Source: Bolinopsis microptera
Lineage: Eukaryota > Ctenophora > Tentaculata > Lobata > Bolinopsidae
Direction of reading: 5' to 3'
DNA length: 64,000 nt
Assembly: GCF_026151205.1 (NCBI RefSeq)
Contig: NC_087077.1
Location: forward strand, 4,030,001-4,094,000
Each line of letters opens with the position of its first letter. The first letter of the stretch is position 1. Below the pieces are notes generated by a model. That model had not been told where the DNA came from. It ran no database searches and saw only the letters and a list, made by a program, of their open reading frames with translations. Position numbers and translations under genes: made by a program. This document shows, piece by piece, positions 1 to 64,000 of this stretch.

Positions 1-908
1 CATAATTTGTTTCATATTCATTTACGTGAAAAGTTTGACATCAATCAGTTTAATCGAATAAATTGTATTATTATCAATATTATAATTAATTGATAATTAA
101 TACTACAATTAGCCGATAAAATAGGCACATTATAATATAAAGAGGACTAACCGGAATCGTAACGGCTGAGATTTGGGCACCTGCAGTGAATGGGGCTGTC
201 GGGGAGCGCATTATCTCGACCTGATCTGAAATAGTGGAAGCCTATTAAAATTCAATATACGCCATTAATGACTTTCTGATATCAACTGACAATGTAAGGA
301 ACTAAAGTTTTGGATAGTAGTAAGGGATAACAATATGTCAAGCAGTAAAATATTGTCTCTGAAAATAGCCAGTTTAATCAATTGACAGATTAGCAACTAA
401 ATACTAGAGAATTTATTGTCGCTATTTTTTTGACAGCGAAATTTCATTGGCTTATAAAAATGCATGAGTGATGGCAAATTGCCAAGTCACCGCACCACTT
501 TCTGGTGAAGGGAATTGCTGAATTTGATTAATACCTTAATGACAACTGGCTCATTTCAGACAAATTGTTTTATTGGTAACATTTATCACAACTCAATTTG
601 AAGATTGATTAAGAATCTGTCAACTCAGAAACTTCTTAATCTTATGATCTTGATCTTCGTAAGTGAGCTAAAATCGATGAAAATAAGACTAATGCTAGGT
701 CGGTTCCTAACCAATGGTTGATTGATTATTCTGAAGAACGCAACTCGACTGCCATACACTAAAGAAGCCGGCACTGTTACTGTTGAAGACACACCAGTGC
801 AGTGAAGACAGTGATTTTACTAACTCTGGCGCGATTATATCTACCAACACTTGCTCGTGTGCTGTCTGCACGAGCTTCTAATCAGACCAGAGATAATATG
901 GCGGAGCA
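1..908. other. Non-coding AT-rich stretch
   Basis: I see no exon, RNA gene or element with recognisable ends here. Reading frames are short and closed on both strands. Confidence 0.5.
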
Positions 909-1336
909 CAATATCACGACAATATCACGACAGTACCAGAACAATACCAGGACAATACCAGGACAATACCAGTCCGACAATACCAGGACAATACCACGAC
1001 AATTATACCAGGACAATACCAGGACAATACCAGGACAATACCACGACAATTATACCAGGACAATACCAGGACAATACCAGGACAATACCAGGTCGATACC
1101 AGTCCGACAATACCAGGACAATACCAGGACAATTATACCAGGACAATACCAGGACAATACCAGGTCGATACCAGTCCGACAATACCAGGACAATACCAGG
1201 ACAATACCACGACAATTATACCAGGACAATACCAGGACAATACCAGGACAATACCAGGACAATATCAGGACAATCAGGACAATACCACGACAATTATACC
1301 AGGACAATACCAGGACAATACCAGGACAATATCAAG
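909..1336. repeat. Minisatellite of 11-13 bp units (ACCAGGACAAT family)
   Basis: About 430 bp of tandem copies of ACCAGGACAAT and close variants (ACCACGACAATT, ACCAGTCCGACAAT, ACCAGGTCGAT). The variants recur in the same order, which gives a higher-order repeat. Because the unit lacks stops in several frames, the array produces overlapping artificial open frames on both strands (translations rich in TRTIPGQYQDN or SWYCPGIVLVL). These are products of the repeat, not genes. Confidence 0.95.
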
Positions 1337-4300
1337 ACTAAAATATATAGCAGATAAGATATAAAAGCGTGCGGTTGATAGTGTTTTGTTTCTAGCAGAT
1401 CGGTTTTTATATTTCCGTTTTATAATCCTGTTGATTTGTATATACCGTTTTGAAAATTTTTCAAATCTAAATCTAATATTTACTTACAGTAAAGTTGGGA
1501 GATCACGTGACTCTGGGTCCGGGCTAGGCGGTTCTTCTTTTCGTCTCTTTGACATGATCAATTGTTATAGCTAAGCGGAGAAGAGGGTTACATTTCTCGT
1601 TTGAGTCAAATATTATCAAAATTTAACTATCGGGGCTTTATCATAGTTCAAAAATATTTCAAACATTTTTAAATTTTAAGAAATGACAAATAAAGTTGGA
1701 CACAACAATTCGCCCCAAAACAAAGAAGGTAATAGAACAGTAAAAATAACAACTACGGTCCACAAGATGGGGCATGATGTCGTACTGAAGAAGAAACTTA
1801 ATTTCAACACTACAACTGTAATACATCCACTGAGGACTGAGGATTAATATCCACCACTAGAACTGGACTACTCCAGTATAATACTGGGGTTAATGTTGAA
1901 TGTTTAAAAGTTGAGGTTTACTAAAATAACACATAGCTGACAGAGTGGTTAAAAACTAGTGCTGCCTACTCAACTAATACTACTACTCAGCACTCACCAA
2001 CACTCACCAACACTCACCAACACTCACCGCTAACTAACACTCACCAACACTCACCGCTAACTAACTATTCAAGGTACGAGCTATTAACTCGGTCTTAACA
2101 ATCAGCACTTTCTCTACAGATATATCTACTATAAAAGTTAACATGAACAACTCTAATTTAAGATTAACAACAAACGATAAGATAATGGTCACGCTCACCC
2201 GAAGTAACACTTCTATTAATAATTACTGATAACGAAAGATAAGCAGGCTCGTGATTGAAATGTTTTGTTGGATTGCCAGGACAAAAACTTAGGTTTAGGT
2301 ACTTGGCATGTCCTAAGAAAATTAATTGACATAATTAGGAGTTAATTGATATTATTAGGAGTTAATGAGGCGTGGACAAGAACTGTTAACTCACTCGACC
2401 GTGAAGTAAATCACGTGGGGGATTCAATAATTTGATTAATTTTTACTATTTTGACACTACAAATCATCAATCATCGTCTACCGAGTATGAAATTACTATG
2501 ATATTGGCATTTGGTAAACAATGCAGTGCATATTTTTGTTGTTGAAATATTACATTTTTGTTGAAATATTACATCATACCCCTCTGGAATTTCTATTGGA
2601 ACGTTACATAATCGTCATTACAAATTTGGGCAACAACTGTAAGAATGGACGGTAGTGTTATTATCGAAGGGACAGTGTTAAGTGTAGCTGCGAGAACAAT
2701 TTATAGAAAGAAAATAGCTCTTTCAAAATTATACGGTGCTGTAATATGATCTAGATATTTTGCACACATGTACATTTTATAATATCATGTACTCACTTTG
2801 AGCGATAAGAAGAGTAGTGGCGAGGAATTTGAAAATATTTGTCATAAATATTGGCCGAGGAAACAAACAGTGACCCGAAGTAAGAACACTAGAACATGTT
2901 TACCCTGGGACACTTGTTCAGTTCAGTTCGATAACTGGACATAATTAGATCTTCACACAAAAACCAATTCTGGCAATGTTCCGGTTCCGGCCAAAGTAAC
3001 AAGTTCCGGTCAAGTGCCAGGTTGATGCTGCATTGTTGGAGATAAAACTGCTCACGTTAAAACTCTGATAAAATACCCAGAAAACTGATAAAACAGATGA
3101 TGAAACAATTGATTAAACTCGTATGTGAGCAAGAGCGAATCGCATACGTAATCTGTTGTGATATATTTCCATTCGTAATATCTATTTTTAGATAGTATCT
3201 AGTATTCTAGTACGGATATAGTAAACAGCACTGATATAACAACGTTATAGTCTCAAGACACGAATTTGAGAAGCTTCCAAAGTGGGAACGGAAAACACAA
3301 ATGTTGCCCTAATTACAAATCATATTAAGAGGCCCATCCAAAACGTCAAGATCTTGTAAATTTCCGATTTGAACTGATGCTGTTTGACAGATTTTAAATA
3401 CAGCTGCCGGCTAGAATTGGTTGACAAAGTCAAAGAGAATAAGTAACAAAAGTGATTAAGTGTTAGAGACAGCAGTCTGTAGCAGAGGACGGAGGGGGAG
3501 AGGAGTATCCTGGTAATTGGAAACAGTCAGAGAGAGCGGTGGTGCGTCAAAGAGGCAACAACTGACTCAAAGTAAAGGACTCTAACACAACAAGTATATT
3601 CAACCAGCTAGAGATCGCATACAAATATCAACTGATAAAGAATCTAAACCACTAGCATATACGGGGTGGATTCTGAGGTTTTGATTGGTTGACTGGGGCA
3701 GAATGAGGCATTCTCATTGGCTGAGAGCTGCTTCGTGTCCCGAGCGTCCCCCAGTCTAGAGCTAATTGTATCTAGCCAGTCAGCTCTGAAAGAATATTGT
3801 TGATTTGTGTTACTGGAGCCAGCATCCAATCAGAAGCGTCCGGGAGTGACCCGACCAATGAAAGAGCTCAGAAGTGAGCACGTGACCCACAATGTGTAAT
3901 ATCGCTGCCGGACAGTCTGAGGAGTGATAGTTGGGACCCTACATGAATCATAATGTGATAATCATTACAAATAGCACGACAGAGCAGCAGGCTGATTAGC
4001 AGTACCTGTCTCACACACGGTACAACATTTCTAACCAGCACAACAAGTAACCTACACTGAACTGATAAAGGCCAACTGCTGGGGTCTCTTTTATGTAATT
4101 TGATTACAGTGCTAGGTGGTGATATCTCATTGTCGTCATAACACACTAGCTCAGTGTACGGTAAGAAAATCTTATAAACATCTTGAAATGGGCACTAAAC
4201 TGAAACAATTCGGTAAGCTTATGCTTTCACAAACTTAAGTAACAAAGTAACATTATAACAGTGTTGATGGTGTCCTTGGCAGATATTAAATTTTGTATGT

Positions 4301-4648
4301 GATTCTGTAATGTTGAGAATGTTGAAGCCATAATTATCAAGCGTTGGTATGTAAGTTGTGACAATAGTTTTTCAACGAACAATTCAATCTAAAAATTTAA
4401 TGTGGAAAAAGAACTTTATATTGTAATAGTTAATTACAACTAATCTAGGAGAGCAACTTTATGATGTCTCTTGTGAACGGTTACGAACTGTAAATACAGA
4501 GAATAATCGGTCAGATTCGGTGAGATTTATAAAGCAATGAGCGGAGCTAGCTATACGACGGTACGGCTCAATCAAAACTAAGGAGTTGTTGTTTTAGTCA
4601 TAATGTAAAAAGAAAAGAGACGAAGAAAGACTAGTGCGGCTCTAACTG
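1337..4648. other. Non-coding stretch with one short tandem repeat
   Basis: No recognisable gene. The only structure I see is a 10-bp tandem repeat (CACTCACCAA) at about 1991-2066, partly interrupted by CGCTAACTAA. Scattered CACGTG hexamers occur at about 1507, 2412 and 3876. Confidence 0.5.
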
Positions 4649-4816
4649 CGGCTCAAGATGTACAGTACTTGAGATTCGGCTCAAGATGTACAGTACTTGA
4701 GATTCGGCTCAAGATGTACAGTACTTGAGATTCGGCTCAAGATGTACAGTACTTGAGATTCGGCTCAAGATGTACAGTACTTGAGATTCGGCTCAAGATG
4801 TACAGTACTTGAGATT
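4649..4816. repeat. 28-bp minisatellite, 6 copies
   Basis: Six essentially identical 28-bp units (168 bp). Each contains the imperfect dyad TCAAGATGTACAGTACTTGA, so each unit can fold on itself. The lack of divergence implies recent expansion or homogenisation. A short AGG trinucleotide run follows at about 4883-4910. Confidence 0.95.
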
Positions 4817-6981
4817 GAAATATCCGCTGCACTGTGAGTAAGAGATTATGAGCTAGACAACTGTTGGAAACTCTAGACTCGACTGAAGGCTAAGGAGGAG
4901 GAGGAGGAGGAGTGCCTGGTACCCTGGTACTAACTACCACTCTATTGAGTATTGAGGCGCACTCGACAGAACTGTGAATATTTATATAGCTGGAAACGAT
5001 CATAAGCAACAGTAAGATGTAACAGAACTGCTGCAAGCTGGCTCACTCTCTTTCCTAAATACAACAACTGAAAAATTATAAAACTCTACTGATTAAAGTT
5101 TTCGAACTAAAAAGAAGTGACAAAAACAACAATCGCAGCTCTAAACCTCTAAAAACCCCCACATTGGTTTAGCGTAGACAGAAGTACAAGAGATGTCACG
5201 TGACAGCAGTACAAGAGATGTCACGTATTGTCGCAAGCTAATTGACGTGAGCACTTCTGACATGCAACAGGGGTCTCAGTCACTGTGCGTGTACTAACTT
5301 ACTGCCATACGTAGCATTTATAAATAAACAGTCAAGTATGTGCGAAGTTGCGCTTCGTGTCAGACTCCTAAAGTGTGTCTAACAAACAATGGAAAAGTTG
5401 GTGACATTTAAAACTTGAAAGGCTGGAAGTGCGTAGGGAGTCGATGTAGGTCACAAATAAGCCACAAAACTAATAAACAAAGCTACTGTCTAGAGTAGCT
5501 AAAATAGCTTGTCAAAGGCTGTTTTTAAACTTCTGTCACAGAAATAGCTTGTCAACAAAACTTATGATATTATGAAGGATGCTAATAAAAGGTCTACTAT
5601 TTGTGAAGTGTTGTCATTGGTCGAGATGTCGTGATGTCGGGCAGATTGAATTTTTTAAACGACGGTCTCGAATTTTCGAGGGGTTTAACCTGAAACGATT
5701 AAAATCGAGCATCTGAATCGATTACGAATGCACGAGATAACGAATTGAACGATTTATTCGATCAAAGTTTAAATAAGTTGTAGACCCGTCTAGCATATAA
5801 TAAACAGTTAAGACTAAGTGGACATAAACATAATAAATTTAAGCAAGAGATAACAAAATAATAGTGATCAATAACAGAATCTTGCGTAACTTATCGAGGT
5901 CGAGACAATAAATATAAGTTAATGTGTAGGCGGATTTGTTTCAGCACTACAAGTCAAGTCTAAAAATAATTTCACCGGAGTCTGCAAGTCGGGGAGGGTT
6001 CTAGAAGAAGCAATGACGAACCATCATCCAGCTCTCAAATAATAAGGCCACCTAATTAGTGGGATCCAACCAAAAACCAACAAACCTGTAATACCAGAAC
6101 TAGCAGCCACCAATCTAGGTCACGTGATGCCCATATAAGGAGTGCCCCAGCAGAACTAGCAGCCACAGATCTGCTTTTAATGTACAACCCTTTATTTTCA
6201 GGCTATAAAATAATACAGGTAGTCGTTCAAGTACCGGGCTGCTCGTTTTTATGTTATCGCATAATCAGTCTGTGTGAGGTAACTCGGGGGGCAGGTCACA
6301 GTTATTACAAATTAGCCAACAAATCTCCAGGATAACTTGAATAATTGGTTAACTTAGAAAGAGTGTATAATTACAGGGGGTAAAGATGACGGCTGAGCAC
6401 GCTGTACAAGTGCTGCTAGTAAAGGCAGGCCCGTGTTATTGAGCCATTTACTTGAAGTGCGTGCTAGGCGTGACAACAAACAAGTCAGCAATACGAGTCC
6501 GGCTATTAAATTTCATTATCCAATCTGGCATGGTTGCATCATCGGAGATTATAAGAAAATTCGCGATAAAAGTAGGGCTTCAAATGAATTGCTACTCAGG
6601 GAGGAATATTGAGGGGCCTCGCTGGCACCGCTCCAAAAGTAGTCTGTTAATGGCCGCATAACACGATGACAGCCGATATGACAACGTTACTACAGACGGT
6701 TTTCTATGATAACCGTATCAAGAGTCAGATAACCATGATATTCGGGTTTTAGCGATGACCTTATCATATTCAATATTCACATTTGACAAGGAGCTAAGTA
6801 CAATGAATTATATAGAAAAAGGAAACCTGTAATGAGGTCGGATATTAAAAGGTAAAGAGGGCACAAACAAAACCCTAGAAAACTCGTACGATGTGTGTTT
6901 GTGACAGAGAAAGAAACCTGAAAATAGTAAAGATCAGGAGATTTTGGATAAGGATAGGACTCAGCGAGGGAGATGTAGAAC
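4817..6981. other. Non-coding stretch
   Basis: No recognisable gene. At about 5184-5226 a 20-bp segment containing CAGTACAAGAGATGTCACGT occurs twice in tandem. Nothing else supports a feature. Confidence 0.5.
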
Positions 6982-8129
6982 GTGTAGTTATGTAACTTAT
7001 AACACAGGACTCTAGAGAGTGTAGTTATGTAACTTATAACACAGGACTCTAGAAAGTGTAGTTATGTAACTTATAACACAGGACTCTAGAGAGTGTAGTT
7101 ATGTAACTTATAACACAGGACTCTAGAAAGTGTAGTTATGTAACTTATAACACAGGACTCTAGAGAGTGTAGTTATGTAACGTATAACACAGGACTCTAG
7201 AAAGTGTAGTTATGTAACGTATAACACAGGACTCTAGAGAGTGTAGTTATGTAACGTATAACACAGGACTCTAGAAAGTGTAGTTATGTAACTTATAACA
7301 CAGGACTCTAGAAAGTGTAGTTATGTAACTTATAACACATGACTCTAGAAAGTGTAGTTATGTAACGTATAACACAGGACTCTAGAAAGTGTAGTTATGT
7401 AACTTATAACACAGGACTCTAGAAAGTGTAGTTATGTAACTTATAACACAGGACTCTAGAAAGTGTAGTTATGTAACTTATAACACAGGACTCTAGAGAG
7501 TGTAGTTATGTAACTTATAACACAGGACTCTAGAAAGTGTAGTTATGTAACTTATAACACAGGACTCTAGAAAGTGTAGTTATGTAACTTATAACACAGG
7601 ACTCTAGAAAGTGTAGTTATGTAACGTATAACACAGGACTCTAGAAAGTGTAGCTATGTAACTTATAACACAGGACTCTAGAAAGTGTAGTTATGTAACT
7701 TATAACACAGGACTCTAGAAAGTGTAGTTATGTAACTTATAACACAGGACTCTAGAAAGTGTAGTTATGTAACTTATAACACAGGACTCTAGAAAGTGTA
7801 GTTATGTAACGTATAACACAGGACTCTAGAGAGTGTAGTTATGTAACTTATAACACAGGACTCTAGAAAGTGTAGTTATGTAACTTATAACACAGGACTC
7901 TAGAAAGTGTAGTTATGTAACTTATAACACAGGACTCTAGAATGTGTAGTTATGTAACTTATAACACAGGACTCTAGAGAGTGTAGTTATGTAACTTATA
8001 ACACAGGACTCTAGAAAGTGTAGTTATGTAACTTATAACACAGGACTCTAGAAAGTGTAGTTATGTAACTTATAACACAGGACTCTAGAAAGTGTAGTTA
8101 TGTAACTTATAACACAGGACTCTAGAAAG
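6982..8129. repeat. 37-bp satellite-like array, 31 copies
   Basis: 1,148 bp of 37-bp units, about 31 copies with no spacers. Variation is confined to a few positions: ACTTATAAC or ACGTATAAC, and CTAGAAAG or CTAGAGAG. Near the start the GAAAG and GAGAG forms alternate, so a two-unit (74-bp) higher-order repeat probably spread there. Each unit holds a small dyad (GTTAT...ATAAC). There is no open frame and no flanking gene that I can identify. Confidence 0.95.
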
Positions 8130-8208
8130 GACTCTAAGAAGAACATGATATAAATATGCACTGTCTTCCCGGCTGGTTCAGTGTCTAGGATGATGTGGGT
8201 AAGTAATG

Positions 8209-8232
8209 AGAGAGAGAGAGAGAGAGAGAGAG
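8209..8232. repeat. (GA)n microsatellite
   Basis: Uninterrupted GA dinucleotides over about 24 bp. Confidence 0.95.
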
Positions 8233-10212
8233 TGTGAGACCCTACACATGCAGGCCAAACTATCAGGCCACTATATATAAAGCAGGGTTACAGGAGGTTA
8301 CCAGGTTCGTTACAAAAGTTACAACAACTGACCAGTTAGGATACATTAGTTTTTAAAGTCGGGACATGTCAACAAGTTGCTGTGTTGTTTGTGGGGCCGT
8401 GGGAATGTTCCCACAATCTTCCAATAGTTCCCACTATGTTCCCACAATGTTACAGAATGGGAACCAGACGTCCTTGAAGGGTTCCTTGTTGTGTTCTGTG
8501 CTAAAACTAAACCCATAAACATGAGGTACACCCCGCGATGCTCGTACCAGGGAGCGGGATACCCTTTATTTAGCTGTACTTTATTTAAAGACGGGCTGAA
8601 TATAAATGTGCTAGTGGGGGGCTACTACCCTAGCGCTTGGGTTAAAGCAGTAACCTGTCTGAAGCTGTAGATCTTGTTAAATTCACTGCAAGTGGGGAGC
8701 CAGAAAGACACTTGAACCTGTCGGTAAGAAGGAAGCTGCTACAATTGTTGCTAGCTCTCATGACAAGTGTGCCCATTACCAGAGACACGAGATAGAAGTG
8801 CCCACCAGAGGAGCCCTATTTGGTAGGATCTGTCAAGTTTGGTGTCCAATCTGCGACTAAAATGAGGGGAGGATCAGAATTACATATATTTTTGAGGCTT
8901 GACCATCGTACCAACGTCGTACAAGCATAGTACTATATCTTATATTAGCTGTCACCTATTTTACAGTCAGCCAGTGAATCGTTATAAGAATAAGAGTAGT
9001 TAGTTAGAGCAATTAACACTAGTCTCGAAAGGTTTAATAGCCGTTGTTTAACCGTTCAATAGCCGTTATTTAACAGATTGAAGAGTTATTTAACCGATTG
9101 AAGAGTTGTTAAACAGATTGAAGAGTCAAGAAACTGGTCTATTACTGCTGACTAACTACCACAAGCACAAACCAGAGCCAGGAGAGAGATAGAAAGCCGG
9201 AACCAACGCAACAAAAGGACTACTACGAATAACTGAACAGTTTTAGTATCATGTCTTTTTTGTTCGGAGCGACTACTATTTCTCGGAATTGCAAAAGTAT
9301 GTGCTGTAATGCCTACAGCTCGGTGGCAGAGTCTGCTGTGCTATTCTTAGATCACGTGTTTCGTTAAGGCTTCACATATTTCTAACAGTACGCGATATCT
9401 CGGAGCATATATTATCGGCATGACCGTATCTAGATATGAATATCTAGAGTATCTAGATATGAATGATGATGAAGTAAGGGATATATGGGTTTATAGGTTG
9501 AGTGGGATACGAGGAATTTGCTGACAGACAGGAATTTGACAGGAATTTGGGATATGATGCAGGCATGTGAAATTAAAACAATTCCTTTAGTTTAACTATT
9601 TATGAACTTCGTATAGTATCACGACAGTCACGTATAGTGTCACGACAGGCACGTACCGTAAAGCTTAATAGGAAACGAGGTAATATGAGATGTTTTAAAA
9701 TAGGAGCATGAGGTAAATATTGAGCTATTTTGATTTAACATTGAGCTGTGGACTACTTGGAGACGTTAGGAGAGACGGCGAGGCGAGGTTACTTTAACTG
9801 CTGTCAAGTGTCAGGTATAGCAACAGGTATAGCTATGCCGTAATCACCTTACCATATCAAATATCACGTAAGTGAAAATAATGAGCCTCCTTTTAAAAAT
9901 CAAAACCTAAAAATTGCACATTACATATTGACAAAATCATCATGCCTGTAGGTCATAGCCAAAATATGTCACTGTAGCAACACAACATTACTACATCGCC
10001 TAGCAACACAACACTACATCATTGCCGTTATTTTGGCAAGAGAGAAATCTGTATTACTAGGGCAACTGGTCAGTAAAGCAGAAAGTCTTTGGAAACGGCG
10101 GATCATTTGTAACGGTCCTGTAAAACAGGATCAGATTACTACCGGAAGAGGACTCGGTTATTATGAGATCGTGGAGAGGTTCGCTGTTTATCAGTCTCAT
10201 GATAAGATTAAT
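8233..10212. other. Non-coding stretch
   Basis: No recognisable exon. At about 9040-9125 there is a degenerate tandem repeat based on GTTATTTAACAGATTGAAGA. The 67-codon frame at 10033-10236 does not begin with ATG and runs into the hairpin at 10213, so I do not call it a gene. Confidence 0.45.
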
Positions 10213-10317
10213 GATTCTAGGGATAATATCCGGTAGTAGAGACTAGGTAGGACAAGTGAAAACATTAGTTTCACTTGTCCTACCTAGTCTCTACTACCGG
10301 ATATTATCCCTGGAATC
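10213..10317. repeat. Near-perfect 49-bp inverted repeat with 7-nt loop
   Basis: Arms 10213-10261 and 10269-10317 are reverse complements across 49 bp. The single exception is position 10218 against 10312, a T opposite G, which would pair as a wobble in RNA. The loop is ACATTAG at 10262-10268. Transcribed from either strand it would form an almost continuous duplex longer than a normal microRNA precursor stem. It could be the remnant of a short palindromic transposon, a recent inverted duplication, or a hairpin-siRNA locus. No terminal motif or target-site duplication is evident. Confidence 0.95.
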
Positions 10318-11129
10318 ACTCGGTTATTAGTTTAATGATTACTGTGGTAAGATTACCAAAACAACAACTCTGGTAACATATTCTAGATGTTGTGACTAGA
10401 GCCCGTGAACTACTCTATATTTGTAGTAACTTCCAATACATCATTAGCTAAAATTATTTGTTTACTGAAATCATTTGCAGTGTTGATAGTATTTAACAAG
10501 GAGATCACGAGTTCAACACGTTAAAATACGGGTAAAAACATTTGTATCATACTTCAATTTACAGTAGAGCCTATTTATAGTTACTTGAGTAATTATGATC
10601 TTATCAGTATGATATCACCAATGTACTAGGATTGCCAGTGGCAAACTGGAGATAAACTGGAATATCCTGGTTTTATTTCTGGATATAATCACTATTACTA
10701 GTATACTAGCAAAATTCCTGCTAGATCCACCACTGGTTATAATATAGATTAGCAAGACCTCGAGCGTCCTAAATCTGAAACTAAGAATGTCGAATAAGAA
10801 AAGCAGATGCCTGTTGTGTTAAAACTCGCAGAAATGGTACGTAATTACATAAAAAGTCACTAAAAAGTTAGAACTAATCAGTGCCCATCTAGGCAACTAT
10901 ACATCTCCTCCGATCACAGACAAAATAGCGAAAATTCTAAAATGATCACGCAGATGAGATATCCCATATCCAGTATATCTCCCACATACTACAGCAGGCC
11001 CTACTGTGACCTGTTACTGGCAGTACCAGCCGCTGATCTGACTGGTACTTGACAGCTGAAATTGTAGAATGATGTGAGCTGCAGGGCTGCTGCATGACTA
11101 CACCCCACGTGACAACAGGCGTGAGAACC
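10318..11129. other. Non-coding stretch
   Basis: I see nothing here beyond AT-rich single-copy sequence. Confidence 0.4.
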
Positions 11130-11253
<124 letters not shown>

Positions 11254-11772
11254 CTGAGGAGTGAGAATCCTCCCACAGACATTATGTCTGACTCCACTCT
11301 TATCAGTTGTCACCGCATCACATGATGCTGCAAGGGCTCAAAACGCACCTAGGTCACGCTTTTGTATAGGATCTCAATTAGCAGCCAGTTGTCTCCGTTC
11401 AGAGGAGCGCTGTGAGTGGCTCTGAGAGAATGTGAGTTGCGATGATTCCTGGAAAATGTAGTCACGACCTACAATTAGTTGGGAGCTGGGAGGAATCAGG
11501 TGATTTACAACTTGTCCACACTAAATACAACATACCCGCAAAAACATTTAATTTGAGTAGAAAGACTAGAAGTTTGTAGTAGAAGACTAGAAAGTCATAT
11601 GATGGATCGGATGGGGTGATTTTTAAATTTGGCACTGCAATAATACAGTCATCACATGATAATCGGAAAGGATCCGGAACTGTGTATTTGTGCGCCTAAT
11701 CTCATTTCTAGTAGAACCTACAACCGGAAAAGTCCTATTAATAGGAAGTTGAGCGTTTGTAACAAAACCAAG

Positions 11773-12780
11773 AATCTTTAGTTTAAGGATGAAGCTTACG
11801 ATTCAGCAGAAAGTGGTTCCTTAAAATGAGATAATCAGAATCTTGAGTTTAAGGATGAAGCTTACGATTCAGCAGAAAGTGGTTCCTTAAAATGAGATAA
11901 TCAGAATCTTGAGTTTAAGGATGAAGCTTACGATTCAGCAGAAAGTGGTTCCTTAAAATGAGATAATCAGAATCTTGAGTTTAAGGATGAAGCTTACGAT
12001 TCAGCAGAAAGTGGTTCCTTAAAATGAGATAATCAGAATCTTTAGTTTAAGGATGAAGCTTACGATTCAGCAGAAAGTGGTTCCTTAAAATGAGATTATC
12101 AGAATCTTGAGTTTAAGGATGAAGCTTACGATTCAGCAGAAAGTGGTTCCTTAAAATGAGATAATCAGAATCTTGAGTTTAAGGATGAAGCTTACGATTC
12201 AGCAGAAAGTGGTTCCTTAAAATGAGATAATCAGAATCTTGAGTTTAAGGATGAAGCTTACGATTCAGCAGAAAGTGGTTCCTTAAAATGAGATAATCAG
12301 AATCTTGAGTTTAAGGATGAAGCTTACGATTCAGCGGAAAGTGGTTCCTTAAAATGAGATAATCAGAATCTTGAGTTTAAGGATGAAGCTTACGATTCAG
12401 CAGAAAGTGGTTCCTTAAAATGAGATCAGAATCTTGAGTTTAAGGATGAAGCTTACGATTCAGCGGAAAGTGGTTCCTTAAAATGAGATAATCAGAATCA
12501 GCCTTAAATTCGAGAAATCTTGAGTTTAAGGATGAAGCTTACGATTCAGCAGGAAAGTGGTTCCTTAAAATGAGATAATCAGAATCTTGAGTTTAAGGAT
12601 GAAGCTTACGATTCAGCAGAAAGTGGTTCCTTAAAATGAGATAATCAGAATCTTGAGTTTAAGGATGAAGCTTACGATTCAGCAGAAAGTGGTTCCTTAA
12701 AATGAGATGATTAGAATCTTGAGTTTAAGGATGAAGCTTACGATTCAGCGGAAAGTGGTTCCTTAAATTGAGATAATTAG
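11773..12780. repeat. 66-bp minisatellite, about 15 copies
   Basis: About 1 kb of 66-bp units. Within each unit TTTAAGGA and TCCTTAAA lie about 30 bp apart and are complementary, so every unit can form its own hairpin. One unit near 12427 lacks a few bases, and one near 12500-12516 carries a short insertion. Otherwise the copies are almost identical, pointing to recent homogenisation. Confidence 0.95.
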
Positions 12781-15700
12781 GAATTTTATACTTCTACTCG
12801 ACAAAAAGGGTTTGCATATTAATCTAGAGTGCATGAAATCACTGGCTTCGAGTGGTAGTGTTGGTTTACAAAATTAGAGTTATATTTAGCACAGCCAATA
12901 ACCATAACAAAATGCTCCAAATGTTGCCGCCAAGTGAAAATCAAATCTATAGGTCCAGGTCGGACTGCATGTGGCACCAACGTGGCTCATGAAATTTGAT
13001 TTTATCGCACGAGTAGTCGATCTACTACAAATCTATAAATATGAAGATTAGTCATATGAATGGCCCAACTCATGATCTAAATTAAGTAAAAACCATTCTG
13101 TCACAGAGCCAGGAATTTTATTCAATGTCTGTAGTAATGGAGACCGGAATTTTAATATCTAGACTCAGACTCAGGAGCAGTATTAATAACAAAACTTTCG
13201 ATTCTGGGCACACGCCGTAAAAATAGCGTGTGTGATCTGTTGGTGATCTGTAGGTGATTGTTGTTTAAATGGCGGTAAGAAACATGACTAACACGTAGTT
13301 AGAGCAGAGAATGGGTTTTGGTGGGGAAATTATTGTTAAAGTTACAACCGTACATTGTGATAAATTGTTGTTACATTAGATCACTTAAAATCAAATCACC
13401 CTTCTTTTCGTTATGCGTGCTCGGTACTACCAAGTTACGAGTCATGATAAGAGCTGCAACCTAAATAACTTTAAGATTCTAGCACAGGCCACTGAATTAC
13501 CAAATTGTAAAGGTCTTGCATCCTTATTAACCATAGTATTGGACACAGTGATCAGTCACTGTGGCACGGAACCAAATCTCCCTTAGCTACCATGAATATA
13601 ATCAGCAAATAAAAACGTAGCCCTAAACACATCTGTTGGAATCTTATAATTTAATCAATACACTTTAAGAGCGACAGTTTAAAAAGAAGTGACAAACACA
13701 GCGTGTAATAACGAAGGAAGGATTACAAAGAATTCTACCAACTCATTAGTACCAGGTAGCAACTATTGTATAACTATAAATAAAAAAATTAATTATACTC
13801 ACGTTACAAAACAAAAGAAGTTAATCTGACATTAGAACTAGAAAGAGACTAAGAGAGGACACGAGGTTCGTAAAGAGGATCTACAACAGGGGTGTAGACC
13901 TCTGATCTACAAGGTATAATGATCTGGGTATAATGATCTGTCACCAGCTCATTCTAAACCAAAAATAGTTAAAATGGGGGTTTCTTAATTCTTACATAAT
14001 GTAACTTTAAATAACCATGACAAGACCTACTTAAAGATTAATTGATCAAGATAAAATAAAGGAGACCGCTCATTAATCTAGGTATGCAGAAGGGACGCGT
14101 CTAGACTCTAGACTGCTAGAGTGCTAGACCATGCTAGACACACAGGAAAGTCAGGCTCTATGCCGAGTTTTCCCATCACTGTGTGACACGCAGAAAAACA
14201 CTTAGGCATGCATCATCTGGAGGTGACTAAATACCTAACGGAGGACTGCGACTATAAGTGCGATTTATCTAAGTGCCATTCTGTGGAATAAAATCATATC
14301 AAAGACGAGATAACGAAAAAGAATTGGTTGAAAAAGCCTACAAGTTTCAAACTGCAACAGTCAGGCTGATTTGCATGTCCGAAAATTTAATTAGCTAAAG
14401 AGCTGCTGAGGGTAACGCTTTTGGCGGCATTTTCCCGCCATAAGGCCAGGGAAATCTTACATTTGCATTTCATTACAAAAACAAGGATTGTCAGAAGACT
14501 TTGAAGTAAATCGTTTACAGCCTTACCCGTACAGAAGAGCACACAAACCCAAACGTAACCGGGACTCGCAAAGTAGAACTGACCGCAGGAAGACCACGAC
14601 GGACCGAGCTAATGTAGCAAGTTCTAACATGCCCAAATTTATACCACTCCTTATCTCTTGCTCTCTCTCTCTCTCCCTCTCTCTCTCTCAGTCCAACAAT
14701 TAACACCTAACCACTGAACCAGCAATCTTGCCAGCTGAACGAGTAAACCTCTAGACATTATTGTGTTTAGTATATTGTATAAAGTCTGCCCCACCGCTAT
14801 CCAGACAGCAGACACCAATTTTACTTGATAGACGATATTAAGTAGATTAAATAACTTTAGTTTCACGTTAATTGTAACACGTGCCACTGGGAAATCGAAT
14901 GAAAAAGCAACTCATGGTCGTTGATTAAGGCTAGATTAAGGCTAGATAACAGATAGCTGCGAAATACAACAATTTCTTGTTGTATCTCGATTACAAATGA
15001 ATTATGATCTTGAGTCTGCATCTGAGTAATGAATTGTTTTTCCGAGAAATGAATTGTTTTTCGCCTGGAACACTCGAAATTTAATTAGACAGTGCTGAAA
15101 TTTGACACGAATACGCGGTTTTAACACTGATCATTATTTAAAAAACAAAAGCTAAGAGCTGAAAACAATAAAGAACAGCTCGGCTAACGCAACAGTTTTC
15201 ACCCGATAATTACAGTTGCAGTACACATACCGTCTTATGGGCTCGAGCTGACAATAGCACGTGGGCGGAGTTAAGTCACGTGGGCGGGGTTAAGTCACGT
15301 GGGCGGGGTTAAGTCATCAACCAGTATAGAAGTGGAGGAGAGAACAGTGGATACTATACTTGGAGGACTCAAGAGATGGAAACTTGTTAAAAATGGGGTT
15401 CCCAGTAACTAGAGCGTGCTGGGTTAAAAGCGCTGATAAAACGAAACTTTGTTGCTCTCGATTAGCTGGTTTCATCCACGGAGTAAGTACCTAACCACTA
15501 CCCAGCAGACATGTCACCACATTACTCATTGGCTGGTTAAGTATCACGTGATTTGAGACTGTAATTCCCATTGGTTGAAAATGTGGGAGCTACATGATGC
15601 TGATAGTGCTTCTGGCAGCGAGCCAGAACATGGTTAGTTAGGATATTATCTGGTGCACGCTCCCTAAGCTATCTCGTCAAAACGTAAGGTTTCCCGCACG

Positions 15701-16354
15701 TACAGTCAAGGTGAACCGTCAGCTGTAGTTATGGACAGATGGGTCAACTTTTGAAGTTTAACAAGTCACCGGGATTCTTAGAATATTTTACTTATACCAC
15801 AGAACTTAAGGTGAAGTTGGAGTTATGTAGCACAATATTGGCACCAATATCAGTATATATATATTGGTCTGATAACGCATCATTGATCAGTTTTAGCTAT
15901 GATCACACATCAGTATACTACCTCGATCAGGTGATTATATCGGATTATCAGCAGTTGGTAATCACAATTCCTGGAAAGTATGATAGCATGATTTATTCCG
16001 TATTAATCGGTATATCACACAACATAATGACCATTACAACTTGCTGTGAACTGATCCGACTGGTACAAATAAGTGATGATAACTATTATACTGTTAACAA
16101 GCCCAACTTACCATCTATTGGCCAGACATAACCCTCTTATCAAAGTGTGGATATAATATTTATAAAAGTTGGAACGAGTCCAAGTTTGACCAAAACAACG
16201 AAAGTGACACTGCCACATCATGGCGACTGGAGCTAGGCGTGATACTAATCTGAATCACGCCAAGCAACGACACTATCTAATACTGACAGATTTACAATCG
16301 AAAATCGATATAAATTCTACATGACAGCTTTTTTAATGAATCAACTAAACGCAT
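12781..16354. other. Non-coding stretch with a small repeat and weak ORF
   Basis: No recognisable exon. A 19-bp unit, CACGTGGGCGGGGTTAAGT, is repeated three times at 15258-15314; each copy contains the E-box core CACGTG next to a GC box-like GGGCGG, so this could be a regulatory cluster. A pyrimidine-rich CT tract lies at about 14657-14689. An ATG-started frame of 130 codons at 15739-16131 has no domain I recognise and may be chance. Confidence 0.4.
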
Positions 16355-16990
16355 CCCCACTATTACCAGGAGCTATCTGTTAACAGAGTATTAAGATCAT
16401 TACATAGCCCCACTATTACCAGGAGCTATCTGTTAACAGAGTATTAAGATCATTACATAGCCCCACTATTACCAGGAGCTATCTGTTAACAGAGTATTAA
16501 GATCATTACATAGCCCCACTATTACCAGGAGCTATCTGTTAACAGAGTATTAAGATCATTACATAGCCCCACTATTACCAGGAGCTATCTGTTAACAGAG
16601 TATTAAGATCATTACATAGCCCCACTATTACCAGGAGCTATCTGTTAACAGAGTATTAAGATCATTACATAGCCCCACTATTACCAGGAGCTATCTGTTA
16701 ACAGAGTATTAAGATCATTACATAGCCCCACTATTACCAGGAGCTATCTGTTAACAGAGTATTAAGATCATTACATAGCCCCACTATTACCAGGAGCTAT
16801 CTGTTAACAGAGTATTAAGATCATTACATAGGCCCCACTATTACCAGGAGCTATCTGTTAACAGAGTATTAAGATCATTACATAGCCCCACTATTACCAG
16901 GAGCTATCTGTTAACAGAGTATTAAGATCATTACATAGCCCCACTATTACCAGGAGCTATCTGTTAACAGAGTATTAAGATCATTACATA
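16355..16990. repeat. 53-bp minisatellite, 12 copies
   Basis: Twelve virtually identical 53-bp units fill 636 bp; only one extra G near 16830 departs from the consensus. Each unit includes the palindrome CTGTTAACAG. Read on the minus strand, every unit presents CTCTGTTAACAG followed ten bases later by GTAATA, which superficially resembles an acceptor and a donor. I have no evidence that it is spliced. Confidence 0.95.
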
Positions 16991-19900
16991 GTTGGTATTG
17001 GTTAATACTCCTTCCAGCTCTATTAACCAATAACAGAGCTCTATCACTGTTGTCATGGTAACGCTTTGACGCACAACTAATTGATTGGAGAAACCAAACA
17101 AAAGCTAACTTTTATCCGTGAGATTGCTAAATCTTTGTATCTAGACTTGATAATGTAATTATTGTGAGTTTCATACGAGAACAGTAACTACTATTGGAGT
17201 CTAATTAAAGTAGTTGTTCTGTGACAATTTTAGTAAAGTACATATTAGTGTAACACTGTAACAGTTGAACCACTAAGCCAGCCTAGTTAGTGGTGACCTC
17301 ATCGTATTCACCCCCTATGTTCTATCTCGCTCGACAGAAAGTGTCACCACAACTTGTACGGATACCACCTTAAAATTCAGTTTAATCACGTGACACCGAG
17401 CACAAGCTCCCATTTGACGGCTCAATCAGGGCTATTATGTAACTGGTTGTTGTCAACGGGGAAACCAGATTGCAGTTCAGAATAGAAACGGTATAAACCA
17501 AGACGTGTTTGGACTAGACAAAACGAAATCCCAATTCGGGGAAAATCTGCAACACTGAAAACATACGATACGAAATTTGAAAGTTACAACCTGTTTAACA
17601 GTTGTGACGTAAGTTTTGTTTTGGTGATCAATGCAAACAACGCGTGACGCCGTTTCAAGGTTACGTGAGCAACTCCAATAGAACGAGCGTACCTCAACGC
17701 TACAACACTGATTGCCCTCTGCCCATGCCATACAAACATTAAGTTTAACTTTTAAACCCCCTGAACAAAAGCCCTAAATCTACCAGAATTGTGTGGATTT
17801 ATTCTTAGAATCGGTGGGAGCAGCTGAGACAACTTGTACTGCTGTGAGAGTGTTAAAGCTTCTCGGATGACCTTATCAACGGTCCTCAACTTGACGGACA
17901 ACAACCACACCGAAAATAATCACAGTGAACTGGGTGGGGCTGAATCACACACACACGGCCAATAACTTGGTTACATAATTACTACTTGTATTTACGTGTT
18001 GAGCACAACATCTAGGATCTGAGTTGGCCGAGAGCCAGAATGGAACAATAGCTTGCAGTGCAGTAATGCACAGCATTGGAGGACGGGACTCAGGCAGCAG
18101 TGCCCGCTGTTCAGTGGGGACGTCAGCTCGGACTACTTTCTGAGGAGACGTGGAGGAGGGCCGCGTCTGGGGGGCCGGGGGGGGGGGGGGGGGGCGCGTC
18201 TCGTCAACCTCACCAGCCGGACCCAGACATATAGTGTCAGCTGTCACTGACAGGAAGTTGGAACTTTTAATTTGCTATAACCGCCGATTTAGGAGACCCA
18301 CGTTTACTGGAGAATAGACACATCTCATCATAAATAGACAACAGACAATCTTCTTGGCGCGGGCAAGTTGCAGACAAAGAAATGAAACTAAGCAACTGGG
18401 ACGGGTATTGATTAACATTGAAATTCTGAAGAGATAACAAAGAGGGCTCGATCCATTAAAATTAGAAAATTTATAGTGTGAGTGATTAAGATAGTGAAAG
18501 GAAGAACATGTACGAGTCCTACTGATAGCACACTTTAGAACGCACAATAGCAATATCATAAAATAGAGCCGAGTATATATCGGGTATCTGGGGGTCTTTT
18601 GTTTATCAGGTTCAGCATTTAGATATTAGATAATGAAATAAGAATAAATTTACAGGAGATAATTGTAGATATATAATAGAATTAGAGGGTTCTTTGACAC
18701 GAGGCTAAAGTTTAAGTTATCTACTCAGATCATTATTGGGTTCAAACAGACTAAGGATTAAAAGCAAAGAAAAGAGAACAGAGAACAGCCAGCGGAGTCA
18801 CGAGACCTCTCTCATTGAGCAACACAGAGTTACTTACACGTAACACGCCGGGGACACGCCCCTTGCTCAGCTAGATCACACTAAACTACATAATAGAGAG
18901 AACTTATATAATTTTAGTTGACCAGGTGGAGGGAGACAATACGTGCCAATTGTTATGAGATACCAGTAAATTAAACAAAACTTTTCAGTGCGACAGCGAA
19001 CTCAGCCGTAACCATCGTGAATGAGATACGAGATAGCTCAGTTATTTACTGAATCATATATTAAGACGCAATGAAACTATCGGACTACGATGTATGGGGA
19101 CTTGCCACCCTATGGCAACATTAAAATATATCGACTCTGTTACATCGTTTCCTGTTAATATAAAACTTAGCCTTGTACGAAATATCGAGATATCAAACTA
19201 TAAGAAATTACAGCGGTAGAGTAGAAAGTGTTTGTACTTTTAGTAAACAGTTGCAGTGCAGCCGGAGCACGTACAACTGGGGCCGGGGGGGGCCGGGGGG
19301 GGCTAAAGTTGAAGTGGTGGAGTTACCTACAGACTGTAAACATTAACAACTGAATGGTGATCACAAGACACGGATACAATAAAGCGTGGGAACTCATCGG
19401 TTGAGTAGGAGATGACAACAGAGAGATAGAAAGAGAGAGTCATTCCTTGCCATACATTATAACACCACGTCCGCCTAAATTAAATCTGTGAGTCAGATAC
19501 GAAGATTTCCTGAAACATAACCCAGAAAACTCAGGTAATAATTATACAGTTGCATTTAAGGTGCATTTCAGAAAATAACATAACATTAGTTGGACTGGAT
19601 CGTAGCCAGTCAGTCCGCAGGAAGTTGAAACGGAGCCAAGGCCTCATTAAACCAAAATTGCAATGCCAACTTATCAATTTATGCAGGCTAGCCGCGCATC
19701 ACAGATAAAGGTAAGCCATTTATTAAGCCAAATTTAGAGGAATTAATTTAGGATATTTAATTTGATCAAAGGTATTCGGCTTCGCGAGTAACACTGTAAG
19801 CAGGGCTCAGAAAAGATAAAAATAGAATGTGTATTCATCAGTCAGTAAAATGGCGTCTGTACGATTACATGATCCTGAGTTGGCAGCAGTCCAGGATCCA

Positions 19901-22900
19901 GAGTCCAATGAACTGGCCTCTACTAAGGCTTTTATATCATTTCGTGCATACTGTTATGTAAATATATTGAAGATTGAATATTTAAAAGTTTGACGTGCTT
20001 CATTCATATCTCGCGGGGTAATCTGTAAATTATGTTGAGGTGGCTTCTGTCCAGATTTTAAAATAATTAATCTTATCAGCAACGATCACATTTACTCGTA
20101 CGTGATGCAATCATGACTGGATATCTCATAATAATAATACCAGTAATTAAAAATAATCAAAATACGATTTGTCCATTTTAATAAAACGACAGAAAATGTT
20201 TAGAGCTTCATAAGAACAATCAGAACAACCACTAAATCACATACAGACAAATAACGTAGGCAATAGCCAATATTTAACAGGCTCATGGTCTGACTGAGGA
20301 ACACTGCTTGTTCCCCGTGACCACTAGAGAAACTTATAAATGAGCTGAATCCCCGCCCTTCATAGCAGCACAGCTCTTTTAGACGGAACAGAGAGACAAA
20401 CTCAGAGACAAATCCTGTGAGAAGCGGGCTGATAATGTTTAACCTGCCTACTCGTAATAAGCAATGTTTAACCGTGTCATTAAAGGAAACTTCCTCAGAG
20501 GACAATAATAATAATAGAGATGATACAACAGTAACTGTCTACAACCAGTCTCGGGGCGCCCAATTTCAGGGAGATATAGAACATCCGGTGACAATTGTAC
20601 AGATATCCTAGATTTACAATATTTCCCTGGATAGAATATGAGGTGATGAAAACAGATACGTTAACTGTAGTAATAGTAATAAAGTGCGAGATATGAGTTA
20701 TGCCACGTATGAGAACTATTCAAAACAAGGATATGGCACCAACAATTTATAAATTACGCAATAAAAGTGTGAAGTAAATAGTTAGCTTGTTATTTACTGA
20801 TAATGCTCTATACTACCTAGTACTGCTTTGCTTTGTCTGAAAGTGACAACTTATAGTTGTCTAGACAAGGCGTTACGAACAATTTTTCAACTCAAAACCA
20901 TTAAAATATATTTACAACCAGCCAACACATGTGGATTGTGCCGGTAGACCGGAAAGTAAAAGCACCAAAATAGTTCCTACATCATTTCTCTCAGTTCTGA
21001 TGACGCTGCAATGTCTGCTCAGAATATGGCGCCAGGAAAAGCATGCCCAGGGGTCAGTCTATATATATATATATAAAGGGCCCAGTCTATTACACAACTA
21101 CACTAAAACAGTCACGCCATTCTGAGTAGCTGTATAGCTATAATACCGAGAAGAAGGGATATAGTTAGAACAAGTTAAAACGTGACACCTTGACACGTTT
21201 AACAAAGCCGGGGTCTAGTTAAGAGTAGCTGTGAGAAACAGTTAGTCGTCTACTCACTGACAAACAACACATCGTAATAATACAGCAACCCTCAGTTTTA
21301 GCACTGTCAACTTTCAACTTTAACAAAAAAGCTTTAACAAAACATATAATCCGTGTTTTGAGGCCACCTCGTGTACACTGAGGTGGCCACAACACTTTAC
21401 AGTTTTACACGAGCTTTAAGGAAAGCGAGGGTTGGCACTGGGATGAATCTTTACAATGACATGATTACTGGGGGAGGTTAGGTCGGCTAACATTGAAGTG
21501 CACAAAAGAGAGCGTGTATTTGGTAACGAGCCCTAGTAATTATATGGCACGTTCGAGCAAGTCCAGTGCCCTCAGGGTTATTATATGATTATGACATACA
21601 GCAGTACAGCACAGACCACAGTGCACACTGTATCCTGTTCAGTAATAGTTTAAAATAACTACACTCAGACTAATGAATACAATCCGGCTAAATTTCCGCG
21701 AGGAGGTATCGCGGATTGTTTCGCGGCTTATTTTGTTATTGACAACCGTGAACAGTACCGGCTTAAAATAGAGCTAGAGGGTGACATGAGATACAGGTAT
21801 GTGTGATATAAACTAGCTGGATATACGAGTATCTCGTGGAATATCTTGATAGAGAACGTAATAATAAATGATGAAAGATGTGCACTAGAGTTGACGCGTT
21901 GAGAAGCTGAGTGGTGAAGGAGCTGTTGACACACATAACAGGAAAGTAGGGTACATCACCAGAATAGGAACTCTCTCAGCTGAGAGTGATGCACTGAGTG
22001 ATGCATTGTAAGTGCGGAGTGAAAAATAAAGGATACAGCGCGTTGTAGGGGAGTTTTGTAGGGGTGCGTTGTGGATCTCAGTCGACCAATGGGATGGCAG
22101 AGCAGTAAAACCAATACCGCGCGAGGGAAAGAGCAGTGACAAGAGCCAGGGTGTAATGGAGATTATTTGGTGGTGTCACGAAGTGAAATATTATAGTGAA
22201 AATTTGCCCATGGAACTAGAGGGTTAGTTGGTCATCAGCTGCTTTGTTTTCATGATGCGTGACCGGCCACCTCTTTTTTGATTAGACATATCCTCGAATT
22301 GATGGGGCGGAATGCAACTAATTGTTTCAAATCAACTTGAAAATCTCAATTTGGATACATTTTTGGTGCAATATTAACACATCATGATCATCGTCATCAT
22401 GTCCTTATTGTATTGTCAATCACAGACGACTTAATGACGATTTAATGACTGAAATTACTCAAAAAGTTGGAGAAATTTGAAGCTAATAATGTTAAGTTTT
22501 GTGATTAGCATCAAAATTGGGACCACATCCCCGATAATTTGTCCCAATTTTCAAATAACAAGACAAATAACAGGATCAGAGAAAGATCAGAATACACTGA
22601 TTTAAACCTGAAGCGTGCTGATCCCAGTGTTTAAGCATTAACTTAACTTGTGACGGTGCTCGTGGTTAGTGACACTTATAAAGTACATGTGCACGGTTAT
22701 TGGCACTTTTACACATGCACGAGTCAATAAATAGTCAATAAATAGCGGGCCTGTCAATAAAGTCAAACTAATAACTATTTAACTAATGAAATATCCAGCA
22801 AGAAAGTAAGGTGACAGTAATATAGTGTTATACTGCGGAAAGCAGGGCCCCCTCTTGTGCTTCATTTCATTATACAGGACTCATACAAACTCACCATATA

Positions 22901-25900
22901 CTTGAATAAAGCATGAAGATAAAGTGCAAATTCGACAAAATTAGCGGGAAACGTGCAATTCATTACCCCAAAGTGGGATTTAGACAACTAGGGTGTACCG
23001 CCGCCCGCCAACACGGGACTAGTTCTAGACGTTTCATTGGTTTATACAAATCTAAATAGCAAGTCTTTGCCTGCTCTCTTATCTTTATAGCTTGTTGACG
23101 TGCTGGCACTCCCAGCATAATATATCTAATAAAAAATACGAGAGAACGTAACGGCTATAATCGCTCCTTCTCAAGAAGGAGCCCTAATTTGAAGCACGCG
23201 ACTAAAAGTTATTACCAGGGAGATAATGACTCGGCCCGGGTCATGATATACATGAATAGATTGAATATTACTAGAAGCGTGATAACTTGATAAGAGCTTC
23301 ATTTCAACAGCGCACCGCTGATCCGATTATGGCAACGAGCTGTGGGGCTGAACGCGAACATTCACTAGGAAATACAATTAATGTGCAAATCTGTACTTGG
23401 ATTTTCAAACTGTAGCGATATAAATAGAAAGTATAGGAAATTCAGGTTATTTCAAACTCAGAACTGATGTCTAATTCAGGACCAGAAACATTTCGCGGAG
23501 ACCGGATTTTTAAATGATCAGGTAACAGAACCCGTGTTTTTATACTCGAGTTCGCAGATAAATAAAAATACAAAAATTTAATCATGTATCAAGAGTGCAC
23601 TCTTGATGTCCTCCACTGTCTAAACAAAATGTTCATTAATCTCGTAGATTAGTTCAGATTAAGTGTCTCAGTACTATTGTTTAGATTCGCGTTCTTGCAA
23701 CAGATATAAATTAATTTTCTAGTGGGTTTGGGATAACAATGATAAAATTGTGGGTCATTTTTATTTTATTTTAATAAGATGAACCTAGTACAGTTGAAAG
23801 ATAACGTAAAGATAAAGCAAACGCCACCTAGCTAGACAATAAAATCACAGCCCTCTCTTGCTTGGTAAAAGATGAGAGCACAGTGTCGAACACATACAAG
23901 ATCGACAAACTTAATAATTCATTTGACAACGGATTAAAGGATAGCACAAAAGTAAGCATGGTCAACTGTTGTAATGATGCTGATCTCGAGAGATCTAGAT
24001 GGTGTTAGGTTGACAAAGACCCGTTATATTAGCTCTTAGGGAGCTCTCAATCACCTCCCACGTTGGCAGAGGCAGACACAAACTTCATCAAATTCAAATT
24101 AAAAGTAAGAGAAGTCAAATTGAACAGGAGTCATTGGCAAGCTTGCGAAGGGGGACCCGACTGAACTAACATAATATGTCGATTAACTACATTTAGTACA
24201 CTAATCGGACGTGCCGTGAAGTCACGGCTATAATAATACTCCCTGACACGGCTTCTAAATTTATAATTTGCGATAAATCCCAGATTTGCACTCGACAATG
24301 CGCCAGTATGATGGATAATGTTATTTGATAAAATACAACGACTACAGGTTACAAATTACCCGATATACGATGAACCAATCGCCGCGCCGGGTTCACTGGA
24401 TTGACCAATGAAATCATATTGTTCCTCACCAGCCTACTCATGAAATAAGGCACTGAATTGTCAAGTAAATTAGTAGACCAACTTGCGTGAGACCGTGAGA
24501 AAGGTTGGCTCGAGCCGACAACAAAAAATAACCAATCACATTACCAACTCATAATTACAGACCAATAGCAGACCAATAACAGACTAGTGATTGTGGGGGA
24601 CACAACGATTCGATATATCCGATATATATGGGGGCATAAATTAATCAGACGGTTAGGGCTCACGGAAAAAGTAGGCTGACAGCAGGAAACATTTAAAACT
24701 ACAAACAAGGTTTATTAACTTGATTAGACAAGACGGTCGAGCAACTAATAAAAACGAATTACTGCCCAAGCGCTCTTATCTCTAATTCCCACGGAAAACC
24801 TAACCACGTGACGTCACGTGAGGAGGAACGCGAGATTAGAACCGCCGTCAAACGCCGCGCACGGAATGCGAGGCAATTACAAATGGCATCAAAATAAACG
24901 TAAAATGAAAATCACAAAGAATGTTATGTGCTTATCTCTAGATCCTTTACATCGTTCTCGTATAATACCGTGACTGAACTTCTTATCTCTGTGCTGACAG
25001 CTAGTTTTACATTTATCGTTCATGATAATTGATAAAATATCAAATCATGCGACCTTTCAATTTATCCTTTTGAAGGTTACAAGATAGTAGATATTATCTG
25101 GCCCAATGCCCATTGCGTATTTCGTATTTAGACTAAATATTTTTACATTGATAACATGATACAGTAAGTAAAGTGTGCGATAAGTTTTAATCAAAGATGT
25201 TTAAGAAATGCGTAGAGTTAAACAGTTTGTTTTGAATGCAAACTGCCAGGGCATGCCAGGTGGCACAATGGGTGTTTAGTAAACACAGCCAAGCGTAGTT
25301 TTTAACAATAGCATGAGCACATTTGTGCACAACTTGCAACAAGACCTCAACAATTGCAGCGACACGAAGGACAGGACACTCAATCAGGCAAATCGAAAGA
25401 AATATGACAAATTGCATATACAGCTACAGGATGTATTAACAGCGCTGCTATGGTCCGAGACTGCCAGGCCCCGCTGCTCTATTCAGTGTCACATCACATG
25501 GCACCTCGCTAATTGAGGTCTCATTTAACACCAACTTCACCTGTCCTATTGATTATGGAATATGGACCGATATTAGCAATTTAAACACGGGACTGATTAC
25601 ACGGAACGACACAACAGTCAAGTTTGAAGGAACTCAAATCAGACCACTTACAGGATTTCTGAAGAAAGAATCCCATTGGATCGTGATCAACTACAAGCGC
25701 TATGATTCGTTGAGAAGTGCAGCCTGTTTGAGTGATCCGGGATTAAGTCACAGCCAAAAATATCCCAGCAGTTATTCGACACGAAACCACGTGGGCCCGG
25801 GCACGAGTTGTGATTGGTTAGCGGTTTAAGAACGGACTTCTGATTGGCCGCAGCTTGAGAAGCGCGGCTAATAGGAAACACACTATATATTCATGTCAGT

Positions 25901-28900
25901 AATTAACTTGTTGGTTTTATTAAGCATCCTGGACGTGTAAGAGTTGTTTTGAGAGTCTTGAGTATCTGCCAGGTTTTATACTGCAAGCTTTACTACTCGT
26001 AGAGACGGTAGGTGGGGGTAGGCGGTTATTTTTACCTTTCTGTTCAGTGAGGAATCAGACTTGTCATATTACATTTATACTTATATATCATTATAGTATT
26101 ACGTTGTAGTAACTGTCATAATGATAACACATTGAAATGTGTTGAGACTCCGAGGAAGTTAAATGGCGGAGCCCCTCTAGAAGTTCCAGGGTTGTGAAGT
26201 GTTATCGGAAAAAGCTTATAAACTAAAAAGCTTCTATATGTACGTGGTTTCAAAAAGATGGAACCAGAGGCTGCACTCTGCAGGCTCTACGAATATACGC
26301 AAATAAGCATCATCACCTACACCTTCTAGATGTTTCTACTTGTAACCTCCAGAATAACCGGCGTGGTGCCACATTCTTAACATTGACCACAGATCCTCAC
26401 ATTCTTAACATTGACCACAGATCCTCAATAAGAATCTACTCAGATCATATGGTGCAATGACTGATGACTGAGATGAAAGGAGGGTGGACAATGGACAAGT
26501 GCAAGTCTGCTTAGCATTTTATAGTGGACCAGGGTAGTTCAGTTAGCAACCATGATCTAACAACCCCTTGGTGGTATTTGTACCCATATATGGTAAGGTA
26601 TTTTACTAAAAGTGACTTCTCACAAAGTGTCTGTATCTCGTTCCACCAATACCCGGCCGGAGCTAATAATGGATTCATTAACTTATCATTGAGTAAATAA
26701 TTAAAAACAATATATAGTAGGACGCACGCAACTTTAAAGATTTAAGAGTAACTGATAAATCTTTAAATATGGGATAGGCTATTGACAATTTAAAACTGTA
26801 TCCGATACTAAAAACTGTTCAACTCAATTCAAAAATTTGCGTTAAATCAGTAAGCTGCTATCAAAAAGTGAACGTTCTTTACCGTCATATGATTAGATCA
26901 CGGCTAAAAAGGAATGATTATTTGTCTTTCGTACGATAAGGTGACTTGATGGTGAACATATTTGCGATAAGCTATTATCTTTATAGAATGTTTTAACTTT
27001 TAACATGACAGGGGCTTTGTTTTGCCAGCGATTCTTGCCATTCCATGTGGGAAGAAACTATGATTATCGGACCGGACCTTTTGAATAAACATTAATTCTT
27101 TCCAAGAATTTGGGGTCCTGACAGTCTGATTACGTTTGTGATCAAATGTCAATAGAGTACTCTACTATCTAGATCTATAAAACAGAGCAAGATTAAATTG
27201 ACACGTAAGCACATAGTTGAACAGCATGGGATAAGTGAAAAAAAAACGAACAAATAAACTTCAAGTTCGTTTAGGATCTTTGCTTGATGTCACAACTTTT
27301 AGGAAGGTGTGAATCAGAGGTCGGTAGGTTCAAAACTTTTCTGATACATTATATTTCGGGCAATCGACTAATACGGGTTGGATTTCGGGGCAGAATAAGA
27401 TGTCTCGCCATCTGATTTACTTAGGTATCAGGGTATAGTAGCAGGTGCTATTAGACACTGTTCAACTAAATAAATAATCGGCTTTTAGTACCACATTTTT
27501 AAATGATATAATTTAAAATGAGATTATTTAAAATTTCCTGTAATTTCCTCTTCTAAACACCCGGTCCAGTCCAGCAAAATCCCGGCAAAATCTGGCAAAC
27601 CGAAAAATAGATTGATATCCGGTCGTTTCAGGTCCAAAACCCCAGACCGGCCGGTTCTTATTGCTCATCCTGTCCCTCCTCTCGCTCTCTACTCAAACTA
27701 CTCCCCCTCCTCCTTGTAACCAATTCAAACTAACCCTCAACCTACTGAGAAGACATCCTCTGAATAAATAGTCATGACAAATTACAGACCATATAATCCA
27801 TCTACCAGACCATGTGGTAGCATTTACAGGCAAAGTTTAAGCACCTGAATTGGCCTATTTGACGGTATGTTAAAGAATTACAATCATTATGGTCTGAGTA
27901 CTGTGCCAGGTTGTAACTACCCACAACCTGTGGGATTAGCCAAGCCTGCGCCATTATCATCAACTTTGAAATTACTGGAACCACTCAATCTATCTCTTTA
28001 AGAATAGATTAATTTTTGTATGGGTAATTTACCGATAACAAAGCAGCGTACTCAAGACATGGCACACCAAACTAAAACCAGACCTGATATAAAATCTGTA
28101 TTTACGGCCAGACTTTGGGGATATGTAATTGTCAAGTCAACACTTAGTTATATGCGTCACGCTGTGAGCTCCACAATAGATAACTGATAACTATTGGAAT
28201 ATTAGTAAGGGAGACTCTAATCCGGCTCACATGATAGTATCTTTATCTGTAAACAAAGTTTACAAGATAAAATAAAAACTTACGATACAAACCAGCATAC
28301 TGTTTTACCATCATTATCTACTGTTTATCGTCTTTGTTAAAGAATAATAAAGCACCGTTTTTGGTATATCTCCAAGTTGATCACAGAGAGAGACGGACGA
28401 TCACTAATCATTGTTTGATCTATCAGTTACGAAGAGTTTATATTCCACTTCAGACACGTGCAATATAGCCCTCTATTTCATGTGAAAGGAGATAATAGGA
28501 GTCATCATTACAGTACACTATATTATAAACTTGTAACCTTGCCAAGTATCTGACATTATTACCCAGACAATGGTATTTAAAGCCACGCCCTCTACTTCAC
28601 ATTAGATCATCTATAAAAGTGAACAACAAGTTGAGTATCTGGACTATTGAATTAGTGGTAACTGATAAAGCGACAATTCGAACCTGGCAAGAAACATGTC
28701 ACGTGATCTTGGCAACTCTGTAAAAGTAGAATAGGAATATCAGTTTACAAAGAAACATGTAGAACGTTATTAAGGTATTGGTATATTTTAGATTATATTT
28801 TGTAGGGCTTGTCGATTAGTAATTACCCGATTAGGGTTAGGGTAAAAGTGTCACGTGATCTAGATATAATGCGTTTGCAGAGTTGAGATAAGAGAAGAGG

Positions 28901-30756
28901 GTGATTTGATACTGGGACGGGAATATTGTTTTAATGTACACAATACGGTAATTGAAAAAACTGGGCAAAATCAAATATACCAACTTACAAATGAGATAGT
29001 CCATCAGTCAACATCTTGTGAATCATTGCAAGATATCATACCTGTAGAATAGAGGTTAACAAAACAGCTCTAAGTAGCCACGAAGTAGATCTGGAAATTG
29101 AAATATTAAGTTCAGTGCACGTTAAGAATTAAGATTGTAAAATATGACAACAAAATTAACTTAGTTCATAAAGTAATGTTTAATGGTTCGATTGTTATTA
29201 AATTTAAAATTGTGTAACTGGAATCGAAATACATTGGACGCATTTCAATTAATTTCATATAATAATAACTCGAAGATAAAATACAAATAAATAAATAAAT
29301 AAATAAAGTCAATTTTTACAGCACAGCAATATATATCTAAATATCAGATCCTCTGTAATCATAATGTATAAAAAAAGGAGCTTTTCTCTGTGCTGAAGGA
29401 TGAATCAAGGCAGATCATGGTTCTGTTAGCAGGCCACCCTAAATACAAGTATACAGATCGACAGAAAACTTTTAAGAATGATAGAAATAAATCAACGAAT
29501 GAATGGAAAGTTACTTTCTGACTACAGTGCACCACATTTTCATGCCTCAGTGACTGAGCAGAGTGTTGAAACAGATTGAATTACACAATATTAAACCAAC
29601 AAAATAAAATTAATAACTAACAATTGCCCATCAAAACCATTTTCCCACAAGAAATCACCTGACTCAGATCCTGGTATCCTAAAATAGAAGGTGGTGGTCA
29701 TGGGACTCATAACACAAGGGCAGAAACTAATTTGATATCAGCCTATCCAGTGTCGAGTTTCAATTGAGAACATCCATCGTGAAGGAAATTGTCTAATTGC
29801 AACAGTTACCATGTGTTAGTTGCCATAACAACGATAACCGTTGAATATGTCATAACTAAGATTATCGTATTGAGTTTGAGTAATGCTGTATTTTTCTAGA
29901 TTAGATTCTGAAGTATTAAGTGAGATGAATGGAGATTGCTCAGCATCCGTGATGCGGATAAATTTGATTTCCAGTAATAAGATGTGGTCAAATTTCTATT
30001 CAACATGTGCATTTGGTCAGTGTTCATGCAATCTCCTATTTAATGGGATTAACTTCATCCACTAGACAAGTGTTTTAATCATTAAATGGCAGTAAACCTG
30101 ATCAATTGGTTCAAATCAAGTTTGATTGACAACAACTGATTGAACTAACTGCAGTTGTTTAAGTAAAACGTTAGATTTTGAGGTCAAAGTGTCATTGTTG
30201 TTGTCGATGCACTAGTATGGAAAATTAATCCTTTACCCTCCTACACAAATTGACCATTTTCGTGGCTTATTCATTGAACCACGTCACATTTAATGTGTTT
30301 TAACTAATTCATTAAGTTAGCTCTTGATGTACGCTGTAGTTCGGAAATTTAAACCAAACTCTTTTGATTAGCATGCATCAGCCGCGCCGAACCAGTGTTG
30401 CAAAGTAAAAATTGTGTCTTCATTTGTAAACTTTTAGTGTAAATAAATTTATTAATTTAATACTTGTACACTTATTACAAATGGTTTTATTGTATTAAAA
30501 CCACTTCTGTGAAATGGTTATTTTGACTATAAATATTTGAACTATATGTGAATTGATTGTGGGTATAAAATAAAAGTTTGTTTTATTTAATTCTTCTTAA
30601 ATAAACTATTAATAATGTTCTCTTGACAAATTTCTGCCCTAAATGGCAGATTGCATGATGGAGATGTCTTATTTGACCTGGGTATATTAGATTAAAACTG
30701 TATTCCTTATAATATAATGTAATTAAAAGGAACTTCAGGCAAATTGTGATTTTCAA
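16991..30756. other. 13.8-kb gene desert
   Basis: I find no exon that I can support. Minor structures are a G-rich island at 18053-18250 containing a run of about 18 G, a second G-rich patch near 19280-19304, a short TA run near 21060, a 28-bp tandem duplication at about 26369-26424, and an AAAT microsatellite at about 29283-29308. On the minus strand the G-rich island offers an acceptor-like C-rich tract ending CCCCCCAG and a donor-like GTGAGG, but without a recognisable protein I leave it uncalled. A single telomere-like TTAGGGTTAGGG occurs near 28830. Confidence 0.4.
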
Positions 30757-31120
30757 CAGTGGCGTAACTTTGCATGTTAGCGCCGCGCCCCTTGCTGAAA
30801 AAACGCCCCCTGTTAGCGCCCTCCCTAAAATTGGACAAATTAGATGATTTTAGGGGATACGCCTGTAAAATCTAAAAAAAGTGTGTTTCTAGAGCAAAAC
30901 GCGCAGTTTTGCTAGTACTGTAGTAAAGTTTTTCAAAATTGTCCCACATTCAAATGACGATTTAGTGCCCCACTAAGATGGCGCCCCTCCCCTGGCCCTC
31001 CCCGCAAAGTGGAGTCGGAGGGGCACTTTGTTACACCACTGTTTCCAGAGCAACGCACAATTTTACTAAATTGTCCACCCCCCAACATTGGGGTCAGTGG
31101 GGCCTTTCATAACGCTACTG
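30757..31120. mobile_element. Short non-autonomous hAT-like DNA transposon
   Basis: The left end reads CAGTGGCGTAAC and the right end, reverse-complemented, reads CAGTAGCGTTAT; these CAGTGGCGTA-type termini are typical of hAT-related short elements. Flanking octamers ATTTTCAA and ATGATCAA agree at six of eight positions, compatible with an aged 8-bp target duplication. A second copy of the terminal motif ends internally near 31040, so the element may be composite or may end there instead. It has no coding capacity, and its composition (C-rich runs such as GCGCCCC) differs from the surroundings. Confidence 0.65.
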
Positions 31121-31376
31121 ATGATCAACCAATTCCATAAACTAAATCACCTAAAAATATTATAGAACCTGCTGAAGGAATAAATATAGATGAAATAAGA
31201 TTGGTGCCAAAATAGAGACTTAACCATTCTTTAAGACATCAGAATAGTTTTGTAGGGGACAGCAAATGGTAACTTACACCACTGCAGATGAGTTTTTACT
31301 GTACTAGGTCTCCCAATTTTTTCTTCCCTTATGTCTATACGGGATCGCTCACACAATACTTAACCCAGCCTAGGAT

Positions 31377-33470
31377 ACAAGGATACAAGGATACAAGGAT
31401 ACAAGGATACAAGGATACAAAAGTGATGATTATTTTATTGAATTCACAATAGTTATAATTCTGAAATAATTTAAGGTTACACAATTCTAGTTATTTACAG
31501 ATGTGTAGGGATAAAATAGAAATGTTTAATATAATACTATTTTTGAGGTCCTATAGCATTATGCATTGGCCAGTATTTGAGTGGAAATCTGGGCTCTTAT
31601 AGTAGGCTGTAAAATTTTCGTTCACAGAGAGAATTGAATGGATTGCTCTTGCTGTGGCAGTAAATTTTGTAGGGTCTAGTGTTTTATCGGATAGCAAACC
31701 GGCTAGGTCAGTAATATTTTTGGGATGGAAGTTAAATTTTTCTCTAACTGAGGAGTAGAGTAAACAGTCAGTTAGAACATGAATTTCGTCCTCAATAGGC
31801 TTAAGCCCCTTGCTGAAAAAGCAAAAAGTGCACCATCGATGTTCTCTTGGTACTAGGGGGGTTTCGTAACGGCCCCTCTCAATGTAAAGATTGTGGCAGC
31901 TAATACGAAACCTTGTTAAGCTTTTCCGAGCATCAGGGATCTTAACCACTCCTAAGTATGTTTCTGGTTCAAAATCATGTTTAATTTGATTGTAGAATTC
32001 TAATTTAGGTGAGGATGCCTTGGCAGATTTCCAGGTATCCACAAATTCTTCCCTCATGTTGTGACTGATTTGGGTTAGAGAGCTTGGATTTTGAAGAGGA
32101 TGAGTGGGGGAAGTTATATTTGGTGAGAAGATTAGAGATGTTGGTGTACCAAGGAAGGCCCAGCATAATCTGCTCGTGAAATGCAGCGGAGAGAAGTTCA
32201 TTTTCAGTGCTTTCAAGGCGAGTATAGAAATCTATTGCAAGTTTGCAGGCTTCAAAGAAGAGGGGGTGGCGCCCACTTTCGCCCCAGCAGCCTATATTTG
32301 ATGCTTTTGAATGGACAGACAAGGACCACTTGATAAACTTAAGGTGGAATCTTTCATAGTGGTCTTGTGAGATGTACCTGAGAGTATGCTGGGGGTTGGC
32401 TTTGCTATCTGTTTTGGAGAGGTATCTCATGGTTTTTGAGTGAGGACATAAGATTTGGCAGCCATAGAGCAGTATCGGTTTTATTAGAGAGTCAAATAGA
32501 ATGTTTAGAGAACGGTGAGAGAGGGCATCTTTGACGATATTGCCTTTGAGGCCATAGAGAGCACGGAGAGCCTTGGCCCTCAGTTCAGTATTTGCTGCTG
32601 TAAAAGATCCATTTCTGTGGAATATAATGCCAAGATAGCAGTATTTGTCGGTGTGTTGGATGGGCTGGCCTCCCAAAATGAATGTTTCATAGGATTGTTT
32701 TCTTTTAGGAGGGCAGAATATGAGAATCTTGGTTTTTTTAATGTTTACTTCAAGGCCCATAGAGTTACAGAAGTCGAATAGGATGTTTATATTGTCTTGC
32801 AAGGCCTTGGGACGTAGGGCAAGTAGGACAAGATCGTCAGCCCAGAGCAGATGTGATATTAGGACGTCAGCTAGAATAGGATAATCACCAACAGATTTCA
32901 GGAGAGATGACAAGTCGTTGATATAGATTTTAAAAAGGTCCGGTGATAGAGGGTTTCCCTGCTCTGTTCCTTTTCCAATGTCAATATTAGGGGACAAGAG
33001 TTTGGAGATTTTTATATGAGCTATATATTGAGTTTCTATACATATCACTTAGGCAATTGAAGAAGTTTCCAGTTATTCCAAGGCATGTGATTTTGTGCAG
33101 AAGGAGGTCCCTACATACAGTGTCAAAGGCCTTTCTTAGATCAACAAAGCATGCATAGAAACGAGCTTTTTTAACCTTGGTATATTTGTCAATGACTGTC
33201 TTAAGGGTAAAAACGTGGTCATTTGTTTGAGCACCCTTCGAGAACCCTAGTTGTTCTTTTGGGTCAGGGCAGTAGAGCTTTTTGAAGTGCAGGAGACGCT
33301 CAAGTAAGATGCTAGAGAACAGTTTACCTATACAGCTACCAGTGAGCGAGGGGTTTGGAAGAGCTAATAGATCTTCAGAATAGCTGAAAGAGCTAAAACT
33401 AACTTGTAACGTAATGTTTGACGAGCCCCTTGTTATACAGGTTGTCATTCAGAGACCTCTCATCACAATT
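31377..33470 (-). mobile_element. 5'-truncated non-LTR retrotransposon (LINE)
   Basis: A reverse-transcriptase coding remnant (31551-33448, minus strand) is followed by a short 3' UTR with an AATAAA signal. The element ends in a tail of about five tandem ATACAAGG units at 31377-31418 (TTGTATCC when read in the element's direction). A short microsatellite tail instead of poly(A) is characteristic of CR1/L2-like LINEs. The 5' part, including any ORF1 and endonuclease, is missing, as expected for a copy made by incomplete target-primed reverse transcription. The exact 5' breakpoint near 33450-33480 is uncertain. Confidence 0.85.
31551..33448 (-). pseudogene. LINE reverse transcriptase, frameshifted remnant
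   Basis: Three overlapping minus-strand frames make up one broken reverse-transcriptase polypeptide. The upstream piece (32987-33448) carries the motif A region ACFVDLRKAFDTV. The middle piece (32005 to about 33048) carries GTEQGNPLSPDLF (finger/motif B) and LLWADDLVLL, in which ADD is the catalytic motif C. The downstream piece (31551 to about 32070) carries the C-terminal region found in many animal LINEs, with RISCHNLYIERGRY followed by a Cys-His cluster of the form C-x2-C-x(n)-H-x4-C. Frame changes fall near 33015-33040 and near 32060. Two frameshifts and the missing 5' end make it inactive. Family assignment (CR1/L2-like or a relative) is inferred from motif style only. Confidence 0.9.
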
Positions 33471-33479
33471 TATAGAGCT

Positions 33480-34915
33480 AATTGAGCAGGATGGCTCTTA
33501 CTAATTCGCTCGCCCAAAAATTTCACATGACTTTGGTTTTTTGGTTTTTCAGCCGTACAAAACGGTTTTACATAAACCCTAATCCCAACCCTGACCCTAA
33601 CCATAACCCCGAAGCTATCCATAATCTTAACCACAACCCTAACCCTAACCCGAGCCCTAAATAATCGAATTCACGTTTTACTAGCCTGTCACGTGACCAA
33701 AACGGTTTTTTGCCCATAACTCTCCAGGGAAGCATTTTAACCCTACGTCATGGGGGGGGGGGGGGTGATTCGGGATCAGCGTCCAAAAATACACCGATCT
33801 AAATCACTTTAATGCCTAAAGGGCCTTTTCACAAGAATTTTCTTAAAATTTGGGCGAGCGATTTAGTAGGAGCGGAGCGATTTAGTAGGAGCGAAGCGAT
33901 TTAGTAGGAGCGGAGCAGGATAGTTCTTTTGCCTTATTTCTCAAGGTATAGTGCAGTATAGTACTATTAACTATATTTAAGGTACACTACAACGTAGATG
34001 TAATGTAAAGAAGGGGTATCCTAACACTAATAATGTTCTTGATCTTCTTTATTCCACCTTCTGTGCAGAAGGTGGAAGCTTTAGCCACCTTTATTTTAAA
34101 TATCTCATTTCAGAATTTTGGCTTTAGTTTGTAGTTAGGTTGACAAAAAAACATGAATTTTATTAAATTAACTGTTATTGATAGGCATATCTTGAGCAAT
34201 TATTTGATTTTCGTTCTTTGCGTCTACAAATACAAAATAAAAATATTGCAGTTTATGTTTTATTTCATCAATCTTATGATTACCATATCACTATTACATC
34301 CCAAGAAACCTTACTGGCTGGAGCCTAACTTTGAAAGTAAAAGAGATAGCGTCTTCCGGTTTTTTGCAAAATGTTCGTTTCGCAAAAATAACGTTTCCCC
34401 CCAGGGGGGAAATTGAAAACAACGTAGATTTTGAATTATCGCGAAAAGTCATATTTTAGGCCTTATAAAACTGCGTAGCTTTAACTTTGCAGATTGGTGT
34501 TCTCTGATTGGCTGAATCGTATCACATGGTACACGGTACAATTGCATTCTTGGAATATTTGAAGCGTGCAAATGCAATGAACTAGCGAGCGCGCGCGGAG
34601 TTTAACATGCTGTGAAAAGGCGATCACCAGCTGTAGTAATATCGCTAGCCAGTAAGGATTGCTGGGATGTACTGAAAATTGTCTTTTTGTTCTTATTACC
34701 CCCTTTTATGGCTTTGAAAATGTGGTTGTGATAAACATTTTGGATGCAGGGCGCGGCCCAGTAGTGCGCTTTTACTAAATCGTTCGCCCAAATTTAAAAA
34801 AATTCTTGTGAAAAGGCCCTGAGGGTTTGAAAGTAATTTTATTCGATCGCGATGTATTTTGGACGCTGATTCCGAATCACCCCATGACTTCATATGGCCA
34901 TGTGTCTACACGTAT
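33480..34915. mobile_element. Inverted-repeat element with degenerate telomere-like patch
   Basis: Sequence around 33760-33880 recurs in inverted orientation at about 34774-34905. Matching landmarks are GGGCCTTTTCACAAGAATTT against its complement, and TTTGGGCGAGCGATTTAGT against ACTAAATCGTTCGCCCAAA. A further copy of the TCGCTCGCCCAAA motif lies at about 33509. Inside are three tandem 20-bp units containing GATTTAGTAGGAGCG (33858-33915) and, near 33569-33661, a degenerate run of AACCCTAACCC-like units. The whole looks like a decayed non-autonomous DNA element; I cannot define target duplications or a superfamily. Confidence 0.55.
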
Positions 34916-34984
34916 TGCGTTCACATAGCCATGTGTCTACGGCATACGCGTACTGCGTGACGCGTTGACCATTGTTAATGATCT

Positions 34985-36095
34985 GGCCCGGCGCGCTACT
35001 TCGTAGCACTTGCCATCGGGCCAATAACATTTCGAGAAGAAAGCGGCGCGCGCTAATTCGAAGAAATTTAGACGAGTAACATCCGTCAACGTTGAACGTG
35101 ATGCACTGCTTGCCCCTTGTTTCACAAGTATAGTAGAATAGAAATTCTTTCTCCTGTTAACTCCTCTGTTCTCATAAATTAACGCTGAGCAATTGGCAAT
35201 ACATTATTTGTAAGTTCATAATTGAATCTACCAAGTCGAGCGGCGATCAGCGCTAAGTTGAGCTCGTGAAATCATGTCATCATTGTATCACGTCGTGACC
35301 CCACGGTCGTTTCACTAAGTGATCAGTTGCCCCTGTATCTTAATTGACGATGTCAATTCATGGCAGCTCGACGCGGCACAGTAGCGCATCTCGCCGATCT
35401 AGCCGTGAGAAGCTTCATTGAGTGCGCGGCGCGGCACAGTAACGCATCGCGCTACAACCCTGTATCGTTATTACGATACAGGGAAGCCACGCACTCGTGC
35501 GCGGCGGGTCACACAATGTATAACGTATGATAATGTCATCATACTTATACAATAAAAAAGTAAAAAGTCTCAGGGTCGCGATTAAATTTTGAATGACCGT
35601 TCTGTGTACATATTTGTAAACTATTTGGAGGACTTCGCCACTTCGACGCACCGCGAAACCTAGCATTCTTGCTTTGCCGATCGTTGCTCAGCAGTTTGCT
35701 TCGCAGAGCAACGATCTCAATGGGTTGACATCGTCAATCAAGTAAACCATAAACGCTGATTTCGATTTTAACGGCAAATATATAAAGTTATAAAATGACA
35801 AAATTTGTACTTTAAATTTTTATATTATTTTCACATTTAATTTAAAACCAAAACTAACTCGAAACTTAAAACATAAACAGTTCAAATATTGTTATACCAT
35901 TTACAAGCCTATCATGTGCGTGCGTCTGACAAAAATGGTTATTTGCTCTTATATAAACGTACGTATAACATATAAGCAAAATCGAATTGTGATCTTTGTA
36001 GCACTTGCTTCGCATTCGGGCTAATATTTCGAGAAGAAAGCGGTGCGCGCTACTTCGAAGAAATTTAGACGAGTAACATCCGTCAACCATTCCCG
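34985..36095. repeat. Direct repeats and strong hairpins, probable composite element
   Basis: A segment of about 90 bp at 35005-35100 recurs at 36001-36095 (shared landmarks TTTCGAGAAGAAAGCGG and GAAATTTAGACGAGTAACAT); a third, weaker copy lies near 38291-38335. Between them are two perfect hairpins: 35458-35483 (11-bp stem CCCTGTATCGT, 4-nt loop) and 35679-35716 (11-bp stem GATCGTTGCTC, 16-nt loop). They lie inside a wider inverted pair TTGACGATGTCAA (about 35344) and TTGACATCGTCAA (about 35724). Repeated GCGCGGCACAGTARCGCATC occurs around 35371 and 35430. The layout suggests a mobile element of unknown class. Confidence 0.6.
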
Positions 36096-36309
36096 TCAAG
36101 CATGCATTTTTCTTTTTACAATTGTCTAATCTCTCGCTAGGATTGAGTTTAGGCTTCATGCCTAACCATGATCATTACCGATATTACACTTTTACATTCG
36201 TTGCTAAATTGTAGCTCTCTTATCAGCAGTTTTGTGTGCGCGTTGAATTATCTCTCTGGCTTTGTAGATTTGTATACATTGTTTGTACATTTTCTGTACA
36301 ACGTGTACG

Positions 36310-37260
36310 ATGCCTTTGCCGCTACAGAATGAACACTTGGATATGATAGATGATGCTATGGTTATGAATGGCCAGTTCCTTACGGAGTATGTGAATCAGA
36401 TACACATGGCAACTAACAGTATTTTCAAGGAGATTAGAAGTAAAATCGGTGCCGAACACAACGATGATGTGCAATTTGACAAACTGAATCAGAGAAGTGT
36501 GCCTAGAGAGAGGTTATCAGAATGGCTAGAGACAGTGTGCTGTTTGCTGAACGATTATTGTGGTCCATTGTTACAATCTGCCACAGAAACAGCTACCGAC
36601 AACAGGGTGTTCAGGAAAGAAAAAATAGAAGATGCGAATAAGATCATAGAACTGCAAGAGAAGTTACTCTCTAAGCAAGAAGAAGATATGACAAAAATCA
36701 GTGATCTGCAGGAGAAGTTAGCTTTGAAGAAGGATGACGAGATTGGAACTGTGAAAAGTGCAGCTCAGAAAGAGATTAAGACCTTTTCGTCTCTGTTGAA
36801 AAACACGTGCAAAAACGCCTTTGCACCGAAGAAAATCCAAGCTGCAGTGAAAAGGGTTGCCCTAGAAGAAGATCGAAGTAAAAGTCTGATTATCTTTGGG
36901 ATTCCAGAGACTGAGGAGAACCTGGATGCTAAGGTATCTGGTATTTTGTTGGACCATCTCAACGAAAAACCAAAAATTTTGAGATGTAATAGAGTTGGAA
37001 AGGACACAAGTGAACGAGTCAGACCAGTTAAATTCACTTTGTCAAGCTCAGATCAAGCTCGTACCATCTTGAGCAAGACTAAGTTATTAAGACATGTAGA
37101 CGGGTTTACTTCTGTTTACATAACTCCTGATAGATCAGCTGCAGACAGAATAGCCTACAAGAAAGTTGTCGTCCAGCTACTCAATAAAAGGACAGCAGAG
37201 CCGGACAAAGTTCACGTAATCAGGAACTTTAGAGTCATTAGCTCGGAGAAGGAGCCTTGA
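36310..37260 (+). CDS. Retrotransposon ORF1-like protein, 316 aa
   Basis: An intact single-exon frame starting at the first ATG (36310, encoding MPLPLQNEH). The N-terminal third is helical and acidic. Residues about 95-150 form a charged heptad-like segment (repeated LQEKL), consistent with a coiled coil. Residues about 190-275 carry SLIIFGIPETEEN, RCNRVGK, RPVKFTLSSSDQA and SVYITPDRS, the arrangement seen in ORF1 proteins of animal non-LTR retrotransposons, which bind RNA and chaperone it in the particle. No reverse transcriptase follows on this strand; downstream sequence is non-coding. It is therefore either a solitary ORF1 left by a deleted element or a captured gene. The reading frame is unbroken, unlike the neighbouring LINE remnant, which is on the other strand and not its partner. 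Confidence 0.7.
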   Translation: MPLPLQNEHLDMIDDAMVMNGQFLTEYVNQIHMATNSIFKEIRSKIGAEHNDDVQFDKLNQRSVPRERLSEWLETVCCLLNDYCGPLLQSATETATDNRVFRKEKIEDANKIIELQEKLLSKQEEDMTKISDLQEKLALKKDDEIGTVKSAAQKEIKTFSSLLKNTCKNAFAPKKIQAAVKRVALEEDRSKSLIIFGIPETEENLDAKVSGILLDHLNEKPKILRCNRVGKDTSERVRPVKFTLSSSDQARTILSKTKLLRHVDGFTSVYITPDRSAADRIAYKKVVVQLLNKRTAEPDKVHVIRNFRVISSEKEP

Positions 37261-38735
37261 GAGTTTTATATTTTCTATAAGTACAATATTATATGTTTTG
37301 ATTCATTGATTAATTAATTGTTGCTAGGGCCCAATGTTATTGCGGGTGTGGTATTTACTGCACACTACCGTGTTTTGGTTACCCCTCTTTCAATACATAA
37401 TTTGGGTTTCGATATTCTGGGATAGTGAAAATTAGGGCTATATCGGTTTTTTCCTTTTATAACTGGGTTTATTTAGAAGCATTCAATTCTGTATAATTAT
37501 GTATTGTTTGAAAAGTTTTAGATAAATGTGCTTTCGCGCCACTGCGGGCGCGCTTGTTTCACAAGCGCCGCGCAATTATCAAGCCGGCTCTGGATTTAGC
37601 AAAGATTATGGATTAGGCATCTAAAATTAAATATCACATATCAGTGGGTATAGGGTTAGTAGTACTTTACTAGTAGTCCATAGTCTAAGGGTATTATTAT
37701 ATAAATATTTGAATTTAAATGTACGTTGATATCGTTGATCGCGCGTGGTGTACTTTAAGTTTTTTTAACTTGAAGTTATGGTGCAAAAATAACAAATGCG
37801 ATATTCAATTTCAGTGAGTCTAAACACTGAAGTACGTGGGTTAACGAGTGATACCGTCGACGAGTCCAACTCGGCGCGCGTCCTGGTAGGTTATAAACCT
37901 ACAATGAAGTGGGCCAATATTCAAAACTTAAAAATTTTATAACTAATAACTATCAATATAATAATATTATGTGATCATATAACCATTTAGCCGACTAAAC
38001 TTAATATAACTTACTCAAATGACGGTCACAAAACAAATTTGATCAACAAAACATTTGTGTGAAGAACTAGAAATGCTTAAAATACAAATGTTAAATTACT
38101 GGGCCGCGCTCAGCTTACTGGGCGGCGCTCAGCCTGTCATTCCGCCGAATCTTTATTTTATGTTTATGAACATAATAGCCTGGGGTCCCCAGGCAAGTGT
38201 TAAATTATATCAATAACTAAACTGAGTTTTCAGAACTTTTTCCATTGATTGATCCAGCGGCAGCACGTGTAGCGTTTTTGGTTTTTCCTTTTTGAGGAAA
38301 TTTAGACGTATATCATCCGACAATGTTAATGAGAACTACAAACTAACTATTTATATATGAACCACTTAGGAAATAAACCGAAACAATTAATGATATTGGC
38401 ATTGCTAATTAACGTGTAATAAAACTGAATAATGAGTACCTTATATTAGGGCAATCAATTAAGGATTATATATTAGGTTTTGGTCGTTAGCACCACATAG
38501 AAAACGTTAAACTTGTACGTGATCAAGGATTATCCTAGGGTTTGGCAGATGCTTGGGTTATGGTTACGGTCAGAGTAGACGGTCAGGGTTTTGGATCAAC
38601 CGTCAGTACCACATAGAAAACATGTTTAAGTTAGTCACGTGATAAGGGTCCTAGAGAAGTTAAATTCATCCTTTCAGTGAGGACGAACCAATTATTTCTA
38701 ACTTGAATTTGTTTCTTTCAAATTGCTTGAACGCA
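37261..38735. other. Non-coding stretch upstream of kinase copy 1
   Basis: No gene. The GC-rich patch at about 37540-37575 can form a small hairpin (GCGCTTGT...ACAAGCGC). Two CACGTG sites lie near 38265 and 38636, the latter about 145 bp before the kinase start. A repeated phrase (GTTAGCACCACATAGAAAA and close relatives) occurs near 38487 and 38605. Confidence 0.4.
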
Positions 38736-38781
38736 CCAGTCTAAAAACCCGAGATACTTCGTCTCTTTTTTATGAAATAAC
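38736..38781 (+). promoter_or_regulatory. Degenerate core promoter region of kinase copy 1
   Basis: CTAAAAACCCGAGATAC lies where kinase copy 2 has TATAAAAGACACGAGATAC. The shared GAGATAC just downstream shows the regions are homologous, but the TATA element is not intact here. This is an inference from comparing the two copies. Confidence 0.35.
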
Positions 38782-39564
38782 ATGTTATCCTCAAACCTTT
38801 TAAAAGGATTAGTCGTTATAAAGCAGCTGGGAGCAGGCGGTAACGGTACAGTATACCTCACACAACACAAGATATCCCTCAACAAATACGTGGTCAAGGT
38901 ATTTAGAGATCATCCTGACCTTCCTATGGTCTATCAGGACGGGACAGAACTACCACTAGAGATAGCGACTCTAAGATCACTTCATCACCCCAATGTAGTG
39001 AAGTATAAAACTCACTTCCTGTTTAACGGAGAATGGTATCTGCTGATGGACTACGAGCCAGGATTCAGTGATCTGCACACCTTGACTCGGAGCTGCAGAC
39101 TTACTGAGAAGACAGTACTAAGCATAGCAGAGCAGCTGTACGCAGTAGTGGATTACTGTCTTAAGAACAACATCGACCACGGAGACATCAAGGAAGAGAA
39201 TATCCTCTACAATCCGAAGACAAACCAACTCAAACTGATAGACTTCGGTACTGCTCTCCCTCTTTCTAAACAACCTATCAACTTTCTCAGAGGTACCACC
39301 ATGTGTCTGCCTCCTGAAGCGTTCTCCAAACCTCAGTACTTCCCACTTCAAGCCAGTGTCTGGGCTATTGGGTGTGTTCTATACGGCTGTATGACGGGAA
39401 GACCTGCATTTTCGGAAACTTCTGACATCCTGAACAAGAGAGCCAGAATTCTACTACACAAAAATAAACTCTACTCTGGGAAACTGGTAAACCTGGTGGA
39501 GCGATGTTTGGAACCTTGCCGAATTATGAGGATCATGTGGTCAGAGTTGGGAAGAAACTTGTGA
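38782..39564 (+). CDS. PIM-like serine/threonine protein kinase, copy 1 (260 aa)
   Basis: A compact intronless protein kinase consisting of the catalytic domain only. Visible elements in order: glycine-rich loop GAGGNG (residues 17-22), ATP-anchoring Lys39 (YVVKVF), helix-C Glu60, hinge LLMDYEPG (88-94) with a proline as in PIM kinases, catalytic loop HGDIKEEN (133-140), DFG at 154-156, PPE at 177-179, and VWAIG (193-197) lacking the usual preceding Asp, again as in PIM. Catalytic Lys, Glu, Asp135, Asn140 and DFG Asp are all present, so activity is plausible. The HRD arginine is Gly, so activation-loop phosphorylation control of the RD type is not expected. It differs from copy 2 (46436-47218) at roughly a dozen residues, mostly near the N-terminus, plus C105, K128, L224 and M249. 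The short C-terminus is complete for the fold. Protein substrates are unknown. Confidence 0.85.
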   Translation: MLSSNLLKGLVVIKQLGAGGNGTVYLTQHKISLNKYVVKVFRDHPDLPMVYQDGTELPLEIATLRSLHHPNVVKYKTHFLFNGEWYLLMDYEPGFSDLHTLTRSCRLTEKTVLSIAEQLYAVVDYCLKNNIDHGDIKEENILYNPKTNQLKLIDFGTALPLSKQPINFLRGTTMCLPPEAFSKPQYFPLQASVWAIGCVLYGCMTGRPAFSETSDILNKRARILLHKNKLYSGKLVNLVERCLEPCRIMRIMWSELGRNL

Positions 39565-40110
39565 CCTACTTACGGGAATTTGTTATGAAATTGCATTCTG
39601 TGAATGCTAAGATATTTTGCAGTGGTGTTTGCTATTATATATATATAATGATAATATTTAATTTGACATTTCAATAATTTTGGTTCTGCATTTGAAGTAC
39701 ATGAAAACAAATTATCAAAACTAGAAATTATAAAAGCTCTGATAATCGGAGTAAACACGACTGATCAAAGCAACAAGCATCGCCAAAAGAACAATGGCCA
39801 ATGGTAACACTAACAAATTAACCACCCCAGAATTTATATGGAAGAGCAGGTCCTATAATATTAGTTACAACCAACAGGCAGGGACCATCGGTCTGCTAAG
39901 ATTTTATTATATTGTGCACGCCTTAATCATAGCAACTTTCCACAATTTAATCGCGCACTTGATCAGTCTGTGCTAGGTGCTGGCTTGTTTTTGGCCGTTA
40001 ATCAAAATGGAGCGACAAGAGCTTTTTAGTTAATTGAACAGCTGCCGCTGGTAACCGTAGTTCAGTGAAAGTTTTTGATCGGGTACCCAGCACCCAGGAC
40101 GTGATCATTA
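39565..40110 (+). repeat. 3' flank of the kinase duplication unit, copy 1
   Basis: Sequence from the kinase stop codon to about 40110 is clearly homologous to 47219-47765 after copy 2. It therefore belongs to the duplicated segment and probably includes the 3' UTR. It contains a 60-codon frame at 39794-39976 (beginning MANGNTNKL) that is also open in copy 2. I treat this as probable UTR rather than a gene because it lacks recognisable features. Copy 1 differs by a (TA)n stretch near 39635-39650. Confidence 0.75.
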
Positions 40111-42895
40111 TCATGATTATGTAGCGCGTGACCAATTATTTAATTTAATATATACGGTATCAAGTAACTAACATGTTAGCTTGAATCACCGTGAGAAATA
40201 AGGTAGCTCAGACATTCTAGAACAATTAAATCTAAATTATGGTCATCTAAGAATCATCAGAGAAGTTAAAATCTGTTCGATTTCGATAGCTGGTTATTGT
40301 CACTTATTGAAAAAGTGTCATCGACAAACCATTTATTTACCGCCCATTTGATATACCGATGATATTACAGGTAAAAGCAAAACCTGTGACCCGCAGGCCG
40401 GTACAAGCCATTGAAAGATAACATAAGATGCCAGTATAAGATATAACCGAATGAAACAACGCTTGAGTTTAGAGCTATGATTAAACTTATCTTCAAAATA
40501 ATATATCATGTTTCCTTTGTGCTTTGTAACTCATTTTGCCAAGAACATCTTAATATTAGCAACACGATTAGAATGTTGGTATTCTACTGGTTCTCATTAC
40601 ACTTACAGGATTGATCTTCAAGAGGGGAAGATCTATGGGAGCTATTGAATCTAAGGTTCTAAGGTTTGAAACTGTTGGCATCTCAAAAATTTTTAAGGTC
40701 TCCTCTGGTCTGCAGTTATTTGATATTTGTGTAAGACTGCTGTCCCTCAAGGGAAAGTAAAAAACAATGGCGGTTGTCAATAAAGAATGCTTCACTTCAA
40801 TTCCTCAAGTCTCCACTGATCTGCAAATATCTCAAAAGGTCAAGTACAGTAGGAACAATAAAAATTTGCTCACTCACAGTGCTAAGTATCCCAAACAAAG
40901 GGGGACAAAAAAGCTATGAAATTTTAAAGTTTTTCCAGCAATTGTGGTAATGTTGAGACTTGAGTAGGCGCTGTTTCCTTGAAACAGGGACGTTATGTCC
41001 ATCAATTGAAATCTATGGATCACATTATTGAAGGCAATATCCAGGATAGATTGTTTAGGACTAGTTTCACGATCAAACTAAGCTTTCTGTCCCTGACATG
41101 TCACATGATATCAAAATTTCAGGACGACACAAGTAATTCAACAAAGAAGAGTCTATTCCGGGTCCGCATCAAAGGTATTACGCCTAATGGCAAGAAGTCA
41201 AATGATATGGACCATATGATAAGGTTCTACTGTTAGTGTTGGTGTGGTAACGGCCAGAATTAGAGACCATTCTGTTCCCACCACTGTTCGACTACTGGGG
41301 TAATCAGTATGTACTCTGCAGCAATGGTCGACAAAAACACGAAAAAGCAAAGAATTTTCTCGGCATCGGGCGCGACTCCAGCTATATAATAGCGGGTGTC
41401 GGTGCAATTATTTTGATATCGACTTCGAGTAAAATCTGGCTCGATTATTTATTATTATTCAACAAAATACACGTGTTGTATTAACCTTCTGACAGCCCAA
41501 CTTCTTATTAACGAGGGTAACAAGAATCTGAAGGAGCTATTAGAATTAGGAAGATTGAAGATTGACTATATTCGCGGATACGATTTCATTTAATTTTTTG
41601 CGAGTATGTGACAAATATAGAGAACGGTCTAATCAAGGACGAAATCTCATGATCTATATCAGTATGACACATCCTCGTTTGTTTTCACTATTCTGGATTC
41701 TCAATTTTACCAAAATCCCAAATTGGGTAGAGTGAACCGTGGCCAGTGTCTCCTTTTTCCAAACAAAAGAAATGATAACAATTTAAATTACTGTTTTCAA
41801 AGGCGAAATACCGAGAATAACAATTATATGTTCACTAAATTAGGTATATATAACTGTTTCCTTTTAAAATAGTATGACAGAAGAGGAATGGAATGTGTTG
41901 CAGACAGCAGACTGTGTGTCGTGGGACTTGTTAGATAGTTAGATAACGCTTAGATAACAGATAAAGATTCGTGATATCGATATTTTACCCACAGATAATG
42001 CTGATCATAAAAATGATATTGATAATCAATTTAATTGCGTTTTATAAACCATGTCTTTCAGACGACAATTTGTCAAAATTGACACTGAATTTAATATGTA
42101 ATAACTGATATAGATAATGAATTTAGTTGTGTTGTTGAAAACATGTCTTTTAGACATAGATTTGTCAAAATTGACACTGAATTTAATAACTTTATTTCAT
42201 ATAAAGAGTGTTCCAATGAAAGAATACATATTTGTTAATGGATACGACAATTTCCAATCACTTAAACTTAAGGTGTATTTGTCACGATGGGTGAGTTGCC
42301 CACGTTTAATTCGTATTTCTAATATATTAGAGCGATTTCTTGCTAATTGCCAAACCTCCGAAAGAAATGTAAGTGGGAACAACAACATTGTTATGTTTAA
42401 CTTTATGCTTAGTAACCTCAGTGATCCTCCACAGTGGTAACAGTAACACTAACAGTTGGGCGGCACTGCTCCCCTAGCTAGTTAAACTAGAATAGCTAAC
42501 AGATAATTTGTAAATTAATTCTTCATACAATGAGCAAGAAAGGCAGTCGTTAAGCAGTAAAAAATGTCAAAATATCTTTAAATCAGTGTCATGTCTATGA
42601 TTATGAAAGTTGTGTTACGAAATATGACTAGATAAAGATTTGAATTTGATGATCATATCACAGCCACAGGTCATCTTCCTCAAATGAGTTATCGTGCATT
42701 AAATATTCCATGCTTAAAGCATTATATCAGTAATACCTGCTTTTTGAAAACTATTTTTTATTTGACCACCTCGGTCCTGCATTTCGGTGTAAACTTTTAC
42801 AAGATGTGGAGGTAAATAATAACTCCGAAGAAGTAAACGAAGAAGCCGAAGATCAAGAAAGTGATCATGCCATAATGTGATACTTAGAATATTTC
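40111..42895. other. Non-coding stretch between kinase copy 1 and foldback element
   Basis: No recognisable exon. Near 41030-41080 the phrase GGCAATATCCAG followed by TGTTTAGGACTAG also occurs near 47802-47850, after kinase copy 2, so the duplicated unit may once have extended further, with about 900 bp now separating the parts in copy 1. At about 42045-42185 a segment containing TTTGTCAAAATTGACACTGA occurs twice. The 107-codon frame at 42117-42440 overlaps this repeat and resembles nothing I know. Confidence 0.4.
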
Positions 42896-45056
42896 AATTG
42901 TATAATACCTTACAAGACATATTTATGTGGATCATAATTCTGGGGATCGGAATTATGGGGGAACGAAAATATGGGGATTTTTTTCAGAAATCCCCAAATT
43001 TCGTTTGGTTTTTTAAAAATCGTGAAAAGCTAAATTAATTAAAAATCATTCTCTTCGTTTAAATCGTTTAAAGAATGTTATAAGGAAGTGTTATAGTGAG
43101 TATTATAGGTCCGAGGTCAGTGTCGATTTAAGGTTGTCCGTTTTGAAGGATAAACATGCAAGATGGATTGTAGAAATAAACAGATCGTGGTAAAACTATC
43201 ATTAAAAACGGATTTAGGAAATCAGCTATAACTGAGGCAATTGAAATGTTAGAATTTTCGGAGCAGGATCCATTTGTTTAACAACAATGTTTAGCTGTTC
43301 AAGTTATTCCATAAGGGTGAAAATTGCATGTCTTCCTTATTCTATTTTGTACTTAATGTTTTTCTAGTGTGAAACTAGTCGTTATTATAGAAGTCTATAT
43401 AAAATTATATGTGAGATAATTTTGAATCTGCAGACGCACGTTTTTCACATAACACTGAAAAACCAGTATTTTCTATTCAGTAATTTTTATACTAAGTAAC
43501 TTTCTATTTACCTGAGAAATGCGTATCCTTGTCTCACAAAACACGTAAAACAACTTATTTGACAAATTCACCTCAAATTAGCCCTATTTAAGGGGAGATA
43601 CACCAAAAACGTTTTTGCTCCGAACATCGATTTTATTTTATATTATGGTTAAATAGACAAAAAAAATAAGATTGCACACCTTCAAAATTTTCTAAAAATA
43701 TTCCCTCATCGAGAAAAAAAATATTTTTCTTTTTCGAAAATTTTTAAAATTTGGAGAAGTCTGTCACTGTAATACCGATAGTTCGGCCATTTAAAAAGTT
43801 TTTTAGCTGATTGTTTTACTGAACATTACTTACACTCCGTACAAGACAACCCTTTAAAATATTATATAATTGAACAATAAATGACCAAGTTACAGACCGA
43901 ACAAGGTGAAAAAAGAAAAATTGGGATTTTTGCCTACCACCAAAGTTGTACATTTTACCACTCGCCCAGGTCATCAGATATCGCTTCAAAAATTCTTGTG
44001 AGTGTAGCTGATGATCATATCAAACTTTTTGGAACAGGATTTCTCTCAGTTTTGAGTTTTAAGGTATGAAATGTGGCCTTAAACGACTTAGTAAAATTCA
44101 TCGTAAAAAAGGGCCAAACATGGCAGAATTAAGGCTTAAAATGCCTATAACTCAAAAAGTATCAGTTTTTTTGAAATAATTTTTACAGAATCGTAATCAG
44201 CTTGAGAAGACGAATCTTTTAGTACCAAATAGGTGATTTTAGAAGACAAATTGTCTTAGATAATTTTCCAGCTCGAACACAAGGGTCCCTCCCCCCTTGT
44301 ATAAATTTTGTACAAATTGTACACATTCTTTACAAATTTTGTGTCTTTAACTATTATCAATTTGGTACTAAAAGATTCGTCTTACCAAGCTGATTACGAT
44401 CCTGTAAAAATTATTTCAAAAAAACTGATACTTTTTGAGTTATAGGCATTTTAAGCCTTAAATCTGCCATGTCTGGCCCTTTTTTACGATGAATTTTACT
44501 AAGTCGTTTAGGCCACATTTCATACCTTAAAACTCAAAACTGAGAGAAATCCTGTTCCAAAAAGTTTGATATGATCATCAGCTACACTCACAAGAATTTT
44601 TGAAGCGATATCTGATGACCTGGGCGAGTGGTAAAATGTACAACTTTGGTGGTAGGCAAAAATCCCAATTTTTCTTTTTTCACCTTGTTCGGTCTGTAAC
44701 TTTTCAGTAAAACAATCAGCTAAAAAACTTTTAAAATGGCCGAACTATCGGTATTACAGTGACAGACTTCTCCAAATTTTAAAAATTTTCGAAAAAGAAA
44801 AATATTTTTTTTTCTCGATGAGGGAATATTTTTAGAAAATTTTGAAGGTGTGCAATCTTATTTTTTTTGTCTATTTAACCATAATATAAAATAAAATCGT
44901 TTTTGGTGTATCTCCCCTTAATAAGCCAATTACATAAAAATTAATGTGTGGGATTTTGAAATGGCGGCCACAATTTTGGTAGTACGAAAATTTGGGGATT
45001 TTTTCCAAAAATCCCCAATTTTCGTACCATATAAATATGTCTCGTAAGGTAATTGT
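42896..45056. mobile_element. Outer inverted-repeat element hosting the foldback insertion
   Basis: The left block (about 42896-43015) and right block (about 44985-45056) are imperfect reverse complements. Both contain TACCTTAC, GACATATTTAT and self-complementary GGGGATTTTT...AAATCCCC patches. Spacing differs on the two sides because sequence has been lost or gained. The better-preserved TTAA-ended foldback lies within it, suggesting an older short inverted-repeat element that was later a target. No coding region is visible. Confidence 0.6.
43588..44921. mobile_element. 1.33-kb foldback element with TTAA ends
   Basis: The element runs from TTAAGGGGAGATACACC at the left to its complement GGTGTATCTCCCCTTAA at the right. 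The arms (about 43588-44231 and 44368-44921) are almost perfectly complementary for over 500 bp around a loop of about 135 bp. The right arm lacks two stretches present in the left: about 20 bp near the end, and about 65 bp at 43826-43889. TTAA at both boundaries matches the target duplication of piggyBac-type transposons, although the next bases (GGGG) are not the usual piggyBac terminus. No transposase is encoded. Frames inside (such as 43881-44069 and 44871-45086) mirror each other and are not genes. Confidence 0.85.
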
Positions 45057-46353
45057 CCTGTACGAGGGGTGGTTAAAATTGGTCACTTGTTTGCCACAGT
45101 CAGAAATGAGGATCCTGCACTCAGCGGTATTCTAAAAGTGGAACCAATTTAACTTAAAGATTTCGACATTACAACAAGCCAGAATTGAGGAGTTAACTTG
45201 ACACTGATGGGCCAGGCCCTCCCACTTTTGGCTCTAGAGCACTGTGCACGGCGATGGTTGAAGAGAAAATTAAAAGCCAACACTTTGACTTAGGTCGAAA
45301 CAGGAGCCAGAACAGAGTAGATATTTAATAAGACAAGCTTTGATGTTTGAACTTTGAAGGTTTGAGCCAGGTCACCAGGTTGATTGCCAGCTGGTTGCGT
45401 GACTCACTTTTAACGCAGAAGGTGCTCAGATGCTGCAGAAGGTGCTCATAGGCTGCCCAATCAATGTGGTGGAATTTGCGGGGATAAATTCCTTTGTCAA
45501 GAGTAGCACAATTGAAAGAGATTGCTAATGGATCGTAATGAACATTCATTAGCTGACAAAGGAGTTTCAGTATTGGAGGCCAGCAAATGAAATAGAGCAT
45601 TGCAGGACAAGGTGTTCGTACCCCAAGTCAATAACTACTCAGAGGACTGGACACTGTGAACAGCCAGATTCAATAGCTACTCTGTAGGACCGATCTGCTG
45701 TTAATTTTAGAATCAATTTGTGGGCATTTTAATTTATGATGGAAGATTAAAATTGAGGCGTAGTATAACAACTACAAGTTGAAAGCAGAGTATATAACTA
45801 CTGCTTACAAATGGAGGAGATTCTCTATCAGACTATACTTAACTTCACGGAGAAAATAGGACTTCGTTGAGAATAAATTGAAGTGGCTATCGTCACATTT
45901 AAGTGCTTATATTATGCAAAATTTATTTCGCCAAAAATGATAGGGTATTATTTTGATGCGGATGATATGATAAAAGAACCTTCATACATTATGCATTAGT
46001 GCGTGGTGGTACTATGTTATAATTGATCAGACCCCAAACAATGTGCCTCACCTACCTATCAATAAAGTCATGATCACATGATTTGATACCATTCATGGAT
46101 CACTTTCCCTTGGAAGTTGGAACGCGAACGGGACAGGAGATCACGTAACGTTAGGTTCTGTTAAGCTACACATGACAGAGAGATCACCTCACGCATTACA
46201 ATGCTGGGTGTAGTATCACATGCTGCAAGTGGAATCTGCACGTGCTAAAGCATCCACTGCTCTTGCTAAACTATGTGACCTGACCTCCACCCACATTCTT
46301 AACAAGCACATTTTCCCACACATACCAATCATTGCCAAATAGTTTCGTACTAG
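45057..46353. other. Non-coding stretch upstream of kinase copy 2
   Basis: No recognisable gene. A small tandem duplication (GCAGAAGGTGCTCA) occurs at about 45415-45448. One CACGTG lies near 46241, about 195 bp before the kinase start. Confidence 0.4.
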
Positions 46354-46360
46354 TATAAAA
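46354..46360 (+). promoter_or_regulatory. TATA box of kinase copy 2
   Basis: TATAAAA lies 76 bp before the start codon in a position homologous to the degenerate site in copy 1. A start site about 30 bp downstream would give a leader of about 50 nt. Confidence 0.5.
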
Positions 46361-46435
46361 GACACGAGATACCTCTACTCGTCATCACTTCGTCACTACT
46401 ACGTCACACTTTGCAACTTCTATTAAACAACTATC

Positions 46436-47218
46436 ATGATACCTTCAACTCTTCCAAGAGGTTTACTCGTTATAAAGCAGCTGGGAGCAGGCGGTAACGG
46501 TACAGTGTACCTAACACAACACAAGATATCCCTCAACAAATACGTGGTCAAGGTATTTAGAGATCACCCTGACCTTCCTATAGTCTATCAGGACGGGACA
46601 GAACTACCACTAGAGATAGCGACACTAAGATCACTTCATCACCCCAATGTAGTGAAGTATAAAACTCACTTCCTGTTTAACGGAGAATGGTATCTGCTGA
46701 TGGACTACGAGCCAGGATTCAGTGATCTGCACACCTTGACTCGGAGCTTCAGACTTACTGAGAAGACCGTACTGAGCATAGCAGAGCAGCTGTACGCAGT
46801 AGTGGATTACTGTCTTCAGAACAACATCGACCACGGAGACATCAAGGAAGAGAATATCCTCTACAATCCGAAGACAAACCAACTCAAACTGATAGACTTC
46901 GGTACTGCTCTCCCTCTTTCTAAACAACCTATCAACTTTCTCAGAGGTACCACCATGTGTCTGCCTCCTGAAGCGTTCTCCAAACCTCAGTACTTCCCAC
47001 TTCAAGCCAGTGTCTGGGCTATCGGGTGTGTTCTATACGGCTGTATGACGGGAAGACCTGCATTTTCTGAAACTTCTGACATCCTGAACAAGAGAGCCAG
47101 AATTCCACTACACAAAAAGAAACTCTACTCTGGGAAACTGGTAAACCTGGTGGAGCGATGTTTGGAACCCTGCCGAATTTTGAGAATCATGTGGTCAGAG
47201 TTGGGAAGAAACTTGTGA
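46436..47218 (+). CDS. PIM-like serine/threonine protein kinase, copy 2 (260 aa)
   Basis: Near-identical paralogue of the kinase at 38782-39564, with the same length, strand and intronless structure. All ATP-binding and catalytic residues are kept: GAGGNG loop at 17-22, Lys39, Glu60, HGDIKEEN at 133-140, DFG at 154-156. The HRD arginine is likewise glycine. The first residues differ (MIPSTLPRGLL against MLSSNLLKGLV). Internal differences include I49, F105, Q128, P224, K228 and L249. The 3' flank is duplicated too, so one event copied a unit of at least 1.3 kb, with later insertions between copies. It lies tail to tail with the PRPSAP gene, whose stop codon is about 890 bp away. The absence of introns in a genome whose other gene is richly spliced suggests an ancestral retrocopy, which is inference. 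Confidence 0.85.
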   Translation: MIPSTLPRGLLVIKQLGAGGNGTVYLTQHKISLNKYVVKVFRDHPDLPIVYQDGTELPLEIATLRSLHHPNVVKYKTHFLFNGEWYLLMDYEPGFSDLHTLTRSFRLTEKTVLSIAEQLYAVVDYCLQNNIDHGDIKEENILYNPKTNQLKLIDFGTALPLSKQPINFLRGTTMCLPPEAFSKPQYFPLQASVWAIGCVLYGCMTGRPAFSETSDILNKRARIPLHKKKLYSGKLVNLVERCLEPCRILRIMWSELGRNL

Positions 47219-47765
47219 CCTACTTACGGGAATTTGTTATGAAATTGCATTCTGTGAATGCTAAGATATTTTACAGTGGTGTTTGTTATTTAATGATAAT
47301 ATTTAATTTGACATTTCAATAATTTTGGTTCTGCATTTGAAGTACATGAAAACAAATGAATATTATCAAAACCACAAAATTAAAAGCGTTATGACAATCG
47401 GATTAAACACACCTGATCAGAGCAGCGCGGCAAGCATCACCAAAAGAACGATGGCCAATGGTAACACTAACAAATTAGCTACCTCAGAATTTATATGGAA
47501 GAGCAGGCCCTATAATATTAGTTACAACCAACAGGCAGGGACCATCGGTCTGTCAAGATTTTATTATATTGTGCACGCCTTAATCATAGCAACTTTCCAC
47601 AATTTAATCGCGCACTTGATCAGTCTGTGCTAGGTGCTGACTTGATTTTGGCCGTTAATCAAAATGGAGCGACAAGAGCTTTTTAGTTAATTTAACAGCT
47701 GGTAACCACAGTAACCGTAGTTCCGTGAAAGCTTTTGATCGGGTAGCCCAGAACGTGATCAATTA
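47219..47765 (+). repeat. 3' flank of the kinase duplication unit, copy 2
   Basis: Homologous to 39565-40110. It contains the counterpart 60-codon frame beginning MANGNTNKL at 47451; upstream of it the frame is open from 47325 but without homologous start. Probable 3' UTR and flank. Confidence 0.75.
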
Positions 47766-47869
47766 GGGGCATGTGGACACGCTCTTGATGCTAATGAAAG
47801 GCAATATCCAGAGCAGGAGCGGAGAAGGAGCGGGGATGTTTAGGACTAGCTGCAGTCCCTCTGATGAAT

Positions 47870-47928
47870 GGGCACAATACTGCAACCTCTCTAACAAGGT
47901 CTAATAGAGAGGCTGCAGTATTGTGTCC
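47870..47928. repeat. Hairpin of about 24-bp stem between convergent genes
   Basis: GGGCACAATACTGCA and its complement TGCAGTATTGTGTCC bracket CCTCTCTA...TAGAGAGG. This gives a stem of about 24 bp with one or two mismatches and a loop near 10 nt. The size suits a microRNA-like precursor or a tiny palindromic element. It lies in the space into which kinase copy 2 and the PRPSAP gene both transcribe. Confidence 0.8.
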
Positions 47929-48104
47929 AGGTCATTGGTTACACAGGGGGCGTCAATTGTAGCTTCTCAGCGGCTTCCTGGCTGAAACTGGCGAAAGTGT
48001 TCCAGAGGTTAACTGACATCTTCTACTTCAGGATTCGAGCTTTATCACAGAATCTGGCGAGTATCGTATCCTACAAATGAGTATAACCCAGCACAGTGAC
48101 ATTA

Positions 48105-51100
48105 TCAGTCCTGTGTAATATTAGTGAAGAGAGCTGACATGCTCTCCCCATTATGTATCCGCCTGATAGCCTCCGCAAACATTTTACTGACGTCCACCAC
48201 GTGGATCTTGGGACAGAGAGCCAGTCCGTCCGATAAAGGAACTGAAAATGGAGATTGTTACAAATCAAATAGTTTTGCAAATAGTCTTTAATGTTAATGA
48301 GGCGAAGATTTCGTTATCAGAATCCAAATAAAAATCACAGTCTCTAACGTTTCAAACTGAAACCGGATTATAAAGTGATGATTATGATAATACTGAATAA
48401 TTGTGATTATAATTATGCTGAATATTCGACTCCACAACTAAACTCACCAGTGTTCGTTATGATGACCTGATCTAAACTAGGAGAAGAGTTGATTATTTGC
48501 AGAGCATTTCCAGACAAGATACCGTGTGTTGCCATGGCGTACACCTTCAGTGCACCTTGCTCCTTTAGAAATCCTGCTAGTAGGCACCACGGCTCCACAT
48601 CGTCTATAATATCGTCTAGTAAAATTGCTATCTGAAGAAAAATAGGACCGTCAATTATAATCCTTGCTTGTAATTGTCATAATATAAAATTCCTCTGAAA
48701 CTTGAATATTCATAGAGATCATGATACTATAGGGTTAAGAGATTACCTTGTCCTTAACAGATCCGACTAGAGAAAGAGAGGGTTTTATCTTCTGCTGATA
48801 AGGAGGTATTGGAGTTGGGAAGCTGCAGGCGAAGGTAGCTGGAGTAACTACAGGTAGAATACCGCTATTACCTCCGATTAGTGGAGTAGGGGGAGGTGAC
48901 GTTCTGCCATCTATCTCTCTCTGGAAACGGCGGAAAGTGACAATAGAATAATAGAAGGGTGCACGTTGTTATTATATCAGCAACGGCAGAATCAAGGCGT
49001 TTTGGAATCATCACTGTAAAATGTAAATGGGTAACAGTGGGTTGGTAGTACTACAAGTATTACTATAATCTACTATTCAGTAGTAGAAGTAAAACATAAA
49101 GTTTAGCTCCTCACTCCTCACTCACCTCCTCCTTCAGCTCTCCGTGAATCACAGCAAAGTTAACTCTGAGACGTTCAGCGTAACTAGAGACCCGTCTTGT
49201 AGAACTGGGGTTCTTAGCAACCATCACACACTCACGATAGTTGGTGATGTTGTCTAGTATATACTGAGAGGGGTTGTTATAGTTGGTGATGTTGTCTAGT
49301 ATATACTGAGAGGGGTTGTTATAGTTGGTGATGTTGTCTAGTATATACTGAGAGGGGTTGTTATAGTTGGTGATGTTGTCTAGTATATACTGAGAGGGGT
49401 TGGGTTGTTATATAGTTGGTGATGTTGTCTAGTATATACTGAGAGGGGTTGTTATAGTTGGTGATGTTGTCTAGTATATACTGAGAGGGGTTGTTATAGT
49501 TGGTGATGTTGTCTAGTATATACTGAGAGGGGTTGTTATATAGTTGGTGATGTTGTCTAGTATATACTGAGAGGGGTTGTTATAGTTGGTGATGTTGTCT
49601 AGTATATACTGAGAGGGGTTGTTATAGTTGGTGATGTTGTCTAGTATATACTGAGAGGGGTTGTTATAGTTGGTGATGTTGTCTAGTATATACTGAGAGG
49701 GGTTGTTATAGTTGGTGATGTTGTCTAGTATATACTGAGAGGGGTTGTTATAGTTGGTGATGTTGTCTAGTATATACTGAGAGGGGTTGTTATAGTTGGT
49801 GATGTTGTCTAGTATATACTGAGAGGGGTTAGTGGTGATGTTGTCTAGTATATACTGAGAGGGGTGTTGAAAACACGAGATAGTTGGTGATGTTGTCTAG
49901 TATATACTGAGAGGGGTTGTTGAAAACACGAGATAGTTGGTGATGTTGTCTAGTATATACTGAGAGGGGTTGTTGAAAACACGAGATAGTTGGTGATGTT
50001 GTCTAGTATATACTGAGAGGGGTTGTTGAAAACACGAGACTTAATACGATAGTTGGTGATGTTGTCTAGTATATACTGAGAGGGGTTGTTGAAAACACGA
50101 GACTTAATACTAACAAAGTGAGCTGTGTAAAGATTGCTCACCAATCACCAGAACACCAGGTGACACATATTAATATTTCATATATCATAATGTATCGACT
50201 CAAGTTGTTAATTCAGAAAGTGTAGAAGTACCTGTAAGAGGAATGTAGAATGTTAACAGTACCTGTAAGAGGAATGTAGAATGCTAACAGTACCTGTAAG
50301 AGGAATGTAGAATGTTAACAGTACCTGTAAGAGGAATGTAGAATGTTAACAGTACCTGTAAGAGGAATGGAGAATGTTAACAGTACCTGTAAGAGGAATG
50401 TAGAAGGTTAACAGTACCTGTAAGAGGAATGTAGAATGTTAACAGTACCTGTAAGAGGAATGTAGAATGTTAACAGTACCTGTAAGAGGAATGTAGAATG
50501 TTAACAGTACCTGTAAGAGGAATGTAGAAGGTTAACAGTACCTGTAAGAGGAATGTAGAATGTTAACAGTACCTGTAAGAGGAATGTAGAATGTTAACAG
50601 TACCTGTAAGAGGAATGTAGAATGTTAACAGTACCTGTAAGAGGAATGGTGAAGATCGGAGGTTGTCAACTGAACAGTCGAAGAACCCATGTATTTCTCG
50701 TTGGTGAAGATCCATAGTGATCAGATGATTAATACCTGTTAGAAAAGTATGAATTATATGCGTGTGCCAACTTATTAAGCTTGATTAATAAACGCATAAA
50801 ACATTACATCACGATCATTACGTCACGGAAACTAAGATAGAATAAAGTAAGATATGTGATATAGTACCTGCGTTACACATCATTTTAGCAATCAGTTTAG
50901 ATGTGATGCAGGCTCTTCTTCTCATTCTACACTGTTTAGAGTAAGGTAGATAAGGTATCACCGCTAAGGGAGGGGAGTCATTAGTATCCAACTAAAAGAG
51001 CATATCCGCATAATAATAGGGATATCATACATTACATACAAGTGTGTGGCATCGTGCCAATATTGTTGTGATCATTCGTTGGTAGTGTGTTAACTAATCT

Positions 51101-51873
51101 TTAACGAAGGCAAAAACAATAGGACGGCTTTACTTTTTAGGAATAACATATCATAGGTTTATATATATGGTAAGAAGTAACTGAAGGAGACAAACCTACA
51201 ATTTTGCGAGCGGAGGAAGTTTTACAAGCGTACACCATGGTCAACATCTCGAACACATCATTGTTCACTTTCTTTGATCCGCTCTGGATGATGTACACTT
51301 CTTTACCGCGGATACTCTCCTGTAGCTTTACTTCTGTCTCTGTTGACGTCAGGTTGTGCACCAGGATATCTCCTAACTTCACTCCCACGTGACTGAATAG
51401 ATTTTATCACGTGACTAAATAGTTTATATCACGTGACTAAATAGTTTATATCACGTGACTGAATAGGTTTTATCACGTGACTGAATAGGTTTTATCACGT
51501 GACTGAATAGGTTATATCACGTGACTGAATAGGTTTTATCACGTGACTGAATAGGTTTTATCAAGTGACTGAATAGGTTTTATCACGTGACTGAATAGGT
51601 TTTATCACGTGACTGAATAGGTTTTATCACGTGACACTTGTATCTACGAAGTCAAAGTTTATTTCTAGAGATTTCTGAACATTTGATGTAAAAGTCCTCT
51701 CCTTTGGAGAATTGAGCTATTGCAAAATCGAATCTAATCATAGAATTATCAACGGAATACAATAAATATTGATTGAATCTGTAAATGACATTAGCGTACC
51801 CAGCAATATCCTCTGCAATAGCAGGGTGGCTCTGTCCAGCAAATATCACCATGGGAGGTCGGGGGTCCCCCAT
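48105..51873 (-). CDS. PRPSAP: PRPP synthetase-associated protein (PRPSAP family), 8 exons, 366 aa
   Basis: Join, in transcript order: 51873-51800, 51392-51196, 50963-50868, 50735-50635, 49263-49126, 48920-48747, 48631-48448, 48241-48105. All introns are GT..AG and phases agree throughout. The protein matches the phosphoribosyl-pyrophosphate synthetase fold. Landmarks: [12 protein letters not shown] (exon 2), [11 protein letters not shown] (residues 91-101), [14 protein letters not shown] (exon 4), [17 protein letters not shown] (exon 5), PRPP-site region [11 protein letters not shown] (263-273), MATHGILSG and [11 protein letters not shown] near the C-terminus. The active enzyme has HKER in its catalytic loop; here the equivalent is HGEL, followed by a long Pro-rich insert with SPPPTPL (exon 6). 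Both features mark the non-catalytic associated proteins (PAP39/PAP41 in mammals, 356-369 aa) that bind and restrain PRPS in nucleotide synthesis. Three splice junctions are buried in minisatellites (separate entries). An acceptor (TTATTTCAG, ending at 51881) lies seven bases before the ATG, so there is an unseen upstream or trans-spliced leader exon. Confidence 0.93.
49206..50110 (-). repeat. Minisatellite duplicating the exon 5 acceptor of PRPSAP, 19 copies
   Basis: Nineteen copies (the real exon 5 start included) of a unit which, read on the minus strand, contains the acceptor AACAACCCCTCTCAG followed by the first bases of exon 5 (encoding YILDNITNY). Spacing is 42 bp for most copies, with 49, 44 and 37 bp exceptions. 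Distal copies are longer, at 51-53 bp, and the outermost interval is 63 bp. The 42-bp unit is open in the exon frame and would encode [14 protein letters not shown]. The array occupies about 850 bp of the 1,371-bp fourth intron. Confidence 0.95.
50228..50644 (-). repeat. 31-bp minisatellite duplicating the exon 4 donor of PRPSAP, 14 copies
   Basis: Thirteen full 31-bp units plus the genuine junction. On the minus strand each unit reads TTCCTCTTACAG then GTACTGTTAACATTC, which is the end of exon 4 (encoding FLLQ) joined to its donor site. Copies are nearly identical, with a few substitutions (for example AATGGAG near 50359 and AAGGTTA near 50405 and 50530). Each unit juxtaposes a pyrimidine-rich CAG with GT. 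Confidence 0.95.
51391..51640 (-). repeat. 22-bp minisatellite duplicating the exon 2 acceptor of PRPSAP, 12 copies
   Basis: Twelve 22-bp units immediately upstream of exon 2. On the minus strand each unit contains CTATTCAG followed by TCACGTG, the same acceptor and first exon bases as the genuine junction at 51392/51393. Nearly every unit carries the palindromic E-box CACGTG (one has CAAGTG). The two units nearest the first copy have CTAAATAG in place of CTGAATAG on the plus strand, which replaces the acceptor CAG by TAG. Confidence 0.95.
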
Positions 51874-51881
51874 CGCCGGGC

Positions 51882-53745
51882 TGAAATAAGAGTGTGAATG
51901 TTGTGTGTAATAAGTGTATGTAGATTTAGAATGCAGTTGGGCAAGCTTACTGAGCTTTATGAGTAATAGGCTTCAGTTGTCAGATTTGTAATTCGCAGAT
52001 CTTTTAAACTGTTATCTGCGATTAGTTAAACTTAGTATGTTAGTTACGTTTAATTCGCCTCTTTAATAGCTCAAACGTCTTGTGTAACGTCTTAACTCAA
52101 CTTCTTTACAAGCTTTCTATGAAATTAACTGACAACTTATTTTAATATTACGTAGGTATCTCCCACTTTACAATTACATGTACGGATCACTAAAACTTAT
52201 ATTGATGCGTCAAACGCTATAATAAAATTGTCTCGGAACGTAGAGCTAACTTAAGTAACACAGAAACAGTTTAACATTTAAACAATGGAGGAAATTGCAT
52301 CATAATCCTATAAAATACCTTTCTAAAGGAGCAATCAAACCAACTGTCAGACAGCAGCAATCCTCATTTTAGGAAAGCAAACAAAGAAGCTGGAGATCTC
52401 ACAAAATGTGGAAAGAGAGGCCGTGGTAAAGAAGTGTCATGTGATAAACTACAGAGTTAGAAGTAGTGATTACTGGGGGATAGAGCTGTTAAAGGGATAA
52501 TGGTTAGAGCTCTGTGTAACTAATAGTGTGACCTTTATATAGAGGCCTGTGTAATAAAGGGCCTGTATTTAGAGGGGGAGGGGGGTGGGGCAGTTAGACA
52601 CATCCTCCTTGTACAGGTGTGTACTATAGTATATATAGATTATAGAACTATAATGTAGCAGTACTTAGGCTGAGAACTGAACAAGTGGGTACTTGTGCAG
52701 GTGTTTATATAACTATTATGTAGCAGTACTTAGGCTGAGAACTGTACAAGTGGACACAGAGAGCACAATGACACTTATATGTAGGAGCAGGTTAGGAAAG
52801 TAAAATGTTTGCAGGGGAACGGGGAAATGGTAAGTGCAATGTAACAGGTTCTAACGAGGGACCAGGTTTATCACTAACTAAGTAGATCTAGGTTAGATAA
52901 ATATGGAACACAGTGAATCTAGCAGGGTATCTATAAGTCAGGTAAACACAAATAAAAGTGCATCTGCGGCGCGGGAAACAACGAACTGAACGTACACAAT
53001 GTACACTACACAATATACGTGTTCAAGAGAAGAGAAGAAGACGACAAATGTTGCATAATATGCTACTAGCCACTGTGTTGTATAAGCTACAATCGTTTGC
53101 TGAAACATATCTGGAAAACTGCCAAGCGATCCAACCGGAATACAGAGAATGAGAGGACGGTACTCAAGGGAGATTTAATGCACAGTTATTGCGTATATTT
53201 TAACTGAGTAGCGAATGCGGCGATGGCTGAGGACTAATGAACTGAACAAATATCTTAGGAATATGATATAAGAATATAATATAAGAATATAAAATAATAT
53301 ACGAATGTTATGTTATACACGCCTACATAGTATGCACTATGCAAGTGGACAATATCACGTATGTACTACACATGCAATATAAGAGTATACGAGTATTATA
53401 AGTAACCATTAACACATATAACGCAATATAATAGCATATACAAGGATATATCTTGTGAACTTGGCTAGTATATATGAAACATTTGACACGTAGTTGTAGA
53501 GTGAGCTATGTGCCTCGCCGGGCTAAAGTAGTGGATGTCCTTGCTGTACGGCAAGTTAAACAAGGAACTGAAACTTCAAACTATACTAGGTTCCGTATAG
53601 GCTCAACTCTGCACCCGTGTCGATATGTTCATTATATGCAAGCCTCTTGATCTATATTCTATAAGTAACCATTAACACATATAACGCAATATAAGAGTAT
53701 AAGTAACCAATAACACATATTAACAATATAAGAGTATAATATGTA
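51882..53745. other. Non-coding stretch upstream of PRPSAP
   Basis: No exon I can support. A segment of about 43 bp containing GTAGCAGTACTTAGGCTGAG occurs twice (about 52645-52690 and 52718-52760). Near 53390-53730 a segment containing AGTAACCATTAACACATATA is repeated, in part three times. The promoter of the PRPSAP gene may lie here or beyond a leader intron. Confidence 0.4.
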
Positions 53746-55010
53746 TTACGGGTAAATGCCTCACAGAATGGCTAGCCTCACAGAATGGCCAAATTTGTAA
53801 ATGTTTTTGTAACTAATTTTTTATATAAGACTGGTAGGTTTTGTGGATACCATATGAAACAAAAGTCTTCTGGCAACACTTCCTGTGGTGAAATCATTTA
53901 CTAGGACCACATTTTCTGGCATAAATATGACTGTTTATGTAGAAATTTTGAGCACTGAAAATTTGTTTTCAAATTTTTGAACTAAGTTTACATTTTGGTG
54001 AGAACTTCTGGCACCAGTATGACAGAAGATGTTTAAAGAATAGTATTCATCAAACAAAACGAACATTGTTCAATATAGGAAGAAAAAAATGCTAAAATGG
54101 CTACACGCCTCACAAAATGGCCAAAATATGCCTCACAAAATTTGTTTTCAAATTTTTGAACTAAGTTTGCATTTTGGTGAGAACTTCTGGCACCAGTATG
54201 ACAGAAGATGTTTAAAGAATAGTATTCATCAAACAAAACGAACATTGTTCAATATAGGAAGAAAAAAATGCTAAAATGGCTAAACGCCTCACAAAATGGC
54301 CAAAATATGCCTCACAAAATGGCCAAAATTTACAACTACTTTTATTCAATGAAACAATAAGTCTAAATTATTCACAAGCTATTTATCATACAATAACACC
54401 CCAGATGGAGTGTTTTTACAGCCGAATGAAGGTTATAAATCATGAAATCAGGGAATATGAACAACGCCACACAAAATGGCCATTTTTGGTGTAGGAAATT
54501 ATGCCCTTTTTATTCAGTTCTAAGAAATTTCACCTATATGGGGGTGTTAACAAGGCATATTAATACCAGCAGCATGCCTGAAACAAGAGCCAAAGGTTTT
54601 AGAAAAATAAAATTTTCTCGTTTTCTTTTTTTTTGCCATTTTGTGAGGCATTTTTTCTTTTTTGTGAAATAATTTTTCACAGCTCAGTTTTTTCGTGAGT
54701 TTTAGGTTATTACCCCATTCCTTAATAGGTTTTCTAACAACGTGTGGTGATAGAAATTTAAAAAGTATCTCCATCAAAAAATTATAGAAATTAAGATTTT
54801 GCCATTCTGTGAGGCATGTTTTTTTGGAGGAAGATTTTCCGGCCAATTTTTCTCAAAGAAAAAATGGTTATGAGATTAAATCAACCCCCGTGAAGAAAAA
54901 TATGAGTGTCAACTTAGCTTCTTATGAGATAAAAACTGGAATAAAGTGTGTTTTGTGATTTTGAGAGACCTTCCTTTTTTTTGGCCATTCTGTGAGGCAA
55001 ATACCCGTAA
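53746..55010. mobile_element. 1.27-kb inverted-repeat element with internal copies of its end motif
   Basis: Left end TTACGGGTAAATGCCTCACA and right end, reverse-complemented, TTACGGGTATTTGCCTCACA match over about 30 bp (both continue GAATGGC). The motif GCCTCACARAATGGC recurs about ten times, in direct orientation in the left half (near 53758, 53774, 54107, 54130, 54287, 54309 and a variant near 54466) and inverted in the right half (near 54636, 54780, 54983). A 179-bp tandem duplication spans 53959-54316. No transposase is encoded; open frames here are short and follow the duplicated segments. It is a non-autonomous DNA element, superfamily unknown. TAA/TTA at the edges could be part of the termini or a target duplication. 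Confidence 0.8.
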
Positions 55011-55964
<954 letters not shown>

Positions 55965-57030
55965 TTCTAGAAGCTATTATAGCTTGGGGGAGCTGTCATA
56001 CAAATTAGCTCCTAGCATTCCTGATGAGCGCTATAAATAACACCACACTTTAAAAAACTGTGCTATAAATTATCGTAATTCATTACTTTTCGGTAAGAAC
56101 AAAGTCCATACTTACTGGAAACTTCTGTTGAGCAACATTTTTCTAACAACCCCTTCTATCTACCCCTTCAATACAATATTTTAACAAAACACACAAGTAA
56201 CAAATTGACAGGAGCAAACTTAGTTCCAACAAAATTATACACCTGAGTTGCGTTTTAATTGATTATAATTATAATATTATATATAGCGGCGAAGGGAACA
56301 GTCGAATATGTAACCATTTATATAACTGCGGTAAAATTGAGAATTTTCTATCTTGACGAAATTATAAATATACGAGATCGAGATGAGGCAAGAAAGTGGG
56401 TTTGCAAAGCTATAACGAATACGGAAGAAGGCCAGATAAACGGAATGTACCGTACACATATTATACCGTACACACATACCGTACACACATACCGTATAAA
56501 AATGGTATAATCATTGTCCTACCATAATTATGACAGGAAATATAACTGGTGCAGTGCAAATAGAATTCGTAACATATACTTAAGACGTAATTAAACTTTA
56601 CAATAGGATGTTGGTGGAGCCAGTAAGCAATAACTGCAGGGTTACTAAATACTACGAGAGGATGTATAATCCGGTGTAAATATAAGAGTAAATATAACAA
56701 TCAACGGTGTACAACCAGATTGTACACAATCTTATTAGTAGTAGTGTAGCATATGTGCCAGTAGTGACATGCCAATCTGTAGCACCCTGCTCTCGTACTG
56801 TTGACAGTAATCAGTAGCTGCTCACATTACTACTAGTCACGAGGTACTAATTATTAGCTTACATCCAATTAGCTGAGCTCTATATACCATGATGTACCTA
56901 TACATATTATACTAACTAACTATACAGTCCAATATAAGAATTACTATACAACGTACTACTATTACTATCATATACATATAACATATTATACTATACAACG
57001 TCTGATCATCTGTCATCCTGATACACAACT
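55965..57030. other. Non-coding stretch
   Basis: AT-rich. CGTACACACATACCGTACAC-like short repeats occur at about 56448-56495. Frames overlapping this area (56259-56510 and complement) have no recognisable content. Confidence 0.4.
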
Positions 57031-57477
57031 TTATAACTTTATTAATTAGTACTTATAATGTATACCTATAATGTATATGTACTTTACTTTACCAACCCTG
57101 ACTAATAACTACACATAATATTCAAGGTATTTATCTTTATACTCGGGTACGATTGAAGCAATCTTTTTGCAACACTTATATACAAGACAATAAAGATATA
57201 AACGAATGAACACAAAGAATGCAAGATGACGCATGATATTCAGACCTATCTTGTAATTGTAATCCAATCCAGCAATGCTGCTCCAGTCGCTGATCCACTC
57301 CGCTGAGCACCCTAGAAAACAACAAAACCAAACAGGAGAAAGTAGCAGGTAAAGATATGAAGGTGAAAGTGAAATTACTTACAAACGGCTCAGAAAGTGT
57401 TGTGCCATAGTGGTGATGACAGGTGACGGGCAGAACAGCAGGCTTCTTTTGTAGTTCAGGAATGTCGTGAGACGGAA
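57030..57477 (-). other. Probable spliced minus-strand transcript, terminal exons
   Basis: Positions 57312-57382, read on the minus strand, look like a textbook 71-nt intron: donor TTT|GTAAGT and an acceptor preceded by a long pyrimidine tract ending GTTTTCTAG. Joining the two sides leaves one frame open from a weak acceptor-like TAG at 57478 through PAVLPVTCHHHYGTTLSEPF and GAQRSGSATGAALLDWITIT to a stop at about 57246-57248; an AATAAA lies near 57036. I do not recognise the protein. Alternatively these are 5' leader exons of the PRPSAP gene, which lies downstream on the same strand and needs one; the frame ATGGCACAACAC at about 57405 is also open. Confidence 0.35.
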
Positions 57478-58960
57478 CTACACGTGGTCACACTACTAGT
57501 ACTAAACGAGAATTACAGCTACACAGCGCGTACACTAGTCAACCTACTACTGCTATTAAGCTAGTATTACTGTACAGGAGCCTTCTGTACAGCTCAGCCA
57601 GGGAGGCGGAAATACAGAAATAATGGACAATGTTCAGTGAGTAATTATTTGGCATGTTTACTCCGTAATTAGTGGTTATTGCGATCCTGGACTTTCAGTC
57701 GGTTAAAAAAATAATTTTATGCTTATGAAACTTGCATTTTTGTCTATTAAGTTAAATTGTATTATACAATTATAGGAATAGGATTGCCACAATATGATTA
57801 TGAAACATAAACGAAGACAGATTCCCAGGCTAAAAATTAAGGCTACAAATTAAGAACAAAATGTTTCGCATAATCAGGTACTTGTAAGCGTAAAATTAGA
57901 GAATTGAAATGAGCTGAACAACTACAATTAATATCAATTACGGATTATAAGACATATAACAACAGTTCACATGTCAACGACAGTCACAAGTGCTCCTTCA
58001 TTAACAAAACTTATGAGGATTTCTTTTCTGCGTCATTTATTGACAAGATTACAGACAAGAAACGTCGCACAAGAAACGTCGTACCGGGAATTACTAATCA
58101 TTATAATGTTAATATTATTATTAGATCTGATTTATTAAACCTACCTTGGTCCTTGATAAACGGAGAAGCAAAGGTAATAAGAAACAAACTCGATTCAGTG
58201 CAGTATTAAGTCTTATTGATAGACTTATTAAATCACAGAAAACGCAAAAATGGAGATATAAAACGAGTTTTGATGGTTGAAAATAAGCGCTAGTGTAAAA
58301 TATCAGTACTCAACAGCCTATATGTGACATTCACACAATCCTTCACGCTCAACCAACACACAAACCTACGATACCGGCTACCTTGCCGCTAGGTTCAAAA
58401 CGGATTCAATTATTGGAACAAAGTTGGCGCCCTATTTTTAACATTATATCGAGGAAAAATATAATAATTGAATTGTTTCCTCTAGGAAAATGCTATTTAC
58501 AGTGACCCAATGTAAAATATTTAGTATATTAGAACACTAGTCGGGTTCACTTTGTAATTGTTATCAAATTAAAACTTGTTCTGACGTATTGAAATCTATA
58601 AAGTTCATTACTATTACCAATAGTAGACCGGGACCGCTTTTTTGGACGGGATAATGGCGTTAGGTGCAGTATCTTAACAATATTTTATGTCAGCAAGTTG
58701 GTTGATCAGTGTATTGGATTTCTAGAGTATTCTACATTTGATTTTAGCGTAAAACATACTCCGAACAACTTGGTATGGAACGAGGTTACCAGATATTTGC
58801 AGGATACGCTGGAGCCCCAGAGACGTAATCACCTGGAGTTCTGGCGAACTCCAAATCGTTCATTTGTGCAAAAAATGTTCGATAATTTTACAAATTAAAA
58901 AAAACTTCATTCAAAAACTAGTTTAGGGGCAGCATATCCAGCGCAACAAGCTTTTATTAG
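57478..58960. other. Non-coding stretch
   Basis: A donor-like CAAG|GTAGGT on the minus strand near 58145, preceded by an open stretch, might be a further upstream exon of the transcript at 57 kb, but I cannot find its start. The frame at 58698-58898 begins with TTG, not ATG, and resembles nothing I know. Confidence 0.3.
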
Positions 58961-59184
58961 GTTATAAATATCTCCGGGATTTCGACGCGGGATCATATTA
59001 TCACTCAACCCGGCCCGCTGTTAGATAAACATCTCGAGGTGATATCATCCCGCCCCGGAAATTTGTATAAACCCGGCCCGCTTTTTAGTCGTAACTGATG
59101 TTTATCATTCAATTCTCCGACTTACAATAATCAATGATACTGCTGATTAGAACTCGATAATAGTAGAACAGTTAGACGCGCGAT

Positions 59185-59270
59185 CACGTGGGCGCGTCAC
59201 GTGCGTACCACGTGCCACCAATAGCATACGCCGAGTCTATACCACGTGACACGAAAGCGCACCACGTGAT
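59185..59270. promoter_or_regulatory. Cluster of five CACGTG E-boxes
   Basis: Five CACGTG hexamers occur within about 85 bp, 200-290 bp upstream of the Crypton-like ORF. CACGTG is the core bound by bHLH-ZIP factors such as MYC/MAX, USF and TFE. Function here is inference. Confidence 0.45.
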
Positions 59271-59475
59271 ATGAAACATCGTAATCGTCCACTTCTTTTA
59301 CACGCAAATTCCTGGGAACGTTGCCAAAGCAGCTAATTCTTGGAATTTCTCCAACGCGTGGCGTGAGAAGTTGGCGACTAGCCAGCTACCCTTGTCCGTG
59401 CCCTAAAAATAGTATTGTTTTGCTTGCTCTCCTTCCAGCTCTTGTTCCTGCTAACGTTCAAGCTATTGCTCCACT

Positions 59476-59685
59476 ATGACAGATCGGTTTGACATTCAGA
59501 TTGATGAACTGCTTTCCAATCGTGTTCCGGACAGTACAGTTAGAGTCAACAACTGGGCTCTAAACAAATTTAATTCTTGGCTTCAGTCATCCAGATTTGC
59601 TCGTGACTTCAATGACTTTGACCAAATTCCTGTTCAACGACTCAACTACATTTTAGTGTGCTTTCTTGTTTCTTCTAAAGTATAA
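59476..59685 (+). pseudogene. Crypton-type tyrosine recombinase N-terminal fragment
   Basis: A 69-codon ATG-started frame. Residues 25-66 (NNWALNKFNSWLQSS ... QRLNYILVCFLVSSK) resemble the N-terminal helical region that precedes the tyrosine recombinase domain in Cryptons and in host genes derived from them (ZMYM2, QRICH1, KIAA1958 types), where the same alternation of a W-L-x-F-x-x-W-L helix and a L-x-x-x-L-x-x-F-x-V helix is seen. The frame stops just where those proteins continue (usually V-x-x-K-K-D-G). No recombinase domain follows; a hairpin-rich segment takes its place. It is either a truncated copy or the first exon of a gene whose remainder I cannot see, though no GT donor follows the homologous end. 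Confidence 0.5.
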
Positions 59686-59750
59686 ATCCCTTGTCGAAAT
59701 CGCCGGAGATAATTATAATCCATAAACACTTCACGCTCAGGGCTAAATAA

Positions 59751-59888
59751 ATGTAATCCCTCAGCTGGCGCTTCGGGATTACATATTAACACAAAACTCG
59801 TGCGCTGCGCGCACTCGTATGTGTTTATCAGATCATCCCGCTAGCGCGGGATGATCTGTTATATAAACCCTTTGCGTGGCGGGTTTAT
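59751..59888. repeat. Four consecutive strong hairpins
   Basis: H1 59751-59784: stem ATGTAATCCC, 10 bp. H2 59788-59825: AACACA pairs with TGTGTT, with inner GTGCGC/GCGCAC. H3 59829-59858: perfect 13-bp stem CAGATCATCCCGC with a 4-nt loop. H4 59863-59888: ATAAACCC pairs with GGGTTTAT. All four are perfect or near perfect and adjoin one another, which chance would not give in sequence of this composition. Confidence 0.9.
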
Positions 59889-59909
59889 GTTATTACAAAG
59901 CCGTACCAA

Positions 59910-61158
59910 CACTACTAAATAGGGCAGCTAGCTCTATTAGATGGGGGTTTCGATATATCATAATGAAAATAAGAAATATAATAGTGATAAGAAATATGCA
60001 CATATTTGACACAAGTGCAGAGACAACGCATTAAATTGAATAAACTTACTATCGACATCTAGTAGCCATGTTCTGTAACAGAGGAGGGGTCTAACACAGC
60101 AACCTTTAACTACAGTCTGAAGTAGAGGAGGAGTAGAGGAGGAGTAGAGGAGAAGTAGATGAGGAGAACCTGGTACCTACCTAACAAAACGCTGTTAGTT
60201 GAGACTTTAAACCCAATTAGGTTTAATCGGGGTAAAAAGTGAAATAAATGTAATATAAGATGACCCGTGAGACCTGGCCGATTTACGCCCAAGCAACATG
60301 TGTTGTAATTAAGATAGCAATGTCTTGGGTTTATATATCTTTAGTAGCAGTATAATCACACACGACTTCTGTGATGTCTGCATTACGGAAGGCTTATTAA
60401 ACCTCTTTTACACTCTTGCCCGACTTGGGAGATCGCTAACCTAGATCAGTATGTCATAAAAATTCAAATACTAATTTCACCTTAATATTTTCCATTTCTT
60501 TCACATAACTTATATGCCATATTCCTGAATTCGATTAAAATTTTGCATACTCGAAGCCTGCGTGATACAAATTATCGTATTATGCCAATCGCAGTTTGCA
60601 TTGAGGGACAAACCTCAGACCTAAAATCAGAACAAGCTACACCAAAATACTACGTATAGTAGGTACTAATACTACTACTAGTACTACAGCATAATGAGTA
60701 GTTTGCTCACGGGAACCGCAACCAAAAACCTAGGGAAGTTCTAAGCGTACGCAATTAGGGAAAAGTTACACAACATCAAACATTAACAGCAAGATTATTG
60801 TTATCTGCTGCAACGACTATTATATCAGCGTTCCTCTGACGATGTTAACTCCATCAACCAATGAGAATTGTAAAGTGTTGAGTTTTAAATTTTACTGGTT
60901 GATTTATAGCTGATAGAATTAGGATTGCAGTATTCTGCAAAGCTGAGCTAATCAGATTACTGCACAAGCGCACAGGGTATCAGATTACCAACGGAACGCA
61001 AAGGTTACTGCTTACTCTTGTTCCTCAGTTTCGTGATCTAATACATGGATGGTTTGCAAGTGGGCCCACGAATCACGCACGCACGCACTTCATGCCCCAT
61101 GGGTGAAATGCGACCATCTAGTCAAATGGACGGTCATAAATGTATAGTTGATAGTATT
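59910..61158. other. Non-coding stretch
   Basis: No exon. A purine-rich repeat of about 15 bp (GTAGAGGAGGA) lies at about 60121-60163. Confidence 0.4.
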
Positions 61159-61317
61159 AGTTATTAAAGGGTGGTTCAAATATTACGTAATCACCTGTTG
61201 GCCAATTTTTAAACCCCTCCGTAATCAGTTATACACAATGTGTATTACTGATTACGGAGGGGGTTAAAAATTGGCCAACAGGTGATTACGTAATATGTGA
61301 ACCACCCTTTAATAACT
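61159..61317. mobile_element. Palindromic MITE of 159 bp
   Basis: Near-perfect inverted repeat: arms of about 78 bp begin AGTTATTAAAGGGTGGTTCA and meet at ATACACAATGTGTAT. Internal landmarks ATTACGTAATCACCTGTTGG and CCCCTCCGTAATCAGT are mirrored on the other side with only a few mismatches. This is a foldback-type miniature DNA transposon with no coding capacity. Confidence 0.9.
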
Positions 61318-61379
61318 ATTACACATATCCATAGGTATTGTGTTCAAATTAGTATTACACTAGCGTAATCATTTAGACA

Positions 61380-61464
61380 CCCCCTCTCGGCCCCTCAGTG
61401 ATTACGTAATATGATTACGTAATATTAATATGTGAACGACCCCTAATGACGCGCATTAGGGGTC
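61380..61464. mobile_element. Fragment related to the neighbouring MITE plus hairpin
   Basis: Reverse-complemented, 61393-61443 reads GGGGTCGTTCACATATTAAT followed by ATTACGTAATCA twice, echoing the GGGTGGTTCA...ATTACGTAATCA terminus of the 61159-61317 element. Its end overlaps an 11-bp perfect hairpin (GACCCCTAATG, loop ACGCG, CATTAGGGGTC; 61438-61464). It is probably one end of a second, related element. Confidence 0.6.
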
Positions 61465-61469
61465 ATCAG

Positions 61470-64000
61470 GGGTGTTTTTCTTCTTTATTAAACGTTGAAT
61501 TTTACGAAGGAGTAGCTTACTATCAACGTTTGGCCATTTCATATACCCAAATTCCAAACCCGGTAACTTATTCCCTACGATATTTTTACACTTCAGCAAA
61601 CAAAGGAGCTAGAGATCAGTATCATTACGGAATACGAACTGATGGTTTTAGAATATAGAGGTGCAAATAAATATAAATAAAATTACGATGGTGTGTACTG
61701 TGCGTTGAGAAACAAATAATAAAATGGAGACCACCAAGCAGGCAACATAACATATTTATTATTTAACATCGGAGATGGTTGTGATTGTTTTACTAACCAC
61801 TTGACGTCATTAATCCGTAATATTTCCCTGACATCTAATAATAGTACGATCCAACAATACCAGCATGAACATAATTTTTACAACCATTAGGTCAAAGAAA
61901 ATATTAATTAATCGCTCCGAACATCACAGAGGAAATACAAAAATAAACGTTAAAAAAACGATTGTAAGTATAAACCAAATGATATCTAGACAGTTTCCAT
62001 GAACAAAGGATCTGCGCCACTTAGCTCACAGGTTGCCAGGAGATCTCATTAATTTGATATCTCTCATCGTATCGTGATGAACATTACCCGGCTGTTTCAA
62101 GTGGAGCTCGACTGTGTGGCTAGTTTTTAATCCTCGTGACCTTGAGAAATAGTGAAGTGGTTCGCTCATTCTTAGCTCTTGGCCCTTAAAAGCTTAAACT
62201 GCAGCTTGAATATAACACTGTGCTTTCAGCAATACTCATAAGTATTTCCGTGGCTGTGGTTGCAATGCGCCTAGTCTACTGGAATGATTCTTCGGAATTT
62301 CGCTGGATTGTACAACTTTCGTCTTGGTAGATTCCAAACACAAGGAAATTTTCCTTTTGGTTGGTAATATACTCAATGATGGGAGTATAGTGTATTGGCT
62401 ATGCCCCGCTTACTAGTTTAGCTCTTTCTAGTCCCCTGCTACACGGCATGTAAACAGGGATTGGCTAGTTAGAGGCGGTCCGTGTGGGCCTTACACTGTA
62501 CTTTCAGCAATACTCATAACCATTTATAATCGTGGCTCATAATACATAAGAGAGTATTCCTAATCGGGAGTTACGAAAAATCAGAAAATGGTATGGATCT
62601 GTGATCGTTGAACAAAAGATAAAGGGACAGCCATCGTCAAAATCAAGTAATCATTCAATGAAATTGCAAAAGCAGAAGTGAACAACTTTGCGTCTTAGCA
62701 AATCTTATAAACATTTAAATTTAATGGTGGATACTCATACGTTAGATAATGGAGATTGAGAAAGAATGGGTGAAAATTCAAAGTGGCGACCGTTTAACGA
62801 ATTTACTAGCGTTACGTGTGATACGTCATGATATGATGCAATAATGTGGCAAGCCTGTGATTAAAACTGCTGTCGGACTTAATACTGAATCAAGATTGGT
62901 AGTTGTCAGAGACTCCGTTTTGATGCGGAATAGCATAATTTGCCTATGTGTTTTTTGTATTTTTATGTGTTATTTTGCAATAAAAACAGGAAGAATGCAG
63001 GATCGCATTATTTTTCCATACTAAAAAGGTGCTTCTGATAGCTGTCGGCACTGCAGAGATTAAAGAAAAATCTTTGGATGTAAATTTTAACAGGGTACGA
63101 GGATATGGTGAATCTTCATAGATCAAGCACACACGGTTCAAAAGTTCATAGAACCAGTTTGAACAGGATATGCAGAACACATTTTGTTACAAAAATAGAT
63201 ATACACACAAACAATAGAGCAAGCATAAAATATCTAATAATGTATACATCAGTGGCTGACTCAACTATAGTACTGTAAAATATATATAATATAGGAGCCT
63301 TGCTGCGTAGACCGAACTACTAAAACTGATTCCGGTTACCGCAGCAAATTACTATAGGTAAATACAAACTACTAAGTAACCATCGAACTATTACTGAAGC
63401 AAATTACTTCATTAGAACTTAGATAGAAGTTTAGTGCAGCTAAAGTATATTATATCCGAAACAATGAATAAAGATGATAACGAGATATGATCAAACTGAT
63501 GAGAAAAAGGGTTAGAGATACTGATCAATTTATCAGCTCTAACAAAACATCAGAAGTACTAACCGAAAACGGGGTACTCTTGATCTCACTCTTAATGAAT
63601 GATACTTCAAATTGCTATTCTGCAGAAATCATTTACGCCTTACGGTAGGACCATCATGAGTTATAACATAAAGTAATTATAAGTTAACGCATCAGTTCTA
63701 CGCAATTCAAGTTATTACACATGTTTGAGAGCAACCCTACGTGGCACTAATTTATTTTATTCGATTTAACGGACTCAGAAACATAAAATTAATACTTTTA
63801 AAGATAGGAATACCCCACGTACGATTTAACCCCATACGTACGAATTACGATTTATTACGAATACAGACTGGTTTTATTCATTCAGCAATTATTATACATG
63901 TGTTTATAGTGACTACCTACAGTTTGGTAGCTTCATTAGAAACATCATGACGGTGAATGGGAAAATCTTTAATTACAGTTGGATTAACTATTTTTATTTG
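61470..64000. other. Non-coding stretch at the right edge
   Basis: No recognisable exon. A duplicated phrase containing TTTCAGCAATACTCATAA occurs near 62223 and 62501. Nothing else stands out. Confidence 0.4.

Follow-up and report, generated by a model that had tools for sequence, protein, structure and literature searches.

Introduction

Minisatellites whose units span an exon–intron border, the 'mirage' minisatellites, have been described from lancelets in Adh3, the globin genes BflGb6 and BflGb9, TnC, and PGBD5 (PMC3087553, PMC3902484). Their units measure 10–72 bp in Adh3 and about 150–160 bp in the globins (PMC3087553). These mirages are reported or suggested to leave splicing undisturbed (PMC3087553, PMC3902484). 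A related process, intron gain by tandem duplication, was described in Drosophila (PMC2891723). Among open-licence PMC papers, the mirage reports found were from lancelets, and no ctenophore report of minisatellites or duplicated splice sites was recognised.

We analysed a window of 64,000 nucleotides (contig C6, 4030001–4094000), which contains a PRPSAP gene on the minus strand. At three borders of this gene, tandem repeat units span the exon–intron border and reach 27, 14, and 7 coding bases into the exons in arrays 1, 2, and 3, respectively, as measured from repeat-finder edges against exon ends. The units are of minisatellite size (42, 31, and 22 bp), and the copies contain splice signals, with 19 acceptors and 14 donors of near-equal scores. 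The PRPSAP arrays fit the known mirage anatomy. If the host is a ctenophore, as it is taken to be, they add a new lineage, in a different branch of the animals, to the mirage reports. The example is dense, as it involves the donor and the acceptor of a single intron and three borders within the gene.

Like the lancelet mirages, the PRPSAP repeats lie over exon–intron borders, hit both donors and acceptors, and carry splice signals in many copies. Unlike those mirages, they sit in a host that appears not to be a lancelet, affect a single intron at both borders and a single gene at three, and consist of nearly identical copies. Splicing and instability were examined in the lancelet cases, and the PRPSAP arrays were studied at the level of DNA sequence. 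The human IFI6 (6-16) gene reportedly has a minisatellite with multiple splice donors, and its extra donors are said to be used in transcripts. IFI6 and PRPSAP are alike in having a minisatellite at an exon–intron border with a donor in each copy, but the extra donors of PRPSAP would break the frame. Tandem-array introns of human genes were reportedly treated by Zhuo in 2007. The Drosophila and human cases of intron gain share with PRPSAP the splice signals inside a duplicated repeat. In those cases a new intron is made out of duplicated coding sequence, whereas PRPSAP shows the multiplication of a border that was already present. An intron gained by tandem duplication should have one unit at donor and acceptor, and the two ends of PRPSAP intron 4 differ.

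Gene Structure and Splice-Border Arrays of PRPSAP

The spliced PRPSAP product was complete, with 366 aa encoded by eight coding exons between 51873 and 48105 (minus strand). Among human proteins, it matched PRPSAP2 (2ji4, E 2.4e-109) and PRPSAP1 (2c4k, E 3.3e-100). All eight exons were placed by protein match on the minus strand: exon 1 (51800..51873, 74 nt), exon 2 (51196..51392, 197 nt, with its acceptor within array 3), exon 3 (50868..50963, 96 nt), exon 4 (50635..50735, 101 nt, with its donor within array 2), exon 5 (49126..49263, 138 nt, with the final copy of array 1 as its acceptor), exon 6 (48747..48920, 174 nt), exon 7 (48448..48631, 184 nt), and exon 8 with the stop codon (48105..48241, 137 nt). 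Intron 4 (49264..50634, minus strand, 1371 nt) carries array 2 on the 5' side and array 1 on the 3' side.

The junction of exons 4 and 5, SPFLLQ^YILDNI, aligned to PRPSAP2 without a gap, and the junction of exons 1 and 2, IAG^HVGVKLG, did likewise. The alignment confirms the exon 5 start given in an earlier sequence-only reading. Since neither junction shows a gap, making the conserved protein takes the first of the donors in array 2 and, in arrays 1 and 3, the final acceptor.

Array 1 (49237..50110, minus strand) holds the exon 5 acceptor 19 times, in units of 36–63 bp, mostly 42 bp. The exon-side unit and most copies include 27 coding bases, and the 27 bases after the acceptor were identical in 18 of the 19 copies. 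The motif CTCTCAG|TATATACTAG was counted in exactly 19 exact copies, in agreement with the sequence-only reading, which had also correctly described units that hold both the acceptor and exon 5 coding bases and so cross the border. It had placed the array at 49206..50110; the end at 50110 stands, whereas the start falls 31 bases past the array edge, inside exon 5. Tandem Repeats Finder returned a 42-bp array at 49237–50027, with related 53- and 63-bp units up to 50110. From intron to exon, the unit lengths were 63, 53, 53, 52, 36, 42 (six times), 44, 42, 42, 49, 42, 42, and 42 bp. When the stretch with array 1 was searched against its own genome, it matched this place only, in a search that skips simple repeats and very common words. 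This result fits a local origin.

Array 2 (50227..50648, minus strand) holds the exon 4 donor 14 times in a 31-bp unit with 14 coding bases (motif CTCTTACAG|GTACT). Array 3 (51386..51635, minus strand) holds the exon 2 acceptor 11 times in a 22-bp unit with 7 coding bases (motif CTATT(C/T)AG|TCAC(G/T)TG). Arrays 1 and 2 share intron 4, and their 42-bp acceptor unit and 31-bp donor unit are unlike sequences. The amplification is wider than one acceptor event, with donors multiplied too and other genes alike; arrays 2 and 3 had been missed before.

Splice-Site Strength and Reading Frame

Splice sites were scored with matrices trained on this genome, using 68 introns that included the seven of PRPSAP itself. 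The 19 acceptors of array 1 scored 5.9–6.4. In array 2, 13 of the 14 donors scored 5.41 and the last donor 6.2. With scores so nearly equal, the right copy is not singled out by local site strength.

Intron 4 allows 14 × 19 = 266 donor–acceptor pairings, four of which were open through the normal stop. These four are the normal pairing and three 14-residue steps, with products of 366, 380, 394, and 408 residues. The three nearest extra acceptors, at 42, 84, and 126 bp, are in frame and open, and their use would add 14, 28, or 42 residues, as had been predicted. The remaining 15 of the 18 extra acceptors were not open, and openness stopped at the fourth extra copy. In the frame check, none of the 13 extra donors of array 2 and none of the 10 extra exon 2 acceptors of array 3 was open, so frame keeping is no property of these arrays. 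The in-frame steps of array 1 are probably due to chance, a 42-bp unit being divisible by three and stop-free often enough by chance. The proposal that the 14-residue steps have a function was not supported, given the near-equal site scores, the small share of open pairings, and the lack of open copies in the other two arrays.

With 14 near-equal donors, 19 near-equal acceptors, and one pairing that leads to the conserved protein, intron 4 is a natural experiment on the choice made by the spliceosome. Local site strength is constant in it, and a first-come rule would pick the wrong acceptor. We also considered recursive splicing at AG|GT in array 2, but dropped it, as every AG|GT donor has that look.

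Proposed Origin and Choice of Copy

The arrays are probably mirage-type minisatellites that came from duplication across a splice border, spread, and are tolerated since the copy touching the exon is the one spliced. In this model, a short tandem duplication would first arise across the border. The intron sequence ahead of the first copy of array 1 reads ...TTAGTATTAAGTCTCGTGTTTTCAACAACCCCTCTCAG. Array 1 would have started from a 63-bp duplication whose ends had only 'GT' in common, joining exon ...CTATC to intron GTATTAAG, with the GT shared at both ends. The outermost 63-bp unit keeps most of the TTAGTATTAAGTCTCGTGTTTTCAACAACCCCTCTCAG tail, the next three units are without about 10 bp of it, and the exon-ward 42-bp units are without a further 11 bp. 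The unit may in this way have been shortened twice, from 63 to 53 and then to 42 bp. The copies would then have spread by slippage or unequal exchange and piled up on the intron side, and the array length is probably unstable. The unit series suggests that the acceptor now in use traded its old upstream sequence for coding-derived sequence. In the PRPSAP arrays, coding bases have become intron sequence.

Splicing would use whichever copy abuts its own exon, and exon definition is the most likely means. The border would be marked by the real exon beyond the repeat unit, and not by site strength, and the other 18 acceptors and 13 donors would act as intron. Exon definition is only one possible way of favouring the outer copy. 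The intact conserved frame suggests that normal mRNA is made despite the copies, and the arrays are probably neutral. The assembly may misstate the number of copies.

Border Arrays Elsewhere in the Genome

The sample comprised 200 kb of contig C1, five chaperonin (PF00118) loci, and 14 kinesin (PF00225) loci, found by Pfam searches; the kinesin loci were a part of 109 PF00225 matches, picked for compactness. The homology set consisted of 61 introns (18 chaperonin and 43 kinesin) taken by rule from consecutive Pfam-matched exons. Their splice positions were inferred, a few with small margins. PRPSAP adds seven introns. A 62nd intron, in kinesin locus L039, failed the rule by too wide a profile gap; it was included by hand once its array had been noticed.

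Arrays at splice borders are a recurrent feature of this genome, with four other genes showing them. The acceptor of kinesin locus L040, TTTTCAG|GAGGTAACA at QDSL^GGNSMT, was present in 31 exact copies. The L039 donor, ATTGAGAG|GTA, was present in about 10 diverged 11-bp units, and a stricter pattern gave four. At the donor of kinesin locus L035 we counted 22 units of GTGAGGTTAATTA type, in an array starting at the GT itself. A villin/gelsolin-like exon on C1 had an array at its acceptor, and the junction IYFWL^GSHSTTDERG showed no gap against villin. L042 was a weak border case with 2.8 copies. In the 18 chaperonin introns, no array of at least 2.8 copies crossed a border.

Array units were also compared with the borders of their own introns. 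The own border was in the best 6 of about 140 for 5 of 16 arrays, a weak signal at best, as the L040 border is trivially part of its array, L014 was chosen after the likeness had been noticed, and the own acceptor of L012 ranked last.

Several further structures were seen at these loci. In L040, a TTAA-bounded insert with inverted ends (4666–5525) interrupts the acceptor array, dividing it into two parts. In L035 (1588–1770), the presently inferred exon start is preceded by an older, duplicated acceptor together with some 67 bases of exon start; a 21-bp array separates the two, and its unit recurs as a longer array after the next donor. A CCT3-like gene (L028, 3549–5376) has a 30-bp unit repeated 61 times, which takes up the greater part of an intron and stops 19 bp short of the acceptor. 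In L014 (6600–7260, minus strand), many units of a 20-bp array contain GGGTAAGT/GGGTGAGT; the array follows a likely donor, TTGGGTAAGTTA, at a distance of about 110 bp and resembles it. Two recent kinesin copies on C13, L054 and L034, differ by about 0.9 kb in an intron. We considered an array difference there and rejected it, the difference being an inserted element with inverted repeats. The inverted ends of this element carry 11-bp tandem repeats, so some arrays here are borne by transposons. Near-identical kinesin copies also occur on C11 (11.303–11.306 and 11.336–11.342 Mb), in which the length of the same intron is about 1.6 kb versus 5.1 kb, judged by match positions.

Border Preference and Alternative Explanations

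Arrays were accepted with a period of at least 9, at least 2.8 copies, and a score of at least 40; strict arrays required 3 copies and a score of 80. The expectation assumed uniform placement, and the border test left out PRPSAP and the hand-added L039. In the 61 homology introns, 8 of 15 arrays lay within 25 bp of a border or across it, against 2.75 expected (p 0.0002), and 5 of 9 strict arrays did so where 1.64 were expected (p 0.007). At a distance of 12 bp or less, 6 arrays were found against 1.98 expected (p 0.002), and 3 strict arrays where 1.18 were expected (p 0.09). When the array-rich gene L035 was excluded, the 25-bp counts were 4 of 10 against 0.61 (p 0.0015) and, for strict arrays, 2 of 5 against 0.44 (p 0.06). 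With L039 included, these counts were 9 of 16 and, for strict arrays, 6 of 10.

Of the 34 arrays in the 200-kb stretch of C1, 2 lay near confident predicted exon borders against 0.8–1.3 expected (p 0.2–0.4 at three thresholds). The home-made gene finder, run on 264 kb, overpredicted and chained far-apart exons, and only its single-exon scores were used. Weak predicted exons inside arrays were judged spurious, and exons more than half inside arrays were dropped from the C1 test. With PRPSAP and L039 left out, 3 of 122 splice dinucleotides lay in arrays, below the 15% of intron bases. A preference of arrays for borders is suggested.

Introns rich in arrays, together with chance, might explain this pattern, with minisatellites born anywhere in introns, a few of them crossing borders, and the border itself without a role. 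We give this explanation somewhat less than an even chance. It is compatible with the mirage-type origin preferred above and concerns the border preference alone. Arrays occupy some 15% of the intron sequence in the homology set, the C1 count is not significantly above expectation, and splice dinucleotides are rarer inside arrays than intron bases are, so the border arrays could be the tail of an array-rich genome. The excess near borders in the 61 homology introns argues against it, as does the presence of arrays at three borders of the single gene PRPSAP.

Use of the inner acceptors as alternative splice sites, adding 14-residue steps to the protein, is improbable. The three open in-frame acceptors and the near-equal site scores would allow it, but an insert would land in a gap-free conserved stretch, openness is gone from the fourth extra copy on, and no extra donor or extra exon 2 acceptor is open. 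Slightly less probable again is the birth of intron 4 by tandem duplication of a coding AG|GT sequence, with the arrays as its remains. Such a model was proposed for lancelet globins (PMC3087553), and arrays do lie at both ends of intron 4; however, this origin expects one unit at both ends, and the 31- and 42-bp units are unlike. We consider an assembly artefact the least probable of all. Long near-identical arrays are difficult to assemble, but the units form an ordered series (63, 53, 53, 52, 36, 42 ...) and have private indels, and different genes on different contigs carry comparable arrays. The mirage-type origin also admits a bolder extension, which we regard as rather doubtful. Splice borders of this probable ctenophore could be hot spots of minisatellite birth, with mirages widespread, convergent in distant animals, and tied to transcription or splicing, and with many introns in which only exon definition picks among a dozen identical sites.

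Genome Context

The assembly has 264,652,675 bases. Thirteen contigs of 15–26 Mb make up 258.07 Mb (97.5%), and C14–C16 are each below 0.2 Mb. Tandem repeats occupied 9% of the sampled C1 sequence and 11% of the window. In Hormiphora, a ctenophore with 13 chromosomes, tandem repeats are given as 13% of the genome (PMC8527503). Wnt genes were found at about five loci of the present genome, with 17 matches. A search for zf-C4 gave no match in this genome, and control genomes likewise gave none, which leaves its absence unproven. Ctenophore nuclear receptors are not known to carry the zf-C4 finger, lancelets have many, and lancelet genomes are larger. COX1 was looked for in the assembly and was not found. 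The host is read here as a ctenophore, probably a Bolinopsis, with a lancelet very unlikely.

Outside PRPSAP, the window holds two near-identical protein-kinase frames (PF00069) on the plus strand, at 38776–39564 and 46427–47218, about 7.6 kb apart. Their downstream flanking frames are similar too, which points to a recent local duplication. Broken frames at 31551–33448 (minus strand) resemble a non-LTR retroelement, and the one tested matches RVT_1. At 53958–54320 there are two tandem copies of 179 bp, 98% matching.
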